DNA of 64,000 bases from Vibrio hippocampi (GTDB lineage Bacteria; Pseudomonadota; Gammaproteobacteria; Enterobacterales; Vibrionaceae). The notes under the pieces are model-generated. The model worked only from the letters and a program-made list of their open reading frames with translations, was not told the DNA's origin and ran no database searches. Both the position numbers and the translations under genes were made by a program. The stretch is from positions 1,116,001 through 1,180,000 of the forward strand of contig NZ_CAKLCM010000003.1 of the NCBI RefSeq assembly GCF_921292975.1, written 5' to 3'. Below are positions 1-64,000 of this stretch, one piece after another; within the stretch, counting starts at the first letter, position 1, and each line of letters begins with the position of its first letter.

Positions 1-498
1 GCCGATACCACCACCACCTGCGGTGCTTTTTAGCATCACCGGATAGCCGATCTGTTCTGCTTGCTGCAATGCGCTCTGTTTATCAGTCAGTAGACCGGTT
101 CCAGGCAGCAGAGGCACTTGGGCATTTTCGGCGATTTCTCGCGCCGAATGTTTCAAGCCAAAGGCTTGAATCTGCTCGACTGTTGGACCAAGAAAAACCA
201 GTTCCTCTTGCTCACAACGGGAGACAAAGTCTGGGTTTTCACTCAAAAAACCATAGCCGGGATGAATCGCTTGCGCACCGCTCTGTTTGGCGATGGCGAT
301 AATTTTTTCGATATCGAGATAGGTGTCTTTTGCGCCGCCGGGTCCGAGGGAGTAGGCTTCGCTCGCTTGGGCGATATGGAGACTGTCTGAGTCTGCGTCA
401 CTGTAAACCGCAACGCTGGCAATATTGAGTTGTTCTAATGTGCGAATCACGCGGCAAGCAATGGCACCACGGTTAGCAATAAGTACCTTATTAAACAT
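1..498 (-). CDS. Urea/guanidine carboxylase, biotin-carboxylase N-terminus (partial)
   Basis: The reverse strand encodes an open frame of 166 codons from an ATG at 496-498 to the window edge, so only the N-terminus is present. It opens [20 protein letters not shown], the typical start of biotin carboxylase domains, and later shows [14 protein letters not shown] and a glycine-rich ATP-grasp loop ([10 protein letters not shown]) right at the edge. Enzymes of this family carboxylate urea or guanidine using ATP, bicarbonate and biotin. Two DUF1989 genes and a guanidine-I riboswitch sit upstream, so guanidine is the likelier substrate (inference from known operons). The biotinyl and carboxyltransferase domains, and probably an allophanate hydrolase gene, lie outside the window. 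Confidence 0.85.
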
Positions 499-587
499 AA
501 TTCAAATCCGTGAATCCGGGTCGTCCCGGCTAATCCTTGAGCTTTGGCAGGGTCGTCCCTAGCTCATATTGAATGCAACGGGTTGGA

Positions 588-1226
588 TTATTCCCAAACG
601 AGCACTTCTATCGGTGTTGGGTTGTAGGCGTTACAAGGGTTATTTAACTGAGGGCAGTTGGAAATCAACACAATCACATCTTGGTGCGCTTTCATTTCGA
701 CGTACTTACCTGCTCCACTGATGCCGTCTGCGAAGGTCAGTCCCCCTTCTTCGGTGATGGGCACATTCATAAAGAAGTTGATGTTGTGGGTAATATCGCG
801 CTTGGTCAGGCCAAAGTGGTCATTCTCTGCCACTGCCAATAACCAACTGTCGCGGCAAGCGTGCATACATTTTTTATCAATGGAGTAACGCACGGTATTG
901 CTTTCAGTAGCACAAGCTCCGCCTACTGTATCGTGACGTCCACAGGTATCGGCGACAATCTCTAGCATCACATTCCCTTGATCAGAAAGCAGTTTGCTGC
1001 CTGCAGTCAGGTAAACATTGCCCTGTTCGCGAATGGTATCAATCGCACTGTAACGCTCAGCAGGATCATTGGCGTTGTAAAATAGCGTATCGGCGGCTTG
1101 GTTGCCTTCCAGATCTAAAATACGCACTGTTTGTCCCGCTTTCACCACTTTCATAAAGTAGTCACCGGCAAGGACAGTATCTCGAAGTGTGGCTTGCTTG
1201 GGGTTAAGTGAACTCTCAACAATCAT
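588..1226 (-). CDS. DUF1989 protein, UAAP2 type; probable carboxyguanidine deiminase subunit
   Basis: A 212-residue DUF1989 protein of the urea carboxylase-associated (UAAP) type. Recognisable stretches are [17 protein letters not shown], a TVGGAC segment, and CMHACRDS. Known work on guanidine operons assigns the two UAAP proteins as a heteromeric deiminase turning carboxyguanidine into allophanate; that role is inferred here from family and context. The frame is open upstream to 1328, but the ATG at 1224-1226 has a strong AAGGAG about 8 nt ahead, and the longer version would overlap the preceding gene by about 90 nt. The start therefore lies 10 nt after the stop of its partner, which implies translational coupling. 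Confidence 0.85.
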
Positions 1227-1236
1227 CTTTAACTCC

Positions 1237-1977
1237 TTATCCGACAAATGCAGTGTGTGGGGCGAGATCGCGACGATTGTTCTCAAACGCACGCTGGTTT
1301 TCGGGACGAGAGTTAAGACACTCATCATCGTTATCCATGGGTTCCGCCTGAAATACCGACACGTCTACCGGGCAATAAGGGTAGTCGGTTGCTGGGTTAA
1401 GCGGGTGTGGACAGGTGGTCATCACTAAAATGGTGTCCATTTCAAAACGCAACTCAATGGTGTCACCTGCCTTGCTATGCTGTTCAGCAAAGAGCAGATC
1501 TCCTTCGGCACTGGTCGATACCTTGCTAAACAGGTTTAGGTTGGCCGCCAGATCACGTTTGCCCAATCCATACTTGGCAACTTCCACCAACAAAGCGTCA
1601 TAGCCATTCTGTTTCCATTGATTACGGTCGGCTTGGTAGTTACGTTCGCCCCATTTTTCCGCCACTTTCTGCTTATTGGCAACACCAGAAACGGTATCAA
1701 TCCAGCCAGTGTCATCTTTCACAATCGACGCAAACACTCGTCCCATATCCGAATACAGGCAATGTCCCTGTGTGAGTTTAAAGGTGTGCTGCCCCTTCAA
1801 CGTGTCCGGTGCGTTGTAGCGTTCTAACAAATTATCAGGGTTATAAAACAACACACTCAAGTTGGCGCCGCCTTGAAGATCGGTAAAGCGAACCGTATGT
1901 CCTTTTGGCACTTTCATCGACCAGTGCGCCCCACCGGGCAACACATCGCGAAATAGCGCTTGTTTGTTATTTTCCAT
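1237..1977 (-). CDS. DUF1989 protein, UAAP1 type; probable carboxyguanidine deiminase subunit
   Basis: A 246-residue DUF1989 protein and the paralogue of the next gene. Both share the pattern [18 protein letters not shown] / [18 protein letters not shown] and a KRD motif ([14 protein letters not shown] versus [14 protein letters not shown]). It carries the longer C-terminal tail typical of the UAAP1 member. The ATG at 1977 has AAGGAG at a good distance, and the gap to the ABC ATPase stop is only 11 nt, so it belongs to the same transcript. A deiminase role with its partner in guanidine breakdown is inferred from published operons of this layout. Confidence 0.85.
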
Positions 1978-1988
1978 AGCGATACTCC

Positions 1989-2777
1989 TTAAGCTATTTT
2001 CTTTTGCAGTGATTCTGGAACCAGTTCGGGTGTATTGGCTTTATTGATATCAATATCAAAGGTGACCTGCGCACCAAAGCGTTCCGGAGCCTGAATATCT
2101 TGTCTCACATGATCAAATACCCAGAGTCGGTTTCCTAAATGGAAGCCTTCGCTCAAATCATGGGTGATCATAAACACGGTCAGATTCTCTTGTTCCCACA
2201 GTTGATGAATCAGTTGATGCATATCTTTTCGGATACCGGGATCCAGTGCGCCGAAAGGTTCATCCAGCAACAAGATGCGAGGTTTTTTAATTAAGGATTG
2301 AGCAATAGAAAGACGCTGACGCATACCACCAGAAAGCTCATGGGGATATTTATCCAACGACGCCTCTAAGCCCACCTGTTCAAGCATGGCCATCGCTTGC
2401 TGCTTGGCTTGCGCCTTTTGTTGCCCAAATTGACGCCCAACCAATAATGAAGTGACGCCCCCTTGTTCAAACTCAAGCCCTAACATCACGTTGTCTAACA
2501 CCGTCAAATGCGGAAATACCGAGTACTTTTGAAACACGATGCCACGCTCCACGCTCGGTTCATTACTCAGCGGCGCACCATCGAGTAAAATCTCACCTCG
2601 GGACGGGCTTTCCGTTCCTAACATCATATTTAAAAAGGTGGTTTTTCCACAGCCGGAAGCACCGACGATGCTTACAAAATCCCCTTCATTTACCGTGAGG
2701 TTCAACTTTTCCAGTACGATATTGTCACCGTACTCTTTCCAAAGATGTTTGATCTCGATAATGGGTTGGCTAGCCAT
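1989..2777 (-). CDS. ABC transporter ATP-binding protein (nitrate/taurine type), putative guanidine uptake
   Basis: A 262-residue ATPase of the SsuB/TauB/NrtD group. Walker A is GASGCGKT (residues 39-46), the signature LSGGM is at 148-152, and Walker B is ILLLDEP at 168-174. It would power uptake through the membrane protein encoded just upstream. The ATG at 2777 is preferred to the one at 2783 because GGAG lies 6 nt ahead of it; it overlaps the permease stop by 8 nt, a coupling arrangement. The substrate is inferred from the riboswitch and neighbouring carboxylase genes. Related clusters have been annotated as urea or nitrate transporters. Confidence 0.9.
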   Translation of the reverse strand: MASQPIIEIKHLWKEYGDNIVLEKLNLTVNEGDFVSIVGASGCGKTTFLNMMLGTESPSRGEILLDGAPLSNEPSVERGIVFQKYSVFPHLTVLDNVMLGLEFEQGGVTSLLVGRQFGQQKAQAKQQAMAMLEQVGLEASLDKYPHELSGGMRQRLSIAQSLIKKPRILLLDEPFGALDPGIRKDMHQLIHQLWEQENLTVFMITHDLSEGFHLGNRLWVFDHVRQDIQAPERFGAQVTFDIDINKANTPELVPESLQKKIA

Positions 2778-3600
2778 TGGCATCTCCTTTTTCTTGGTGA
2801 TACCAAGGGCTCACCTTATGTGAGAGTTTTTTAAGTAACCAATCCATGCTGTATGCCAGTATCGTGATCCACAAAACATAAGGCAGAATCACATCCATTG
2901 ACATATAACGACGAACCAGAAAGATGCGATAGCCTAATCCTTCGGTCGCCACAATCGCCTCGGCTGCAATAAGAAACAGCCAAGCACTACCCAAGGTCAA
3001 ACGCACCGCTTCAATCAGTCTTGGGAAGATTTGCGGTAAAATGACGCGCACGATGATCTGCCAGCTATTACCGCCTAAGGTCTGCGCCTTAATTAGCTGT
3101 TCATCGGGAAGACTTTGTACCCGCAATTGAATATCGCGAATAATGATCGGGCAGATGCCAATCACGATTAACACCACTTTCGACAATTCGCCCAGACCAA
3201 AGGTAATAAACAGAATCGGCAGAATCGCCATCGGTGGGATCAGTGACACTGCCGTCACCACCGGAGAGAGTGACGAACGAACCACAGGAATGATCCCCGT
3301 CGCCACACCAACTGCAAGCCCCGCGAAGGCACTCACCGCCACTCCCATGACGAGACGCGATAAGCTTGCTAACGTGTCGATCCACATCAGATACTCACCT
3401 GTTCTTTTGCTGGGTGTGAAAGCCATACGGTCGATGGCATCCACAAAGCTAGAGAAAGCAGGCAGTAATTTATCTGCAGGATTCGCCGCCAATCGGGCAT
3501 CTGACGCTGTGACATACAGCGCCAAAATGATTAGAAACGGCAACAGACCTAGCATTAATCGTCCATAGCTAGAGGGATGACGATTGATCACTTTTGTCAT
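2770..3600 (-). CDS. ABC transporter permease (nitrate/taurine type), putative guanidine uptake
   Basis: A 276-residue inner-membrane permease with about six hydrophobic segments, starting near residues 15-31 (LMLGLLPFLIILALYV). The binding-protein-dependent permease loop is visible as EQLIKAQTLGGNSWQIIVRV, where it contacts the ATPase. The family is that of SsuC/TauC/NrtB. The ATG at 3600 follows CTGGAG. It sits 19 nt after the periplasmic binding protein gene and overlaps the ATPase start, so all three transport genes form one translational unit. The substrate is assigned only by context. Confidence 0.9.
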   Translation of the reverse strand: MTKVINRHPSSYGRLMLGLLPFLIILALYVTASDARLAANPADKLLPAFSSFVDAIDRMAFTPSKRTGEYLMWIDTLASLSRLVMGVAVSAFAGLAVGVATGIIPVVRSSLSPVVTAVSLIPPMAILPILFITFGLGELSKVVLIVIGICPIIIRDIQLRVQSLPDEQLIKAQTLGGNSWQIIVRVILPQIFPRLIEAVRLTLGSAWLFLIAAEAIVATEGLGYRIFLVRRYMSMDVILPYVLWITILAYSMDWLLKKLSHKVSPWYHQEKGDANG

Positions 3601-3619
3601 AAAAAACTCCAGTCTCTAC

Positions 3620-4696
3620 TTAGAGCTTATCGTCAGCGGCCATCGCCATATATTCTGCCGAGAATCTCAGCTTCACATTGTTAGGATCACCCAGAATACC
3701 GGTCGGCGTTTCGATGCCAATGAAGCCCGCATCTGGTGCACCATCGCCTAACAAACCATGCTCAAACGAGAACTCACTCACTTTTTGCATAGTTCCGGCC
3801 AGCTTTGAGCTTGTGGTAAAAGACACCGCTTCACTTGGACTGTAGAACATATTGGTCGCGGCTAATTGCGCCTTATACCCTGGAAGGTCTGTTCCTGAGG
3901 CTTGCGCCATATAGCTTTTCGCTTTATCACCATCGCTTTCAGACTGCATGATAGCCATGATTTCATACCATGCACCTGTTAACGCCTTACCCAGTTTTGG
4001 ATTGTCGTTTAGGGTGTCGGTATTGACCACCAGTAAATCAATGATTTCGCCGGGAATATCAGCGGAAGAGAACACCAGTGAGGTGTCAGGTTGAGTGGTG
4101 ATTTCGCTTAGCAATGGGTTCCATGTCACGACCGATGTGACATCTTTGGTAGAGAATGCAGCCACAAGATCCGCGTCAGAGGTGTTGACCACTTTGACAT
4201 CGCGCTCAGACATGCCGACGCTCTGTAAACCGCGCGCCATCAGATAGTGAGACACACTTAGCTCGACCAGATTGACGGATTGACCTTTAATATCAGCCAG
4301 TCCTTTGTTGCCTTTCAACACAATACCGTCGTTACCGTTTGAGAAGTCACCGACAATAAGCGCGGTGGAATCTATGCCGCTGGCCGCTGGAATCGTCAAC
4401 GCATCCATATTGGTCATAACGGTGGCATCAAATTGACCCGTAGTATATTGGTTAATCGACTCGATATAGTCATTCACTTGCACAATATCGATTTCAATCC
4501 CGTATTTATCCGCCCACTTATCAACCACGCCAGAATAGTCGGCATAGTCCCACGGCATCCAGCCGACATAGATTGACCATGCTAGAGTAAAGCTTTGCTT
4601 TTCTTCGGCGATGGCAGCGGTTGAGACAAGTGATGAAGACGCAAGACCCAGCGTTGCCGCCAGCGTAATTAAGCGTTTTTTGATGGAATGTTTCAT
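3620..4696 (-). CDS. ABC transporter periplasmic substrate-binding protein, putative guanidine binding
   Basis: A 358-residue secreted protein. It has a clear Sec signal (MKHSIKKRLITLAATLGLAS, cleavage probably after AIA) followed by SFTLAWSIYVGWMPWDYAD, the N-terminal pattern of NMT1/TauA-like binding proteins. It is the first gene of the operon. The frame is open to 4843, but the ATG at 4694-4696 carries GAGGAGG a few bases upstream, and the longer version would run into the riboswitch aptamer. Expression is probably set by that riboswitch and a nitrogen-type promoter. Guanidine as ligand is an inference. Confidence 0.88.
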   Translation of the reverse strand: MKHSIKKRLITLAATLGLASSSLVSTAAIAEEKQSFTLAWSIYVGWMPWDYADYSGVVDKWADKYGIEIDIVQVNDYIESINQYTTGQFDATVMTNMDALTIPAASGIDSTALIVGDFSNGNDGIVLKGNKGLADIKGQSVNLVELSVSHYLMARGLQSVGMSERDVKVVNTSDADLVAAFSTKDVTSVVTWNPLLSEITTQPDTSLVFSSADIPGEIIDLLVVNTDTLNDNPKLGKALTGAWYEIMAIMQSESDGDKAKSYMAQASGTDLPGYKAQLAATNMFYSPSEAVSFTTSSKLAGTMQKVSEFSFEHGLLGDGAPDAGFIGIETPTGILGDPNNVKLRFSAEYMAMAADDKL

Positions 4697-4763
4697 GGAA
4701 TAACCTCCTCCTTGGGTCACGGAAATAATTTGCACAAGAGACATAACCAAACATGTTTGGCTG

Positions 4764-4876
4764 GCCTCCCGGGCTTTTATCCCTCCGTGTGACCTCTGGC
4801 GAGGTTGACAACTCTCGGACCAGACACTTTGACGACAAACCATTTGTCACTGCACAAAGTCGGAACCCTAGATGTC
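4764..4876 (-). ncRNA. Guanidine-I (ykkC) riboswitch aptamer
   Basis: On the reverse strand the leader of the transport/carboxylase operon shows the three conserved blocks of the ykkC class in order: CTAGGGTTCCG (4861-4871), TGGTCCGAGAG (about 4823-4833) and ACACGGAGGGATAAAAGCCC with CGGGAGG (4766-4790). These are hallmark segments of the guanidine-I aptamer that binds free guanidinium and turns genes on. The aptamer ends about 68 nt before the ATG of the binding protein gene. A perfect palindrome (4748-4761) lies between them but has no following T tract, so the expression mechanism cannot be told from sequence. Exact boundaries are approximate. Confidence 0.9.
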
Positions 4877-4948
4877 TATTTTTAGCAATTTTTCTGGGTG
4901 TGGCTAACACACCTAGTTATGCTCGTACGCAAAAACTCTCTTAACTGA

Positions 4949-4964
4949 TACAAACTGTGTGCCA
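4949..4964 (-). promoter_or_regulatory. Sigma-54-like promoter of the guanidine operon
   Basis: The reverse strand reads TGGCACACAGTTTGTA, matching the -24/-12 consensus TGGCACRNNNNTTGCW everywhere except T for C in the -12 element. Start of transcription would be near 4938, giving about 62 nt before the riboswitch. An NtrC-like palindrome lies at the expected enhancer distance. Sigma-54 control fits a nitrogen-scavenging operon. The -12 mismatch keeps confidence moderate. Confidence 0.6.
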
Positions 4965-5026
4965 AACATTACAATCATTACAAATCAGATACTTACATCA
5001 TGAACTCTTCACGCAGCAGTCAAAGC

Positions 5027-5043
5027 TTCACCAATTTGGTGCG
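5027..5043. promoter_or_regulatory. NtrC-like operator
   Basis: The 17-bp palindrome TTCACCAATTTGGTGCG matches the NtrC consensus TGCACCANNNTGGTGCA at 12 of 14 fixed positions. Its centre is about 97 bp upstream of the start predicted for the sigma-54-like promoter, a usual enhancer distance. A half-site-like TTCACCA repeats at 5049-5055. The role is inferred from sequence match and position. Confidence 0.55.
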
Positions 5044-5129
5044 TATTATTCACCAAAACGAAGGCACTAAAGTGAAGAAAGCAGAAAATGACAATGGAGA
5101 AAAGCGCCAAAATTGCTAACCAGTTGAAA

Positions 5130-5564
5130 TCACTCGCTCACTTTGCGCGGTTTTAACTCCACCACATTACCTTCTGGATCTTCGATATAGACAGAGCGAC
5201 CAAACCCTTGTGCTCCATAGCGTTCGGCGAAATCATTGACTTCAATGTGTTGGCTTTTAAGGTAAAGCTTCATCTCTGCCTCATCAAATGCGGCGATCTG
5301 CAAACAAAAATGATCGAGGTTACGACCATCTTGACTCGGTGCTTTACCGCCCAGTTTGCCCAACTCACTCTCGACCGTCACCAGATCAATAATTGCCTCT
5401 CCCGCCCGCAGTTGAGTCAGTCCCAACTCCGGCAGTTCTCGCTCGATTGGGCAGCCTAATACATCACAATAAAAACGGAGCATGGCGTTTAAATTTTGAG
5501 TTCTCAGTACCAGATGATCCAGAGACTTCACTTGAATAGGGTTCACAACTTGATCTGAGGACAT
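5130..5564 (-). CDS. VOC (glyoxalase/dioxygenase fold) family protein
   Basis: A 144-residue vicinal-oxygen-chelate protein with two beta-alpha-beta modules. Candidate metal ligands are the His in SLDHLVLRT near the start, the His in NLDHFCLQI mid-protein and the Glu in VVELKPR near the end. Proteins of this size include glyoxalase-like lyases and virulence-associated VOC proteins; the substrate cannot be told. The ATG at 5564 has AAGGTG upstream and is chosen over a GTG nine bases earlier. It is transcribed divergently from the hybrid kinase and lies upstream of the guanidine operon with its own frame, so it is probably not part of it. Confidence 0.8.
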
Positions 5565-5591
5565 AATCGGCACCTTATAATAAAAAAATCA

Positions 5592-8246
5592 ATGAACTAT
5601 CACGTAAAAGCATGTTCGTCGCTTAACATTCGTCATAAATATCCTACGCTAATAAATGATGATATGGATGACAATAATTGGTTGGATATGGGCTCAATAG
5701 CAAATTGGTTTGACCGTCTCTCGATAAAAAGAAAGCTGCTTTATGCTTTTTCAATCCCTGTGCTGCTGCTGATTGCAGTTTCCATCACAGTGTATGACAA
5801 CACCCAATCAATGGTCGAGGATGCGCATTGGGTCGAACATACTCACCAAGCTATCGGCCGAGCCCAAGAGTTGCTTCGGCTGACTGTCGATATGGAAACT
5901 GGCAAGCGCGGCTTTCTTATTACGGGTGATGAGGTGTTTCTGGAACCCTTCTATGGTTCCGCAGAGCTTTGGGATCAAAAATTCACCACGCTATCGGAAC
6001 AAGTCAGTGATAACCCACCACAAGTCCAACGTCTTAGTGACGTCAATTTACTGCTGCAAAATTGGTTAACCACGGTGGCTTATCGAGAGATTGCCCAGCG
6101 CAAACGGGTGCTCTCCGGTAATGCCGATATGCAAAGTGTGGTGGAGCTGGTAAAAAAACGAACCGGTAAAAAAATCATCGACCAAATAAGAGAAGAGATC
6201 GCCACCTTTATCACGATAGAGCGTGCTCTCAACGATATCCGTACCGAGCGTTCGGCTCAATCTGCCACTCGAACCAACTGGGTATTAGCCGTGGGAACAT
6301 TGATCGCGGCATGTCTCTCGATCATCGTCGCCTTTTGGAGCTCAGGAACCATTAAACGCAAACTCGACCGTCTCGTGGAGGCCACCGATTTAGTCAGCCA
6401 AGGTAAGCTAAGCAAAGGGTTAAACGTTCTCCAATCGACACCGGATAAAAACCTTAGCGACGAGTTGGGCACTCTGACCTCTAGCTTCAAGCATATGACC
6501 GTCAGTTTAATCAATAATGCTCAGAAGATGGACGACTATAATCTCCAGCTTATACAAGCCAGTCGTCGAGCTGAGCAAGCCGCACAAGCCAAAAGTGAAT
6601 TCCTTTCAACCATGAGTCATGAGATCCGCACCCCAATGAACGGCGTCATCGGGATGACCAATCTCCTGTTAGACACGCGTTTAGATGAGCAGCAACTGCG
6701 GATGGCAGAAACCACCAAAAACAGCGCGGAGTCGCTGTTAGCCATCATTAATGACATTCTTGATTTTTCTAAGATAGAAGCGGGTAAGATTGACTTAGAG
6801 GTGATCGATTTTGACCTAGGCGAGTTGGTTGAAGATGTTGGTGCCATGCTCTACTTTGCCGCTGAACAAAAAGAGATTCAATTAATCTGTCCTGCGACTC
6901 CAACCATGGATCTTTGCTACAAAGGTGATCCGGGACGCATTCGGCAAATCCTCAACAACCTTGTCAATAACGCCATTAAGTTTACCAACCAAGGCGAAGT
7001 GGCGGTTTATGTCACTGTCCAAGAGCGTCTTGGTTCAGAAAGTGTGTTGCGCTTTGAAGTGCGTGACACAGGCATTGGTATCAGCCAAAAGCAGCAGAGC
7101 AAATTGTTCACTCGTTTCTCCCAAGCTGACAGCTCAACCACACGAAAATACGGCGGTACGGGGCTCGGTCTAACCATCAGCAAAACCCTCACCGAGATGA
7201 TGGGCGGTGATATCGGCGTCTACAGTGTTCCCGATATTGGCTCGACATTCTGGTTCACCTTAACCCTAGAAAACTCCTCGAAACAATCGATCATTCAGTT
7301 GCCAACGGGAGACCTGAGAAAACAACGGGTTCTGGTGGTTGACGATAATGAAACCAATCTGACTCTGATGGAAAAAATCTTTGAGCAATGGAGTATAGAT
7401 TATGAGGTGGCGGACAACGGTCAAGCGGCACTTGAACAGATCGAACAGAGCCACCAATCTGGGAAACCGTTCACCATTGGGGTTCTTGATTATCAGATGC
7501 CAGAAATGGATGGCGTCACACTCGCCAAACGTATTCTTGCCAAGCCGGAAAATAAAGCCTTACGCTTGGTGATGTTCTCTTCCGCCGCTCAGCGAGGCGA
7601 TGCGAAACTGATGCAAGATATCGGATTCTCTGGTTATCTGACAAAACCGCTACAGCAATCAGACTTGCTCAGTGTGTTGGAAAAGGTATCCGGATTAAGT
7701 GAAAGCCCTCAAGATAAAGCCTTTGTTACTCGCTACACCTCAGAGAAAAAGCCGCAATACAATGCCCATATTTTGGTTGTCGATGATGTCACAACCAATC
7801 AGGTGGTATTGCAATCCCTGCTCAGCAAGTTTGGTATCAAGGTCGATAAAGTGAAAAACGGCATTGAAGCCCTGCATGCGCTTAAAGGTGCCGCAGACTT
7901 TGATCTGGTGTTTATGGACTGTCAAATGCCAGAAATGGATGGCTATCAAGCGACACGAGAGATCCGCAGTCAAAATTACGTTCAGATCAATCACAAAATC
8001 CCGATTGTGGCGATGACCGCCAACGCCCTCCAAGGAGATAAAGAGAAATGTTTAGAGGTCGGCATGGATGATTATGTGAGTAAACCGGTGAATATCAAAT
8101 CACTGGGCGATGCCTTAGCAAAATGGTTACCCCATAAGCGCGTCAACGAAGACGATCATAAGCAAGAAGCACAATCAGTTAATGCAAAATCAGTTAATGC
8201 AAAATCGGATAGCCAAAGCCTGTCTGATTTTCAGAATCGCGCTTAA
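5592..8246 (+). CDS. Hybrid sensor histidine kinase (CHASE3-like, HAMP, HisKA, HATPase, two REC)
   Basis: An inner-membrane hybrid kinase of 884 residues from the first ATG. The order is TM near 50-66, a CHASE3-like periplasmic domain ([15 protein letters not shown]), TM near 230-250, HAMP, HisKA with phospho-acceptor His343 ([13 protein letters not shown]), HATPase with DTGIGI and GGTGLGLTI, and two receivers with Asp633 and Asp776. No HPt domain is seen, so a separate phosphotransfer protein is expected. The C-terminus has an in-frame 15-bp duplication. Starts at 5664 or 5688 are also possible: the first ATG lacks a ribosome site, and a TATAAT at 5576-5581 would leave almost no leader. The signal and target are unknown. 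Confidence 0.88.
8173..8202. repeat. In-frame tandem duplication, 2 x 15 bp
   Basis: Two perfect copies of AATCAGTTAATGCAA stand head to tail near the 3' end of the hybrid kinase gene, with a partial third (AATCGGAT) after them. They produce a repeated SVNAK in the unstructured C-terminal tail. Confidence 0.9.
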
Positions 8247-8280
8247 TCTTACGCTATCATCACCCATATAAAAATCAAAA

Positions 8281-8303
8281 GGGCTCGCATTGTATACGAG
8301 CCC
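8281..8303 (-). terminator. Rho-independent terminator for the secreted protein gene
   Basis: A perfect 7-bp stem, GGGCTCG / CGAGCCC with a 9-nt loop, is followed on the reverse strand by TTTTGATTTTTA. It lies 26 nt after the stop of the reverse-strand gene at 8329 and between convergent genes. The plus-strand side has no T tract. Confidence 0.8.
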
Positions 8304-8328
8304 TGTGACGAATCATTGCCTTGATAGA

Positions 8329-8862
8329 TCAGGCTTGAGTTCGCCCGTACCATTGTTGGAAAATCTGCCTTTGTTCACTGCATGACTGTAGAGTCAGAGT
8401 TTTAATTTGATGATCTGAAGTGCCGCCACGACCCCGCTTCGTCGCCAAGCCAGCCGTCAGACAAAGTAGGTTATCTTTTACAGGACGCAGTGTTCCATCT
8501 TCTGCAAACTTTATCTGCTGTAACTCACTATTATCACATTGACTTAAGCCCACCGTCGCGCCCACCGCTATTTCACTTAACTGAGCACAAACCTTAAATT
8601 GCGGTAGGTATAATTGATTATCAACAAACTTACCGCTATCAAAAACTTGATCAATACCAAGATCACCCCGATAGCTATAGCAAGTATGGGATTGCAAACC
8701 TTTTTCCAGCGCGGCTCTCGAACCGCTGCCAACAATATCTAAGCAATAACCACTCAAAAATCCATCAAGATTGTGTTTAAGAGCAATTTCTACATTATCT
8801 GCATGCGCCAGCGGTGCCGCACCCAGTCCCAACAAAACATAAACGACTAAACGGTATTTCAT
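8329..8862 (-). CDS. Small secreted protein with ricin-type beta-trefoil-like repeats
   Basis: A 177-residue protein with an N-terminal signal (MKYRLVVYVLLGLGAAPLAHA). The mature part repeats a pattern of short strands with SGYCLDI, VCAQLS, LLCLTAG and a terminal IFQQWYGR, typical of ricin-B-like lectin domains of the QxW type. Paired cysteines (YCLDI with HTCYSY, CAQLS with QCDNS, LCLTAG with QSCSEQ) could form disulphides. It is likely a periplasmic or secreted carbohydrate-binding protein, but the ligand is unknown. The ATG at 8862 has AGAGG upstream; the frame is open 11 codons further. It is a single gene closed by a terminator. Confidence 0.75.
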   Translation of the reverse strand: MKYRLVVYVLLGLGAAPLAHADNVEIALKHNLDGFLSGYCLDIVGSGSRAALEKGLQSHTCYSYRGDLGIDQVFDSGKFVDNQLYLPQFKVCAQLSEIAVGATVGLSQCDNSELQQIKFAEDGTLRPVKDNLLCLTAGLATKRGRGGTSDHQIKTLTLQSCSEQRQIFQQWYGRTQA

Positions 8863-8873
8863 TATTCCTCTCC

Positions 8874-8899
8874 ATCTACCACTATTATCTACCACTATT
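8874..8899. repeat. Intergenic tandem duplication, 2 x 13 bp
   Basis: Two perfect adjacent copies of ATCTACCACTATT lie immediately upstream of the start of the secreted protein gene. Just beyond, 8940-8971 holds a looser direct repeat around the segment TAAAGCTA. Confidence 0.85.
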
Positions 8900-9094
8900 G
8901 GCGATAGCTTATTTTTAATCGACTGATTGTTAATATAGACGTAAAGCTACTATAAACATAAAGCTAATCAAACACGCGACTCACCATTTGAACTTAGGCA
9001 AAAGATCAAATAAACACCGTTAATCTCTGCAACTCTCGACTTTCGTTTGCAAACTAGCTTAGAGCCGCGGTCTACCGCCGAATAACGTTTGTCT

Positions 9095-11095
9095 CTAGAT
9101 GCCTTTTTGATACTGCCGATTGGTCACCGGAGACACCAGTTTCTCGAATACCAATTGAGTCTCTTGTTGCGATGACGATAACTGGACTAACGACAGGCAC
9201 TGCTCAACAAACTCCCCTTTAGTCACATGCAAGCGGGTTTCCGTGGCGATGTCGCGCAAATCTAACAACACATCCGTCAACAAGTACGGCAGATCCTTTA
9301 CTACGTCCATGTTGAGCACATTGTGTTCACTGTATATTGCGTTATGGCTACCACGCTGCTTATCAACCACGTAGGGATTGTCTTTAAGGTTAATAATGGA
9401 GGTACGCTTCTCACAACGTTTAAGGCAACCCTTATTGATTTGTATCTTGCGACACCCTTCTGTTTGCTGGAATAGACATTGACGACTGGTTAGCAGCGTA
9501 TTGGGATGATACACACTGTAGAAGGTACGCATGCCCAGCGGACGCTTAATGCGTTTGAGTTGTTTATGGCTCAGCTCGTTGGACAAAAATGCCCCTTGCG
9601 CGGCAAATTCCTGCTGCAAACACGCGAGAGCAAACGAGTTGCTGGTATTCATCTGAGGTCCAGCAATCCAATCTAGCCCCAAGGTTTTAGCCACAAAACC
9701 CACACCTGAATTATTGGTGACTAACAGGTTGGGTCTGAGTCTCTCCAGCAGTTGCTTGGCTGCCGTGAAATCATCCCCAATCAAAATGGATGGGAACCAC
9801 GGGTTCAAATTAGGATACTGATCTAGAATCGCGCACACTGACTCAAGCTCAGCCGCCAAGCCCATCGGCAGTTGATAATACAGGTCAACATCTTGATGTT
9901 GCAGTGACTCAATATCTTGCACATGAGAAATCAATACCGACACCTTCGGCGTTTGCACCTCGTCCTCCGCGACATTGGCAAGCCTAACGTCAGGCACATC
10001 GACCGCACCTTTTAAGCTCGCCGAGCTTGCTTGAGGCGTCTCAATCGAATATCCCTTCGTACGCTGCTCAACGGTGTGAATGATTTCGGTTTTATCATCA
10101 TAGAGCTTGCGTTTCACCGCCTGTACTTGTTCAGGGGTTTGGCAACGATACACCTCAGAAAAATGGCTCACCGCATGGTCTCTCGGATTGTCGATGTACA
10201 TATCTCGACCGACATTACCTTGCAAAAATCCATTCGAGAAATCGCGGTTGAAGACGGTATACAACGCTTGAGTATCCTCAGAAAGAGGCTGCTGTTCGCA
10301 AAAGCGATCAATTTGCTGACGCCAATTATCCACTACGGTATAGACGTAGTGCGACTTTTTGATGCGCCCTTCCACTTTGAGTGAATACACCCCCGCATCC
10401 ACCAGCGCGGGCAGATCAGAAAATGCCGAGTTGTCTTTTAAATTGAGCGGATAATCGTTACCGGTCTTCGTGGTCTGGTACTGCTCTCGACAAGGTTGGC
10501 TACATCGTCCACGGTTCCCCGACGCACCATTACGAGCGGAACTGATATAGCACTGTCCCGAAAAGCCGATGCAGTAAGAGCCGTGAACAAAGACTTCCAT
10601 TAATACATTGCGCTGCAAGCCAAACTGGGCGAGGTGTTTAATCTCATCAATATTCAGTTCACGAGATAGATTAACTCGGCTTGCCGTTAGCTGAGCCAGT
10701 AACTCGATCTGCCCTTCATTGTGTGTATTCAGCTGAGTAGAGGCGTGAACGTCCAGATCAGGAAAATGGTGCTTGAGTAAGTAAGCCAAACCGAGATCTT
10801 GCACAATAACCCCATCAATCTGGGTTTTATCCAACTGCGCCAATAGACGCACTATCGCGGCGATTTCGCTCTCAAGGATCAGAACGTTAAGGGTAAGAAA
10901 GATCTTGCAGTTATGTTGATGGGCAAGGCTCAAGACGCCATTAAGGTTCTCTAGCGTCAAGTTGGTCGCTCGATTACGGGCATTAAACCGATCTAATCCA
11001 CAGTAGATAGCGTCAGCACCTGCGGCGATAGCAGCTTTGATCGAGTCCAAATCACCACCGGGAGCCAATAGCTCAAATTGCTCACGTTTTACCAT
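9095..11095 (-). CDS. U32 family peptidase-like protein
   Basis: A 666-residue member of the U32 family. The N-terminal TIM-barrel shows FELLAPGGDLDSIKAAIAAG and the family signature EVFVHGSYCIGFSGQCYIS, followed by the cysteine cluster GRCSQPCRE; a further cluster CRKIQINKGCLKRC lies near residue 560. Some U32 proteins (RlhA, TrhP) are Fe-S-linked RNA hydroxylation factors rather than proteases, and the cysteines fit that idea, but the C-terminal half does not match RlhA as I recall it. The start is the ATG at 11095 with GAGAG upstream; a TTG three codons earlier is also open. It stands alone between convergent and co-directional genes. Confidence 0.8.
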   Translation of the reverse strand: MVKREQFELLAPGGDLDSIKAAIAAGADAIYCGLDRFNARNRATNLTLENLNGVLSLAHQHNCKIFLTLNVLILESEIAAIVRLLAQLDKTQIDGVIVQDLGLAYLLKHHFPDLDVHASTQLNTHNEGQIELLAQLTASRVNLSRELNIDEIKHLAQFGLQRNVLMEVFVHGSYCIGFSGQCYISSARNGASGNRGRCSQPCREQYQTTKTGNDYPLNLKDNSAFSDLPALVDAGVYSLKVEGRIKKSHYVYTVVDNWRQQIDRFCEQQPLSEDTQALYTVFNRDFSNGFLQGNVGRDMYIDNPRDHAVSHFSEVYRCQTPEQVQAVKRKLYDDKTEIIHTVEQRTKGYSIETPQASSASLKGAVDVPDVRLANVAEDEVQTPKVSVLISHVQDIESLQHQDVDLYYQLPMGLAAELESVCAILDQYPNLNPWFPSILIGDDFTAAKQLLERLRPNLLVTNNSGVGFVAKTLGLDWIAGPQMNTSNSFALACLQQEFAAQGAFLSNELSHKQLKRIKRPLGMRTFYSVYHPNTLLTSRQCLFQQTEGCRKIQINKGCLKRCEKRTSIINLKDNPYVVDKQRGSHNAIYSEHNVLNMDVVKDLPYLLTDVLLDLRDIATETRLHVTKGEFVEQCLSLVQLSSSQQETQLVFEKLVSPVTNRQYQKGI

Positions 11096-11189
11096 AATAC
11101 TCAACTCTCACACACAAAACGGCCGCGTAGTGTACGCGTTTGCGCTTAAAAAGTCTGCACTGGTGGAATTTATTTTTTAATCACAATTA

Positions 11190-11218
11190 AGCCAGAGTCA
11201 CGCTGTGTGGCTCTGGCT
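11190..11218 (-). terminator. Hairpin terminator after the oppA-like gene
   Basis: An 8-bp perfect stem (AGCCAGAG / CTCTGGCT, 13-nt loop) lies about 100 nt after the stop of the reverse-strand binding-protein gene. On the reverse strand it is followed by TTAATTGTGATT; the better T-rich flank is on the plus strand (TTTGGTTTTC). It probably isolates this gene from the U32 gene, though the promoter of that gene must lie between 11105 and here. Confidence 0.6.
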
Positions 11219-11222
11219 TTTG

Positions 11223-11322
11223 GTTTTCGCAGCGCTATTAGTTTTCGCAGCGCTATTAGATGATCACGCTATTTGATGATTAAGCTATTTGATGATTAAG
11301 CTATCCGACGATCACGCTACTC
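11223..11322. repeat. Two tandem repeat sets at the 3' end of oppA (2 x 18 bp, 4 x 16 bp)
   Basis: Two perfect copies of GTTTTCGCAGCGCTATTA (11223-11258) are followed directly by four 16-bp units beginning GATGAT or GACGAT and ending GCTATTT or similar (11259-11322). The last unit contains the stop codon of the oppA-like gene (11317-11319). Confidence 0.88.
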
Positions 11323-12936
11323 AACGATATAGAGATCTTTAGAATAGATTCGCCCTTCTACATTGTTCGTCGGAAAACCACCCACATTCGGTCGGACTAG
11401 GCGTGCTTGCATATAATAATAGATCGGCGCAATCGGCATCTGCTCAGCGAGAATGGTTTCTGCTTCATCATAATACTGGTTGCGTTTCTCTTGGTCCGTC
11501 GCCTTCATCGCGTTGTCTATCGCGGCATCATAATCCGTGCTTTGGAATGAAGCGTGGTTGCCGCTGCTGGTGGATGTTAGCAAGTTTAGGAAGGTTGAGG
11601 TTTCATTGTAGTCGCCACACCAAGAGGCTCGCAAAATATCAAAACGCTTGTCTTTGCGAGATTGCAGGTAAGATTTCCACTCTTGATTCTCTAACGAGAT
11701 CTGCGCCGCTAAGTTGTTATTCAGCATTGAAGCAATCGCCACCGCGATGGCTTTGTTGCTTTCACTGGTGTTGTATAACAAGTTCGCCTTTAGAGGATTG
11801 CTCTCGTTGTAGCCTGCCTCTAGTAACAACTGCTTAGCTTTCGCATCTCGCTGATCTTGAGTCAAGTCGGCATAATCCGGTTGTGTGGCATCAAACCCGG
11901 CAACATAGCTGTGAGCAAAAGTATAAGCGGGTTGATTGCCCACTTGAGTGATACCGTCGGTAATGACATCTCGCATAATGGAATATGAGACCGCTTGTCT
12001 TACCCGAGCGTCATTAAACGGCGCTTTTTGTGTGTTAAAGGCATAATAATAAGTACACAGGAGCGGCACGACGGTATAAGCCTCTTTGTGCGTCTGCTTA
12101 AGGTTGCTCGCCATCTGGGCTGGAATGTCTGAGGTAATATCAATTTCACCCGATGCATAGCGATTCATCGCCGACATTTGATTCTCAAAGGGAATATAGG
12201 TGACTTTATCTAATACTGTCTGTTGGGCATTCCAATAAGTCGGTGACTTGGTCAATTCAATACGCTCATTCACTACCCACTTCGACAGATTAAACGCGCC
12301 ATTGGAGACCATATGATCTTCCCTTGCCCACTTATCGGCATATTTTTCCACCGATGCTTTATGCACTGGCATCATCGAGCTGTGACCGGTCATGGCGACA
12401 AAATAAGGCACGCGACTGTCAAGCTGAAACTCTAGCGTATAGTCATCGAGTGCTTTAACGCCGAGAGAATCCATCGGCTTTTTGCCATTTATGATGTCAG
12501 CAATATTATTGATGCGGGTCATCTTCAAGTACCAGCCATTGGCTGAGGCAAACTCGGGATCACTGGCTCGCTGCAAACTATAGACAAAGTCATGAGCCGT
12601 TACGGGATCACCATTTGACCACTTCGCCTGCTTACGCAGATTAAAGACAAAGGTTTGGTTGTCTTTGGTATGCCAAGATTCCGCCACGCCGGGGATCACA
12701 TTGCCCTCGTCATCTTGTATCACAAGCCCTTCAAATAGATCGCGCAGAATATGCATCTCGGGCATCCCTTCCGCATTGGCTGGGTCTAAGGTTGCCGCTT
12801 CTGCGTCGTTACCACGCACCAACTCTTGTGTCTGAGCCAGCGTTACCGAGTTCGGCACATTCGCTGCCATTGTCGACACTGGAAATAAGATACTGAGCAA
12901 GGCTAAAGCCAAAGCCGAGGGTTGATTATTTTTCAA
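11317..12936 (-). CDS. oppA: Oligopeptide ABC transporter substrate-binding protein (OppA/MppA-like)
   Basis: A 539-residue periplasmic binding protein of SBP family 5. It has a signal peptide ending STMAA, then the family start (NDAEAATLDPANAEGMPE), the region LRDLFEGLV, and later VRQAVSYSIMRDVI. It would bind peptides, possibly including murein peptides as MppA does, and hand them to an Opp permease. No permease or ATPase gene is adjacent, so it is an orphan binding protein relying on a transporter elsewhere. The ATG at 12936 is the only start consistent with a signal peptide. The stop codon lies inside a 16-bp tandem repeat. Confidence 0.88.
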   Translation of the reverse strand: MKNNQPSALALALLSILFPVSTMAANVPNSVTLAQTQELVRGNDAEAATLDPANAEGMPEMHILRDLFEGLVIQDDEGNVIPGVAESWHTKDNQTFVFNLRKQAKWSNGDPVTAHDFVYSLQRASDPEFASANGWYLKMTRINNIADIINGKKPMDSLGVKALDDYTLEFQLDSRVPYFVAMTGHSSMMPVHKASVEKYADKWAREDHMVSNGAFNLSKWVVNERIELTKSPTYWNAQQTVLDKVTYIPFENQMSAMNRYASGEIDITSDIPAQMASNLKQTHKEAYTVVPLLCTYYYAFNTQKAPFNDARVRQAVSYSIMRDVITDGITQVGNQPAYTFAHSYVAGFDATQPDYADLTQDQRDAKAKQLLLEAGYNESNPLKANLLYNTSESNKAIAVAIASMLNNNLAAQISLENQEWKSYLQSRKDKRFDILRASWCGDYNETSTFLNLLTSTSSGNHASFQSTDYDAAIDNAMKATDQEKRNQYYDEAETILAEQMPIAPIYYYMQARLVRPNVGGFPTNNVEGRIYSKDLYIVE

Positions 12937-13180
12937 GGCAGATCTCCATGCTAACTAAACGCTATCGCTGAGAGCAACGCTAAAACCTCATTGCCACGTC
13001 GACTACCCAAGGCACCTCAAATACGAGGCAGAACAAGAATCACTTGGGTATAACCTCAGGTGCGAGGTTCAGCGTCATATGTCACTGTTAATGCCAACAT
13101 ATTGGGACAAAGTCGGTTTAAAAGCTATGGGAGAATAGTGAATGGTCGGAAAAGTGTCGATTACAACCACATTTTATACG
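12937..13180. other. Intergenic region with a degenerate interspersed palindromic repeat
   Basis: No gene is seen. Positions 13004-13070 hold a broken copy of a palindromic element (TACCCAAGG..CACCTCAA ... CACTTGGGTATA ... CCTCAGGTGCGAGGTTC), also found at 55679-55727 and 58036-58067. The stretch must also contain the promoter of the oppA-like gene near 12940-13000, but no convincing -10/-35 pair stands out. Confidence 0.6.
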
Positions 13181-13295
13181 CTAAAGCGGTTTTGCCTCAA
13201 AGCGGTTTTACTTCAAAGCAGTGATTGCCCTAATACCGTCGTTGTCCTAAAGTGGTCATGCACCTCAAGCGACCGAACCTAAAACAGTCATGGCA
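13181..13295. repeat. Degenerate tandem array of about seven 15-18 bp units
   Basis: Units resembling CCTMAAGCGGTNATGNC follow each other, for example CTAAAGCGGTTTTGCCT, CAAAGCGGTTTTACTT and CCTAAAGTGGTCATGCA. Divergence between units rises toward the cio genes. The array ends exactly at the stop codon of the small DUF2474-like gene. Confidence 0.7.
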
Positions 13296-13400
13296 CTAGA
13301 GCAATACACTGCGTATCCCGTATGACAATGTGGCAAGAACCGCGACACTCGCGGTCCAAATCACTAAAAACCATATCCAGCGCTTAATCGATTTTGACAT
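13296..13400 (-). CDS. DUF2474-like small membrane subunit of the bd oxidase
   Basis: A 34-residue ORF begins at the ATG overlapping the cioB stop by one base (TGATG) and ends at TAG (13296-13298). It starts MSKSIKRWIWFLVIWTASVA and consists of a basic N-terminus plus one transmembrane helix. The K-R-W then W-x-x-S-V-A pattern resembles the DUF2474 small proteins that follow cioB/cydB in other proteobacteria, analogous to CydX. Such peptides stabilise the heme environment of the oxidase in E. coli (family knowledge for CydX; here inference). Perfect coupling to cioB makes translation very likely. Confidence 0.8.
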   Translation of the reverse strand: MSKSIKRWIWFLVIWTASVAVLATLSYGIRSVLL

Positions 13401-14398
13401 CAGTGATAGCCCTCGCCATGTTTCAACTTGCCTCTAAATACCCAATAAGAGTACGCCGAGTACGCAATAATCATCGGCAGCAGAATCACCGCGCCAACCA
13501 ACAAAAATTTCAGGCTGGAGTCTGGGGCTGCAACCTCGGTATAAGTAAGTGCGAACGGCACCAAATATGGAAATGTGCTGACACCAAAACCCAGCGCAGA
13601 CAACACAAACAGGGCAATAGCGAACAGATACGCTCTTAGTGGCTTGTGTTTCAGAAGCGAAGCAAACAGTTGCCAGACACAGAGTCCAGCCGCCAGTGGA
13701 ATAATCAAAAATAGAATCACATTTGGAAAACTAAACCAACGCTCAAACACCAGCGCGTTGCTTAAAGGCAGCCAAGCGCTAGCAATAACAATACAAGCGA
13801 TCATCATCAGTCCCCAACGTTTGGCAATGGCGTAGTAACGCCCACTCAAGTCATCGGGCAGCTTCATGATCAACCAACAGGCCCCAAGCAGCGTGTAGGC
13901 GCACAATAAACCAAACGCACAAAATAGACTGAACGGTGATAACCAATCGAACCAGCCACCTGCATAAGCTCGCCCTTCAACGGTGATCCCTTGCAGCAAG
14001 GTGCCCAGCATCATCCCTTGGGTCAAGGTCGCCATCAGTGAGCCTAAGAAAAACGCCGCATCCCATAAGAACTTGCCGCGCTTAGTTCTAAAGCGATATT
14101 CAAACGACACGCCGCGAAGAATCAGCCCCAGCAACATAATGATCAATGGCGCGTACAGCGCTGGCATAACAACGGCATAAGCTAATGGAAACACCGCAAA
14201 CAACCCTCCACCGCCCAACACCAACCATGTCTCATTGCCATCCCACACGGGAGCAACGCTGTTCATCATCATATCTCGTTCGTTGTCACTATGCGCACTG
14301 GGAAACAGCACACCAATGCCCAAATCGAAACCATCGAGCACCACGTAGATCAAGACCGCCAAACCAATCAGTGCGTACCAAATTAATGCATAATCCAT
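13400..14398 (-). CDS. cioB: Cyanide-insensitive cytochrome bd-type quinol oxidase subunit II
   Basis: A 332-residue integral membrane protein of the CydB family with eight or nine hydrophobic segments. It shows the family start (LIGLAVLIYVVLDGFDLGIG) and the conserved segment SVAPVWDGNETWLV. It pairs with subunit I encoded 12 nt upstream to form a terminal oxidase reducing oxygen to water with quinol electrons. The ATG at 14398 is preferred over that at 14404 because AGGAGG is then 8 nt away. Together with the short Q-loop of subunit I this is the Cio rather than the classical CydAB form. Confidence 0.92.
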   Translation of the reverse strand: MDYALIWYALIGLAVLIYVVLDGFDLGIGVLFPSAHSDNERDMMMNSVAPVWDGNETWLVLGGGGLFAVFPLAYAVVMPALYAPLIIMLLGLILRGVSFEYRFRTKRGKFLWDAAFFLGSLMATLTQGMMLGTLLQGITVEGRAYAGGWFDWLSPFSLFCAFGLLCAYTLLGACWLIMKLPDDLSGRYYAIAKRWGLMMIACIVIASAWLPLSNALVFERWFSFPNVILFLIIPLAAGLCVWQLFASLLKHKPLRAYLFAIALFVLSALGFGVSTFPYLVPFALTYTEVAAPDSSLKFLLVGAVILLPMIIAYSAYSYWVFRGKLKHGEGYH

Positions 14399-14410
14399 GA
14401 TCATTCCCTC

Positions 14411-15799
14411 CTAAGGCAGATGATTCGAGTGCGTGGCGGGATGAGCATCGCTGCCATCAGGAAGACGGGTATCGAGCGGCTGTTCATATCGAGATGGAGA
14501 CTTACGCATCAAGCGCAACAAGTAGAAAAAACCGCAGCCAAACACAATAAAGTAGACCACGATAAATGCCGTTAACGAGACACTGATCGCCGCGGCGTCA
14601 ATCGGTGAGGCGGAATCCGCCGTCGTCAATAAGCCGTACACGGTATAAGGCTGACGCCCCACTTCGGTGGTTATCCAACCGGCTAAGACCGCAATAAACC
14701 CCGCTGGTCCAAACAGGGTGCAGATTTTCAGGAACCAAGTGGTCTGATAAAGTGTTTTTCGCTTACGCAACCATAAGCTAAATAGACCAATTGCCAGCAT
14801 ACCAAATCCGATAGCAACCATGATCCTGAAGCTCCAAAACACAATCGACACTGGTGGATGTTGATCGTCGGGAAAGGCATCTAAGCCTTTCACTTCTCCA
14901 TTCAGATCATGCGTCAGTATCAGGCTACCCAACTTGGGGATCTCTAGCGCGTAGTCCACCTTTTTATTCTCTTCATCCGGGATACCAAATAAAATCAGCG
15001 GAGCGCCTTGGTGAGTCTCAAAATGCCCTTCCATCGCGGCGACTTTAGCTGGTTGATGCTCAAGAGTATTCAATCCATGCATATCTCCGGCGATGATTTG
15101 CAACGGTGTGACAATGGCCGCCATCCACATCGCCATGGAAAACATGGTGCGTGCCAACGGGTTTTTGGGTGACTTGAGCAGATGGTATGCACCAACCGCC
15201 GCCACGACAAAAGCCGTGGTGAGGTAAGCGGCAAACAACATATGCACCAAACGATAAGGAAATGATGGGTTAAACACGATGGCGAACCAATCTTCTGGAA
15301 TAAACTGCCCCGCCTCGTTAATACTGTAACCCGTTGGCGTTTGCATCCAACTGTTGACCGACAGAATCCAAAAGGCTGACAAGAAAGTACCAAACGCCAC
15401 CACACAAGTAGACATAAAGTGAATTTTCTTACCAACTCGCTCCATGCCAAACAGCATGACCCCAAGGAAACCCGCTTCAAGGAAAAAGGCGGTAAACACC
15501 TCATAGCCCATTAATGGTCCGAGTATCGGTCCGGTTTTGTCGGCAAAGACACTCCAGTTAGTACCGAACTGATAGCTAAGTACGATACCGCTGACGACCC
15601 CCATACCAAAGCTGATGGCAAAGATTTTTATCCAATACTTGTAGAGTTGAATGTATTTATCTTGTCCTGTTTTCAGCCACAAACCTTCCAACACTGCAAG
15701 GAAACTGGCGAGCCCGATGGTAAAGGCGGGAAAAATGATATGAAAAGAGACCGTAAACGCAAATTGAAAGCGAGCTAAATCAACGGCGAGTGTATCCAT
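14411..15799 (-). CDS. cioA: Cyanide-insensitive cytochrome bd-type quinol oxidase subunit I
   Basis: A 462-residue heme-binding subunit of the CydA family. The N-terminus has DLARFQFAFTVSFHIIFP with a candidate heme b595 ligand His20, then YRLVHMLFAAYLTTAF with a further conserved His. The quinol loop (GDMHGLNTLEHQPAKVAAME) is short, the mark of CioA-type enzymes resistant to cyanide. It forms an operon with cioB and the 34-residue gene. The ATG at 15799 follows GAGGT; an upstream in-frame start at 15820 lacks a ribosome site. It is divergent from the diguanylate cyclase gene. Confidence 0.92.
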   Translation of the reverse strand: MDTLAVDLARFQFAFTVSFHIIFPAFTIGLASFLAVLEGLWLKTGQDKYIQLYKYWIKIFAISFGMGVVSGIVLSYQFGTNWSVFADKTGPILGPLMGYEVFTAFFLEAGFLGVMLFGMERVGKKIHFMSTCVVAFGTFLSAFWILSVNSWMQTPTGYSINEAGQFIPEDWFAIVFNPSFPYRLVHMLFAAYLTTAFVVAAVGAYHLLKSPKNPLARTMFSMAMWMAAIVTPLQIIAGDMHGLNTLEHQPAKVAAMEGHFETHQGAPLILFGIPDEENKKVDYALEIPKLGSLILTHDLNGEVKGLDAFPDDQHPPVSIVFWSFRIMVAIGFGMLAIGLFSLWLRKRKTLYQTTWFLKICTLFGPAGFIAVLAGWITTEVGRQPYTVYGLLTTADSASPIDAAAISVSLTAFIVVYFIVFGCGFFYLLRLMRKSPSRYEQPLDTRLPDGSDAHPATHSNHLP

Positions 15800-16056
15800 A
15801 GTACTTACCTCATGAGTCACGTTCCGTCTTTTACGCAGCTCATCCGTAAATGTTCAGGTACTTTTGTTATTTTGGCGTTTTTGTTACTCTCACTGTTCAA
15901 GATTCGCTCAATTCCTTACGCTCTAATACCCAACACCCCAACAAACTTTCTGGTAAGAAAACTGGTTAAAATTAAAGATTCATCACGTAATTTGTTACAG
16001 TAAGCGTATATAATATTGTTTAACTTCAAAACGGCAGCATTCATTCGGTCAGTTAT

Positions 16057-17334
16057 ATGCTTCACCCCCTTCCAAACCAAGCGTTTCGTAAAGATAAAAA
16101 ATTCAATAAATTCGCGCTGGCATTAACAATGATTAGCTTTGTTTTGATTGTCTGGCAAGAACTGGGGATGAATTTACAATATCGGATTCCCCAAGCGGCT
16201 TTTTCCAAAACGATTGCTTTGAATGATGATGTAAATGGTGGTTTATCACGCAGTAAACTAAAAACCTCCAACGGTAACAGTTCGTTGACCTGTGAGACGG
16301 TACAGTCGGATACGTTTTCTTTCTGTAGTGTATTAATCCCAGTGAATGAACGCCTTGGACAAGGCGTTGATCTTAGCCGCTACGATCAGCTTTCCATTAC
16401 GCTTTCTTACCAAGAGAAGGAGCAGCTAAGAGATACCATTCTTATCTATCTGCTTAATGACGAAGGTCTACCAAAGTCTCGAAATACTTTTGAATCTATG
16501 CGAGCGAACCAAGCGGCGATCATTCCCAATCTTGGCAATAAATCGAGTTATCAACTTCCATTGAGCCAATTTTCTGTGCCTTCGTGGTGGATGTATCATC
16601 ACCCTGAGCTTAAACAGCACTCAGCGACCTTTGACAATGTGAAATATATTCAGATTGCAACTGGCGACAGTTTTATTGCCAAAAACGTGACAATAGAGAT
16701 TGAAGATATTGCCTTTAGCGGTAAGTGGATCTCCAAGCTCGACCTGTATCGGTTTATTGTTATTGTTTGGCTCTCTTCAGCCATTCTCTACGGTATTACC
16801 ATTGCCCATCGACATATCCGCACGCTGACGCAATCCGCACAACGGTTGCACAGTGAAAAGCAAAATTACCTCAAGTTGGCACAATATGATCACCTGACGA
16901 AAGCCCTTAACCGACGCGGACTTGATCACCTTTGCCGCAATTTAGGCTCTGGCTGCTCCGTTATTCTATTCGATGTCGATAATTTTAAATCGGTCAACGA
17001 CCAATATGGACATGATGAAGGTGATCGTATTCTGGTCGAAATTGTTGAATATACCTCTACCAACATTGAGAAAAACTGCCATCTTGCTCGATGGGGAGGC
17101 GAAGAGTTTATCGTGATTTGCGAACAAACCACTGGAACACAAGCCTATGCCATTGCCGAAAGACTTCGCGGGCTAATCGAGCAAAAAATCCACTTAATCG
17201 ATGGTCAAAGCCTGACCTGCACTTTCGGTATTGCCGAAGTCGTTCAATCTCAAGACCAAGCCATCAAACAAGCTGACGTTGCTTTGCTGCAAGGAAAGAA
17301 CAGCGGCAAAAATTGCGTTATTTTGTCTCAATAA
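16057..17334 (+). CDS. Membrane-anchored diguanylate cyclase (GGEEF)
   Basis: A 425-residue c-di-GMP synthase. TM1 is near residues 22-40, a roughly 190-residue periplasmic sensor region of no family I recognise follows, TM2 is near 232-250, and a C-terminal GGDEF domain starts at DHLTKALNRRGLDHL. The active site is ARWGGEEF, intact. The RxxD inhibitory site five residues ahead is replaced by EKNC, so product inhibition through it is not expected. The start ATG at 16057 has no clear Shine-Dalgarno sequence. It is alone, divergent from cioA. It may contribute to the c-di-GMP pool controlling the nearby polysaccharide locus, but nothing links it directly. Confidence 0.88.
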   Translation: MLHPLPNQAFRKDKKFNKFALALTMISFVLIVWQELGMNLQYRIPQAAFSKTIALNDDVNGGLSRSKLKTSNGNSSLTCETVQSDTFSFCSVLIPVNERLGQGVDLSRYDQLSITLSYQEKEQLRDTILIYLLNDEGLPKSRNTFESMRANQAAIIPNLGNKSSYQLPLSQFSVPSWWMYHHPELKQHSATFDNVKYIQIATGDSFIAKNVTIEIEDIAFSGKWISKLDLYRFIVIVWLSSAILYGITIAHRHIRTLTQSAQRLHSEKQNYLKLAQYDHLTKALNRRGLDHLCRNLGSGCSVILFDVDNFKSVNDQYGHDEGDRILVEIVEYTSTNIEKNCHLARWGGEEFIVICEQTTGTQAYAIAERLRGLIEQKIHLIDGQSLTCTFGIAEVVQSQDQAIKQADVALLQGKNSGKNCVILSQ

Positions 17335-17386
17335 GCGCTGTGGGTTCTCAACTCTCAATCACAAACAGATAACCACAAAGGAACAG

Positions 17387-17482
17387 CACGTTACCCTTGA
17401 TTTATCATGTTACCGCTTTATTTATCCGTCATCCCTTTATTTATCACGTCACCGCTTTATTACCACGTCACCCCTTCGCAGG
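17387..17482. repeat. Tandem array of about five 19-20 bp units
   Basis: Units such as CATGTTACCGCTTTATTTAT, CCGTCATCCCTTTATTTAT and CACGTCACCGCTTTATTAC stand head to tail downstream of the diguanylate cyclase gene. The last unit runs into a small hairpin (CCCCTT / AAGGGG, 17471-17488) that might help end transcription, but there is no T tract. Confidence 0.8.
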
Positions 17483-17587
17483 AAGGGGTCTACTAACAGC
17501 AACCTCCCACACTTAATCCAGCACACCCCACTAGCGACATATTGAACTATTCTTAACCCAGAAATCGAATTAATTAGGGTCCCAGAG

Positions 17588-17968
17588 ATGAAAAAATTGT
17601 TGCTAATACTTCTGTTCGCTCTTACGTCCACGGGTTGTGGAACAAGTGACAGTGCTCTTATTGAGAGTGGTCACAATATGGCTTACATACAAGGTTTCCA
17701 TGATGGCAGGCATAGCGGAATACAAGAAGCGGGCAATAGTTTTGAAAGCTATATCAAGGATGAAAAACGCTTTGCATCAGATGCTGACTACCAACAAGGA
17801 TGGCTCGCCGGTGAGGTTGAGGGGAAAAAGCTACAAGCTGAAGCAACAGCGGTAGGTAACGGGGTTGCGGCTAGTTATCCGCAAAAGCCTCAAACCACCA
17901 ACCCAGACGATATCGCCAAGGAAGTACTGAAAGGGGTCGATACATCAAGTTTGAAAAGCTTAGAATAG
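17588..17968 (+). CDS. Putative lipoprotein, 126 aa
   Basis: A small envelope protein with a lipoprotein signal (MKKLLLILLFALTSTGCGTS; lipobox STGC, lipidated Cys17). The mature part has two related aromatic-glycine segments, YIQGFHDGRHSG and YQQGWLAGEVEG, suggesting a short internal duplication. No known family is recognised. It stands alone at the edge of the accessory patch, closed by a hairpin at 18003-18036. Confidence 0.7.
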   Translation: MKKLLLILLFALTSTGCGTSDSALIESGHNMAYIQGFHDGRHSGIQEAGNSFESYIKDEKRFASDADYQQGWLAGEVEGKKLQAEATAVGNGVAASYPQKPQTTNPDDIAKEVLKGVDTSSLKSLE

Positions 17969-18002
17969 AGAGCCTGTTCGCTAGACCACCGCATAGATAG
18001 AC

Positions 18003-18036
18003 CATCAGCATCCTAAAGGATCACTGGGTGCTGATG
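18003..18036. terminator. Candidate bidirectional terminator hairpin
   Basis: Arms CATCAGCA and TGCTGATG (8 bp, 18-nt loop) lie between the convergent lipoprotein gene and the 125-residue gene. TGTTTAG follows on the plus strand; no strong T tract is present on either side. Confidence 0.5.
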
Positions 18037-18079
18037 TTTAGACTGAGTGGAAAAACGCAAAAACTGCCTCAATAAAACG

Positions 18080-18457
18080 TTAGTTATCTCCCATGAACTT
18101 AAGCGTAAACTGGTTGAAGTTCCCTAATTTATTAAAAGCTTTTGGAAATAGAATGGCCGCTGAAGACTTATTGACCGTTTCTGTCGTTATCAGGTCACCC
18201 AATAACAGCACACCTAGTTCTGCATCTTCAAAATCGTAGTCCTTAGTCGTAATGTCTTTTAGTACTTGGATATTGTCGAAAGTTTCAATCAGTACTTGTT
18301 TGTCTTCGGTATAACTAAACCGAACCATTGTGGTAATACTATCTAAGCATTCAATATTGGCTCGTTGAACCTGAGCGTAGTTAGCATCAATAATGATACG
18401 GTCGTATCCATAAGCTTTTTTATGATCAAAATAGCGAGTATTGAGTGCCATTAACAT
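18080..18457 (-). CDS. Hypothetical protein, 125 aa
   Basis: A soluble-looking protein of 125 residues with no signal peptide or transmembrane helix and no family I recognise. It mixes strand-like stretches (YDRIIIDANYAQVQ, TMVRFSYTEDKQVLIETF) and ends FNQFTLKFMGDN. The ATG at 18457 is chosen because GGAGG stands 9 nt upstream; another ATG two codons later is possible. It is monocistronic in the AT-rich accessory patch. Its base composition differs from the core genes on either side, consistent with acquired DNA. Function unknown. Confidence 0.6.
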   Translation of the reverse strand: MLMALNTRYFDHKKAYGYDRIIIDANYAQVQRANIECLDSITTMVRFSYTEDKQVLIETFDNIQVLKDITTKDYDFEDAELGVLLLGDLITTETVNKSSAAILFPKAFNKLGNFNQFTLKFMGDN

Positions 18458-18549
18458 CGGTAGAACCCTCCATAACTAATTTATCGTATGCCATACAAAC
18501 TTAATACCATTGGCTAACGCAAAAATGCACCAAAGTTTGTTAAGGGAAT

Positions 18550-18577
18550 TAAAAAGAGACTGAACTTTCAGTCTCTT
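18550..18577 (-). terminator. Rho-independent terminator
   Basis: A 10-bp perfect stem (AAGAGACTGA / TCAGTCTCTT, 4-nt loop) is followed on the reverse strand by TTTTTAATT. It lies about 48 nt after the stop of the 144-residue membrane protein gene and closes that small operon. Confidence 0.85.
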
Positions 18578-18624
18578 GATTGCGGTATACACAAGTATGC
18601 AAAGCGAGATTTATGTCTAATTTT

Positions 18625-19059
18625 CTACTTTTTCCATGAAAATAGAATCAAACATATAGTACATAAACCGAATACAGGCAGACCAAACTTTAGAAGTAAA
18701 ACATCTAACATGAAGGCTGCGAACGTAAATAACATAGGAACAAGTACTTTCGGTTTCCATCTATCAAACCAACCCGCAGCAGCCTTATCTCCAATAGCAT
18801 TTCGCCACCTGTAAGAGATAGAACTCATAAGAACAATAAACAAAGGGAAGTAAAATACAGCTCCTAAAAATGAGTAATCCGGAACGAGTAATACAAAAAT
18901 ATTGATAAACACCAATACAATAAAGTGCTTCTTCATTTTTGAAACAAAGAATTCACTCTCAAAAAGGTCTATCTTTAGTTGGTCCTTGTTTCTATTCTCA
19001 GACAAGCTCAGCTCAATCCCTTCTTTAGCAGCGTTTTTCATTTCATTTTTTAATGTCAT
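18625..19059 (-). CDS. Small membrane protein, 144 aa, unknown function
   Basis: The N-terminal 45 residues are charged and probably cytoplasmic. Four hydrophobic segments follow, arranged as two hairpins (HFIVLVFINIFVLLVPDYSFL, AVFYFPLFIVLMSSI, then VLVPMLFTFAAFMLDVLLL and GLPVFGLCTICLILF) around a basic WRNAIGDKAAAGWFDRW loop. No family is recognised. It is the second gene of a two-gene operon behind a 55-residue membrane peptide, three bases away. Such pairs in accessory DNA can be defence or immunity functions, but nothing proves it here. Confidence 0.65.
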   Translation of the reverse strand: MTLKNEMKNAAKEGIELSLSENRNKDQLKIDLFESEFFVSKMKKHFIVLVFINIFVLLVPDYSFLGAVFYFPLFIVLMSSISYRWRNAIGDKAAAGWFDRWKPKVLVPMLFTFAAFMLDVLLLKFGLPVFGLCTICLILFSWKK

Positions 19060-19062
19060 AAC

Positions 19063-19230
19063 CTAGCTTCCTGAGGTTCTTGTTGCAGCCTTTAAGACAG
19101 TAAATACTAAATAAGCTCCACCACTAACAAGAAAAGAACGCCAAAAACCAAAACCAAAAAGTTTACCTAAAACCCCACCAATCAAGCTGACTCCGAACCA
19201 ACAAATACCAAGCTGAACAAAAACTTCCAC
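19063..19230 (-). CDS. Small hydrophobic protein, 55 aa
   Basis: A 55-codon ORF opens with GTG (19228-19230) behind GGGAGG and ends at TAG (19063-19065), three bases before the ATG of the 144-residue membrane protein. The product is almost all hydrophobic and glycine-rich: FVQLGICWFGVSLIGGVLG, then a KLFGFGFWRS turn and SGGAYLVFTVLKAA, so two helices with a short basic loop, ending TRTSGS. It resembles holin-like or toxin-like peptides in size only. A promoter fits just upstream. Confidence 0.6.
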   Translation of the reverse strand: MEVFVQLGICWFGVSLIGGVLGKLFGFGFWRSFLVSGGAYLVFTVLKAATRTSGS

Positions 19231-19256
19231 AAGAAACCTCCCACATCGTTAAACAC

Positions 19257-19285
19257 AGTATAGCGTACCATATAAATCGTGTAAT
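19257..19285 (-). promoter_or_regulatory. Sigma-70-type promoter of the small membrane operon
   Basis: On the reverse strand ATTACA (4 of 6 match to -35) and TATACT (-10) are separated by 17 bp. Transcription would start near 19250, about 20 nt before the GTG of the 55-residue ORF. Confidence 0.5.
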
Positions 19286-19708
19286 TCATACCTTCGCCTA
19301 ATGATTGATTCGTCATGCCCCTTTATGTAAATGGGTAAGTCAGGGTAAAAACACCTCATAAGGCGCTTTAAAAACTGATAGAGATAGTTTGAGCACTCAC
19401 TCTCACTTGCTTACCTATTGGGCAATAAGTTTGTAACACTAGCAGATAGATTCCAGTACAGAATGCGCCCAATGAGTATTTAAAAGTGTCAAGATTACTT
19501 TGCGTAGTTTATCGTGAACGATGAAGCTTTGGTCAGAGATTCGAATGTGCAGTCGCGGTTTCGAGACCGAAACACCTTAGATTAAACGATCTAATTACTC
19601 TTTATAAATCAGAGTGATGAACAGAAAATGGCGGCATCAACGTATAGAATCAAACGTCGATTTATATAATATTTTAATCTGTACCGCACAAACTCCAGCT
19701 TTATAGTA
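19286..19708. other. Gene-poor AT-rich intergenic region
   Basis: No supported gene is seen on either strand. An inverted repeat GTTTCG-AGAC-CGAAAC stands near 19559-19574. No attC-like, att-like or transposon end could be identified. Confidence 0.5.
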
Positions 19709-19717
19709 TGATATACT
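19709..19717 (+). promoter_or_regulatory. Extended -10 promoter of the 117-residue lipoprotein gene
   Basis: TGATATACT is a TGn-extended -10 element, with no good -35. The transcript would begin near 19724, leaving a 17-nt leader containing GAGGTG before the ATG. Confidence 0.45.
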
Positions 19718-19740
19718 AATTATTAAAATTGAGGTGTTCT

Positions 19741-20094
19741 ATGCGTAAATTATTAAGTCTTTGGTTCATTGTGCTATTGGCGGGCTGTTCAACTAAACCA
19801 AGCCATGTCGGTGAACCCATCAAAACGAAAGAGGGTGACGAATTTAGTATTCAAAATACAGAACAAGGATTCACTGTTGCTGGTCATTATAGTGAATATC
19901 AGTTCGTTAGAAGCAGTCATGATGGATTTGTTGGGTGTACTCAACTTATCAATAATGCGGCTAAAGATTATGCGGCTAAAAGTGGGCAATCTGTGTCGCT
20001 ACCAAAATGGGAGGATGTCACCATTGTTGACCATGGTCGCGATATTATCACTGCAATCATGAACGTCAATTGTGAATACACCTATCAATATTGA
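19741..20094 (+). CDS. Putative lipoprotein, 117 aa
   Basis: A small lipoprotein: MRKLLSLWFIVLLAGCSTKP with lipobox LAGC. The mature domain of about 100 residues has two cysteines (VGCTQLIN and NVNCEYTYQY) that may pair, and strand-rich sequence. No family is recognised. The ATG at 19741 follows GAGGTG and is preferred over a start four codons earlier. The gene is flanked by non-coding AT-rich DNA and sits between the small membrane operon and the toxin-antitoxin genes. Confidence 0.7.
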   Translation: MRKLLSLWFIVLLAGCSTKPSHVGEPIKTKEGDEFSIQNTEQGFTVAGHYSEYQFVRSSHDGFVGCTQLINNAAKDYAAKSGQSVSLPKWEDVTIVDHGRDIITAIMNVNCEYTYQY

Positions 20095-20238
20095 GAGTCG
20101 CTGACGCCCCTAAAATGACCACTTTAAACGCTATAAATGATGTATACGAGCGTAATTTACTGACAGAGGCTGAGTTTTTGATATGCCTGTCCCGACTTGA
20201 GCCTTGATTCTGGCTTGATAGCTTTGAGCCTTCCTTGC

Positions 20239-20267
20239 TTGAATGTGACCTATATTTAAACTATATT
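20239..20267 (+). promoter_or_regulatory. Promoter of the toxin-antitoxin operon
   Basis: TTGAAT and TATATT are spaced by 17 bp, giving a start near 20274 and a leader of about 24 nt before the antitoxin ATG. The AT-rich core repeats TATATT / CTATATT and might be the autoregulatory operator. Confidence 0.6.
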
Positions 20268-20297
20268 CAGACCATCGAATGTAGTCAGGTATATCAA

Positions 20298-20567
20298 ATG
20301 AAGACAGAAACAATCAGTTATCTAAAGAAAAATGCGGCAAATCTTGAGCTTTCAGAGCCTATGTGTGTCACTCAGAATGGCAAGCCAGCCTACGTTATAG
20401 AAAGCTATGAATCCAGAAAACGACGTGATGAAGCACTTGCATTACTCAAGCTATTGTCATTTTCTGCCGAAGATGAAAAAGCTGGAAGAGTAATGACAAG
20501 CTCTACATTAAAATCCAAACTTGCTGAACGCAAAAAGCAAGCTCTGGAGCGTGAAAGTGAGCAATAA
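20298..20567 (+). CDS. Type II antitoxin, Phd/YefM family
   Basis: An 89-residue antitoxin. The N-terminal half is the Phd/YefM DNA-binding fold (TISYLKKNAANLELSEPMCV, QNGKPAYVIESYE); the charged C-terminal half (SKLAERKKQALERESEQ) is the likely toxin-binding helix. It would neutralise the toxin encoded by the next gene and repress the operon promoter. The ATG at 20298 follows AGGT. Its stop overlaps the toxin start by 11 nt, typical of such modules. Closely similar antitoxins are common in Vibrio mobile integron cassettes, though no attC site was found here. Confidence 0.85.
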   Translation: MKTETISYLKKNAANLELSEPMCVTQNGKPAYVIESYESRKRRDEALALLKLLSFSAEDEKAGRVMTSSTLKSKLAERKKQALERESEQ

Positions 20568-20910
20568 TCTGGACATTATCTATACCGAAACCTTCGAGAT
20601 TTTGCTTGATAAGTTAATCATTTATTTGTCTGACTTTGCTAGTGAAGCAGAAGTTATTGAAAGAATAGAACGCTTAATTAACAGGTTCGAAAAAATCATT
20701 ACTGTTGACGCGCATGCTGTTGGAGTATCACCATCATTACTAGAGCTTGGAGTCATCAATTACCGAGAGTTTCACGCCGATACCTTCAAGATTATTTATA
20801 GAATCGATCCAACTAAAAATGATAGGGTCATTGTTGATGTTATCGCCCAGCAAAAACAGAATCTCGAAGCACTACTGATACAATACTGCTTACTCCATAT
20901 CCGCAAATAA
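20557..20910 (+). CDS. Type II toxin, RelE/ParE superfamily
   Basis: A 117-residue toxin following its antitoxin. The fold pattern is present: IIYTETFEILLDKLIIYLSD, then INRFEKIITVDAHAVGVSPSL, the core REFHADTFKIIYRID and the end strand DRVIVDVIAQQKQNLEALL. The arginine in IIYRID matches a conserved position of RelE/ParE toxins. Cellular target (ribosome-bound mRNA or gyrase) cannot be told. The GTG at 20557 is chosen because GGAG lies 8 nt ahead; a GTG two codons earlier is also possible. The module may stabilise the accessory patch. Confidence 0.8.
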   Translation: MSNNLDIIYTETFEILLDKLIIYLSDFASEAEVIERIERLINRFEKIITVDAHAVGVSPSLLELGVINYREFHADTFKIIYRIDPTKNDRVIVDVIAQQKQNLEALLIQYCLLHIRK

Positions 20911-21260
20911 TCATAAAGAACAACTCCGTTACCGTCCTATTAACCACCAATAACTCGGTTTTCCTTGTAGGTATTTTCTGTCGAACGAAAGTTTGGTTGG
21001 TTATTTTTTTATGGGCAAAGTCAGGACGGTAAAGTCAGGACAGACATAATAGAAAACAACGTTATATGAAATGACGGATCCATTTTCATCACCCCAAGCT
21101 GAAAAGTAGTGCTATAGCTGAAGATAATATAAAGCGGGTGCGCTCCTTTGTTTCAAGCCTAGCACTCAACCTTGCTAGGCTTGAATTGTGCCTGATGCTC
21201 TCAAGTGTCTCCTACTACCTCTCCACATTCCATTCCGCCTCTCATTTTGACACCAAGGAT
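20911..21260. other. Non-coding region between the toxin gene and sypA, with strong hairpin
   Basis: No gene is seen. A perfect 12-bp hairpin (TTCAAGCCTAGC / GCTAGGCTTGAA, 10-nt loop, 21152-21185) is the main structure and lacks a T tract. A looser inverted repeat from about 20938 to 21000 ends in ATTTTTTT and may terminate the toxin operon. Two 14-bp near-copies of GYAAAGTCAGGAC stand at 21015-21042. Confidence 0.55.
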
Positions 21261-21275
21261 TTCTCAAATTGAGAA
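21261..21275 (+). promoter_or_regulatory. SypG-box-like enhancer upstream of sypA
   Basis: TTCTCAAATTGAGAA is a perfect 6-3-6 palindrome whose left half equals the TTCTCA of the SypG-binding element reported in V. fischeri. It lies about 50 bp upstream of a sigma-54-like promoter. Confidence 0.7.
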
Positions 21276-21325
21276 TCCCCTCCCCCACAAAAACCAAGCC
21301 ATTGAAAATTAACAACAAAAAACAC

Positions 21326-21341
21326 TGGCACAGCTAATGCT
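21326..21341 (+). promoter_or_regulatory. Sigma-54 promoter of sypA
   Basis: TGGCACAGCTAATGCT matches the -24/-12 consensus with invariant GG and GC correctly spaced. Transcription would start near 21352, 26 nt before the sypA ATG. Confidence 0.8.
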
Positions 21342-21377
21342 ATCTATCTACTGTCAATAAAAATCGAGGATAGAATT

Positions 21378-21710
21378 ATGCAATTAGTCAAATCTGAAAT
21401 CAGCACCAATACCCTCAATATCAATGTAATTGGCGATTTAGACGCCAAAGGATGTCGTGATATCCAGCCAAGTATTGATGAGTTGATCAGCAGCGATACT
21501 CATCAAGAAATCGAAGTGGATTTGCATCAGGTAAGATTTATGGACTCTTCAGGCATCGGTGCTATTGTATATTTGTATAAGCGTTTGGTTGAACAGCAAC
21601 GCACAATGCGCCTAGAAAACGTGGAAGGACAGCCACTTAAGATCATCACGCTATTGCGCATTGGACAAGCCATTCCAGTTAACATCGCCTCATCGAACGA
21701 ATACCTTTAA
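21378..21710 (+). CDS. sypA: SypA, STAS-domain regulator
   Basis: A 110-residue single-domain STAS protein of the anti-sigma-factor-antagonist type. The phosphorylatable loop is FMDSSGIGAIVYLY with Ser57/Ser58; in V. fischeri SypA the equivalent Ser56 is switched by SypE, and unphosphorylated SypA promotes biofilm. Here the Ser is kept but no sypE gene is found in the locus, so another kinase/phosphatase must act on it or the switch is lost (inference). It is first in the syp operon, under a sigma-54-like promoter with a SypG-box-like site. Confidence 0.9.
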   Translation: MQLVKSEISTNTLNINVIGDLDAKGCRDIQPSIDELISSDTHQEIEVDLHQVRFMDSSGIGAIVYLYKRLVEQQRTMRLENVEGQPLKIITLLRIGQAIPVNIASSNEYL

Positions 21711-21718
21711 CAGGTATA

Positions 21719-21746
21719 AATAACAGAATACCAATAACAGAATACC
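21719..21746. repeat. Intergenic tandem duplication, 2 x 14 bp
   Basis: Two perfect adjacent copies of AATAACAGAATACC fill part of the 71-bp gap between sypA and sypB, with AATAA starting a third. Confidence 0.88.
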
Positions 21747-21781
21747 AATAAATAATCGTCACAAAGCGAAGGGTGGTTCTT

Positions 21782-22615
21782 ATGGAAATAACGAGCAACG
21801 TACAAACAGGGATTATTGCCTTAGCTTTGCTGTTAAGCGCGGGATGCTCCACCAGTTATCCAGACAACGGGACGGGTGGTGTGGGTGAATATTACATCGG
21901 CGCTGACTTCTCCCCTGTTATGCCGGACGAGCCCCTCGGTCCCGAACACGGTTTGCGTTTCGATTGGAAGCTGAGCAAACTCCACCTTGACTCCCTGATC
22001 AACGAAGGCGCACGTTGGTGCTTTCCTGCGGCGGTATTGCAAGCGGAAACCAAGCAGAAACGTATCGCCCGAGAACTGGAAGCCAACCTTTGGATTGACG
22101 CTGCCAACGATATTGTCATCCAACGTAAACAGCTTAACGCGTTAGAACTCAAGCTCAATTACGTGTTATCGCAAACCCAATGTGTTCCCCCCCGCTCCGC
22201 TGATGAAATGCAAAACCTGATGCAAGTGGTCAAGGAGTTGCATGAACTGTTGAATATCGACAATCAATTTGCCATCGACTCGGTGGAAATCAACCCAAAA
22301 TACATGGGTCATCTAGCACAAGCGGCGAACCTATTAAAGCAGTACCCCAGCATCAAACTCTCAGTGACGGGTCACGCCGATATTACCGGCACTTCCGAGT
22401 ACAACGACAAACTGGCAAAAGGACGAGCAGAGCAGGTCAAGCGCTACCTGATGATATTCGGGTTGTCACCAGAGCGAATGACCACTCAATCTCTTGGGGC
22501 AGATTTACCGCTTTATCCCGGAGATAGCGCGGGGGTTAAACTGACCAATCGCCGAGTCAGTATCGACGTACTTGCTGATACTGAAACCCTTTATTCACAA
22601 GGAGAGACGCCATGA
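21782..22615 (+). CDS. sypB: SypB, OmpA-like outer-membrane lipoprotein
   Basis: A 277-residue protein with lipobox LSAGC at the end of its signal peptide and a C-terminal OmpA-like peptidoglycan-binding domain (LSVTGHADITGTSEYNDKLA, RAEQVKRYLMIFGLS). It likely anchors the export complex to the cell wall. Position two of the locus and the OmpA domain match sypB of V. fischeri. The ATG at 21782 is preferred over a GTG nine bases earlier because it gives a normal signal peptide. Its stop overlaps the sypC start (ATGA). Confidence 0.88.
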   Translation: MEITSNVQTGIIALALLLSAGCSTSYPDNGTGGVGEYYIGADFSPVMPDEPLGPEHGLRFDWKLSKLHLDSLINEGARWCFPAAVLQAETKQKRIARELEANLWIDAANDIVIQRKQLNALELKLNYVLSQTQCVPPRSADEMQNLMQVVKELHELLNIDNQFAIDSVEINPKYMGHLAQAANLLKQYPSIKLSVTGHADITGTSEYNDKLAKGRAEQVKRYLMIFGLSPERMTTQSLGADLPLYPGDSAGVKLTNRRVSIDVLADTETLYSQGETP

Positions 22616-24714
22616 ATAAAGTCATTAGCCTTGTCATTTCACTGTGTGTTTTGTTCGCTAGTGGTTGGGTGAATAGCGCTGACAATGAAGACAAAGTGGT
22701 GCAAGTAGGCGATCAGATACAGATCGATCTACCCGGCGAGGTCAGTCTTAATCAAAGCTTTCAGGTCGATAAACGTGGGCGGATTACCCTGCCAGAGGTT
22801 GGGACGCTATTTGTTGCTGGGTATGACGAGCAACAGCTCAAGGCTAATGTCATTACCGCCCTAAGCGAAGTGTATCGCGATACCTCGAATATCCAGGTCT
22901 ATGTCGCTGAAAAACAGATTATTATCTCTATTCAAGGCTACGTGGTCTCACCCGGTGAATACACCTTAGCCGACCACTCAAATATACAAATGGCGCTCTA
23001 TGCCGCGGGCGGGTTGCGCGCCGGAGCACAGCTCAACAAAGTCATTTTGAAACGCGGTGCAGAACGCATTGAGTTTGACTATAAGCAGTTTTTGGATACC
23101 GGCGATGAAAGCAAACTGCCGTCGCTGCGCTCTTTGGACACCTTATTTGTCCCCGCTTCACCGTTGGTGGGTAACATTGAACAAGAGTTCGACCCCGCTA
23201 AACTTGCCGATGCGGGTGATAGTGGCGATGCACGACAAGCGATTAAGGTGTTCGGTGAGGTCAATGCGCCCGGTTCATTCTCCTTTCGATCAGACAGTGA
23301 TTTGGTCGACATTCTTATGCGTGCCGGTGGTGTGACGCGCTATGCGGCTGTGGAACAGATCCGCGTTATCTCCAATAACACTCCGACGCTATTTAACCTT
23401 AAACGCTATCTAGACAGCGGTGACACCAGCCTACTTCCTCCACTTAAACCGGGCGCGACGGTGTTTATTCCCAAACAAGAAGAGGAAATCAAATCTGGAT
23501 TAAATACTGTCTACGTGATGGGTGAAGTCGCCAGTCCGGGTGCCTACGAAGGAAAACCTGGGGCGACTTTTATGGATATTCTTGCTAACGCAGGAGGGCC
23601 GACTCGTTTTGCAGAGTCTCGCCAGATCCGCGTTATTCGCGCCAATGGACAAGTGGTTCGCTTTGATATGACAGCATTTACTGAGGGAATATCGGGTGCC
23701 AAAGCACCCAGCATTGCTTCTGGTGATGCCATTTTCGTTCCGGAAAAGACCGATATGAACGAGAAGTCGTGGCTTAAAATCGCCCCAGACCGAGCCGTTA
23801 ACGTGATTGGTGAGGTGGTGAGACCGGGTCGTATTGAATGGTCCGATGAAATGGATTTAATGGATCTACTGGCGCATGTTGGCGGTCCGACACTCAGAGC
23901 GGATACCACCAAGATAGAGATCGCAAATGGACGTAAAATGCAGGTCTTTAATCTGGATGCGTTTATCAAAAAAGGGGCGCCGAAATCCGAACTGCCTTAC
24001 ATTTCTGCTGGCACTATCGTGCGTGTCCACGATCTGCCGCAAGATCCCGCAGACAACAAATCCCAATGGGTAAGACAAAGCTCTGATGCTTCCATCTATG
24101 TGTTTGGTCAAGTGAATGCGCCGGGGCGTTATCGATTCACCAACGAAATGCACTTCCTTGATATTCTTTCCGCTGCCGACGGTCCAACGAAAGATGCCGA
24201 TATTCACAATGTCAGAATTACCCATAGAGATAAAAGCTACGCCAAAATCAGTAAGCTGAATCTGTCACTCTATTTTGAAACCGGAGATGAGTCTTTACTG
24301 CCGCGCGTAAAAAGTGGCGATACCATCTATATTCCAGAAAAAAACCGTAACTGGCTCGACACGCCTAAAGAGCAAACCGTGCGTATCTTAGGTGCAGTGA
24401 ACAATCCCGGTCGTTATGTGTTTAACGACAATATGACCGTGCTCGATGTGCTGGCTGAGGCGGGCGGACCGAGTGACCGCGCCCATGTCGAGAAGATAAG
24501 CATCGTCAATATGTCATGCTGTCAAAACCAAGCACGTACTTTTGACTTGCTGGAGTTCAGTAAAACCGCCGATATTCGAATGCTACCGATATTGCGAGCT
24601 GGCGACACCATCTATATTCCCGATCGTCGTAATAGCTTTGGCGAGCAAGCTCGTCTGGGTCTGACCGACCTATTTAGAATTGTATCCACCATCGCACTGA
24701 TTGGAGCTTTATGA
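22612..24714 (+). CDS. sypC: SypC, Wza-like polysaccharide export protein with multiple SLBB domains
   Basis: A 700-residue exporter. After a signal peptide ending VNSA comes the polysaccharide export domain (VGDQIQIDLPGEVSLNQSF), then six SLBB-type repeats each with a Gly-x-Val-x-x-Pro-Gly core (for example FGEVNAPGSF, MGEVASPGAY, LGAVNNPGRY), and a hydrophobic C-terminus (LFRIVSTIALIGAL). It would form the periplasmic and outer-membrane channel for the Syp polymer. The size is larger than Wza (about 380 residues) because of the repeats. The gene overlaps sypB and sypD by four bases on each side. Confidence 0.92.
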   Translation: MNKVISLVISLCVLFASGWVNSADNEDKVVQVGDQIQIDLPGEVSLNQSFQVDKRGRITLPEVGTLFVAGYDEQQLKANVITALSEVYRDTSNIQVYVAEKQIIISIQGYVVSPGEYTLADHSNIQMALYAAGGLRAGAQLNKVILKRGAERIEFDYKQFLDTGDESKLPSLRSLDTLFVPASPLVGNIEQEFDPAKLADAGDSGDARQAIKVFGEVNAPGSFSFRSDSDLVDILMRAGGVTRYAAVEQIRVISNNTPTLFNLKRYLDSGDTSLLPPLKPGATVFIPKQEEEIKSGLNTVYVMGEVASPGAYEGKPGATFMDILANAGGPTRFAESRQIRVIRANGQVVRFDMTAFTEGISGAKAPSIASGDAIFVPEKTDMNEKSWLKIAPDRAVNVIGEVVRPGRIEWSDEMDLMDLLAHVGGPTLRADTTKIEIANGRKMQVFNLDAFIKKGAPKSELPYISAGTIVRVHDLPQDPADNKSQWVRQSSDASIYVFGQVNAPGRYRFTNEMHFLDILSAADGPTKDADIHNVRITHRDKSYAKISKLNLSLYFETGDESLLPRVKSGDTIYIPEKNRNWLDTPKEQTVRILGAVNNPGRYVFNDNMTVLDVLAEAGGPSDRAHVEKISIVNMSCCQNQARTFDLLEFSKTADIRMLPILRAGDTIYIPDRRNSFGEQARLGLTDLFRIVSTIALIGAL

Positions 24715-25475
24715 TGACTATTCCCGCCACTCATGCCGAAATTGAGCGTCTATTTATTAGTGCTGAATCTAACCAGTGCCAAACGGTGTGTATTACCGCC
24801 AGCAATTCGGACGAAGGAACCTCCAGCGTGGCTCAAGCTTTATGCGAACGCTACCTGCTGGCTGACTATCGAACGCTATTGGTGGATCTCAACCTGCTTA
24901 ACCCCAGTTTAGTCGCGCTTGAGATACAAGAGAATGCGCACGCTGCTGGACCTTCAACTGAAGCCTCTGTATTTCCCGAGGTCCCAGTCTTTTCCAAGGT
25001 CTCAGAGTTTCCCGAGGTTTTAGTACAAACCCCAGATTCAAGCCGAGTCTTGATGGGCGTTGTGGCTCCTAACTCCCCCTCAACCGCACTAAAGATACGC
25101 GATCAACAGGGTCTCGCCCGTCAAATTGAGCAATGGTCGCAGCACTACGACCGCATTGTCTTTGACACCTCGCCGCTTCTTGCCATCAACAAAAACACCA
25201 TCCCTGCTCCTGTTGTTGCCAGAGCCTGTGACGGTGCCTATTTATTGGTGCTATCCGGCAGCACCACGACCGACCAAGTAGAACGGTCGATCAGTATGTT
25301 AAGCGATGAGCATGGCGCGCAACTGCTTGGCACGCTCATCAATTGCCGTGATCAACCGACGTTGGCGCAAGAAATCGTTCGAGAGATCGACCGTTTCTCT
25401 TGGCTACCCAAGCGTTGGACTGACTGGTGCAAAGCCAAAGTCTTGACTAACCACTTCTTATCATTATCCATTTAG
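24711..25475 (+). CDS. sypD: SypD, Wzc-type tyrosine-kinase-like protein with degenerate P-loop
   Basis: A 254-residue cytoplasmic protein of the Wzc/CpsD BY-kinase group, partner of the chain-length regulator SypO. The fold is recognisable: CITASNSDEGTSSVAQAL at the P-loop, TLLVDLNLLNPS at Walker A', YDRIVFDTSPLL at Walker B. The P-loop reads DEGTSS where kinases have GEGKST, so the invariant lysine is missing, and Walker A' has DLN instead of DxD. No tyrosine-rich tail is present. ATP hydrolysis by the usual mechanism is doubtful. Residues about 87-104 are an 18-bp in-frame triplication. Confidence 0.85.
   Translation: MMTIPATHAEIERLFISAESNQCQTVCITASNSDEGTSSVAQALCERYLLADYRTLLVDLNLLNPSLVALEIQENAHAAGPSTEASVFPEVPVFSKVSEFPEVLVQTPDSSRVLMGVVAPNSPSTALKIRDQQGLARQIEQWSQHYDRIVFDTSPLLAINKNTIPAPVVARACDGAYLLVLSGSTTTDQVERSISMLSDEHGAQLLGTLINCRDQPTLAQEIVREIDRFSWLPKRWTDWCKAKVLTNHFLSLSI
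24969..25022. repeat. In-frame tandem triplication, 3 x 18 bp, in sypD
   Basis: Units GTATTTCCCGAGGTCCCA, GTCTTTTCCAAGGTCTCA and GAGTTTCCCGAGGTTTTA encode VFPEVP, VFSKVS and EFPEVL. They lie in a loop between Walker A' and Walker B. Confidence 0.88.
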
Positions 25476-25547
25476 CGATAAACACGCAGAAATTTTGACC
25501 TTTTTTTGCGACTTTTCACTGACTTAACCTATCTTTAACTATTAGAG

Positions 25548-25575
25548 AGCCTAAAAATATTCAGATTTTTAGGCT
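25548..25575. other. Perfect 11-bp hairpin between sypD and sypG
   Basis: AGCCTAAAAAT / ATTTTTAGGCT with a 6-nt loop lies in the 218-bp gap between sypD and sypG. This gap is where sypE and sypF stand in V. fischeri. It could attenuate transcription into sypG or mark the deletion site; the stretch otherwise holds no gene. Confidence 0.7.
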
Positions 25576-25693
25576 GTCATCAGCCTCGTATTCAAAACCA
25601 GTTAACGAGGTCAAGACAACGGAAAGGTAATAATCAAACGCCTAGGCATAGCAATAATCAATCACTATGGCTAGTTAGGGATAAGGTGGATGT

Positions 25694-27151
25694 ATGGCAG
25701 TGACAATCTTACTGATCGAAGACTCAAACTCTTTGGCGGTACTGTATAAGCAATTTTTAAAAGATGAACCATACAATATTATCCATGCGGAAACGGGTGC
25801 CGAGGCGATACGCACGCTAGAGCGAACCACCCCCGCCCTGGTTATTCTCGATCTACAACTGCCTGATATGCAAGGCGACGAGATTCTGTCTTGGATGGAA
25901 AACAAGAGTCTGGATATTCCAGTGATTGTCGCCACCGCTCACGGTAGCGTTGATATCGCAGTCAACATGATTCAAAAGGGCGCAAAAGACTTCTTAGAAA
26001 AACCGATTCGTTCCAGTCGATTAAAAACCTCTGTCGCTATTCATCTTAAGCAAGCCAAACTGGAAACCATGCTCACCAACATCAAGGAGAAGCTGGACAG
26101 AGATCGATTTCATGACTTTATTGGTGCCAGTATTCCGATGCAAAACATCTATAAGGTGATCGATTCCGTTGCCTCGACCACCGCCAGTGTGTTTATTGTC
26201 GGCGAGAGCGGCACTGGTAAAGAGGTCTGTGCCAACGCCATTCATAAAGAGAGCAATCGCCACGATAAGCCGTTTATCGCCATCAACTGCGGCGCGATCC
26301 CCAAAGATCTGATGGAGAGTGAAATTTTTGGTCACACCAAAGGGGCTTTTACCGGTGCGACCCTCGACCGCAAAGGCGCCGCGTCAATGGCCGACGGTGG
26401 CACACTGTTTTTAGATGAATTGTGCGAAATGGAGCTAGAAATGCAGAAAAAGTTACTGCGATTTTTGCAAACTGGCACCTTTAGCCCGCTAGGCAGTAGC
26501 AAAGAACACAAGGTCGATGTGCGTATCATTTGTGCTACCAATAGAGACCCGTTACAAGAAGTGGAACAAGGTCGGTTCCGTGAAGATCTCTATTACCGCG
26601 TGCATGTTGTGCCATTGAATATGCCGCCATTGCGAGATCGTGATGAGGATATTATCACCTTGGCTCAACACTTCTTGCGTCTCTACGCCAAGCAAGATAA
26701 CCGTAAGTTTGAATCCATTAGCCAAGATGCCCAACGCTTCCTTAAACGCTATCGCTGGCCCGGCAACGTTAGGCAGTTGCAGAATGTTATCCGCAGCATC
26801 GTGGTATTGAACGATGAAAAATCCCTCGGTGTGCAACATCTGCCCAATGAGATCAAAGTCAAAACAAGCCCAGCAAAATCATCGGGACCTACGCACAGTA
26901 TTGAGCTTGAAACGCCTCAGCTATCAATTGAAACCTCTGCCTATGTGACTGCCAACACAGCAGCACCAATGCCGACCAATTCTGCTCAGCCAATCCGTCC
27001 AATGTGGCAAATAGAGCGCGATGCGATACAGCAAGCGATTGATCATTGCGACGGTAATGTGCTGAATGCCGCGATGCTGTTGGAGTTGAGTCCATCCACC
27101 ATCTATCGCAAGAAGCAAGCATGGGAAGCCGAGGAAAACGCCTTTGAGTAA
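25694..27151 (+). CDS. sypG: SypG, sigma-54-dependent response regulator of the syp locus
   Basis: A 485-residue NtrC-type activator. The receiver has phospho-acceptor Asp53 (VILDLQLP), the AAA+ domain has Walker A GESGTGKE (170-177) and the sigma-54 contact loop GAFTGA (217-222), and the C-terminal Fis-type helix-turn-helix reads NVLNAAMLLELSPSTIYRKK. It would activate the sigma-54 promoters found before sypA, sypI, sypM and sypP. In V. fischeri its kinase is SypF with RscS; no sypF is present here, so the cognate kinase is unlinked. The ATG follows AAGGTGGA. Confidence 0.93.
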   Translation: MAVTILLIEDSNSLAVLYKQFLKDEPYNIIHAETGAEAIRTLERTTPALVILDLQLPDMQGDEILSWMENKSLDIPVIVATAHGSVDIAVNMIQKGAKDFLEKPIRSSRLKTSVAIHLKQAKLETMLTNIKEKLDRDRFHDFIGASIPMQNIYKVIDSVASTTASVFIVGESGTGKEVCANAIHKESNRHDKPFIAINCGAIPKDLMESEIFGHTKGAFTGATLDRKGAASMADGGTLFLDELCEMELEMQKKLLRFLQTGTFSPLGSSKEHKVDVRIICATNRDPLQEVEQGRFREDLYYRVHVVPLNMPPLRDRDEDIITLAQHFLRLYAKQDNRKFESISQDAQRFLKRYRWPGNVRQLQNVIRSIVVLNDEKSLGVQHLPNEIKVKTSPAKSSGPTHSIELETPQLSIETSAYVTANTAAPMPTNSAQPIRPMWQIERDAIQQAIDHCDGNVLNAAMLLELSPSTIYRKKQAWEAEENAFE

Positions 27152-28235
27152 ATGGGTTTGGTTGCTCACCGACAGCAAAGGATTTGGCGGTATCGAAAGC
27201 CATATCCTTGCGCTGGCGTCTGGGCTATTAAGCCATGAAATTAAAGTCCGAGTGATCCTGCTTTCAGACTACGATCATCAATCGTTACTGATCCCTCAAC
27301 TCGAACGTCAGTGTATTCCCTATACGGCGCTCAATCGTCAATATTCAAGTGAAGACTCAAAACAAGACGCAACAAAAAAATACGCAAAGAGCAACCTACT
27401 GGGTCGCCTTGCGCAGCTTTGGCAACAAACCAAGGACAAACCGGACGTTATTCATAGCCACGGATATAAAGCGTCACTGTTGATTCGTGCCGCCAAAGCT
27501 CTCTCCATTGTGCCCAAAGACCTTGTCGTTGCGACCACATTCCACGCGGGCGAAACGCCGACCGGACGCGTTCGATTCTATGACTGGCTGGACCGCTATA
27601 CCGCTTTTCTGAGTCCAATAAGAATTGCCGTCAGCCGTCCGATACAAAACAAGATCCCGGTTACGAGTCAACGGGTTAACAATTTCGTCGCCGATGCCCC
27701 GCTCTCCAAAGGGGAAAAGATCGCCTTTGTCGGCCGTCTAAGCCATGAAAAAGGCCCTGACCGATATTTGCAATTGGCACAACAAATTCCTCACTGCGAA
27801 TTTCATCTGTTTGGCTCAGGTCCTATGGAAGAGGTTTTGGAAGGTGAAGCCACCCACAACGTTCAATTTCACGGTCATCAAGTGGATATGGAACCCGTGT
27901 GGGCGCAAATTGGTCTGCTTGTTCTGACTTCCCGCTTTGAGGGGTTACCGATGTCGGCATTGGAAGCGATGGTTCGAGGTATCCCTGTCATTAGCTTTGC
28001 CGTGGGCGAGATACCAAGCCTGATTGTTAATGGCAAAAATGGCTGGATCGTTGACGATATTCCGACAATGGCCATCCAGATTGAGGCCTACCTCAACTCA
28101 AGCGCTAGTGAGCGCCAAGCGATTAAACAGTATGCCAGAACGACCATTATCGATCACTACTCCTATCAAGCGGTGATCCCTCAGTTGTTGCAGCTCTATT
28201 TTGGTCGGTTAGATCCAGCTCCACGTCTTCAATAA
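27144..28235 (+). CDS. sypH: SypH, family 4 glycosyltransferase
   Basis: A 363-residue GT-B glycosyltransferase. The N-terminus has TDSKGFGGIESHILALASGL; the nucleotide-sugar domain shows IAFVGRLSHEKGPDRYLQLA and SRFEGLPMSALEAMVRGIPV, the E-x7-E-like motif of GT4. It adds one sugar of the Syp repeat unit. Only a TTG at 27144 gives a suitable start, with GAGG upstream and an 8-nt overlap with sypG; there is no in-frame ATG until about residue 225, so the TTG start is well supported. Confidence 0.88.
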   Translation: MSKWVWLLTDSKGFGGIESHILALASGLLSHEIKVRVILLSDYDHQSLLIPQLERQCIPYTALNRQYSSEDSKQDATKKYAKSNLLGRLAQLWQQTKDKPDVIHSHGYKASLLIRAAKALSIVPKDLVVATTFHAGETPTGRVRFYDWLDRYTAFLSPIRIAVSRPIQNKIPVTSQRVNNFVADAPLSKGEKIAFVGRLSHEKGPDRYLQLAQQIPHCEFHLFGSGPMEEVLEGEATHNVQFHGHQVDMEPVWAQIGLLVLTSRFEGLPMSALEAMVRGIPVISFAVGEIPSLIVNGKNGWIVDDIPTMAIQIEAYLNSSASERQAIKQYARTTIIDHYSYQAVIPQLLQLYFGRLDPAPRLQ

Positions 28236-28262
28236 TCACTATGGATTCGACTTTCATCCTGA

Positions 28263-28277
28263 TTCTCAAAATGAGAA
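28263..28277 (+). promoter_or_regulatory. SypG-box-like enhancer upstream of sypI
   Basis: TTCTCAAAATGAGAA is a perfect 6-3-6 palindrome, identical in both arms to the one before sypA, 60 bp upstream of a sigma-54 promoter. Confidence 0.75.
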
Positions 28278-28337
28278 AACCGCCTCACGTCAAAGTAGAA
28301 AAAATATAATCACATGATTTAATTAAATAAATTATAT

Positions 28338-28353
28338 TGGCACCACTATTGCT
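28338..28353 (+). promoter_or_regulatory. Sigma-54 promoter of sypI
   Basis: TGGCACCACTATTGCT matches the sigma-54 consensus at every position except the weak purine at position 7. The start is expected near 28364, 34 nt before the sypI ATG. Confidence 0.88.
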
Positions 28354-28397
28354 CCTTTTAGACACAGCAAGCTATTTTGTTTTCAAGGAGCACACAC

Positions 28398-29621
28398 ATG
28401 GTCAATATTCTCTATGCACATTACGGTGAAGAGTGGATTCGCGGCAGTGAACAGTGCTTATTGAATCTTTTAGACCACATAGATAAACGTCATTTTCAGC
28501 CGATAGTGTGGAGTAACAACCAAGTTCTGTGCCAGCGAACCGAAGCGATGCAGATCGCTACCCATCACGACACGTTTAGCTTGCTCGGATACGGTTATCG
28601 CGACAAGGCGTCTTTTTGGCAGTGGGGCAAGCTCGTCACTCGCGCTGTGAAACTGATACGCCGTCACCAGATTGGTCTTATCCATGTCAACAGCGCGGGT
28701 CCGTGTCAGTGGTTGGTGTTTGCAGCCAAACTATGTCAGGTGCCTCTCGTTACCCAACTGCATTCTCCTTATATTCTGAGCGAACGTTTTTACTCCGGCT
28801 GCTACGCCTCTTCCAAAATTATTGCAGTCAGCCATGCCGTGTCACACGATATTCTTGCTGATGGCTATCCCCACAAGCAGCTTGCCGTTATCCATAACGG
28901 TATTGCAGCGTTGCCAGCCAGTTTACATTCCCCCTATTGGGTACGCGAGCAGCTTGGTTTATCGCCAGAGACACGCCTGTTTGCCACCGTCGGCTCTCTG
29001 ATTCATCGCAAAGGGATCGATAGGCTGATCAACGCGCTAGCCCAGCTACACAGGCAAGGAGAAAAACGACACACGCAAGGAGAACAGCTGCATCTGCTGG
29101 TGATTGGTGACGGACCGTTAAAAAAGCAGCTACAAGATATTGCCAAGCAGCAACAGGTCGACCATTTGGTTACTTGGGCTGGTGAGCAACGAGATGTCTA
29201 TCAATGGTTGTCGGGGGGTATCGATGGATTTGTTAGCGGTGCAAGAGAAGAAGCGTTTGGATTGGTTGTCGCAGAAGCGGCTCTAGCCAAGTTACCCGTT
29301 ATCGCCCCCAACATTGGTGGGATTCCCGAGTTTGTCGCACATCAACACAGCGCCTTGCTCTATGATGATGACCAAGGATTACTGCAATGCTGGTCAGATC
29401 TACTGACTGATTTTGACACCCTCGCTCCAACATTGAGCGCAAATGCCCAGCAAACCGTGGCTCATAACTTAACACTCGACAATAACGCCAATAAAATCGA
29501 GCGCGTTTATCACCACGTACTAAGTGAACCAGCCCAGAATCACGTTAAGCTCTCCCGCTGCCTGCTGCCACTAAAAATCTATCTCGCCAAACGTCAATCA
29601 TCGGGAGCTAGCCATGCATGA
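28398..29621 (+). CDS. sypI: SypI, family 4 glycosyltransferase
   Basis: A 407-residue GT4 enzyme. Key stretches are GEEWIRGSEQCLLNLLDH near the start, GSLIHRKGIDRLINALAQL at the nucleotide-binding domain and SGAREEAFGLVVAEAALAKL (the EEAFG...E motif). It begins the second syp transcript, behind a sigma-54 promoter. The ATG at 28398 has AAGGAG upstream; the seven extra codons open before it would lack a ribosome site. It contains a 21-bp in-frame duplication (29049-29090) in the loop after IHRKG. Confidence 0.88.
   Translation: MVNILYAHYGEEWIRGSEQCLLNLLDHIDKRHFQPIVWSNNQVLCQRTEAMQIATHHDTFSLLGYGYRDKASFWQWGKLVTRAVKLIRRHQIGLIHVNSAGPCQWLVFAAKLCQVPLVTQLHSPYILSERFYSGCYASSKIIAVSHAVSHDILADGYPHKQLAVIHNGIAALPASLHSPYWVREQLGLSPETRLFATVGSLIHRKGIDRLINALAQLHRQGEKRHTQGEQLHLLVIGDGPLKKQLQDIAKQQQVDHLVTWAGEQRDVYQWLSGGIDGFVSGAREEAFGLVVAEAALAKLPVIAPNIGGIPEFVAHQHSALLYDDDQGLLQCWSDLLTDFDTLAPTLSANAQQTVAHNLTLDNNANKIERVYHHVLSEPAQNHVKLSRCLLPLKIYLAKRQSSGASHA
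29049..29090. repeat. In-frame tandem duplication, 2 x 21 bp, in sypI
   Basis: Two 21-bp units (CAC...AGGCAAGGAGAA type) share most positions and encode HRQGEKR and HTQGEQL. They lengthen a surface loop of the glycosyltransferase. Confidence 0.75.
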
Positions 29622-30795
29622 TCTTACCCAAAAGCATCTGTTTATCTTCGATCCCGTTCCATTTGCGGGTGGCTCAAAAGTGGCGACCAATACCATTTTA
29701 ACAGCCTATCCACGTCAGCAACTCGCCATTACCTTAGTCACGGCGCATGTCGATAGTTGGCACAACGTCCTTGAAACCTATGGCGATCAAGTTACGGTGC
29801 GAACCTTACCTTATGCTGAGTGGTTCAGTCACTGCAACGCTAAAGGCTTTTACTTACTCACCCTTTATCGCTTTATTGTCTGCTTTTGGCATGTTCTGAC
29901 CTGCCCCAAGATTGATGTGTTGATTGGCTCAACCCAGCCGGGCTCTGATATGGCAATCTATGGTCTGAAATGGCTGTTCTCCATTCCTGTGTTGCAACTG
30001 GTTCATGGTCCCGTCGGCAATTCAAGATCGGTGGGTAAGTGTCTTCAGTTCGCCGATGAGGTTCACTACCTCAATTCAACTAAGGACTCGATAACAACGG
30101 CACTGAGCACCCTCAATCTAACCCTAGACGATATTCATCACTATCCGTTCAGTAATGGCTTGGCTGACAACGATTGGCCAACTGCGAGTCGCCATCAGCA
30201 AATGCGGGTGTTATGGGCAGGCTCGCTGTTAAAGTGGAAACGCCTAGACGTGTTGCTTGAAGCGCTGCCAAAGATAACACCGCCGATTATCACCGACATC
30301 TGTTACATTCAGCCAAGCAACCCCAGTCTCGTCAGCGACGCTACGGATCCCATCACTTATAAGGATATGGCGAATATTCAATGGCACCAACAACCGGACA
30401 ATTTCGATCAAATCCGTGCCCACTGCTCGATCTTTGTCTCCACCAGCGAACGTGAGCCTTTCGGGCTTGCGATATTAGAAGCAATGGCGGCAGGGCTTTG
30501 TCCAGTGATTCCTCAAGACGGTGCCTATTGGGATCAGCAGCTCAGCGATGGTAAAAATTGTCTTAAATATCGACCCGCGGACAGTGTGGATTTAGCCAAC
30601 GCCATAACAAAACTCGCCGCCAATCCAACTTTAACCCAGCGACTTGCACAGTCAGCTCAGGCGGTTGCCGCAGGTTATAAAGCGGACACTTGCTATCAAG
30701 GTATTTATCAAGGCATTGACCGCCTTGTTAACCGCAACCCAAACTATTGCCACAAAACTATTACCACAAAACAGCAGGTCACTCGTGATGAATAA
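29614..30795 (+). CDS. sypJ: SypJ, glycosyltransferase
   Basis: A 393-residue GT4-type enzyme: FAGGSKVATNTIL near the N-terminus, VLWAGSLLKWKRLDVLLEAL in the nucleotide domain and SEREPFGLAILEAMAAGLCP as the E-x7-E motif. It adds a sugar to the Syp unit. It overlaps sypI by 8 nt and sypK by 8 nt, so translation is coupled. The final residues come from a 14-bp duplication (30742-30769), which is not a multiple of three, so the tail after NPNYCHK has probably been reshaped compared with relatives. Confidence 0.87.
   Translation: MHDLTQKHLFIFDPVPFAGGSKVATNTILTAYPRQQLAITLVTAHVDSWHNVLETYGDQVTVRTLPYAEWFSHCNAKGFYLLTLYRFIVCFWHVLTCPKIDVLIGSTQPGSDMAIYGLKWLFSIPVLQLVHGPVGNSRSVGKCLQFADEVHYLNSTKDSITTALSTLNLTLDDIHHYPFSNGLADNDWPTASRHQQMRVLWAGSLLKWKRLDVLLEALPKITPPIITDICYIQPSNPSLVSDATDPITYKDMANIQWHQQPDNFDQIRAHCSIFVSTSEREPFGLAILEAMAAGLCPVIPQDGAYWDQQLSDGKNCLKYRPADSVDLANAITKLAANPTLTQRLAQSAQAVAAGYKADTCYQGIYQGIDRLVNRNPNYCHKTITTKQQVTRDE
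30742..30769. repeat. Tandem duplication, 2 x 14 bp, at the 3' end of sypJ
   Basis: AACTATTGCCACAA and AACTATTACCACAA are adjacent with one mismatch. The unit is not divisible by three, so the copies are read in different frames. Confidence 0.85.
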
Positions 30796-32185
30796 GCCTC
30801 TTGCCAGCATCGCCGCTTACGGCATCAGTTTAGTGTTAACTCGCGGTATCACACTATTTATGCTGCCGTTTATCACCCATTACCTAACTCCGACAGAGCT
30901 TGGCAAACTGGAGCTGCTTGCCAGTTTTGGGGCACTGTTAGGCGTGGCGGTATCGCTTTGCTTGCATGAATCACTGTATCGCTACGCTGGCGTGCATACC
31001 TGTCAGAGAAAACAGTTTATCGTGGCGAATCGTATCATGTCGCTATCATGCCTGTTCGCGGTATTAGCCATTGTGCCCATTATCGGAATATTGTTGCCAC
31101 TGGCCACACAGCTTGATATCGACACTCGCTCGATTTTACTGGTCTGTGGCAACTTAGTCCTTACCGGACCGTTAATGATTTCTACCGCTTGGCTGAGAAT
31201 GCAAGATAAGGTGATCCCTTTTGCCCTAGTCAGCATCGGCGCCACCGTCATACAGGTGGTGATTATCGTGGTGAGCTTAATGTCGTCCGCGACCATTAAC
31301 GCCATATTGAGTGCTTCATTGATCGCAACCCTATTTCAACTGACCGCCTTTCAGTCTATCAATGGCTTTTTTTGGCGTCGTTTTCGTGTAACACAATGCA
31401 AACGCTATCTCACCTATGCCTTACCCTTGGTGCTGTCTGGCGTGGTCGCCTTTGGGGTCAACGGCGCCGAAAAATGGGTACTCGCCCTTGGAGCGTCTGT
31501 AGAACAACTGGCCTTATACGCTATCGCTGCTAAGTTTGCTTTGGCGCTCTGTTTACTGATTCAACCTTTCGGTATGTGGTGGATGCCAAAACGGTTTGCC
31601 TGCTTAAAGGCGGATAGGCAACAAACGACCAACACCACGGAATTAGGGTTATTATTTGCCTGTCTGCTTGCGATTGGTCTGTGTTTTTCAGTCCCTATCT
31701 TTATCGAATATGCACTCGATGATCAGTACCATTCTGCTAATCAACTGCTGGGCGTGGTATTGCTGATTGCCCTTTGTAAAGAGTTTGGCGAACTGCTTAA
31801 CCTTGGTTTATTAGCGCAAAAACGCACCCAGTGGCTGCTGATGATTAATATCGCCACAGCCCTGTCCTCTATCTTGCTCGCCTTGCTGCTGATCAATATC
31901 AGCACCCTTGCCATGCTTTACGGCATGCTTGCAGTCGCCGTGGCAAGATTGTGTGTGGTTGGCTATTTGAGCCAGCGCTGTGTTCGCCTCCCCTATAGAA
32001 CCGTCTATCTGGTATGTCTGTTTACCTTCACCGCGGCCTTGCTGCTGACTTCACCGCAAGTGGACTCCCTTTTCTGGCGATTATCATTAATCCTGCTTGC
32101 CCCTGTTTGTCTGATTCTGTTTGCTCAACAGTTTCGCAGTTTGCGTGACGATATTGGGCTTAGCATAAACAAAGGGAGTCACTGA
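30788..32185 (+). CDS. sypK: SypK, oligosaccharide flippase (Wzx-like)
   Basis: A 465-residue membrane protein with about 12-14 hydrophobic segments and the N-terminal pattern of polysaccharide flippases (ISLVLTRGITLFMLPFITHY, LTPTELGKLELLASFGALLG). It would turn the lipid-linked Syp repeat unit to the periplasmic face. The ATG at 30788 overlaps the sypJ stop by 8 nt. The frame is open 48 codons upstream, but that part lies inside sypJ and has no features of a flippase N-terminus. Confidence 0.9.
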   Translation: MNKPLASIAAYGISLVLTRGITLFMLPFITHYLTPTELGKLELLASFGALLGVAVSLCLHESLYRYAGVHTCQRKQFIVANRIMSLSCLFAVLAIVPIIGILLPLATQLDIDTRSILLVCGNLVLTGPLMISTAWLRMQDKVIPFALVSIGATVIQVVIIVVSLMSSATINAILSASLIATLFQLTAFQSINGFFWRRFRVTQCKRYLTYALPLVLSGVVAFGVNGAEKWVLALGASVEQLALYAIAAKFALALCLLIQPFGMWWMPKRFACLKADRQQTTNTTELGLLFACLLAIGLCFSVPIFIEYALDDQYHSANQLLGVVLLIALCKEFGELLNLGLLAQKRTQWLLMINIATALSSILLALLLINISTLAMLYGMLAVAVARLCVVGYLSQRCVRLPYRTVYLVCLFTFTAALLLTSPQVDSLFWRLSLILLAPVCLILFAQQFRSLRDDIGLSINKGSH

Positions 32186-32187
32186 AC

Positions 32188-33570
32188 ATGGTACGCGCCC
32201 AGCCTCAAGGCAAACCACATCTTATTACCGGCGTATTGCTGTCACTGACCGTGGGGTTGCTCTGGCTAGTGATTCCTCATCCGTTAACCGGGCTGGTCAT
32301 TAGCCTTGTGCCAATTGCCATTTTGTTTGCGCTTAGCCAGACTTTCTGGCTGGTGTCGCTGTTTATTGTGTTCTCCTTCTTTCGAATCCATGAAGTGATT
32401 CCGATGCTCTATCCTTTGAAAATCCCGCTGTTACTGTCGGCAGGCGCGCTCGCCTCTTTGCTTTGGCACACTACTATCAGTCAGTCGCTCAAACTCTATT
32501 GGCATCCCAGCTTCCGTTGGCTTTTTCTGTTTTGGGGCTTGGTGATCATTGGCGTCGTATTCGCCGCCAATAAAGGGGTGGCAATCAACATGTTTAAAGG
32601 GACGTACTGGAAAATCATGATCATGACCCTTGCCGTCGCATGGCTGATCACCTCAGACAAACAGCTCTCGCGCTTTTCTCTGTTGATGGTGTTGGCCGGT
32701 CTATTGGTAGGTTGTGTAGCGATCTATAACTCTGTCAATGGGATTGGCTTGGTTGAGGGGTCGCGCGTCACTATCGGCCGTGACTTTGGCTCGATGCTTG
32801 GCGACCCCAATGACCTTGCTCTAGTGTTAATGTTCCCGCTCGGTTTTTCTATTAGTCTGGCGACCACGGCATCAATTCACTCTGGTTTAAGGCTACTCTC
32901 CGCGGCGACCTCTGCGTTGCTGTTTGTTGCGATTATCGCCACACAAAGTCGCGGGGGTCTGCTCGGTGCTTTAGCGGTTTGTGCGGTATTCGCGTGGCGA
33001 ATGATTCCATCAAAAACCGTCTTGATTATTGTCGGTATTGTGGCTGCGTTAGCTCTGTTTGCGGCGGCGGGTATTTCGGATCGCGCTTCGGGAGGTGCGG
33101 CTGAGCAAGGGATTGACGCGTCAGCAATGGGACGCCTGTATGCTTGGGAGGCGGCGTTTAAGATGGCGCTGGATAATCCTATCTTTGGGGTTGGGTTAAA
33201 TAACTTCTACTTTAATTACTTTTTCTATAGCTCCCACTGGGACGGACTCAATCATGCCGTACACAGCACTTGGTTTGGGGTACTGGCTGAAACCGGATTC
33301 GTCGGACTCATTGTGTTTATCGGTTTCTGTGTGTCACTGATCAGAACCTCACGCCGAACCATCGCGGTATTGGCTAAACTCACCACGCCTCCGCCCTATC
33401 TGTTGGCAACGGCCCTCGCGACCTACAGCGGGCTTATTGGCACCATCGTCTCCGGTACTTTTCTGACCCAAGGCTTTAATTGGCCGATCTATATTCTTGC
33501 GGGATTGACTATCTCTGCATCACATATTGCGTCGCAAATTGAGAAACCCCATAAGCCAAATTGTAACTGA
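32188..33570 (+). CDS. sypL: SypL, O-antigen ligase/polymerase-like protein
   Basis: A 460-residue integral membrane protein of the Wzy_C/O-antigen ligase family. It shows about ten transmembrane helices, the QSRGGLLGAL motif and a large periplasmic loop with GRLYAWEAAFKMALDNPIFG, and later HAVHSTWFGVLAETG. It would polymerise repeat units or ligate the polymer. It starts two bases after the sypK stop region with GGGAG upstream. Confidence 0.9.
   Translation: MVRAQPQGKPHLITGVLLSLTVGLLWLVIPHPLTGLVISLVPIAILFALSQTFWLVSLFIVFSFFRIHEVIPMLYPLKIPLLLSAGALASLLWHTTISQSLKLYWHPSFRWLFLFWGLVIIGVVFAANKGVAINMFKGTYWKIMIMTLAVAWLITSDKQLSRFSLLMVLAGLLVGCVAIYNSVNGIGLVEGSRVTIGRDFGSMLGDPNDLALVLMFPLGFSISLATTASIHSGLRLLSAATSALLFVAIIATQSRGGLLGALAVCAVFAWRMIPSKTVLIIVGIVAALALFAAAGISDRASGGAAEQGIDASAMGRLYAWEAAFKMALDNPIFGVGLNNFYFNYFFYSSHWDGLNHAVHSTWFGVLAETGFVGLIVFIGFCVSLIRTSRRTIAVLAKLTTPPPYLLATALATYSGLIGTIVSGTFLTQGFNWPIYILAGLTISASHIASQIEKPHKPNCN
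33531..33545 (+). promoter_or_regulatory. Degenerate SypG-box-like site upstream of sypM
   Basis: GTCGCAAATTGAGAA matches the TTCTCANNNTGAGAA palindrome at 10 of 12 fixed positions, the right arm perfectly. It lies inside the end of sypL, 48 bp upstream of the sigma-54-like element. Confidence 0.5.
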
Positions 33571-33593
33571 CTGATTTTTAGCAAATATATTTT

Positions 33594-33609
33594 TGGCGTG
33601 CATTTTGTA
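33594..33609 (+). promoter_or_regulatory. Weak sigma-54-like promoter of sypM
   Basis: TGGCGTGCATTTTGTA keeps the -24 GG and TTG of the -12 element but has T for the -12 C. A start near 33620 would leave a 79-nt leader before sypM. Its position matches the sypM promoter known in V. fischeri. Confidence 0.5.
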
Positions 33610-33698
33610 ACTGTTTCTATCAACCCAGTTATCAAACCTGTCATTCACTCAGTGATGGATTGGATTTCCAATGATGATTCAATAGAGGACTTGTCCGT

Positions 33699-34472
33699 AT
33701 GAATGCCGACTCTATGCAACGCTTTAAATGCTGGCTGAAACAGCACCCTGATCCAAAAATGCAAAAGCTGTTCATTGGACTTAAACGTCTAAGAGCCTCT
33801 TCGTTGCCGACACCAAAACTGGTCAATCAGGTTATCTATGCCAGTTACACCTTTGGTCGAGATAGCCTTTCTACCCTACAACGCCTGTTTGTTGCCACTC
33901 CTGCCTTCAAAGGGCGTTGCCAACAATGTGGCGATGCACTCTACCTTTACGGAGGACTGCCTTATATTAGTGGTCCACTCAATATCACTGTTGGCGATGA
34001 GTGCCGCATTTCCGGTATGACCACCTTTAATGGTCGCAGCACTTTGGTGAACACAACGCGCCCTGAACTCTTAATTGGCAATAACGTCGGCATCGGTTGG
34101 CAGGTGACGATTTCCGTGGCGACTCAGGTAGTGATTGAAGATAACGTCAGGATCGCCGCAGGTTGCCAACTGTTTGGTTACTCGGGTCATCCGATTGATG
34201 CCAGAGATCGCGCGGCAGGCATGCCTGATGAAGAGAACCGCGTTGGCTCGATTGTATTGCAGCATGATGTATGGCTGGGCTCTGGCGTGCGAGTATTACC
34301 CGGCGTGACCGTGGGTGCTGGTACAATCGTCGCGGCGGGCAGTATCGTGACTCATGACCTTCCCCCGTACTGCTTAGCGGCGGGCGCACCGGTCAAGGTG
34401 ATTCGCTCATTAGAAACCCTTGGTCTTGATGCAAACCGTCGAGATGCGAATACTCGAGGTGCTTATGCGTGA
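33699..34472 (+). CDS. sypM: SypM, hexapeptide-repeat acetyltransferase
   Basis: A 257-residue left-handed beta-helix acyltransferase (LacA/NodL type): LLIGNNVGIGWQVTI, VVIEDNVRIAAGCQLFG, IVLQHDVWLGSGVRVLPGVT and the terminal PYCLAAGAPVKVIRSL. It would acetylate the Syp polysaccharide or its precursor. About 75 N-terminal residues before the helix, including GRCQQCGDALY, are less typical. The C-terminus has a 15-bp in-frame duplication. It overlaps sypN by 8 nt. Confidence 0.88.
   Translation: MNADSMQRFKCWLKQHPDPKMQKLFIGLKRLRASSLPTPKLVNQVIYASYTFGRDSLSTLQRLFVATPAFKGRCQQCGDALYLYGGLPYISGPLNITVGDECRISGMTTFNGRSTLVNTTRPELLIGNNVGIGWQVTISVATQVVIEDNVRIAAGCQLFGYSGHPIDARDRAAGMPDEENRVGSIVLQHDVWLGSGVRVLPGVTVGAGTIVAAGSIVTHDLPPYCLAAGAPVKVIRSLETLGLDANRRDANTRGAYA
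34428..34457. repeat. In-frame tandem duplication, 2 x 15 bp, at the 3' end of sypM
   Basis: GATGCAAACCGTCGA and GATGCGAATACTCGA (12 of 15 identical) encode DANRR and DANTR in the last residues of SypM. Confidence 0.75.
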
Positions 34473-35586
34473 TCTTATTGTCTTCGGTGAGGATTATGGG
34501 GCACTGCCCACCAGCACTCAGCATTTAATTAACTGTTTAGCACAAACCCGCAAGGTGCTGTGGGTCAACTCCATTGGCTTGCGCCAACCTAAATTTAACC
34601 TCAGAGATTGGCAACGCGCCGCCAATAAGTTGTTGGGGCGCAGTAAAGCGCAGCAGTTTAATCAAACACCCGTTGCTGCGCCGGAAAATTTGCATGTCGT
34701 CAACGTGATGACCATCCCTGCTCCTCGTTCTGTAATAACGCGTCGGATTGCTCAACACTGGCTTACGCGACAGCTACAGCCTGTGGTTAAAGCGCTAAAA
34801 TTACACCGCCCTATTTTGTGGACATCACTGCCAACCGCGGTGGATATGGTCAATCAACTCGGCGACCGTGGCTGTGTCTATTACTGCGGCGATGATTTTG
34901 CCTCATTGGCGGGCGTTGACGGTGACACTGTCACTCAATACGAAGCTGAATTAGTCAACAAAGCCGATTTGGTCCTGACCGCCAGTGACGCATTGACCGC
35001 CAAATTTGCCGATGCCAACACGGTGACGCTGACTCATGGCGTGGATTGTCAGCACTTCTCCTCACCCGCCAAGCGCGCCCCTGATCTGCCTAGTCGAGGT
35101 CGACCGATTGCCGGCTTTTATGGCAGCTTATCGCAATGGCTCGACTATGAGCTGCTCAATAAAACCATATTGGCCCTGCCAGATTGGGATTTTGTGTTTA
35201 TCGGCGCGCAAGAGATCACGCCGTTCCCTTTAGTACAGACCGACAATGTCCATCTTTTGGGTCCCAAACCGCATCATTTGCTACCTCAGTATTCACAGCA
35301 TTGGCAAGTAAGTTTGTTGCCCTTTGTGCTTAATCAACAGATTCTGTCTTGCAATCCGCTCAAGCTAAAAGAGTACTTAGCGACAGGTACGCCGGTTGTT
35401 TCTACCCCTTTTCCTGCGCTTAAGCCATACCAACAGCACATTCATACGGCGGCGAATGTGGAGCAGATGGTGGCGTGCTTGCAATCCATTAAAAACCAGC
35501 CAACAAGACTGCCCAAAGGTCTGGTCGAACAAGAGAGTTGGCAGCACAAAGCGCAGCAAGTTGAGTTGTTACTGGAGGCTCTATGA
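34465..35586 (+). CDS. sypN: SypN, glycosyltransferase
   Basis: A 373-residue GT-B family enzyme. It begins MRDLIVFGEDYGALPTSTQH, has YYCGDDFASLAGVDGDTVTQ mid-protein, and IAGFYGSLSQWLDYELLNKT followed by NPLKLKEYLATGTPVVSTPF in the C-terminal domain, the pattern of TuaH/WcaK-like transferases. It adds a sugar to the Syp unit. The ATG at 34465 has GAGGTGC upstream and overlaps the sypM stop; the 15 extra upstream codons belong to sypM DNA. It overlaps sypO by 4 nt. Confidence 0.87.
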   Translation: MRDLIVFGEDYGALPTSTQHLINCLAQTRKVLWVNSIGLRQPKFNLRDWQRAANKLLGRSKAQQFNQTPVAAPENLHVVNVMTIPAPRSVITRRIAQHWLTRQLQPVVKALKLHRPILWTSLPTAVDMVNQLGDRGCVYYCGDDFASLAGVDGDTVTQYEAELVNKADLVLTASDALTAKFADANTVTLTHGVDCQHFSSPAKRAPDLPSRGRPIAGFYGSLSQWLDYELLNKTILALPDWDFVFIGAQEITPFPLVQTDNVHLLGPKPHHLLPQYSQHWQVSLLPFVLNQQILSCNPLKLKEYLATGTPVVSTPFPALKPYQQHIHTAANVEQMVACLQSIKNQPTRLPKGLVEQESWQHKAQQVELLLEAL

Positions 35587-37016
35587 ATCAATTAAAGGTG
35601 CGATTGCTCACTTTACTCACCGCCGCATGGCATCGCCGCTATGCCATTGTTACACCGATATTGATTATGCCGTGCATCGCGTTTGCTGTGGCAAGTATGA
35701 GCGCACCAAAATACAAGGCACACACCAGCTTGCTGCTCCAAGAAACCGCTAAGATGAATCCCTTTTTAGAGGATATTGCAGTCTCGACCATGCTAAAAGA
35801 TCGTCTATCGGCATTGAAAACCCTGCTAAAAAGTCGCCATGTCTTAACCTCCGTCGCCCAAGAACAAGCGCTGATCAATGACAGCATGTCTCCGCAAGCT
35901 ATTGATAATGTCATCACGCGTCTAGCACAAAATCTAACGGTGACTCAATTGGGTAAAGACTTTTTAAAAATAGAATTGACCTCGAACAACCCAAAAGGCA
36001 TGAAAGCCTTATTAGAATCGGTCAGCACGCATTTTGTGGAAGAACTGCTGGCTCCGGAGCGCTCATCCATTACCGACTCCAGTGAATTTTTAACCATTCA
36101 TATCGAAAAGCGAAAGCTCGCCCTTGAGCAGGCAGAACAGGCTTTGGCGCAATTCTATAATCAATACACAAATTCGACCCCGGAAAGACAATCGGAAAAC
36201 CTTAGTCGCCTTGCGGCACTCAAACAGACCTTGGCGCAGAAACAGGCACAACTGGCTGGCGTGGAGCAGAGCTTAGGCAGCCTTGATCAGCAACTGACGC
36301 AAACCAACCCCATCATCGGCAAAATCGAGGACCAGATCATCGAATCACGCGGTCAGTTGGCGCTATTGCAAGCCAAATACACCGACAGCCACAGTGCCGT
36401 ACAAGCCGAACTGAGAAAATTGCAGCGCCTTGAAAGCGAACGTAAACAGTTAATGACGTCCAACGTGTCGACAACCAATAGCAAACAGGTATGGGACAGC
36501 AACAGCAGAAAAACCACCGCCGAGCTCTTAAAGGTTCAACCGTTACTGATTTCCCAGTTACAAGGATTGCAACAGGCGCGCAGTCAATATGAATCTCTGC
36601 AACAAGAGACTCAGGTGTTAGCCGAGATGATTGACGATCTTGAAGATAGCTCGGCAACTTATGGCTACCAAGCCAAGCGCCTTCAGCAATTGCAGCGCGA
36701 GTTCACCCTGCAACAGCAGTTATATGATGAGCTAGTCCAGCGTTATGAAATGGCGCAATTAACCGGTTCATTGGGCGTGTTTGAACAAGACAAGCGCGTC
36801 AAGGTGATTGATTTGCCTTTCACCCCCAGCGTTCCCACCAACCTCCCCGCCGCTATCTTTATTCTGATTGGCTTACTGGCTGGCACCGCGTTGGGAATAG
36901 GCAGCGCGATCATACTGGAACTGCTCGACAGTACGGTGCGTCGTCAGCAGCAGCTATTAGCGATCACTAAGGCACCGATTATCACCACGATTCCTAGACT
37001 CTCTGAGCCAAACTAG
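35583..37016 (+). CDS. sypO: SypO, Wzz/GumC-type chain-length and export regulator
   Basis: A 477-residue polysaccharide co-polymerase. A TM near residues 20-40 (IVTPILIMPCIAFAVASMSA) and another near 422-445 (AAIFILIGLLAGTALGIGSA) flank a long periplasmic coiled coil rich in Gln/Leu/Glu (about 175-390). Just ahead of TM2 stands VIDLPFTPSVPTNLP, the Pro-rich motif of the family. It would set chain length together with SypD and SypC. Unlike full Wzc it has no kinase domain, which is supplied by SypD. Confidence 0.9.
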   Translation: MNQLKVRLLTLLTAAWHRRYAIVTPILIMPCIAFAVASMSAPKYKAHTSLLLQETAKMNPFLEDIAVSTMLKDRLSALKTLLKSRHVLTSVAQEQALINDSMSPQAIDNVITRLAQNLTVTQLGKDFLKIELTSNNPKGMKALLESVSTHFVEELLAPERSSITDSSEFLTIHIEKRKLALEQAEQALAQFYNQYTNSTPERQSENLSRLAALKQTLAQKQAQLAGVEQSLGSLDQQLTQTNPIIGKIEDQIIESRGQLALLQAKYTDSHSAVQAELRKLQRLESERKQLMTSNVSTTNSKQVWDSNSRKTTAELLKVQPLLISQLQGLQQARSQYESLQQETQVLAEMIDDLEDSSATYGYQAKRLQQLQREFTLQQQLYDELVQRYEMAQLTGSLGVFEQDKRVKVIDLPFTPSVPTNLPAAIFILIGLLAGTALGIGSAIILELLDSTVRRQQQLLAITKAPIITTIPRLSEPN

Positions 37017-37024
37017 CGATGTCA

Positions 37025-37039
37025 TTGTCAAAATGAAAA
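37025..37039 (+). promoter_or_regulatory. SypG-box-like enhancer upstream of sypP
   Basis: TTGTCAAAATGAAAA matches TTCTCANNNTGAGAA at 10 of 12 fixed positions, 72 bp upstream of a sigma-54-like promoter. Confidence 0.55.
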
Positions 37040-37111
37040 TCAGATTGCAGCAAGGGACACGAACAACTCACAATTAAACTTAACTCTCTGTATTTAAACA
37101 TAAAATAATTC

Positions 37112-37127
37112 TGGCATTTGTTATGCA
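37112..37127 (+). promoter_or_regulatory. Sigma-54 promoter of sypP
   Basis: TGGCATTTGTTATGCA has the invariant GG and GC with correct spacing. Transcription would start near 37138, which rules out the earlier ATG at 37123 as the sypP start. Confidence 0.75.
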
Positions 37128-37164
37128 TTGTTTGGCTATGAGCACAAAAAAGGAATCACTGATT

Positions 37165-38313
37165 ATGCTTTCTATGAGACGCCCAGACACTACTGATCAT
37201 CACGGCAAAGACACCACGGTGCATATTGTGCAACACCTTGCTCCGGGTGGTATTGAAACCTTGGTACTAGAGTTGCTCAACCATTCAAGACATCACTCAA
37301 ACACCTTTATCATTAGTCTTGAGGGAAATATTGATCAAGCCATTGCTCACTGGCCGAGGCTCAAGCCGTTTCAATCCAGACTGCTGTTTATGAATAAGCA
37401 ACCCGGACGTCAGTACCAGTTAGTAAAGCAGTTATACCGCGTCTTCAAACGCCTTAATCCCTATACCGTGCATACTCATCATATTGGGCCTCTGCTTTAC
37501 GGTGGAATAGCAGCGCGACTCGCCCGCACTCCGGTCTGCATACATACCGAGCATGATGCGTGGCATCTAAATTCGGATAAACATCGCAAAATGCAGTCCG
37601 TGGCTTTCAACCTCGTTAAGCCCAAAGTCGTCGCCGATGCCGAGTTTGTTGGTCAACAACTAAAAAAGCTGTTCCCGCAACTGAATCCCTACGTGATTAA
37701 AAACGGCATTGATACCGAAAAGTTTGTGCCCGGTGATCAAATCGCGGCACGCCAATCTCTCGCACTCCCCTTGGATAAAACCTTGGTGGGTTGCGCTGGA
37801 CGTTTAGAGCCCGTCAAAGGACAGCGATACCTAATCAACGCCTTACAGCGGCTAGATCCGAAAATCCACTTAGTGGTTGCGGGGCATGGCAGTCAACAAC
37901 AGCCACTTAAACAGCTTTCACAGCAACTAAATATGGCGAATCGAGTGCATTTCCTTGGGTTATGTGAGGAGATGCCGCGCTTTTACCAGGCGTTAGATCT
38001 GTTCTGTCTACCCTCGTTGTGTGAGGGCTTTCCCTTATCCCCACTCGAAGCTCAAGCTTGCAACACGCCAGTTTTAGTGACCAATGTGGGTGGCGCAAAA
38101 GAAACCGCGTGTCCCGTGACCAGTGGCGTGGTGAAAGCTGGCAGAACATTTGCCTTGCAACACAAAATTGAAGCCATGCTCTCTCAACAAATGGATTCTC
38201 AACAAACAGTTTCTCGACAAGCGGACTCTCAACAGCCGCGAGAATTTATATTACACAACAACAGCTTAACAACGATGTCAGCCGCGTATCGTGCGCTTTC
38301 ATTTAACGTTTAA
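37165..38313 (+). CDS. sypP: SypP, family 4 glycosyltransferase
   Basis: A 382-residue GT4 enzyme: HIVQHLAPGGIETLVLELLN at the N-terminus, VGCAGRLEPVKGQRYLINAL in the nucleotide domain, and LPSLCEGFPLSPLEAQACNT (E-x7-E motif). It begins the last syp transcript. The ATG at 37165 has AAGGA about 10 nt ahead and is the first suitable start after the predicted transcription start. The C-terminal region carries four 15-bp in-frame units (38181-38240) that read SQQMD, SQQTV, SRQAD, SQQPR. Confidence 0.88.
   Translation: MLSMRRPDTTDHHGKDTTVHIVQHLAPGGIETLVLELLNHSRHHSNTFIISLEGNIDQAIAHWPRLKPFQSRLLFMNKQPGRQYQLVKQLYRVFKRLNPYTVHTHHIGPLLYGGIAARLARTPVCIHTEHDAWHLNSDKHRKMQSVAFNLVKPKVVADAEFVGQQLKKLFPQLNPYVIKNGIDTEKFVPGDQIAARQSLALPLDKTLVGCAGRLEPVKGQRYLINALQRLDPKIHLVVAGHGSQQQPLKQLSQQLNMANRVHFLGLCEEMPRFYQALDLFCLPSLCEGFPLSPLEAQACNTPVLVTNVGGAKETACPVTSGVVKAGRTFALQHKIEAMLSQQMDSQQTVSRQADSQQPREFILHNNSLTTMSAAYRALSFNV
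38181..38240. repeat. In-frame tandem array, 4 x 15 bp, in sypP
   Basis: Units CTCTCAACAAATGGA, TTCTCAACAAACAGT, TTCTCGACAAGCGGA and CTCTCAACAGCCGCG lie between the end of the glycosyltransferase fold and the last helix. They form a Gln/Ser-rich linker. Confidence 0.9.
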
Positions 38314-38330
38314 TGGATTGAGGTCGTATT

Positions 38331-39530
38331 ATGGAATGGTTCTGGTTTGGCTTATTCACGCTTAGCGCAGTGTTAATTCTCTATCATCATATTGGATACC
38401 CGCTGCTATTGGCTTGGTACATAAAAAAACATCCGCTGAAGCCTCAATCGGTTCAGCAGCGAAACTTTCAGGTGAAGGTGAGTGATAATCACTTGCCCAC
38501 CATCACCATCGTGATGCCGGCTTACAATGAGGCGCAGTGGATAGCCGAAAAAATCCGTAACCTTGCGGCGTTAGATTATCCCAAAAACCGTCTTAAAGTG
38601 ATGATTGTCTGCGATGGATGCACCGACGAAACCGTGATACTGGCTCAGTCCACCATCCAAGAAGCGATCTGTGCCGATACCTATTTTGAAGTGTTAGAAC
38701 TTAAGCAGAATATCGGCAAGGTTGCGCTGTTAAATCAGATCATACCTCAGCTTGATAGCGATGTGACGGTCTTGACCGACACCTCGGCGATCATCTCTAT
38801 TGATGCGTTATTGTTAATTGCCGAACAAATGAACAATCCCTCTGTGGGCGCGGTTAATTCTCACTACCAACTCTATCAAGCGAGCAGTCAGGGAGAGGCA
38901 AGTTACTGGCAGTACCAAAGTAAGATCAAGCAACAAGAAGCGGCATTAGGCGCAGTCATTGGCGCACACGGCGCACTGTATGCGATTCGCACTCACCTGT
39001 TCTCAGCGCTTGATCCTGATACCATCAATGATGATTTTGTTATCCCGATGCAAGTCATCAGAAAAGGTTATCAAGTGGTGCATGCCACTCAACTTAATGC
39101 CATTGAACTTGAGGGCAGCGATGACCAGCAAGACTTTTCGCGTCGATTGCGTATCTCGGCGGGCAATATGCAGCAAACACTGTGGCTCAAAGACCTATTG
39201 TCCCCCAAATACGGCATGACCGCGTTTAGTTTTGTGTCCAGCAAAGGGCTGCGCCTAATCACGCCTTATCTGATGCTTATTTGTTTATTGAGTAACGCCA
39301 TGCTGCTGGCACATCCGCTGTTGGTTATCAGCTTTGCGTTGCAAATCATTGCCTACACACTGGGCATTATTGCTCACTACCAACCCGCTTTGGCTCGCTT
39401 AAAGCCGTTTGCTTTGCTGCGTTATCTTTTGCTGGGTCACTGGGCCAATTTTATTGGTGGGCTTGAGTATCTCACCAAGCGCACTCACCGTACTTGCACC
39501 AACAAACCCGTCAATAAAGGGAGTCAATAA
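38331..39530 (+). CDS. sypQ: SypQ, family 2 membrane glycosyltransferase
   Basis: A 399-residue processive-type GT2. An N-terminal TM (WFGLFTLSAVLILYHHIGYP) precedes the GT-A domain with TITIVMPAYNEAQWIAEKI, IVCDGCTDET and VLTDTSAI; the later QDFSRRLRISAGN sits at the place of the QxxRW-type motif, followed by two or three C-terminal TM helices. It may make the first glycosidic bonds or polymerise. It overlaps sypR by one base. Confidence 0.9.
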   Translation: MEWFWFGLFTLSAVLILYHHIGYPLLLAWYIKKHPLKPQSVQQRNFQVKVSDNHLPTITIVMPAYNEAQWIAEKIRNLAALDYPKNRLKVMIVCDGCTDETVILAQSTIQEAICADTYFEVLELKQNIGKVALLNQIIPQLDSDVTVLTDTSAIISIDALLLIAEQMNNPSVGAVNSHYQLYQASSQGEASYWQYQSKIKQQEAALGAVIGAHGALYAIRTHLFSALDPDTINDDFVIPMQVIRKGYQVVHATQLNAIELEGSDDQQDFSRRLRISAGNMQQTLWLKDLLSPKYGMTAFSFVSSKGLRLITPYLMLICLLSNAMLLAHPLLVISFALQIIAYTLGIIAHYQPALARLKPFALLRYLLLGHWANFIGGLEYLTKRTHRTCTNKPVNKGSQ

Positions 39531-40186
39531 TGGAACATATCAATTCTCTAAAACAACCTAGTCACATCGCACTTGTATTACGTGCAAAACGTATCGTTGA
39601 CCTCATTGGCGCTGCTGTTGGCATGTTGATACTTGCGATGGTGTTTCCCTTTATTGCCCTTGCTATCAAATGGGACTCAGCGGGTCCTATCTTCTATCGC
39701 CAATTGCGCGTTGGTGTATCCATGCCAGATAGAATGACCTTGATTTATGTGTTGAAGTTCCGAACCATGGTCAGCGATGCAGAATCCGTCAAAGGGGCGC
39801 AATGGGCGACCAAAGATGACCCTCGCATCACCCGCGTCGGTCGCTTTTTACGCAAAAGTCGCCTTGATGAGTTACCGCAATTTATTAATGTACTGGCTGG
39901 CGATATGTCTTTGATTGGTCCTCGACCTGAGAGACCCGATTTCTATCAAAACCTTGAGTCAAACATTCCGTTCTTTACTGAGCGCACTTATGGGGTCCTT
40001 CCCGGCATCACAGGATTAGCTCAAGTGAATCAAGGCTATGACGCCTGTATCGAAGATGTTCGTAGCAAGGTCGGTTTTGACCACGGCTATGCCCTATCCT
40101 TAATGTCTTTTCGCACTTGGATCTTGACTGATGTAAGCATTATTTTCAAAACACTATCAGTGATGGTGAATGGTCGCGGTCAATAA
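39530..40186 (+). CDS. sypR: SypR, undecaprenyl-phosphate sugar phosphotransferase
   Basis: A 218-residue initiating sugar transferase. One membrane segment (LIGAAVGMLILAMVFPFIAL) precedes the catalytic domain with VLKFRTMVSDAE, RFLRKSRLDELPQFINVLAG and MSLIGPRPERPDF, the hallmarks of the bacterial sugar transferase family. It loads the first sugar-phosphate on undecaprenyl phosphate. It is a short monotopic enzyme without the four extra helices of WbaP. It is the last gene of the locus, followed by a strong hairpin. Confidence 0.93.
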   Translation: MEHINSLKQPSHIALVLRAKRIVDLIGAAVGMLILAMVFPFIALAIKWDSAGPIFYRQLRVGVSMPDRMTLIYVLKFRTMVSDAESVKGAQWATKDDPRITRVGRFLRKSRLDELPQFINVLAGDMSLIGPRPERPDFYQNLESNIPFFTERTYGVLPGITGLAQVNQGYDACIEDVRSKVGFDHGYALSLMSFRTWILTDVSIIFKTLSVMVNGRGQ

Positions 40187-40206
40187 TTGAATGGATTTGA
40201 GGTGAT

Positions 40207-40238
40207 GCCGCTCAGCCCTGCCCTTACGGCTGAGCGGC
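40207..40238. terminator. Hairpin after sypR
   Basis: A perfect 11-bp GC-rich stem (GCCGCTCAGCC / GGCTGAGCGGC, 10-nt loop) begins 20 nt after the sypR stop. The downstream tract GTTAGGGTTTA is only partly T-rich. It lies between convergent transcripts and may serve both. Confidence 0.65.
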
Positions 40239-40270
40239 GTTAGGGTTTATCGCGATAGTGATGCTTTAGC

Positions 40271-40308
40271 CACAACAGTATTGATTAATCACAACAGTAT
40301 TGATTAAT
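40271..40308. repeat. Tandem duplication, 2 x 19 bp, at the 3' end of the HD-GYP gene
   Basis: Two perfect copies of CACAACAGTATTGATTAAT stand head to tail. The stop codon of the reverse-strand HD-GYP gene (40304-40306) lies in the second copy. Confidence 0.92.
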
Positions 40309-42136
40309 CACGATATTTAACATGGATGGTCCAAAACTCATCTTTAAGCTTGGCAAAAGCGTTGAGCAACACCGGATCAAAATGCCCCACACTCTTGTTG
40401 AGAATAATATCTTCCACTTCCGCCCTCTCAAATGCGGGCTTGTAAACCCGTTTGGATACCAACGCATCATAGACATCAGCCAGCGACATTAATCTTGCAG
40501 CAAGTGGAATCTCCTCCCCTTTGAGACCTTTTGGATAACCACTGCCATCCCACTTTTCATGGTGACACAAAGCAATATCACAGGCGTAACTTAAAAAATT
40601 GATCTTATCGGTGGACTGAGTACAGATGGTTCTCTTGGCATTATCCAACGCCTGAAATCCCAGCAAAGTATGTGTTTTCATAATTTTAAATTCATCGTCG
40701 GTCAATTTGCCCGGCTTCAATAAGATGCTGTCAGAAATACCCACCTTGCCGATATCATGCAAAGGCGCAGAGCGAACGATCAATTTGCAGATTTTTGGCG
40801 TGAGTTGAGATTTATACGGAGAGTCAAACATCAACTCATCGAGTAGTAAACGAATGTAATTTCGGGTACGCCGAATATGACCACCAGTTTCATTGTCTCT
40901 GGTTTCGGCTAAATCCGCTAAGCACTCAATGGTCGCATCTTGCGTCACTATCAATTCACGAGTTCTTCGCTCAACCTGTTCTTCCAACGAATGTGTCAGA
41001 TTCACTAACTCCAACTCGGCATTCTTACGCTTAATATCTTGTATACACAAAGTCAGCGCCAACAGCGCGCACAAGGGATAGATACCGACAAAAAACAGAG
41101 CCAGAGCTGAGTTGTTAATAAAAAATGCCCAGCCAATTGTCGGCTTCTGATAAGCAATGACCAACTTCCAATGGATGTCTCCCAAAGCGGAAGCGTTGAT
41201 TAAGTTGGATGCGTTCGCGGTCTGCAAATTAATCGTGTCACTGACATAATGCTGCTCGCCGAAATCAAACTGATTGGATTGGAAACCATGAATTTGATGC
41301 CAAATATCGCTATCACTCTCCTTAAAGGATCGATCACCGCCTAATTGGAAACTCCAGTTAACCGATTCATTGTCTTTCAGTAGCCAGTGACCATCGTTAT
41401 CAAATAGCATCGCATCACCCTGCACGCTATTAAGATTAAGCTGAATCAACTGCAACACTTGGGTCGCGTTATAATTGATCACCACCATCGCCACGATCTG
41501 TTGATTTTCCCCCCAGATAGGCAGAGACACTCGCAGGGTTGGCTTCATTGGTAACTCGATAACACCATTTTCAATATTGAGATCTAGCTTAGAGAGGTAA
41601 AATTCCCCCGGCTGTAAGTTGAGAGCGGCATTATAATAGTAGCGCCCTGATTTATCTTGCAGCTGAGTCTTATCAACCGAAAATGGATTGCCCTCGTTAT
41701 AATTGACTCGAATAAGCTCTTGCCCTTTGGCATCAAGTATTCGTGCTTGATCGTAGTAGGAATGCGTTACCAACTCACTGATAAATAGCTTCTCAATCGA
41801 CGCTCTTGCCTCGGGGTTCGTGCTGTACAAATACCCAGACTGCGTTATTTGATCCGCAAGAAACGACACATCATCAATCAGTACATTGAGATCTTTATGT
41901 ATGATGGTACGAACAATTTCGATCGTCGATTGAGCTCGACTATCGAGCATCTCTTTCTGGGTGGCAACCAATACGGATAAAGACTTAACCGCTACTAACC
42001 CAATAAGCAGGGTGAGCACCATGGCACTTAAAATGAAATTTCTGGCAAATCTGAGCCTTAATGCCTGATAGAGCATCAAAGACCTAAATTCATCTAGCCC
42101 GACAAACCAAGGCGTCTTTAAAATTCTCTCTACCAT
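40304..42136 (-). CDS. Membrane-bound HD-GYP c-di-GMP phosphodiesterase
   Basis: A 610-residue sensor-phosphodiesterase. TM1 lies near residues 33-55 (FILSAMVLTLLIGLVAVKSL), a Cache-like periplasmic domain of about 280 residues follows, TM2 is near 340-362, then a short coiled coil and an HD-GYP domain. The active site is intact: SAPLHDIGKVGISD, HHEKWDGSGYPKGLKGEEIP and SLADVYDALVSKR. It would degrade c-di-GMP, an input expected to lower polysaccharide production. The ATG at 42136 follows AAGGAGAGAGG. It is convergent with sypR, single gene. Confidence 0.9.
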   Translation of the reverse strand: MVERILKTPWFVGLDEFRSLMLYQALRLRFARNFILSAMVLTLLIGLVAVKSLSVLVATQKEMLDSRAQSTIEIVRTIIHKDLNVLIDDVSFLADQITQSGYLYSTNPEARASIEKLFISELVTHSYYDQARILDAKGQELIRVNYNEGNPFSVDKTQLQDKSGRYYYNAALNLQPGEFYLSKLDLNIENGVIELPMKPTLRVSLPIWGENQQIVAMVVINYNATQVLQLIQLNLNSVQGDAMLFDNDGHWLLKDNESVNWSFQLGGDRSFKESDSDIWHQIHGFQSNQFDFGEQHYVSDTINLQTANASNLINASALGDIHWKLVIAYQKPTIGWAFFINNSALALFFVGIYPLCALLALTLCIQDIKRKNAELELVNLTHSLEEQVERRTRELIVTQDATIECLADLAETRDNETGGHIRRTRNYIRLLLDELMFDSPYKSQLTPKICKLIVRSAPLHDIGKVGISDSILLKPGKLTDDEFKIMKTHTLLGFQALDNAKRTICTQSTDKINFLSYACDIALCHHEKWDGSGYPKGLKGEEIPLAARLMSLADVYDALVSKRVYKPAFERAEVEDIILNKSVGHFDPVLLNAFAKLKDEFWTIHVKYRD

Positions 42137-42317
42137 GGGCCTCTCTCCTTAAGACCAGTCACCTTGCTGCCCAGCCAATTAAGATCATTAAGTTACTGAC
42201 GTATAAGCGACGCTTTATAAATGAAGGTGCATATGTTTTGTATCTACAAGCTAGGATAGTTTGCGACAATCTCAAATAGAATCTTGTACTGCGACTCAAT
42301 CAGAGACGCTAGACACA

Positions 42318-42349
42318 AAAAGTCAGCGACACGAAGGACGCTGACTTTT
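42318..42349 (-). terminator. Rho-independent terminator of the LruC-protein operon
   Basis: An 11-bp stem (AAAAGTCAGCG / CGCTGACTTTT, 10-nt loop) is followed on the reverse strand by further T residues (TTTTTGTG overlapping the arm). It lies 47 nt after the stop of the small lipoprotein gene. Confidence 0.88.
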
Positions 42350-42396
42350 CGGTAATATGGGTTTTGGGTTTGAATATCGTTTTGCGCTGGTATCAA

Positions 42397-42885
42397 CTAC
42401 CAATAAAGTGTTTCGCTGCTCCCTTCTAGCACTTTCTGCTGTGGCGCATTGCCATCATAGGTCCATATCTCCACTAAAAATTGGCTAATATGTTCAGCAC
42501 TGGTGAAGCTCAGTGACGCCTGACCGTTGGAAAGTGACTGTGAGGCAACTTTGCTGTCATAGTTAGCCGTCCAACTGCCTGATTCTCCCTGCTCAAATTC
42601 GGTGTAGACTGAGACAAAGGCGCGTTGGGTTAACTCATTACTCAAGTCCACATCTAAGGTAAAGTCAGTAAAAGGCTGATAGTCAAACTCATCCGGAACT
42701 TGCAGTTCTTGCATACTCACGACCACGGGTTCGATTACTTCAATCACTTCTTCAGTCGCTTCTTCAATAGCTGCAACTTCTGGCGCTGGATCAGGGCTCG
42801 CACTGGATTTACTGCCACCGCCACCGCTGCCACCGCACGCAGTTATCAAGCCGAGTGCCGCTATTAACATCATTACGTTTTTCAT
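42397..42885 (-). CDS. Putative lipoprotein, 162 aa, partner of the LruC protein
   Basis: A small lipoprotein with MKNVMMLIAALGLITACGGS (lipobox ITAC) followed by a Gly/Ser linker and an acidic low-complexity stretch (EVAAIEEATEEVIEVIEPVV). The remaining 100 residues are strand-rich, suggesting one Ig-like domain (DFTLDVDLSNELTQRAFVSV). No family is recognised. It starts 9 nt after the stop of the LruC-domain gene and shares its terminator, so the two products probably act together on the cell surface. Confidence 0.75.
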   Translation of the reverse strand: MKNVMMLIAALGLITACGGSGGGGSKSSASPDPAPEVAAIEEATEEVIEVIEPVVVSMQELQVPDEFDYQPFTDFTLDVDLSNELTQRAFVSVYTEFEQGESGSWTANYDSKVASQSLSNGQASLSFTSAEHISQFLVEIWTYDGNAPQQKVLEGSSETLYW

Positions 42886-42894
42886 CGTTCTCTC

Positions 42895-45087
42895 CTAAGG
42901 TTGATAACATTTGCCAGGGGTGGCGAATTGAGATTGAAACCAGTTGAGTGACGCCGTGCCAGCTGATTCTGCGTACTGTGCAAAGTTGGGGTACGCCTCA
43001 ACCAGATCGGTCCGTTCCGTTGGCCACTGCCACTCATCATTGATAAACAACGCCCAAGGAAGGTTACCGGCTGTTTTGAAATAGACATTGCTATCCGAAT
43101 CGCTTACATCGCTGCCAAGCCCTGCGAACAGTTGCGCGTCAAACTGCTCGGTTGGTGCATAGTCGGGCAGATGTACTTCCCAGCTACGTCCCGGTGTCAA
43201 ATAACCCTCGCCATGATAAAAACCGGGGGTGGCAAAGATAAACGGGTCATAAGGCATTGAGAGCAAACTTGCAGTGTCTGTCCCCTCAAGCATATTGATA
43301 TGCAGCTCAAAGTTAAGCTGTACTGACTCTTGACCCATACAAGACACTAAGGTGCGATGGAATTCACAGCCTTGCGTTTTATACAGCGATGTATCCTCGC
43401 TAATGATAAAGATCGCTTCATTGGAGATCGCCTCTAAGCCACTCTGCTCAAGCGTAATACCGTTGTGGATCTGTCTGGTGGTGGCGGTATCGATCTGCGA
43501 GCGATTCAGTCCCTGTAAGCGCAAAGCAAAGCCATTGTGATAAGAAGCTCCCACCGCGCCCAGATAACCTTCGACTTTGGACTTAATCACTGACCCATTG
43601 CGCAGGATCTCTGTAATGCGATAGCGCACAACCACATCATTCATGTCGTAATCGGCGGTGTATGGCCAGTTGTCTTCAAACGCAACGGTCGCAAAACCTG
43701 TCGCATCAGGATAATGACGAATAGACAGCCCCTCTCCGGTCACTTCTAGCGTATGGTCCTCCACCTCACCCGAGGTCGAACCGCCATCGTAAGAGAGACC
43801 TTGTTGTTGGCTAAAACGAAAGCGACTCCAGGTTGAGCCTATCTGTGCGTCAATATCGGCAGTAAAGATCAGAGACTGATTGCCTTGCTCTATCCACTTA
43901 TCCGCAAACACCTGCTCGCCTTGGTCAGCAAAGTCGCCGTCTTGATTCCAATCAATCCAAGCAGAGAGATAGCCTGACGTGGACGCATTCACCGCAATGA
44001 TACTATCTAATCCCGGTTCAACGGCGGTGACAAAACCAATCCCGTTTTCATCATCTATGCCGGTTTCATCATCCCGTAGGTTGTACTCAAGACCATCTGA
44101 CTCACCATCAGGCGCTGATGTTCCCAACCAAGTCACGCCGTCCAACTCATGCCTTGCACCGTTGTCGGTGAGCTTGGTGGCGTAGGTCACTGGGGCATCG
44201 CCAAAATCAATATTGGAGTCAGACCCGACTATCGGCGCATAGGCACAGCGTGCGCCGTCATTTTGATTCGAGTAAGGACCGTCGGCGAATTTCACCGCCG
44301 TGACATTTTCCGCCGTAGCATTACCTGCCGAAGCATTGCCCACCGAAGCATCGCCAGTTCCCAGATTCGCTTCCGTCAGGTCAATACGATAAATCTGACC
44401 ATCTTGGTTACGTGATACATAGTAATAGCCGTCAACATCAAAGTAACCAGCGCCAAAGGTGCCTAATTGTCCGGTATCACCAACTAGGCTCTCTTGCCCT
44501 GTGGTTGGGTCAAATTCATAAAGCAGACCAGAGTTGTTATCAACACCATACAGTTTGTCATCCACCGGATTGAATGCCATATCGGTGAGGTTAACTACCG
44601 CACGACTGGAGACTTGATTGACGGTCAAGGTGGCTAAAGGATCCGCTTCAAGGGGCGACAAGTCGACGGTGAACAGCCCTTTACCTTTTCTGTAAAGGTA
44701 ATACACGCTGTTGTGGACATCGCCGACATAGAAGGTATGACCCGTTGGTAAACCCGTGGTATTGAGAGTTTGCGCTTTAAACTCTTTATTGAGTCGCACC
44801 AATTGTCGATTGGAGGTGTCGTAGCCATACAAGTAGCGGTTATCAAAATCAAAACCGACGCCATTGATGTTGGCATCAAGACCGGTATCGCCTTGAAGTA
44901 AATTGGTGGTGCCGGTTGCCAGATTAACCCCATAGACTTGGACAGGGTTTGACTGGAACAGATAGGCTTTTTCGGGGCAGGTATCAAAAGGGTCGGCCTG
45001 AGAAAGATGGCTGTGAAATAGCAGAGCTGTTGCTATCACACCAGCAACTCCATATTTTACAGACGTTGGCTTAGTCGGTTTGCTCAT
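42895..45087 (-). CDS. Secreted LruC-domain protein with GEVED domain; candidate matrix or surface protein
   Basis: A 730-residue exported protein. After a signal peptide ending LSQA comes a beta-propeller-like region (LYGYDTSNRQLVRLNKEF, YFDVDGYYYVSRNQDG), then DFGDAPVTYAT and the acidic Ca-binding-like WIDWNQDGDFAD with SGEVEDHTLEV (GEVED domain), and a C-terminal DUF4842/LruC domain (VAFEDNWPYTADYDMNDVVV). Such domains occur in extracellular adhesive proteins. A SypG-box-like site upstream hints at co-expression with the polysaccharide. A linker (about residues 242-261) is a 4 x 15-bp in-frame repeat. Confidence 0.82.
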   Translation of the reverse strand: MSKPTKPTSVKYGVAGVIATALLFHSHLSQADPFDTCPEKAYLFQSNPVQVYGVNLATGTTNLLQGDTGLDANINGVGFDFDNRYLYGYDTSNRQLVRLNKEFKAQTLNTTGLPTGHTFYVGDVHNSVYYLYRKGKGLFTVDLSPLEADPLATLTVNQVSSRAVVNLTDMAFNPVDDKLYGVDNNSGLLYEFDPTTGQESLVGDTGQLGTFGAGYFDVDGYYYVSRNQDGQIYRIDLTEANLGTGDASVGNASAGNATAENVTAVKFADGPYSNQNDGARCAYAPIVGSDSNIDFGDAPVTYATKLTDNGARHELDGVTWLGTSAPDGESDGLEYNLRDDETGIDDENGIGFVTAVEPGLDSIIAVNASTSGYLSAWIDWNQDGDFADQGEQVFADKWIEQGNQSLIFTADIDAQIGSTWSRFRFSQQQGLSYDGGSTSGEVEDHTLEVTGEGLSIRHYPDATGFATVAFEDNWPYTADYDMNDVVVRYRITEILRNGSVIKSKVEGYLGAVGASYHNGFALRLQGLNRSQIDTATTRQIHNGITLEQSGLEAISNEAIFIISEDTSLYKTQGCEFHRTLVSCMGQESVQLNFELHINMLEGTDTASLLSMPYDPFIFATPGFYHGEGYLTPGRSWEVHLPDYAPTEQFDAQLFAGLGSDVSDSDSNVYFKTAGNLPWALFINDEWQWPTERTDLVEAYPNFAQYAESAGTASLNWFQSQFATPGKCYQP
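44304..44363. repeat. In-frame tandem array, 4 x 15 bp, in the LruC-domain gene
   Basis: Units begin CATT or CATC and end near GAAG or CCCA, for example CATTACCTGCCGAAG and CATTGCCCACCGAAG. On the coding strand they read GDASV, GNASA, GNATA, ENVTA, a Gly/Asn/Ala linker. Confidence 0.88.
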
Positions 45088-45124
45088 TGTGTATTCCTTT
45101 AGTTTTTAGGAGTACAAGCACTAT

Positions 45125-45140
45125 TTCAATAAACAGACCA
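45125..45140 (-). promoter_or_regulatory. Weak sigma-54-like element before the LruC-domain gene
   Basis: The reverse strand reads TGGTCTGTTTATTGAA: the -24 TGG and -12 TTG are in register, but CAC and the final GC are not kept. It would be dismissed alone; its 50-bp distance from the SypG-box-like site copies the sypA and sypM layout. Confidence 0.3.
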
Positions 45141-45190
45141 ACTATAAAACCAACGTATTTTCAGACAGTTACTATATTCAACATTTACGA

Positions 45191-45205
45191 TTCTCAATTT
45201 GGGAT
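45191..45205. promoter_or_regulatory. SypG-box-like site upstream of the LruC-domain gene
   Basis: TTCTCAATTTGGGAT matches TTCTCANNNTGAGAA at 10 of 12 fixed positions, the TTCTCA arm perfectly. It lies about 104 bp upstream of the start codon. Confidence 0.45.
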
Positions 45206-45254
45206 TCATTTTGAATCGAGACTCAATCAACCCCACTCGAATTGCGAATTCGGA

Positions 45255-46616
45255 CTAGTCATACATCAATTTACTCGCTTTAGTACTATCAAATTCCTTA
45301 AGGAACCGTCTAGCTTGACTGCGCATCGGTGGGATCTTCAAGATTTGCTCCAATACCGTAATGGCATAGACCCAGAAGATAGAGGCATTGAGCACCAAAA
45401 CCGCAAAAGCAAACAGCGGTAAGGCAATCACCCAACGTGTGACAAAATTGATGTTAAATACCGCCGTGGTTTTCCCTAAGGCACGCAACACCTGTCCATG
45501 AACCGTGACGTAGCCTTGAATTAAAGGCATCAGAATATACAGAGGAGCAATCGCCGCAAGCGCTTGATAGGTCACCGCTGAGTGTCCGGGGTAGATTTTG
45601 TCGATAAGCAAACTCAACACAAAAGAAGCAAAAGAGATGATTAAAGAGACGGCGATGGTCACTTTAATGCTTAAGTTTACGTCCGCCTCAAGGGTATCCA
45701 GTTTATTCGCGCCAATCGCTTGTGAGATAGTAATGGCAGAAGAGACCGCCCAAGCCACCACAAATTGCGCCAATGCTGACAACCAAGGCGTGACCATCAC
45801 CACGGCGGCATAGGCTTCGGTGGGAAGTTGAGTATATAAAAACTTATAGGCAGCCAGCCCAATCGCTAACACCATCATATTGGCGGCAATAGGAAAAATC
45901 TCTTTGAAATGCAGAGAAATATTACGCCCAATCCCCTGCATCGCTTGTGATAACGAGAACTGCAAGCTGCTTTCAAACTTTAAGCACACCAGTAAAAACA
46001 GCGTTCTCAGCAGCAAAGCAATGACCGATCCCAGCGCTGCTCCCTCTACGCCCATGCCAGTAAAGTCATTGAATCCATAGATCAAATAGTAAGAGACCAC
46101 CGCATTGATCGGCATGGTCAATAGGTAACTCAGCAGAGGGAGTTTGGTCTTGCCCATCGCATTAAACAGAGCAATCGCCACTTGAGAAATACCAGTGAGA
46201 ATCAAGGTATAACTCATCACGGTCAGATAGGCATCAATTTCCGGATAAAGCGCCGCATCGTGACTTAATAACTTAATGATTGGCCACTTGGCAAACGTCA
46301 CCAATAAGAAAAACAGGATCGCCACCAACAGATTAATGATGACGCCAGATAAAAACGACTTACTGATTAAGCTCTGTTTTCCCGAACCCACTGCGCGAGA
46401 TAACACGTTTTGAGAACCGGTTGCCAACGCATTTTGCACCCCCAGCATCAAAAACACGATCGCACTGGCAATCCCTATTGCCGCCAATGACCCCTCGCCC
46501 AAAGGAGAAATCAACAAGGTATCGATCATCAACATGCCTTGCATCAAGAGCGCGTTAATAGCAATGGGCCAAGCCATCTTGATGTTGTTTCTGATATAAC
46601 TACTGTTTTTCCACAT
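45255..46616 (-). CDS. MATE family efflux transporter
   Basis: A 453-residue membrane protein with twelve hydrophobic segments in two related halves, typical of MATE exporters. Recognisable are AWPIAINALLMQGMLMIDTL in helix 1, LGVQNALATGSQNVLSRAVG and, in the second half, FVVAWAVSSAITISQAIGANK. It would export cationic compounds or drugs by Na+ or H+ antiport; the substrate is unknown. It is a single gene, tandem with the LruC gene but separated by 167 nt, and divergent from the large hybrid kinase. Confidence 0.9.
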   Translation of the reverse strand: MWKNSSYIRNNIKMAWPIAINALLMQGMLMIDTLLISPLGEGSLAAIGIASAIVFLMLGVQNALATGSQNVLSRAVGSGKQSLISKSFLSGVIINLLVAILFFLLVTFAKWPIIKLLSHDAALYPEIDAYLTVMSYTLILTGISQVAIALFNAMGKTKLPLLSYLLTMPINAVVSYYLIYGFNDFTGMGVEGAALGSVIALLLRTLFLLVCLKFESSLQFSLSQAMQGIGRNISLHFKEIFPIAANMMVLAIGLAAYKFLYTQLPTEAYAAVVMVTPWLSALAQFVVAWAVSSAITISQAIGANKLDTLEADVNLSIKVTIAVSLIISFASFVLSLLIDKIYPGHSAVTYQALAAIAPLYILMPLIQGYVTVHGQVLRALGKTTAVFNINFVTRWVIALPLFAFAVLVLNASIFWVYAITVLEQILKIPPMRSQARRFLKEFDSTKASKLMYD

Positions 46617-47097
46617 TTCGATATCTTCGTTTTTTGATTGCTGCCAACGGGATTATTGATGCCCACTCTCAGTCGCTTACCGGAGTTAACTGCCTATTAT
46701 ATTTGTTTCCACAATAAAGATAATTCCCCGCAAGAGGAAAATACTTTTACTCAGGTGTAACAATGTAACCGCAAGAAATGTAACCGCAAGACAGTGCCAT
46801 GTGAACGCCGATTGAGTCGCTCGTTCGCGGGGATGTGAGTCTTTCTTATCTACTGCTCGGCTCTCTATAGAGCGCTTTTCAATCAACAGAATTTGCCACT
46901 GTCAACAGGGCAAGGATCGTTACAGAATTCAATCTCACATGTAAGTGTAATCACAATCGTACGTAAGAACCGTCCTACACGACCCGGAAATATCCTTTTA
47001 AAACATAAATTTAATCATAATTTACATTATTGCCACAAATTGACTTATTACGCTCACGACTTAATCTAGCCGGGTTTTCAACCGTAGAGTAAATATT
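46617..47097. other. Divergent intergenic region, MATE gene / hybrid kinase
   Basis: No supported gene is seen. A perfect 15-bp duplication lies at 46762-46791. The AT-rich part from about 47000 to 47060 probably holds the kinase promoter, but no clear -10/-35 pair can be named. Confidence 0.5.
46762..46791. repeat. Intergenic tandem duplication, 2 x 15 bp
   Basis: Two perfect adjacent copies of AATGTAACCGCAAGA in the MATE/kinase divergent region. Confidence 0.9.
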
Positions 47098-50000
47098 GTG
47101 CGCAGACCTATCGAACTCATTTGCTATCTAGTTTTATTGATTGTTGGTGTTTTTAGCCCAGCATCTTGGGCTCATTCTACCCAATATTCAAAGCACTTCA
47201 CTTTTGGGGTGATCATTGAAAACCCAACAGACTCTGTCGCACTACAACACAATCAAGCCAATCTGACGACCCATTACGCGATTAATTCTGATTACCTGCA
47301 TAACATCGCGCGAGCATTAGATATGGACTTCACATTCAAAGCCTTTAGCAATATCGACGACATTTTAAATGCGGTTGAGAACAAAGAGATCGACGGAGCG
47401 CTTGGGTTTAGTCGAACACCAGAACGCGAAAAACGCTTTCTGTTTTCAAAACCGATATTTGAGTCCTCGGTAGCACAGTGGTATAGCGATGAAAGATTCG
47501 CACAACTGCCTCAGTCACGCATCGAGTGGGCATGTGTTGCCAACTCCACATTTTGCCAACATATCCTTAAGCACTCGCCAAAAGCGCTGAAGCGTTATGA
47601 CAACTTTCCTCAAGCCATGCAAGCGGTGCTAAATGGTGAGGCACAAGCCATCGTCTCTGGATTTATTTCTATTTCCGAGTATTTGGATCGTCATAACATC
47701 ACTGACGGTCTGCTGTCGATTCCTAGCACCTTGCCCCCAGTGCAAATGCGCTTGCTGACCACCAAAGACAATCAACAACTGGTCGACAAGTTTAACCATA
47801 TTCTGGAATGGGAAGAAAAAGGGCTCAATGTGCGTTCGATTGCCTCTCGTAATCGCTACCATATTGCCAATAAATTGATCAGCCAATATCGCCAAACCTT
47901 TGGCGAGCAACGCCCTATTACCTATAGCACTAGCAGCAATGCCTACCCTTTTTTCTACACCAATGAAGAGGGCGTCAATCAAGGATTTCTTATTGATCTG
48001 TTTGCGTTACTGAAAGCTCGCACCGGGTTGCAGTTTAGCTATCACTCTCCCATTACCTCTAAGGGCGACGTGGCTGGTTTTACCGCGCATCTGGTTCCGG
48101 TTGCTTACTCTAATGAACCACCCACGACGGACTGGAACATTACGAAACCATTTATCACTCAAGATTACGTGTCTATGGAGACTTCAAGCCTATTAACCGG
48201 TGAAAAGAACGGGAGAATCGGCGTTTTAATCAGTCTACAAAAACAAGGCATCGTACATTTGGAATCATGGCGTGATTCATCAGTGATTCGATTTAATGAC
48301 CTTTCTGACATGGTTGAAGCCTTGAAAGAAGGCGATATTGATGTGGCTTATGTACCTGAGGATGTTTCACACGCCTTTATTGCTAATGGTGTGGATAGTG
48401 ACATTCTATTGGGTAACCGAGCACCACTGTCGATCTCTTTGGCGTTTGCTGTCTCTAAAGCGAACAGTCAGATCCTCAAATTAATGAATGCGTTACTCGA
48501 TACCATTGATGCGCAAGAGGTCGAAGAAATCAATCAGCGCTACCGCCTATTTAACCTTCATTACGGTTACAACACGGCAGAAATCACCCGCATTGCGATT
48601 GCCGTTGTTATCGTATTTTTGGTTCTGATCGCCTTTGGCTGCATTGGACGCAACAATCTGCGGTTAAAAATCAAGCTGGCTGAATCACTGGCTGATCATG
48701 AAGAAAAAGAGAAGTTCTGGCTCACGGGCATCATTCAAGAGCTCAGCAGCTTAGTCTTCATCCATGACACCGAAAATAATCTGGTACTCAGCAACTGTTC
48801 AAAGCTGCGTGATGGTTCTTGTTCGGGCTGCCAGCTAATAGATTCTGACACCCAACAATCACTTACCGACAATGCACAAGAGCTGCGCACGGTATTTAAA
48901 AACAAGCGCTTATCTCAGACCCATCGCACCAGCGGCTGTCATCTAAATATTCAACATGCCACTCGTGAGCGTAAAGCGATTAAGTCAACCGCCAGTGGCA
49001 AGCCTTATGTCATCACGGTGATACAAGACATTAGCGAGCAACAGCGTCGTGAGGACGGCTACCTCAAAGCACAACAGGATGCGCAATCCGCGGTTGAAGC
49101 TCGAGAGCGCTTCCTCGCCACCATGAGTCATGAGTTGCGCACACCGATCGCGGGCGTTCACGGTCTGCTTGACCTTTTGCAAATGAAGCTAAAGGAGCAA
49201 ACACTGATCAGCATGGTTGAGCAAGCTCAGCGCTCAATCTCGCATCTGAATCAATTGGTGGACGAGATCCTCGATTTTTCCAAAATCGACTCGGGTGAAA
49301 TCAGCATCAATCCCAGTGATATTGATCTGGTCGCGACTCTTTGTGAAAGCGCACGCAGCTTTGAGCCTCGTGCCGAGTTGAAGTCTCTGCAATATCGCGT
49401 CGACATCAAGCCTTTTCCACAACGATTGGTTTGCATTGATGGCACACGCGTCACGCAAATTATCAACAACTTGCTCTCGAACGCAATTAAGTTTACTCCG
49501 CAAGGCTTTGTGCAATTTTCGGCACGGGTTGTCGACCACGCCATGATCTTGTCGGTTGCTGATTCGGGGATAGGAATGAGTGAAGAACAGCAAATCAAAG
49601 TGCTTAAACCCTTTACTCAAGCTGACGACACCATTACACGAGAATTCGGTGGCACCGGCTTAGGGCTGACCATTGTTGACAAACTGGTCAGCACAATGAA
49701 AGGGCAACTGAGTATAAAAAGTGAACCGAATTGCGGGACGACCATCACGGTGACGTTGCCATTCGAGGCGGTGGAACAGCCTGAACACCATTGGTTGCAT
49801 TCGCTGCCGTTTGATTCGCTGCCAGAGCAAACCAAAGCCTGGTTGGAGATATGGCAAGTACCACTAACCTGTGTCGACAATATGCCAGCAAGCCAACAAC
49901 AAGCCGCGGTTGAGTTTACTGCGTTAGAGCAAAAGTACCCTGACCTTCTGTATCGTGCCGTCAAGGACGGACAGACCTCAATTGCCCCTGTCGAATTGGC

Positions 50001-50691
50001 GCTTCCGAGGCTTTCAGGGTCAGTTTTAGTGGCTGAAGACAATGCGTTAAATCGCTCTATTTTAGACATGCAATTACGCGAATTAGGTGTGGACTTTGTA
50101 ATGGTTAATGACGGATTAATGGCAAAACAGTGGCTAGAACAGCGCAGTGATTTTGAGGTGCTAATCAGTGATTTCCATATGCCTAAAATGGATGGTCCAC
50201 AGTTAGCGCGATTTGTTCGCCAACACGCGCATTACTGTGACTTACCAATCATCGCGATCACTGCCGATGATAAACGCGTTGCACAAGTCAAAGCACAAGA
50301 CTGTGGGATCAATTTTGTGCTGACGAAACCTTATAACCTTGAGCAGTTTGCCGCTGCATTGCAACCGCTGTTGTCAACGGTTGATGCCATTCCGGCATGG
50401 CTTACGCCTTTTGCTTCTAGTGAGCGAGAGCAGATTGCCCAGTTGTTTGTCGATACCATGCGCCACGATCTGCAAAGTCTGGCGAACAACAAAATTACTC
50501 CAGTACAAAAACGCGCCCTTCACAACATTAAAGGTGGGCTTGCCGCACTGCAAATTACTGGCTTAGTTGATCAGGTGATTGCGATAGAGAAACAAAGCGG
50601 CGACCAATTTAAGCAAGCTATCAACCAGTTTGTAGGTCAATTGGAGTCAGAAATTCAAACCACTATATCTTGGATCAATAATCATGATTGA
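47098..50691 (+). CDS. BvgS/RocS-type hybrid sensor kinase with two solute-binding domains and HPt
   Basis: A 1197-residue unorthodox kinase. Order: signal peptide, two periplasmic SBP_bac_3 (venus-flytrap) domains (about 30-260 and 270-490), TM near 496-517, a PAS-like domain with a cysteine cluster (Cys567, 575, 578, 614 and His615), HisKA with His678 (FLATMSHELRTPIAG), HATPase ([10 protein letters not shown]), receiver with Asp1025 and HPt with His1142 (LHNIKGGLAAL). It would run a His-Asp-His relay to the two response regulators that follow. The start is GTG; it overlaps the next gene by 8 nt. Confidence 0.92.
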   Translation: MRRPIELICYLVLLIVGVFSPASWAHSTQYSKHFTFGVIIENPTDSVALQHNQANLTTHYAINSDYLHNIARALDMDFTFKAFSNIDDILNAVENKEIDGALGFSRTPEREKRFLFSKPIFESSVAQWYSDERFAQLPQSRIEWACVANSTFCQHILKHSPKALKRYDNFPQAMQAVLNGEAQAIVSGFISISEYLDRHNITDGLLSIPSTLPPVQMRLLTTKDNQQLVDKFNHILEWEEKGLNVRSIASRNRYHIANKLISQYRQTFGEQRPITYSTSSNAYPFFYTNEEGVNQGFLIDLFALLKARTGLQFSYHSPITSKGDVAGFTAHLVPVAYSNEPPTTDWNITKPFITQDYVSMETSSLLTGEKNGRIGVLISLQKQGIVHLESWRDSSVIRFNDLSDMVEALKEGDIDVAYVPEDVSHAFIANGVDSDILLGNRAPLSISLAFAVSKANSQILKLMNALLDTIDAQEVEEINQRYRLFNLHYGYNTAEITRIAIAVVIVFLVLIAFGCIGRNNLRLKIKLAESLADHEEKEKFWLTGIIQELSSLVFIHDTENNLVLSNCSKLRDGSCSGCQLIDSDTQQSLTDNAQELRTVFKNKRLSQTHRTSGCHLNIQHATRERKAIKSTASGKPYVITVIQDISEQQRREDGYLKAQQDAQSAVEARERFLATMSHELRTPIAGVHGLLDLLQMKLKEQTLISMVEQAQRSISHLNQLVDEILDFSKIDSGEISINPSDIDLVATLCESARSFEPRAELKSLQYRVDIKPFPQRLVCIDGTRVTQIINNLLSNAIKFTPQGFVQFSARVVDHAMILSVADSGIGMSEEQQIKVLKPFTQADDTITREFGGTGLGLTIVDKLVSTMKGQLSIKSEPNCGTTITVTLPFEAVEQPEHHWLHSLPFDSLPEQTKAWLEIWQVPLTCVDNMPASQQQAAVEFTALEQKYPDLLYRAVKDGQTSIAPVELALPRLSGSVLVAEDNALNRSILDMQLRELGVDFVMVNDGLMAKQWLEQRSDFEVLISDFHMPKMDGPQLARFVRQHAHYCDLPIIAITADDKRVAQVKAQDCGINFVLTKPYNLEQFAAALQPLLSTVDAIPAWLTPFASSEREQIAQLFVDTMRHDLQSLANNKITPVQKRALHNIKGGLAALQITGLVDQVIAIEKQSGDQFKQAINQFVGQLESEIQTTISWINNHD

Positions 50692-51838
50692 GCAGATGTC
50701 TATCGTCCTTATCGACGATAATCCATTGCAACTGACGTTGCTTGAAAGAACTTTGCGACATTTAGGTGTCGTACAAATCCAAACGTTTAATCACGGCTCG
50801 GACGCGTTAGCTTGGATCGCTAAAAATAAAACCGACATCGTATTTTGCGATCTGCAAATGCCCGAACACGACGGCATCGAAGTATTAACGCTGCTTAATC
50901 AACAAGCCTATTCCGGTCATGTCATTATTCTTAGCGCGATGGAACGCTCTATCACGGCGGCAGTTCGCTCTATGTGTCACGCGTTCAGCTTTAAAGTGAT
51001 CGCAGGAATCAGTAAACCTTACAAAGTGGCACTGATTAAACAGCTATTGCTGAGCGTCACTGCAGTCGAAAAGCCCGCACAGAAACCCCAGTCGGTTGAA
51101 GTCAGCGAAAGCGATGTGCTGGTCGCTTTAGCACAAGGGCAAATCGTCAATTATTACCAGCCTTTAGTCGATTTTGACAGTGAGGAAATTATTGGCGTCG
51201 AAGCACTTGCTCGCTGGGTTCACCCCCAGTTCGGCATCGTTTCACCGGCGCTATTTTTGCCTATTATCGAACGCTGCCAGTTATTCCATGAACTGTTTGA
51301 TAATGTGTTCTATCACGCTATCGCTCATATTCGTTCTGGGTTAATTAATTGTCACGTCTCACTCAATGTGGACCACGTCAATCTGCAAAATGAGACCTTT
51401 GCCGATGAGTTTCTAAGCACCTGCTGGGCGCATGGCGTGTCACCGGAGCAGTTCACTATCGAGATCACCGAGCGAGATACCTACTCTGATAGCACCGTCA
51501 TGTTTAAGAACCTTTCACGCTTGCGCATCAATGGCGTTAGCGTGTCAATTGATGACTTTGGCACCGGTCATTCATCTTTGAAAAAACTCTCTGCTTTGCC
51601 GTTCAATGAAATCAAAATTGACCGTTCATTTGTGCAAGGCCTTATCACCGAACCGAAAAACTGCCAAATCATTCGTTTTGTTTGCAGTTTGGCGCAAGCC
51701 TTGGGGATCAGCGTCGTCGCTGAGGGCGTGGAAAACGAAACCACCTGGAACACACTAAAAACCTATGGCATTGATATCTGCCAAGGGTTTTACAGTTACC
51801 GCCCAATGTCCGTACAAGATCTTGCCGCTATCCAATAG
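50684..51838 (+). CDS. Response regulator c-di-GMP phosphodiesterase (REC-EAL, RocR-like)
   Basis: A 384-residue regulator. The receiver has Asp56 (IVFCDLQMPEHDG); the EAL domain is catalytically intact, with GVEALARW (Glu173), ITIE-type IEITERDT, SIDDFGTGHSSL, IKIDRSF, VVAEGVE and the CQGF end. The phosphorylation state is expected to tune c-di-GMP hydrolysis, as known for RocR of Pseudomonas. It lacks a DNA-binding domain, unlike VieA of V. cholerae. It overlaps the hybrid kinase by 8 nt and precedes a LuxR-type regulator by 9 nt, so it is the first output of this relay. Confidence 0.92.
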   Translation: MIEQMSIVLIDDNPLQLTLLERTLRHLGVVQIQTFNHGSDALAWIAKNKTDIVFCDLQMPEHDGIEVLTLLNQQAYSGHVIILSAMERSITAAVRSMCHAFSFKVIAGISKPYKVALIKQLLLSVTAVEKPAQKPQSVEVSESDVLVALAQGQIVNYYQPLVDFDSEEIIGVEALARWVHPQFGIVSPALFLPIIERCQLFHELFDNVFYHAIAHIRSGLINCHVSLNVDHVNLQNETFADEFLSTCWAHGVSPEQFTIEITERDTYSDSTVMFKNLSRLRINGVSVSIDDFGTGHSSLKKLSALPFNEIKIDRSFVQGLITEPKNCQIIRFVCSLAQALGISVVAEGVENETTWNTLKTYGIDICQGFYSYRPMSVQDLAAIQ

Positions 51839-51847
51839 GAATTTACT

Positions 51848-52447
51848 ATGTCTACTTTTAACTGCTTGATCTTAGATGATCATCCCTTAGTTTGTGTTGC
51901 CATTAAAGCACTACTGACCAACCTGCCCTGCATCAACAGCATTGAGACGGAAATGGATGCGTCTAAGGTAACAACACTGATTAAACAGCACGACATCAAT
52001 CTCATCATTGTTGACGTCAATCTTGGCGATCATGACGGTTTCGACTTAGTCAGACGCATGATTGCTCGAGGCTATAAAGGAAAAGTGCTGTTCTTTTCGG
52101 CTGAAAGCAGCCAAATGTTTAGTGAGATCGCCTTAAAACTCGGAGCGGATGGCTATGTATGCAAATCGGAAAACCACAGCATTCTAAAAGATGCCGTGGA
52201 AGGTATTGCCAACGGCTACTCCTTTTTTAAGTTCGTACCGACCCGTTCTACTCAGCAACAAACACAGTCATTGTCACAACGTGAAACGGCCGTCATGAAC
52301 TATTTATTGCAAGGAAAAAGCAACCGAGAAGTCGCCGCTATTTTGTCCATCAGTGACAAAACCGTGAGCACCTACAAAAAACGTATTATGGATAAATACG
52401 CGGTCTCCAATTTACTCGAACTCTCCAAGGTCACCGCAAGGCAATAA
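51848..52447 (+). CDS. LuxR/FixJ-type response regulator (BvgA/RocA-like)
   Basis: A 199-residue regulator. The receiver has LILDDHPLV and phospho-acceptor Asp56 (IIVDVNLGDHDG), with Lys in YVCKSE; the C-terminal LuxR helix-turn-helix reads KSNREVAAILSISDKTVSTYKKRIM. It is the transcriptional output of the Roc-like relay. It starts 9 nt after the EAL gene with AGGAA upstream. A paralogue sits at 54880-55518; both share a GYSFFK signature at the domain junction. Confidence 0.9.
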   Translation: MSTFNCLILDDHPLVCVAIKALLTNLPCINSIETEMDASKVTTLIKQHDINLIIVDVNLGDHDGFDLVRRMIARGYKGKVLFFSAESSQMFSEIALKLGADGYVCKSENHSILKDAVEGIANGYSFFKFVPTRSTQQQTQSLSQRETAVMNYLLQGKSNREVAAILSISDKTVSTYKKRIMDKYAVSNLLELSKVTARQ

Positions 52448-52460
52448 CGTATAACGGCTG

Positions 52461-53927
52461 ATGAATATTATGAAATTGACTAATCCCAATACCTCAAACA
52501 GTTTGATCTTAGCGCTACTGTTATCCGTTTTTGGCTATGTGCTGTTCTTAGCCACCACAGGAAACTACTTTGTTAAGACTGCGTTGACTCGTTTTGAACT
52601 CGTCACCAGTCAGGTTGATAACTACAAACAGAAACTGCTGGTACTAAGTCTATTAACCGAATCGGAGATTGATCGATTAGAGGGTCACTCTGCGGAAACA
52701 ATCAATGACAGTATTAATCTACGTTATCGTGACGCTATTTATAGTACAAACGATCAAGCATTGACCTTAGAGGAAAGTGTCGTGCGTAGTGTGATGCACC
52801 GTGCCATCAGCTTTCTACCGGACTTTATCAACAATCCCGATATTAAGCTGATGTATCGCTCCTTTGCTGGAGAGAAGTTCATCATGCAACGTCCATCAAA
52901 AGGGTTTGAGGCTAAAGCGGAATACTTTACCGATGAACACTGTGTCATCACGCAGACTTGCAGTAAGTACGCTTGGGCTGATCAATTGCAAGATCGAGTG
53001 ATTATCTCATCAATCCATACTGATACCGTGACCGGCAGACCCGCTATTTCGATAGCGGTTCCCGTTACGACTCATAGTTCAACTGATGCAACCATTCAGA
53101 ATGAAGACATCATCGGCGAATACATTGTTAATCTGTATCTCGATAACGCATGGCTGCATGACAAGGAAATAGACGTCTCTTATCGTGGACGCACTAAACA
53201 TTTTGAGATCCTCTATAAAGATTATTGGTTTAATACCTTGGCGTTTAGAAGCACCTATGTCGCTGATAATATGAGTATTTTTACTTATAATTATCCAATG
53301 AGCAAACTGTTGACCGAGCAGCTGTTCTTTTTCTTGGTGATGTTTGTTGCAACTTACTTACTGCATGTCAAATCTATGGAGTCTAAACAACATAAAAGCC
53401 AACTGGTCAATGCCATATCGAACGCGACCACGGATGAACTGACAAACTTACACAACCGCAAACTGTTTAAGTCTAAGTTGTTTAAAGAAGTCCTGAGTAA
53501 AAAAGGGACCGCCTTGATAGCCATTGATGGCAACAGCATCAAAGCAATCAATGATCAACATGGTCATCATGCTGGCGATGTGGCCATTAAACATATCGCC
53601 AACTCGATGCGAGCGACATTTAGAAAATCAGACTATCTGGTTCGCAATGGTGGGGATGAGTTCTTGGCTATATTGCCCGACTGTTCCCGCGCTCGCGCTG
53701 ATGAACTCGCGCAGTCACTGCAACAAGCAGTGCAGCGAACGCCGATTTTGGAGCAACAACTCTATATCTCGATTGCAACGGGCGTCACCTATCGAGAAAT
53801 CCATGAGCCTATCGAACAAGCGATTATTCGTGCCGATCAGAACTTATACGAGCATAAAAAACAGCTTTTGCAACAAAGTAAATCTGAAAAGAGTTCAACA
53901 GAAACAGTGAACTCAGCTGCGAGTTAA
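52461..53927 (+). CDS. Membrane-bound diguanylate cyclase (GGDEF)
   Basis: A 488-residue c-di-GMP synthase. TM1 is near residues 13-35, a periplasmic region of about 240 residues follows, TM2 is near 277-298 (LLTEQLFFFLVMFVATYLLH), then GGDEF with DELTNLHNRKLF, DGNSIKAINDQHGHHAGD and active site VRNGGDEF. An RxxD inhibitory site (RKSD) precedes it by five residues, so feedback inhibition is expected. It follows the LuxR-type gene by 13 nt, giving an operon that holds both synthesis and breakdown of c-di-GMP. Its stop codon opens a 12-bp tandem array. Confidence 0.9.
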   Translation: MNIMKLTNPNTSNSLILALLLSVFGYVLFLATTGNYFVKTALTRFELVTSQVDNYKQKLLVLSLLTESEIDRLEGHSAETINDSINLRYRDAIYSTNDQALTLEESVVRSVMHRAISFLPDFINNPDIKLMYRSFAGEKFIMQRPSKGFEAKAEYFTDEHCVITQTCSKYAWADQLQDRVIISSIHTDTVTGRPAISIAVPVTTHSSTDATIQNEDIIGEYIVNLYLDNAWLHDKEIDVSYRGRTKHFEILYKDYWFNTLAFRSTYVADNMSIFTYNYPMSKLLTEQLFFFLVMFVATYLLHVKSMESKQHKSQLVNAISNATTDELTNLHNRKLFKSKLFKEVLSKKGTALIAIDGNSIKAINDQHGHHAGDVAIKHIANSMRATFRKSDYLVRNGGDEFLAILPDCSRARADELAQSLQQAVQRTPILEQQLYISIATGVTYREIHEPIEQAIIRADQNLYEHKKQLLQQSKSEKSSTETVNSAAS

Positions 53928-53972
53928 GGTTTAAGCTAAGGTCTGAGTTAAGGTCTGCGCTAAACAGGCTGC
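53925..53972. repeat. Tandem array of 12-bp units at the end of the GGDEF gene
   Basis: TAAGGTTTAAGC, TAAGGTCTGAGT and TAAGGTCTGCGC are followed by a weaker TAAACAGGCTGC. The gene's TAA stop is the first triplet of the array. Confidence 0.82.
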
Positions 53973-53986
53973 TGTTCCTCAAAATG

Positions 53987-53995
53987 TGTTATAAT
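53987..53995 (+). promoter_or_regulatory. Extended -10 promoter of the LysR-type gene
   Basis: TGTTATAAT is a consensus TATAAT with a TGn extension. No -35 match is visible. The start would be near 54002, giving a leader of about 25 nt before the ATG. Confidence 0.6.
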
Positions 53996-54026
53996 AGAAG
54001 TCCGTTTGGCACAATAAAATACATCG

Positions 54027-54920
54027 ATGAAAAGCGATATAGACCTGAATTTACTCAAAGTACTGCCCTTGATCTATCGCCATAAGAGAATTAAATCTGT
54101 GGCGAAAATCTTGGGTAAAAGTGAAGCGTCTGTCAGTAAGTATTTGGCGAGATTGCGTGAGCAACTGGGTGATGACCTGTTCACGCTTGACCCACAAAAT
54201 GGGTATGAGCCGACACCATTCACCATTGATATGTTACCCGACATAGAAAACGGTCTATTGACCTTAGAACAAACGCTCCATCGTACCGAATTTGATCCCA
54301 GCGCTTACCGTAAAGAAATTGTTATCGCCCTGCCTCAATTGTCGCAATATTACATTGGCCACGAATTGCTAAGGCAAGTGATGAATCAGTTCCCGAATGC
54401 TCCGGTCACCATTACTTCATGGGATGAAGAAACCTATAAGAAAATATTGGAAGGTCAAGTAGATATCGGTATCCAGCTTTTAAGCTCCAAGCTGCCAAAA
54501 ACCATTTACCAAAAAGCCATTGGGCGTTTTGGTATGTCATTGATTGTGTCAAACGACAAGGCGGGAATCAGTCAACAAGATGCACTCAAACTTCCGTTTG
54601 TGATGCCACAAGCGAAAGGTTGGTTTGATGATGTTTTATATCAAGATTTGATGCAAGAATTGGTGGAGACTAAATTAGATGTAGTGGCGAAGATAGAGAA
54701 TATTACTTGTCTTTTAAACTCAGTGTTCGAACTGGAGGCTGCGACCATTTTAGCAACGATCAATAAACCCATCCCTGGGTTTCATTGTATTCCATTAGAT
54801 ATTTCAATCGAACAGTTGCCACCGAATTGCGTCATGATGAAGGTACAACATCGTCATAGCCCCTTTCATCAGATATTGGCTAAAATGGTTGAATCGCTAT
54901 CTCGCTCATATCGCTTGTAA
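54027..54920 (+). CDS. LysR-type transcriptional regulator
   Basis: A 297-residue regulator. The winged HTH starts LNLLKVLPLIYRHKRIKSVA and KSEASVSKYLARLREQLGD, with DLFTLDPQNGYEPTPFT after it. The substrate domain begins KEIVIALPQLSQYYIGHELL and includes EGQVDIGIQLL. The target genes are unknown; adjacent signalling genes on both sides are candidates. The last 41 nt overlap the end of the convergent response-regulator gene, so the two mRNAs are antisense there. The C-terminus (HRHSPFHQILAKMVESL) is normal for the family. Confidence 0.9.
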   Translation: MKSDIDLNLLKVLPLIYRHKRIKSVAKILGKSEASVSKYLARLREQLGDDLFTLDPQNGYEPTPFTIDMLPDIENGLLTLEQTLHRTEFDPSAYRKEIVIALPQLSQYYIGHELLRQVMNQFPNAPVTITSWDEETYKKILEGQVDIGIQLLSSKLPKTIYQKAIGRFGMSLIVSNDKAGISQQDALKLPFVMPQAKGWFDDVLYQDLMQELVETKLDVVAKIENITCLLNSVFELEAATILATINKPIPGFHCIPLDISIEQLPPNCVMMKVQHRHSPFHQILAKMVESLSRSYRL

Positions 54921-55518
54921 TTGAATTATGAGCCGCAGCACTATTAAGTAGGTGCACCAGCGAATTCGCTTTGTATTTTTTTAGCAACCTTGTTTTGTAG
55001 GTACTGATCGTCTTCTCACTCAAATAAAGAAACTGTGAAATATCTTTGTTTGAATACCCTTGTGACAGGTAGTTGAGTACGCTGAGTTCGCGTTTAGACA
55101 ACTTCACCTCAGGTAAATCGGTAGTCACTGAGGTTTTAAAAAAGCTGTAACCTAATTCGACCGCTTTAAGCGCCTTTATAATCGTGCTTTGCAATTCAGT
55201 TTTGCTCACATAGCCTTGTGCACCGACACTTTTTGCAAGGCTCGAATAGGTTTCATAACTTTGTGAAGAGATAAATAGAATAAGACCAGCGAAGCCCGCT
55301 TTTCGTACCCTCTTCACCAATTCAATACCGTTGCCTTCTTTTAGCTCGATATCAAGAATTAATACATCCACCGCGCCATCTCGCAACCACTGATAAGCGG
55401 TCGTTGCATCATCGCATTTGATGATCTCTTTGGGTTGGAAGTTATCGTTGATCAACTGCTCAACCGCATCAGAAAACAGTGGTTGATGATCAATAAGTAA
55501 GTAAGTTTTATTTGCCAT
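54880..55518 (-). CDS. LuxR/FixJ-type response regulator
   Basis: A 212-residue regulator, paralogue of the one at 51848. The phospho-acceptor is in VLILDIELKEGNG and the Lys in YVSKTE, but the acidic pocket reads LLIDHQPLF, with one Asp followed by His where two acids are usual. The HTH reads YSNKDISQFLYLSEKTISTYKTR. The ATG at 55518 follows GGGGAA. Its 3' end overlaps the LysR-type gene tail to tail. No kinase gene is adjacent on this strand; it may compete with or share the kinase upstream on the other strand. Confidence 0.88.
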   Translation of the reverse strand: MANKTYLLIDHQPLFSDAVEQLINDNFQPKEIIKCDDATTAYQWLRDGAVDVLILDIELKEGNGIELVKRVRKAGFAGLILFISSQSYETYSSLAKSVGAQGYVSKTELQSTIIKALKAVELGYSFFKTSVTTDLPEVKLSKRELSVLNYLSQGYSNKDISQFLYLSEKTISTYKTRLLKKYKANSLVHLLNSAAAHNSITSDMSEIAIQPF

Positions 55519-55678
55519 CGAATTTCCCCTTATTAATAGTGAAAAAGCGACTTCATGTCACGCTCGACATACCTCCTAGGCTGTCAACATAGAATCCAGT
55601 ATAGGGAAATAGGCAATTCGTTTCTTGAAAGGGCAAATTGAAAAAATGGAAAGCCAGAGTGCAGAACAAAGGAATATC

Positions 55679-55727
55679 TATACCCAAGTTACCTCAAGAT
55701 ACAGAGTTCAGAGGTAACTTGGGTATA
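55679..55727. repeat. Interspersed palindromic repeat, intact copy
   Basis: Perfect 17-bp arms TATACCCAAGTTACCTC / GAGGTAACTTGGGTATA flank a 15-nt loop. Degenerate or half copies occur at 13004-13070 and 58036-58067. The right arm is repeated in tandem with two mismatches at 55731-55747 (20-bp period). Confidence 0.88.
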
Positions 55728-55744
55728 TCAGAAGTAACTTGCGT

Positions 55745-55777
55745 ATAGTGAGGCGCAATAGTTGTGCGCCTCACTAT
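55745..55777. terminator. Strong hairpin downstream of the chemoreceptor gene
   Basis: A perfect 13-bp stem (ATAGTGAGGCGCA / TGCGCCTCACTAT, 7-nt loop) lies about 90 nt after the stop of the chemoreceptor gene on the reverse strand. No T tract follows, so it may be an RNA-stabilising or repeat-derived structure rather than a terminator. Confidence 0.5.
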
Positions 55778-55864
55778 TGGACGATAACTTGTGATTAGAT
55801 TGAAGTTATCGAATAGCCGTCGTTGTCGAAAAAACTAGATAACCGTTGGATAAAAAAGACCGGT

Positions 55865-57811
55865 TTAATTCTTCCTTGCTGTTTGCAATTCAAAGAAGTG
55901 AATTTGATCGCTCAATGTCACCGCCATGCGCGCCAAATCATCGGCAGCTTGGTTACTGTCTTGGATTTGTGCCACCGTCACTTCGACCCGATCGCGCACT
56001 GAAGTAATACTCTCGTTGATCAGTTCCGCCGTTGTGCTTTGTTGCTCCGTCGCCGTGGCAATTAGCGTGTTCAGTGCATTGGTTTCGTTGACACAGCCGA
56101 CAATGGCGGTAAATGATTGGCTGGCACTTTGTGACTGATCCACTGTCTGCTTGAGCATACCTTGGCTCTCATCTATTGACTCAACCACTTGCATCGTATT
56201 TTGTTGCAAGGTCGATATCTTGCCTTCAATCTGTTCAACCGCTCTTTGCGTTTGCTGAGCCAATTGCCTCACTTCATCAGCAACGACCGCAAAGCCACGT
56301 CCTTGAGTGCCAGCCCGCGCCGCTTCAATAGCCGCATTAAGCGCCAACAAATTGGTTTGCTCGGCAATCTTTTGAATCACATCCATGATCTCGGTGACTT
56401 CTTGCGTACCACTCTTCAACGTGGTGACTTCTACGCTTAAGCTGCCCATTTGGTTGGCAAGACCACCCACCCGCTCCATTGTTTGCGCCATAACGCTTTG
56501 ACCACGCTTTGCGTTATCCGTGGCAGTTTCTGCTTCGATGGAGGCTTGATTGGCGCTACTTGCCACTTCATTGATTGCTGCGGACATTTGATTAACCGCA
56601 GTGGCAACTTGATCCGTCTCCAACTGTTGGTCACGCGCACTCTGCAACACTTCGCTATTCACTGCGGATAACTCTTCAGAGGCAGAAGCGAGCAACTCAC
56701 TGCAAGTGACCACTTCTTCAATGGTTTGATAGAGACGAGTTTCGGTACGATTAAGTTGCAATAGCAACTGTCCAACTTCATCTCGCCCAACGCTGCCTAG
56801 CTCTGTTACCGCCAGTTTACCTTCTGATAAACGCTGAGCTACCGCACTCGCCTGCTGCAACGGAACGGTAATACTGCGACCAATGCGATGACATAACCAA
56901 TAAAGTGTGAACAGCGTAATCAGCAACGTAACCAACACCGCAATAGTCGAAGATTGCATTGTGTCGGCAATCGCTGATTGCACCTGAGATTGACTGCTGA
57001 CCGATTGCTGTTTCAACTGCTGTAACTTGTCAGCAATTACAAAACCGATGCGATTGAGCTCGTCCCACCCTTGGTTGCGTTCACTGTTGACCTGACGGAT
57101 CTGCAAAAGCAGCGTCGAGAAATTTTGACTTTCTGCGATCAGGTTTGACCTTAGCTGAGAAGGAATTGATGGCGCTAAAGATTGCAATGCATGCTGGTAG
57201 AGGTTGAATCGTTTCTCATAAGACGCAAAACTCTTTGGGCTGTGGCTCACTAAGAACTCGGCCGCCGCCTCGAGTGCATATTGGAAAGACTGATCCACCT
57301 CAGTTGCCTGCTCTGATTGCACTGGTAAGTGACTCAATTTCGCCAGCAGTGTCTCGAGTAGCTGTTGCATTTCAATATCGCTGCTACCGACATCCGCGAC
57401 CCACTGGTTATACTCTGCGATTCTCCGCTTCACCTCCATTAGACGCGAACCATAGTCATCAAGTGACTGTTTAACGTTTAAATATGCGTTAGCACGCTCT
57501 GGGTATCGGCTCTTTTCAGCATACTGTAATGCCTGATGCTTGGTTTTTAACAACTGCTCTTGAGCGCTGTTATAGAAGTCTGGCTGTTGCGAAATACGAA
57601 ACGTAAGAGCGTTAACTCTGGCACTTAAGAGTTGAGCTTCCATCTCAGCCGCACCAATGGCGCTCTGGTTATAAATCTGAAATTCATCAAACTCACTCTT
57701 CAGCATTTTGCTGGTAAACACGCTGACACCCGAAGTCAAAAACAACGCAATCATTGCTGCGATGATAATGGCCCATAGTTTGTGGTTTACGCGTTTAAAT
57801 TTGTTCAACAT
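55865..57811 (-). CDS. Methyl-accepting chemotaxis protein
   Basis: A 648-residue chemoreceptor. TM1 is near residues 11-33 ([20 protein letters not shown]), a helical periplasmic sensor domain of about 260 residues follows, TM2 is near 289-311 ([20 protein letters not shown]), then HAMP and the signalling hairpin whose tip reads [20 protein letters not shown] and [15 protein letters not shown]. Adaptation helices with Gln/Glu pairs are visible. It has no pentapeptide tether for CheR at its end (LQTARKN). The ligand is unknown. Single gene. Confidence 0.92.
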
Positions 57812-58035
57812 TGTTGTGTCTCATGCACTCTCAATAAAAACGACGAGAATAATCACACGATCACACAAGCTCAAATCGACCACTTTTTAAGCTAGTCATA
57901 ACTCAATGAAATTTAATAAAAAATATTATAAGCAGGATGCCACCTACAGCAGATAAGGAATAGTAATACCGCCAAATGTTAAGCAATCGGAGAGATTCGA
58001 TGGGACACGAGACTTGTTACTCAAGAATAAGTCAT

Positions 58036-58067
58036 TGAACCTCGCATCTTGAGGTCACATGGGTATA
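58036..58067. repeat. Half copy of the interspersed palindromic repeat
   Basis: TGAACCTCGCATCTTGAGGT followed by CACATGGGTATA corresponds to one arm of the element at 55679-55727 and to the second half of that at 13004-13070. Confidence 0.7.
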
Positions 58068-58098
58068 GATAAAAAGCGCGTGAATTGTCTTCGTCACT

Positions 58099-58127
58099 GA
58101 TCCTTGGTTAAGCGATCTTGGTTAAGC
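58099..58127. repeat. Intergenic tandem duplication, 15 and 14 bp
   Basis: GATCCTTGGTTAAGC and GATCTTGGTTAAGC are adjacent and differ by one C. They lie shortly downstream of the lyase operon terminator. Confidence 0.8.
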
Positions 58128-58154
58128 CGCTATTTTATGCAGATAACGATGTCT

Positions 58155-58208
58155 AAAAAATGCCCTCTAAACTGAGCCATACAGCGGTATTAGTTCAGGC
58201 TAGAGGGC
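58155..58208 (-). terminator. Terminator of the polysaccharide lyase operon
   Basis: Arms GCCCTCTA and TAGAGGGC enclose about 31 nt with weaker inner pairing, followed on the reverse strand by TTTTTTAGAC. It begins 24 nt after the PL6 stop and closes the operon. Confidence 0.75.
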
Positions 58209-58231
58209 GGCAGAAAGTTTTCGAATTATTA

Positions 58232-59776
58232 CTATTTAGTTACCGCATAAGTCGGGCCCGCAATATCGGCAGTAACAATTTTCAACTTGGAAACATCGGC
58301 ACCGACCTTTCCGGCTGAAACAAAGCCACCTTTTTCAACCAGCGTTGGGCGTTGAGAGCTGTAGCTCTTCACATACGTTGGCTCAACTAACTTTCCTAAG
58401 TAAACTTCGCCTTCATAAGTCGCATTGGTAAGTGGTGTAATGCTGGTTGCTTGAACCGCAACATTATCAGGTGAAATTGCATCGATAAAGTTATGCTCAA
58501 AGTGAACTTTATCGGCACCAAATACCGATTCCACCACCTTATTATCATACATACTGACTCGGTGAACCTGCTCTCCATAGACAATACCTATTTCATTATC
58601 AATCAACGAGTTATTTGATATTTGGATATTTCTTGGTGTCCACTGCTTGTTAAGTTCCTTACCTTTTTTAGTTTTAGATAGCTGCTCTCCATTGGCAACA
58701 TCAATAATCCCTGTGTTGATAACAATCCCTGCACGGACATCGGCATTCCCCGCAACACCTTCATCACCGCCTGCGGTTTGAGTGATATAGTTGTTCTTGA
58801 TCACATGACTTTCATCGTAAATACGAACACCACCAGTCAGCTTTTTGTGGTCACCAATAATCACGTTATTTTCAATATGGTTCGCTTTCCCATGACGCAA
58901 AGAGATCAAACCTGCTGAACGATAAATAGTATTGCCGGAAATTCTATTTTCTCCTGACTTCACGGCAATAAGCTCTTGCTCACCATCCATATTAATCATC
59001 AGATTATGACTAAAGCTTGAGTTTGATGGGTACTGAGACTCCGAGCTATAACCCATTTGTAACGCTTCCCAGCTATTCGAGTTGTAACGGATGGCCGCTT
59101 TATTGTTCAACTCACCATATTTATTTTTTTGCATATCGAGGAAGATATTATGTTCAATAACATGATGATCGGGGGTTTCATTTTTTCGCAAAAGGATAAG
59201 CGCCCCTCGCTTTTGTTTTCCTTCAAATCGATTGAAAGTTATATTTGCAGATTCTCCCCACACTGTTATCCAAAGTCGCTTAGGGTACTCTTGACGTATA
59301 TCATCTGGTTGATATTCATAGCCATCATTAAAATAATAAAACGTCGAGTTAGTCAGTGTATTATTGTCTCCTCTAATAATAACACCACCAGATTCTTCTC
59401 CCGGTCCACCTTCAGTAAATACCATGCCATCAATTGTTGAATTGTCACCATTCATAACAAGTTGCACCAAACCTGTTAACCAACTTTGACCCGCCTTTTC
59501 AGCTTTAATTGTAATATTATCAGCGGCTATAGTAACGATACCTAAATTAGGGTATTTACCTGAAGGAATAACAATCGTATCACCCGTCTTCGCTGCTTCA
59601 AGCTTGGCTTTCAACGCTTGCACTTGTTTTTCTGATTGGGTGGACAAGTCTGCGGATGCTATCGTTTGCAATCGTTCACTGGTAAGCAATGAGTGACGAG
59701 AAACTTCGTCCAAGTCAATCGCATAACTGGACATGGATGACAATAGAATTAATGTAGATAGAATTGTTTTTTTCAT
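58232..59776 (-). CDS. Polysaccharide lyase family 6 enzyme (alginate lyase / chondroitinase B type)
   Basis: A 514-residue exported parallel beta-helix lyase. A signal peptide (MKKTILSTLILLSSMSSYA) precedes the fold with many short N-rich turns. The catalytic pair of PL6 is present: Lys273 in ELIAVKSGENR and Arg294 in ISLRHGKANH, spaced 21 residues exactly as Lys250/Arg271 in chondroitinase B. Substrate may be alginate or a glycosaminoglycan such as dermatan sulfate; the sequence alone does not decide. It is the last gene of the uronate operon. The ATG at 59776 has GAGAGC upstream and gives a normal signal peptide. Confidence 0.88.
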   Translation of the reverse strand: MKKTILSTLILLSSMSSYAIDLDEVSRHSLLTSERLQTIASADLSTQSEKQVQALKAKLEAAKTGDTIVIPSGKYPNLGIVTIAADNITIKAEKAGQSWLTGLVQLVMNGDNSTIDGMVFTEGGPGEESGGVIIRGDNNTLTNSTFYYFNDGYEYQPDDIRQEYPKRLWITVWGESANITFNRFEGKQKRGALILLRKNETPDHHVIEHNIFLDMQKNKYGELNNKAAIRYNSNSWEALQMGYSSESQYPSNSSFSHNLMINMDGEQELIAVKSGENRISGNTIYRSAGLISLRHGKANHIENNVIIGDHKKLTGGVRIYDESHVIKNNYITQTAGGDEGVAGNADVRAGIVINTGIIDVANGEQLSKTKKGKELNKQWTPRNIQISNNSLIDNEIGIVYGEQVHRVSMYDNKVVESVFGADKVHFEHNFIDAISPDNVAVQATSITPLTNATYEGEVYLGKLVEPTYVKSYSSQRPTLVEKGGFVSAGKVGADVSKLKIVTADIAGPTYAVTK

Positions 59777-59869
59777 ATTAGCTCTCATTATTTTTCATTA
59801 ATTTAACTACGGATTAGATGAACCACCCAAATGTTTTAGGTGGCTTGCTGGATATTTACTCACTAAAAA

Positions 59870-62152
59870 TCAATCTAAGGTTTCGATTAATTTCTTATCT
59901 TTATTAATAAGCACAGCGTTGCCATTACAGCGAACAACGACGCCCTTATCCTTTATATATTGACAGTCAATAGGATTAGTGGCACAGGTGAATAATACGT
60001 GATGGTCAGTATGACTTTGTATTTCCCATTCAATATGCTTAATATCCTTTTGGGCATCGGATTCAACACTGACACAGTAGCTCTCTGCATCATTCACTTC
60101 TTCGACTAACTTAGAAGAAGAGGCATTACCCACCAGCATTTCCATTTGATACTGGATTGTCTCCATTGAGTCTTGGCCTGACAACTCGGTAAATAGAGTA
60201 TGAACTTGGCGACCAAAGGCGATGTTTAATGGTGTATGCAATCGCCACTGTAATGGCGCTGCATGTTCGAGCTCGATCTGGTCATACACCACCAAACCTT
60301 GATCGGCGACTTGGATTAAGGTCCTAATAAAGCTTTTGCAATCATCATAGGCGCTGGTGATATCCAGCATCACTGCTTTAAGTTCCGCTTGATCAATTCG
60401 AGCAATCACAGAAGCGGTCGCGCTGGGACAGTCAAGCTTTTGCCCAACACCATTGATAAGCGGCAGGTTATGCGCTTGGGTGGTGCGAGTCCAAAGGCTG
60501 TGGTGTTTACTGCCAAACCGATAGCCATAGCTACCACTTGGTGTGAGTATATTCAGCCCTGATTTCAACAGCGCGAAATTACCTTGATCGCCATGTCGAT
60601 GCGAACTATTCCCAAATTGACTGGCACGATAATACGTTGATAACGTACCGCTGGAGATTTTTCCAAGCCCGGCGAAAGCATAAAACGAGTGGTTTGTTGT
60701 GGCTACTTGGCTGTTTTCGCTATTTCTATTTTCGCTACTTCTGTTTTCGCCGCTCCTATTTTCACTATTGCCGCTTTCGTTACCCCTGCGCGAAGACGGA
60801 GCATAAGCCAGTTGTATGATCGTAGGAACGATATCCAATAGATGGAGTTGGTAACTCTCGATCTGTGACTCTAGCGTTTCGTCTAAGGCGATTGCGCTCT
60901 GGTCGCCAAATCGCTGTGCATAGACTCTGAGTGGGTTTTGGGCAAAAAATCCGGGCCATTCTTTCCCGTCTCGTTGGCACCAAAAGCCATCACCAAAAGG
61001 ATGAATACGCTCTTGAGTGGCAACAAAATCCATCGCAAAATTCACATAGTTTTTGTAAAACGGGTGATCATAAAACGAGAAATCGCTTAACCGTTCAACG
61101 GATAAGAAAAACGGATGATGCCATTTGGAATAGGAAGAAGAATAAAACGACCCTTCAGCCCAACTGCCATCTTTTCCACCGTAAAATGGCAACACACCGC
61201 GATAGATCATCAATGCGTAATTTAGCCAACGCTCACAGGTTTTATGTTCAAATTCCTTGTGTAAAGTCAGTGCCGCAATACCCAAGTAAGCGGGTAGCCT
61301 TGAGGTATGGGAATGTCCTGGGAACTGTTTAAATTGATCTTGCTCTAAACGCTGCTCCATTTGGAATGCTATTCGAATCAACAGAGGGCGAACAAAAGCC
61401 CGCTCATCCTCGGTTAAAATGGGAGACAACCAGTGATACGCTAAATACAGGTTTCTCGCCAAAGACAGTCCGACTTCATCTCCCCAACGACAAGGTCTAA
61501 GCAGAGAAGCGGGGCCTTCTGGGCTCCATTCCGATAAACGTAATAATAGCTGGCAAGCTTTGAGTCCGGCCTCATTATCGCCCCATATTTTATACAATAA
61601 CGTCAGGGCGATAAGATCTCGGTCTATCCAGTTTCGAACATTGGCAATGGCGGTTCGCTTGCCCTCCTCGTGACCCCGACGATAATGGTTGGGGTACTGG
61701 ATTTGCTCAATATCGATATCAGCGACACTGCGCGCTAATTTGTCTCTAACGCCTTGGCTTGCATCGCGCACAACTTCGATGTCTTCATCAAAGTACATCA
61801 GAAACTGCTGTTTGTCGGCGCATAGCGCAAACAACGTATCCGCCGTCGGCGCAAGATATAAGTCCGTTTGTGTAGAAATGGTAAATTCGATCCAATCCGA
61901 CGTCAGATTTTGGCTTAACTCCGTTATCCGCCAGCGGTATTGTCCTGGTTCTAGCTTAAAATCGAGTTGATGAGGTGACTGAATCGCTGACCAACACCAT
62001 TGATCATCGTGGTCGAGACCCACAAGTTCAAGGTCATATAAATTAGCATCGTCATCTTGAGGCCAGTTAAAGCTCGGAGGATTGACCATCGCGCTATCAA
62101 TGCTAGGTGAAACAAACAGTTGAAAGTCATGGGTTCTTTGTAGTGATAGCAT
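59870..62152 (-). CDS. Heparinase II/III superfamily polysaccharide lyase
   Basis: A 760-residue lyase with no signal peptide, so probably cytoplasmic. An N-terminal Ig-like DUF4962-type domain (NPPSFNWPQDDDANLYDLEL, LEPGQYRWRITEL) precedes an alpha-toroid with FPGHSHTSRLPAYLGIAAL and GKDGSWAEGSFYSSSYSKW, then the heparinase II/III beta-sandwich with NSSHRHGDQGNFALLKSG. The enzyme likely trims oligosaccharides taken up after PL6 action. The loop ahead of the sandwich carries a 5 x 15-bp repeat. The ATG at 62152 follows AAGGAG four bases after the acetyltransferase stop; the 38 upstream codons lie inside that gene. Confidence 0.85.
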   Translation of the reverse strand: MLSLQRTHDFQLFVSPSIDSAMVNPPSFNWPQDDDANLYDLELVGLDHDDQWCWSAIQSPHQLDFKLEPGQYRWRITELSQNLTSDWIEFTISTQTDLYLAPTADTLFALCADKQQFLMYFDEDIEVVRDASQGVRDKLARSVADIDIEQIQYPNHYRRGHEEGKRTAIANVRNWIDRDLIALTLLYKIWGDNEAGLKACQLLLRLSEWSPEGPASLLRPCRWGDEVGLSLARNLYLAYHWLSPILTEDERAFVRPLLIRIAFQMEQRLEQDQFKQFPGHSHTSRLPAYLGIAALTLHKEFEHKTCERWLNYALMIYRGVLPFYGGKDGSWAEGSFYSSSYSKWHHPFFLSVERLSDFSFYDHPFYKNYVNFAMDFVATQERIHPFGDGFWCQRDGKEWPGFFAQNPLRVYAQRFGDQSAIALDETLESQIESYQLHLLDIVPTIIQLAYAPSSRRGNESGNSENRSGENRSSENRNSENSQVATTNHSFYAFAGLGKISSGTLSTYYRASQFGNSSHRHGDQGNFALLKSGLNILTPSGSYGYRFGSKHHSLWTRTTQAHNLPLINGVGQKLDCPSATASVIARIDQAELKAVMLDITSAYDDCKSFIRTLIQVADQGLVVYDQIELEHAAPLQWRLHTPLNIAFGRQVHTLFTELSGQDSMETIQYQMEMLVGNASSSKLVEEVNDAESYCVSVESDAQKDIKHIEWEIQSHTDHHVLFTCATNPIDCQYIKDKGVVVRCNGNAVLINKDKKLIETLD
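60714..60788. repeat. In-frame minisatellite, 5 x 15 bp, in the heparinase-like gene
   Basis: Five units of the type TTTTCGCTAYTYCTR (plus strand) stand head to tail and encode a run of five-residue units such as NRSSE and NRNSE on the reverse strand. The product segment is Asn/Ser/Glu/Arg-rich and probably disordered. Confidence 0.92.
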
Positions 62153-62156
62153 CCGT

Positions 62157-62705
62157 TTACTCCTTATTGTGCCAGTGATACTCACCTGATTCGGCATCAA
62201 TACGCCCAACCACTTTGGCAGGTGAACCAGCAACAATGGAATACGGTTCAACGCCACAAGTAACAACAGAATTTGCGCACACCAAAGAACCCCGTCCGAT
62301 GGTCACTCCCGGAGTCACCACCACGCCCGTGGTTAACCAAACACCGTTTTCTATGATAACTTTTCCCTTCACGCCACAACTTCGTGCGCTAAAGGATTGA
62401 GTCGCTGGGTCAAAAACATGGTTTGAAGCCACCACAGAAACATGAGGACCAATCGCAACCTCTTCACCAATCTCAACGTCACCATTGATGTAACTGTATA
62501 AACCGATGTAACTTCGACACCCAATTTGGTTATCACCAATTCGTATGATTGCTCCGGGCGCAACTCTTACGTTCGCATTGGTGAAGCCCAGAATTTGAGC
62601 GCGTGTTTCATCGTCTTGTTTGTTATTACTTTGACTGGTGTATAGCGTGAATTTTCGAAATTCTTCATCACTCAGCTCACCACCAAACTTCTCTTGCACT
62701 GACAT
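62157..62705 (-). CDS. Hexapeptide-repeat acyltransferase (LacA/Maa-like)
   Basis: A 182-residue left-handed beta-helix acetyltransferase: APGAIIRIGDNQIGCRSYIG, INGDVEIGEEVAIGPHVSVV, ASNHVFD with the catalytic-type His, and IVAGSPAKVVGRID. Acetyl-CoA would be used to modify a sugar. Placed between a mannonate dehydratase gene and a lyase gene, it may acetylate oligosaccharides or non-metabolisable sugars from polymer breakdown (inference). It starts 59 nt after uxuA with AGGTA upstream and ends 4 nt before the lyase start, so it is coupled to it. Confidence 0.85.
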   Translation of the reverse strand: MSVQEKFGGELSDEEFRKFTLYTSQSNNKQDDETRAQILGFTNANVRVAPGAIIRIGDNQIGCRSYIGLYSYINGDVEIGEEVAIGPHVSVVASNHVFDPATQSFSARSCGVKGKVIIENGVWLTTGVVVTPGVTIGRGSLVCANSVVTCGVEPYSIVAGSPAKVVGRIDAESGEYHWHNKE

Positions 62706-62764
62706 ACCGCTACCTGAATAAAAGGAAAGGAAAGCGAGGGACTTCCCTTTCTTGAATTAATAAA

Positions 62765-63949
62765 TCACTGATTAAAAAAACTCTTACTTAACGCATATTC
62801 AACACCACGAATTTCCGCCAAACCTTTGAGTCGACCGATGCATGAATAGCCCGGATTGGTTTGTTTATTCAGATCATCAATAATTTGGTGTCCGTGATCA
62901 GGTCTCATCGGGATAGGATCCGCTTTGCCCGCAATACGCCGTCTGTTTTCCTCTTTAAGCAAAGAAAAAATAACACCGTACATATCAACGTCACCGTCTA
63001 AGTGTGCAGCTTCGTAAAAACTGTTCTGGTCAGCTTCCCGTTGAGTCGAACGCAAATGAGTGAAGTAAATCCGTTCGCCAAATGTCTCAATCATTTTGAC
63101 TAAATCATTGTCGCCGCGCACTCCGTATGAACCGGTGCACATGGTGATGCCATTGGTGGCACTCGGCACAGCTTCCGTCAGAAAGGCGATATCTTCAATC
63201 GTCGAAACGATGCGTGGCAGTCCTAAAATAGCGCGCGGTGGATCATCCGGATGAATCGCCAACTTAACGCCATACTCTTCACAAATAGGGGTAATATGTT
63301 GCAGAAAAAACACCAGATGTTGGCGCAGTTTTGCTTCATCAATGGCGTCATATTTTGCTAACTGACATCGAAACTGATCCAACGTGTAGCCTTCTTCCGC
63401 CCCGGGCAGCCCAGCAATAATATTCGACGTCAATTGCTCAAGTTGCTGAATTGACATCGCTTGAAAACGTTCGTGGGCTTTTTCGATGTCTGCTTGACTG
63501 TACTCACTGGCGGCGTTTTCACGTTTTAATATACAAAGATCAAACACCGCAAAGTCAATATGATTAAAACGCAGCGCTTTTGAACCGTCAGGGAGAACAT
63601 ATTCCAAATCCGTGCGAGTCCAATCTAGAACGGGCATAAAGTTATAACAGATGGTGTGAATACCACATTTGGCTAAATTGATAATGGATTGTTTATAGTT
63701 TTCAATCCACGCCAGATAATTACCGGTTTGTGTTTTTATTTCTTCGTGAACAGGAATACTTTCAACCACCTCCCAAGTTAAATCATGACTCTCAATCATG
63801 TGTTTTCTTTCAAGTATTTCATGCTGCTGCCATATATCACCATTTGCTTTGTGATGAAGTGCAGTCACAATACCTGTTGCCCCTGCTTGTCGAATATCGT
63901 TCAAGGTCACAGGATCGTTCGGACCATACCAACGCCATGTTTGTTTCAC
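62765..63949 (-). CDS. uxuA: D-mannonate dehydratase
   Basis: A 394-residue enzyme converting D-mannonate to 2-keto-3-deoxy-gluconate in glucuronate breakdown. It matches E. coli UxuA nearly end to end, from [20 protein letters not shown] through [20 protein letters not shown] to [20 protein letters not shown], and the metal-site segments are intact. The start is GTG at 63947-63949 with GAGGAG upstream; no ATG is available at that end. As first visible gene of the operon it shows the polymer yields glucuronate or a related uronate. Further genes of the operon probably lie beyond the window. Confidence 0.95.
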
Positions 63950-64000
63950 AGAACTCTCTCCTCAAAATCAACTCAAATAAGGTGGGCTAATCCGCCCACC

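Follow-up and report, generated by a model that had tools for sequence, protein, structure and literature searches.

Among the closest described systems, the guanidine operon of Vreelandella boliviensis shares with the locus analysed here a guanidine-I riboswitch at its start, a guanidine-II riboswitch before the carboxylase gene, and transporter and Cgd genes, and it contains the extra genes mgdH and mgdL (PMC12508155). Guanidinium binding has been demonstrated for its guanidine-I RNA, the apparent guanidine KDs of the guanidine-I and guanidine-II riboswitches are 44 and 93 µM, and the operon is strongly induced on guanidine, while sigma-54, NtrC and rpoN go unnamed in the passages of that paper that were found (PMC12508155). 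In nitrogen-limited B. cenocepacia H111, mutating ntrC leads to loss of the transcripts of a cluster that looks like the same operon (I35_7283-7286): after 1 h at 0.3 mM ammonium, the 'urea carboxylase' of the mutant was down by log2 6.0, and zero reads were obtained for a 'urea carboxylase-related' periplasmic protein and an 'aminomethyltransferase' (PMC5491218). The authors interpret the cluster as urea use; the genes are called urea genes, and the words 'guanidine' and 'riboswitch' are absent from the text (PMC5491218). Predicted sigma-54 regulons of alpha-, beta- and gammaproteobacteria hold 102 COG3665 genes, 59% of them named urea carboxylase, in a survey that is an in-silico prediction only and whose text has no word beginning with guanidi (PMC12316311). 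As for a guanidine-I operon of Ectopseudomonas, a LysR-type regulator, and not NtrC, has been suggested (PMC13296017).

Here we analyse a stretch of 64,000 nucleotides from Vibrio hippocampi (contig NZ_CAKLCM010000003.1, positions 1,116,001 to 1,180,000; hereafter the window), and we think it likely that it holds a two-key control region, in which an NtrC/sigma-54 promoter and guanidine riboswitches together govern the use of guanidine as a nitrogen source.

Genes of the operon

All genes of the operon lie on the minus strand of the window. The first one encodes a substrate-binding protein of an ABC transporter (3620-4696, 358 aa; 'putative urea' family TIGR03427, 552.7 bits against a cut-off of 333.9) and is followed by the permease gene (2770-3600, 276 aa), whose best match is of the TauC type and below cut-off, and by the ATPase gene (1989-2783, 264 aa), which matches ATPase families, each of those listed below its cut-off. 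Two DUF1989 proteins (PF09347) come next: UAAP1 (1237-1977; TIGR03425, 326.5 bits), of the carboxyguanidine hydrolase subunit type, and UAAP2 (588-1328; TIGR03424, 332.3 bits). The mechanical reading frame of UAAP2 overlaps that of UAAP1, and its true start is probably downstream of the mechanical one, because the family model begins at residue 46. At the edge of the window stands the 5' part of a biotin carboxylase gene (1-498; TIGR02712, 1848.3 bits, annotated type urea carboxylase), which runs off the window, encodes 1199 aa in the genome and is followed, outside the window, by an allophanate hydrolase gene.

Asp705 of the carboxylase aligns with Asn1330 of the urea amidolyase of K. lactis, a residue that we take to be the substrate-selecting position. 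Aspartate at the substrate-selecting position characterizes guanidine carboxylases and asparagine urea carboxylases (PMC12186494). The Vibrio enzyme is probably a guanidine carboxylase and, given Asp705 together with the gene content, the operon very probably serves guanidine assimilation.

Elsewhere, on the plus strand of the window, a response-regulator-type sigma-54 activator is encoded (25694-27151; 404 bits with the ntrC model, below cut-off). It is flanked by a polysaccharide-export-like gene on one side and by glycosyltransferase-like genes on the other, and about 1.2 kb after it lies an exact TGGCAY-N5-TTGCW site (28338-28353, plus strand).

Anatomy of the leader

Read 5' to 3' on the minus strand, the control region consists of a palindrome (5027-5043), a sigma-54 element (4949-4964), a guanidine-I aptamer (4764-4882), the Shine-Dalgarno sequence AAGGAGGAGG (4713-4704) and the first gene. 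The preliminary description of this DNA had proposed a guanidine-I leader, to be checked with the Rfam covariance model, behind a sigma-54-like element and an NtrC-like palindrome at enhancer distance, and each of these parts was recovered. Run on the whole window, cmscan places RF00442 at 4882-4764 of the minus strand with 83.8 bits against a gathering score of 63 (E 1.8e-13, model positions 1-107, complete), so that the guanidine-I (ykkC) blocks belong to a true riboswitch; the promoter element lies exactly at 4949-4964 with one mismatch and is conserved in relatives, and the palindrome exactly at 5027-5043, 79 bp before the TGG, is conserved in Vibrionaceae. The aptamer is the single match of RF00442 in a search of the whole genome, and it is predicted from the covariance-model match to bind guanidinium. 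Two relatives, L031 and L063, have guanidine-I aptamers with a long insertion, their Rfam matches measuring 181 and 175 nt as compared with the usual length of about 100-120.

The promoter element TGGCACACAGTTTGTA has the correct GG-N10-G spacing, and its sole mismatch to TGGCAC-N5-TTGCW is in the GC of the -12 element, which reads GT. If it lies as far from the -12 element as is customary, the transcription start would be expected at 4938-4940. The genome encodes rpoN, and both the element and its conservation in relatives predict a sigma-54-dependent promoter for the operon. No sigma-70-type promoter passes a scan of 4600-5200, and a promoter of that type was accordingly rejected as the promoter of the operon.

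Within the operon, a guanidine-II (mini-ykkC) riboswitch precedes the carboxylase gene (516-564, minus strand), its match to RF01068 being marginal (32.6 bits against 32). The twin GGACGR hairpin words of this riboswitch were found in 60 of the 81 loci read, the window's own counted and some of the loci ending before that place.

Conservation of the sigma-54 site

Relatives were drawn from 80 named loci found via the first gene, from 26 Vibrionaceae loci (the window included) out of 247 genomes searched, and from a further sample of class-wide, phylum-wide and plasmid examples. Leaders from genomes of the window's genus group match those of named species, Vibrio maerlii and V. albus among them. 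Guanidine-I leaders were located by letter patterns, with Rfam run on the window, L220-L223, L031, L032, L039, L053, L063 and L070; the Vibrionaceae loci and part of the further sample came from Rfam searches, and L032, L039, L053 and L070 had no guanidine-I by letter pattern. The 165 loci yielded 169 leaders, and 148 of them were kept after leaving out 20 near-duplicates (at least 85% identical over the last 180 nt) and one leader with a short upstream region; 127 precede a homologue of the first gene with at least 50% identity (Pseudomonadota). Sigma-54 sites were scored up to 200 nt upstream, with GG and G as fixed letters.

A site with at most two mismatches occurs in 119 of these 127 non-redundant leaders and one with at most one mismatch in 95 (18 exact sites, 77 with one mismatch and 24 with two). 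Sites with zero, one and two mismatches were found in 0.04, 0.54 and 3.7% of shuffled leaders (cumulatively 0.6% up to one mismatch and 4.3% up to two), in 0.02, 0.63 and 2.4% of 4140 random windows from the same loci (0.65% and 3.0%), and in 0, 1 and 5 of the 127 leaders on the opposite strand (6/127 in total); together, these three controls rule out a chance origin of the site. It is present in 66 of the 72 named loci and in 53 of the 55 remaining ones, and the eight leaders devoid of it are L022, L024, L030, L031, L035, L052, L116 and L129. Leaders of Pseudomonas argentinensis (L058), Thauera (L061) and Caballeronia do have it. The distance from the TGG to the CTAGGG of the aptamer has a median of 83 bp and falls within 30-150 bp in 116 of the 119 cases, which places the aptamer inside the expected transcript. 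Among the 21 other kept leaders, which comprise agmatinase-like genes, second aptamers, remoter transporters and others, 19 have the site; guanidine-I leaders without it are L134, before an amino-acid-permease-like gene, and L179, before an agmatinase-like gene. The pairing of sigma-54 and guanidine-I is found repeatedly in gammaproteobacteria, and also in those examples from beta- and alphaproteobacteria that were read, and a feature confined to Vibrio was therefore rejected for sigma-54.

In L050 and L054, a second guanidine-I riboswitch lies inside the operon, before the permease gene, with its own one-mismatch sigma-54 site. The first-gene leaders of L032 and L053 hold partial aptamer words only, with guanidine-I below the Rfam gathering score, and retain a one-mismatch sigma-54 site and guanidine-II; perhaps the first switch has decayed there. 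As the site is kept where the aptamer is below threshold, the promoter goes with the operon and not with the aptamer.

Of six guanidine-II loci whose next gene encodes a small membrane protein, taken by eye for an SMR exporter, none has a sigma-54 site with two mismatches or fewer. This exporter contrast is small, one of the loci has 73 nt upstream, and riboswitch classes are mixed in the comparison. The letter pattern missed the guanidine-II loci L184, L193 and L195, and none of the loci read could be recognised as a guanidine-I/SMR example. Guanidine-II also stands before a membrane-protein gene in L187 and L192, the former with a one-mismatch sigma-54 site upstream.

The NtrC-like site

The candidate enhancer CGCACCAAATTGGTGAA (17 bp, minus strand) agrees with 12 of the 14 fixed positions of TGCACCAnnnTGGTGCA, the NtrC consensus of E. 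coli (PMC8743547), and starts 79 bp before the TGG of the -24 element. The pattern is not rare by itself, being found with at most two mismatches at 27 places of the 4.59-Mb genome, against 11 for the reversed pattern; the argument therefore rests on the distance to the promoter and on conservation. In a count over 115 of the 127 leaders, 30 have a site with at most three mismatches to TGCACCAnnnTGGTGCA whose start lies 78-83 or 98-104 bp ahead of the TGG, while twelve overlapping control bands, placed from -200 to -111 and each made up of the same 13 offsets, gave 0 to 4 leaders each; the mean mismatch reaches its minimum at -80 and -101, positions separated by two turns of the helix. If four mismatches are allowed at -83 to -78 or -104 to -98, 24 of the 25 leaders from Vibrionaceae have the site, nine control bands giving 0-1 of 25; outside this family it appears in 23 of 90 (0-9 of 90 in the control bands) and is absent from the other 67. 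On these counts the NtrC site stands out clearly in Vibrionaceae and can be recognised only in part elsewhere.

The Vibrio genome encodes ntrC (788 bits) and ten other proteins that match the ntrC model strongly (E 1e-124 to 1e-54). We read 21 of the 27 genomic sites, the one of the guanidine operon lying outside these 21. In four of them a sigma-54 site with no or one mismatch follows 60-160 bp downstream, as compared with 2.7% of 6000 random positions, and these four pairs precede PII (79 bp), amtB (122 bp), an amino-acid ABC binding protein (122 bp) and glnA (129 bp). The names PII, amtB and ABC are family matches and glnA was named from its translation alone; the pieces of amtB and the ABC gene, truncated at the end of the sequence that was read, score below cut-off, and the PII piece is above one cut-off and under another. 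The spacing at the PII promoter equals that of the guanidine operon, and NtrC would be the activator acting at 5027-5043.

Two plasmids, from Caballeronia NK8 and M1242 of the same bacterial family as B. cenocepacia, share the gene order of the Vibrio operon. Both carry guanidine-I and guanidine-II, and their sigma-54 sites have one mismatch in NK8 and two in M1242. NtrC-like sites are seen in NK8 at -102, with three mismatches, and in M1242 only one, at -101, with five.

Proposed action of guanidine on the RNA

Guanidine-I is usually a terminator-type ON switch (review, PMC12186494). In the window leader a hairpin that borrows the last GGGAG of the aptamer can form; no U-tract was seen after the post-aptamer hairpin, and terminator prediction on the operon strand of the leader found none. 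The Enterobacterales relatives L068 and L073 do have a U-tract. Just upstream of the Shine-Dalgarno sequence, the word CCGTGACC (4715-4722, minus strand) is complementary to GGTCACACGG of the aptamer (region 4785-4796) and could be a switching strand. Among relatives, the 58 leaders with GGTTAC have GTAAC in 18 cases and GTGAC in 3, and the 32 leaders with GGTCAC have GTAAC in none and GTGAC in 15, kinship not being accounted for in either set; shuffling would give 2.7 and 1.6 for the matched letters, and in many leaders both words are missing. The signal is clearer here than in an energy comparison with swapped partners, which is weak (63/103, p 0.006). The matched letters suggest that CCGTGACC may be a switching strand.

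Discussion

The architecture of this control region, that is its elements, their order, their spacing and their conservation, has good support. On the two-key reading that we favour, when nitrogen is limiting, phosphorylated NtrC sitting at 5027-5043 would activate the sigma-54 RNA polymerase at 4949-4964, and the RNA would start near 4939, some 57 nt ahead of the guanidine-I aptamer. Binding of guanidine to this aptamer would then permit expression of the transporter and of the UAAP/Cgd proteins, the guanidine step acting on termination, on the ribosome-binding site or on both, and expression of the carboxylase would be further gated by the second switch, guanidine-II, at 516-564. From this anatomy we infer AND logic, and an AND gate seems to us the best reading of it. 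The gate may leak, because B. cenocepacia expressed the cluster and no guanidine was reported as added, and strict AND logic has moderate support. Other points weigh against the two-key reading: the -12 element of the window has GT in place of GC, the NtrC-like site is lacking in 67 of 90 leaders from other families, and the Vibrio leader shows no terminator with a U-tract.

The same observation bears on the view that there is no AND gate and that NtrC sets most of the expression, the riboswitch merely tuning it, which we regard as rather unlikely. Wild-type B. cenocepacia expressed its cluster after a nitrogen downshift, with no guanidine reported as added (PMC5491218), and the Vibrio leader has no clear terminator, both of which would fit tuning; against it, most of the operon proteins of V. 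boliviensis were detected only when guanidine or methylguanidine was the nitrogen source, in a comparison made with ammonium, so that the nitrogen status differed too (PMC12508155).

Other explanations concern the promoter itself. The operon might be transcribed from a sigma-54-dependent promoter that a different enhancer-binding protein activates, or that answers to NtrC in some lineages only: the ten further ntrC-model matches of the genome have the sigma-54 activator part, and outside Vibrionaceae a recognisable NtrC-like site was found in only 23 of 90 leaders. We hold this to be improbable, given that 24 of the 25 Vibrionaceae leaders carry the site at fixed distances, that PII in the same genome shares the 79-bp spacing, and that the B. 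cenocepacia data come from an ntrC mutant (PMC5491218). It is highly improbable, in our opinion, that transcription comes mainly from a sigma-70-type promoter or from readthrough, with the sigma-54 site accessory or due to chance. The upstream glyoxalase-family gene (5130-5567) is co-directional and no terminator is predicted between the two on that strand, which speaks for this reading; the scan of 4600-5200 is nevertheless devoid of a sigma-70-type site, and the sigma-54 site is conserved far above shuffled leaders and random windows.

Returning to the two-key control, it is tempting to extend it to the Pseudomonadota as a whole, which we do tentatively, rating this broader picture at somewhat less than even chances. 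A sigma-54 nitrogen gate, depending on NtrC at least in Vibrionaceae, would stand in series with guanidine-I and guanidine-II, the riboswitch replacing a guanidine-sensing activator protein; exporters would keep an RNA switch without the nitrogen promoter, and in Vibrio the first switch would work via the conserved strand before the Shine-Dalgarno sequence and not via a terminator. If true, this would account for the way in which bacteria tell guanidine the nutrient from guanidine the toxin: for the assimilation genes, one and the same RNA sensor is coupled to the system that reports nitrogen shortage. It would also offer a natural two-input gate.

The two halves of this control are already in print separately, namely the riboswitch pair and the sigma-54 control of 'urea carboxylase' genes. 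The preliminary description knew of no report of the combination for Vibrio: no paper joining guanidine riboswitches to NtrC, rpoN or sigma-54 control was found among the matches listed from the open literature (main texts), in line with that statement, whereas the restriction to Vibrio did not hold, since the pairing is not specific to this genus. Likewise, joint control by ykkC and NtcA was not met with in the passages of matching open-literature papers. Our comparison suggests a guanidine role for some of the genes entered as 'urea carboxylase' in NtrC and sigma-54 regulons. With respect to the NtrC/sigma-54 control of the glnA type in E. coli, the likeness lies in the enhancer palindrome placed upstream of a -24/-12 promoter, and the difference in the transcript, which in Vibrio additionally carries a ligand-binding aptamer.
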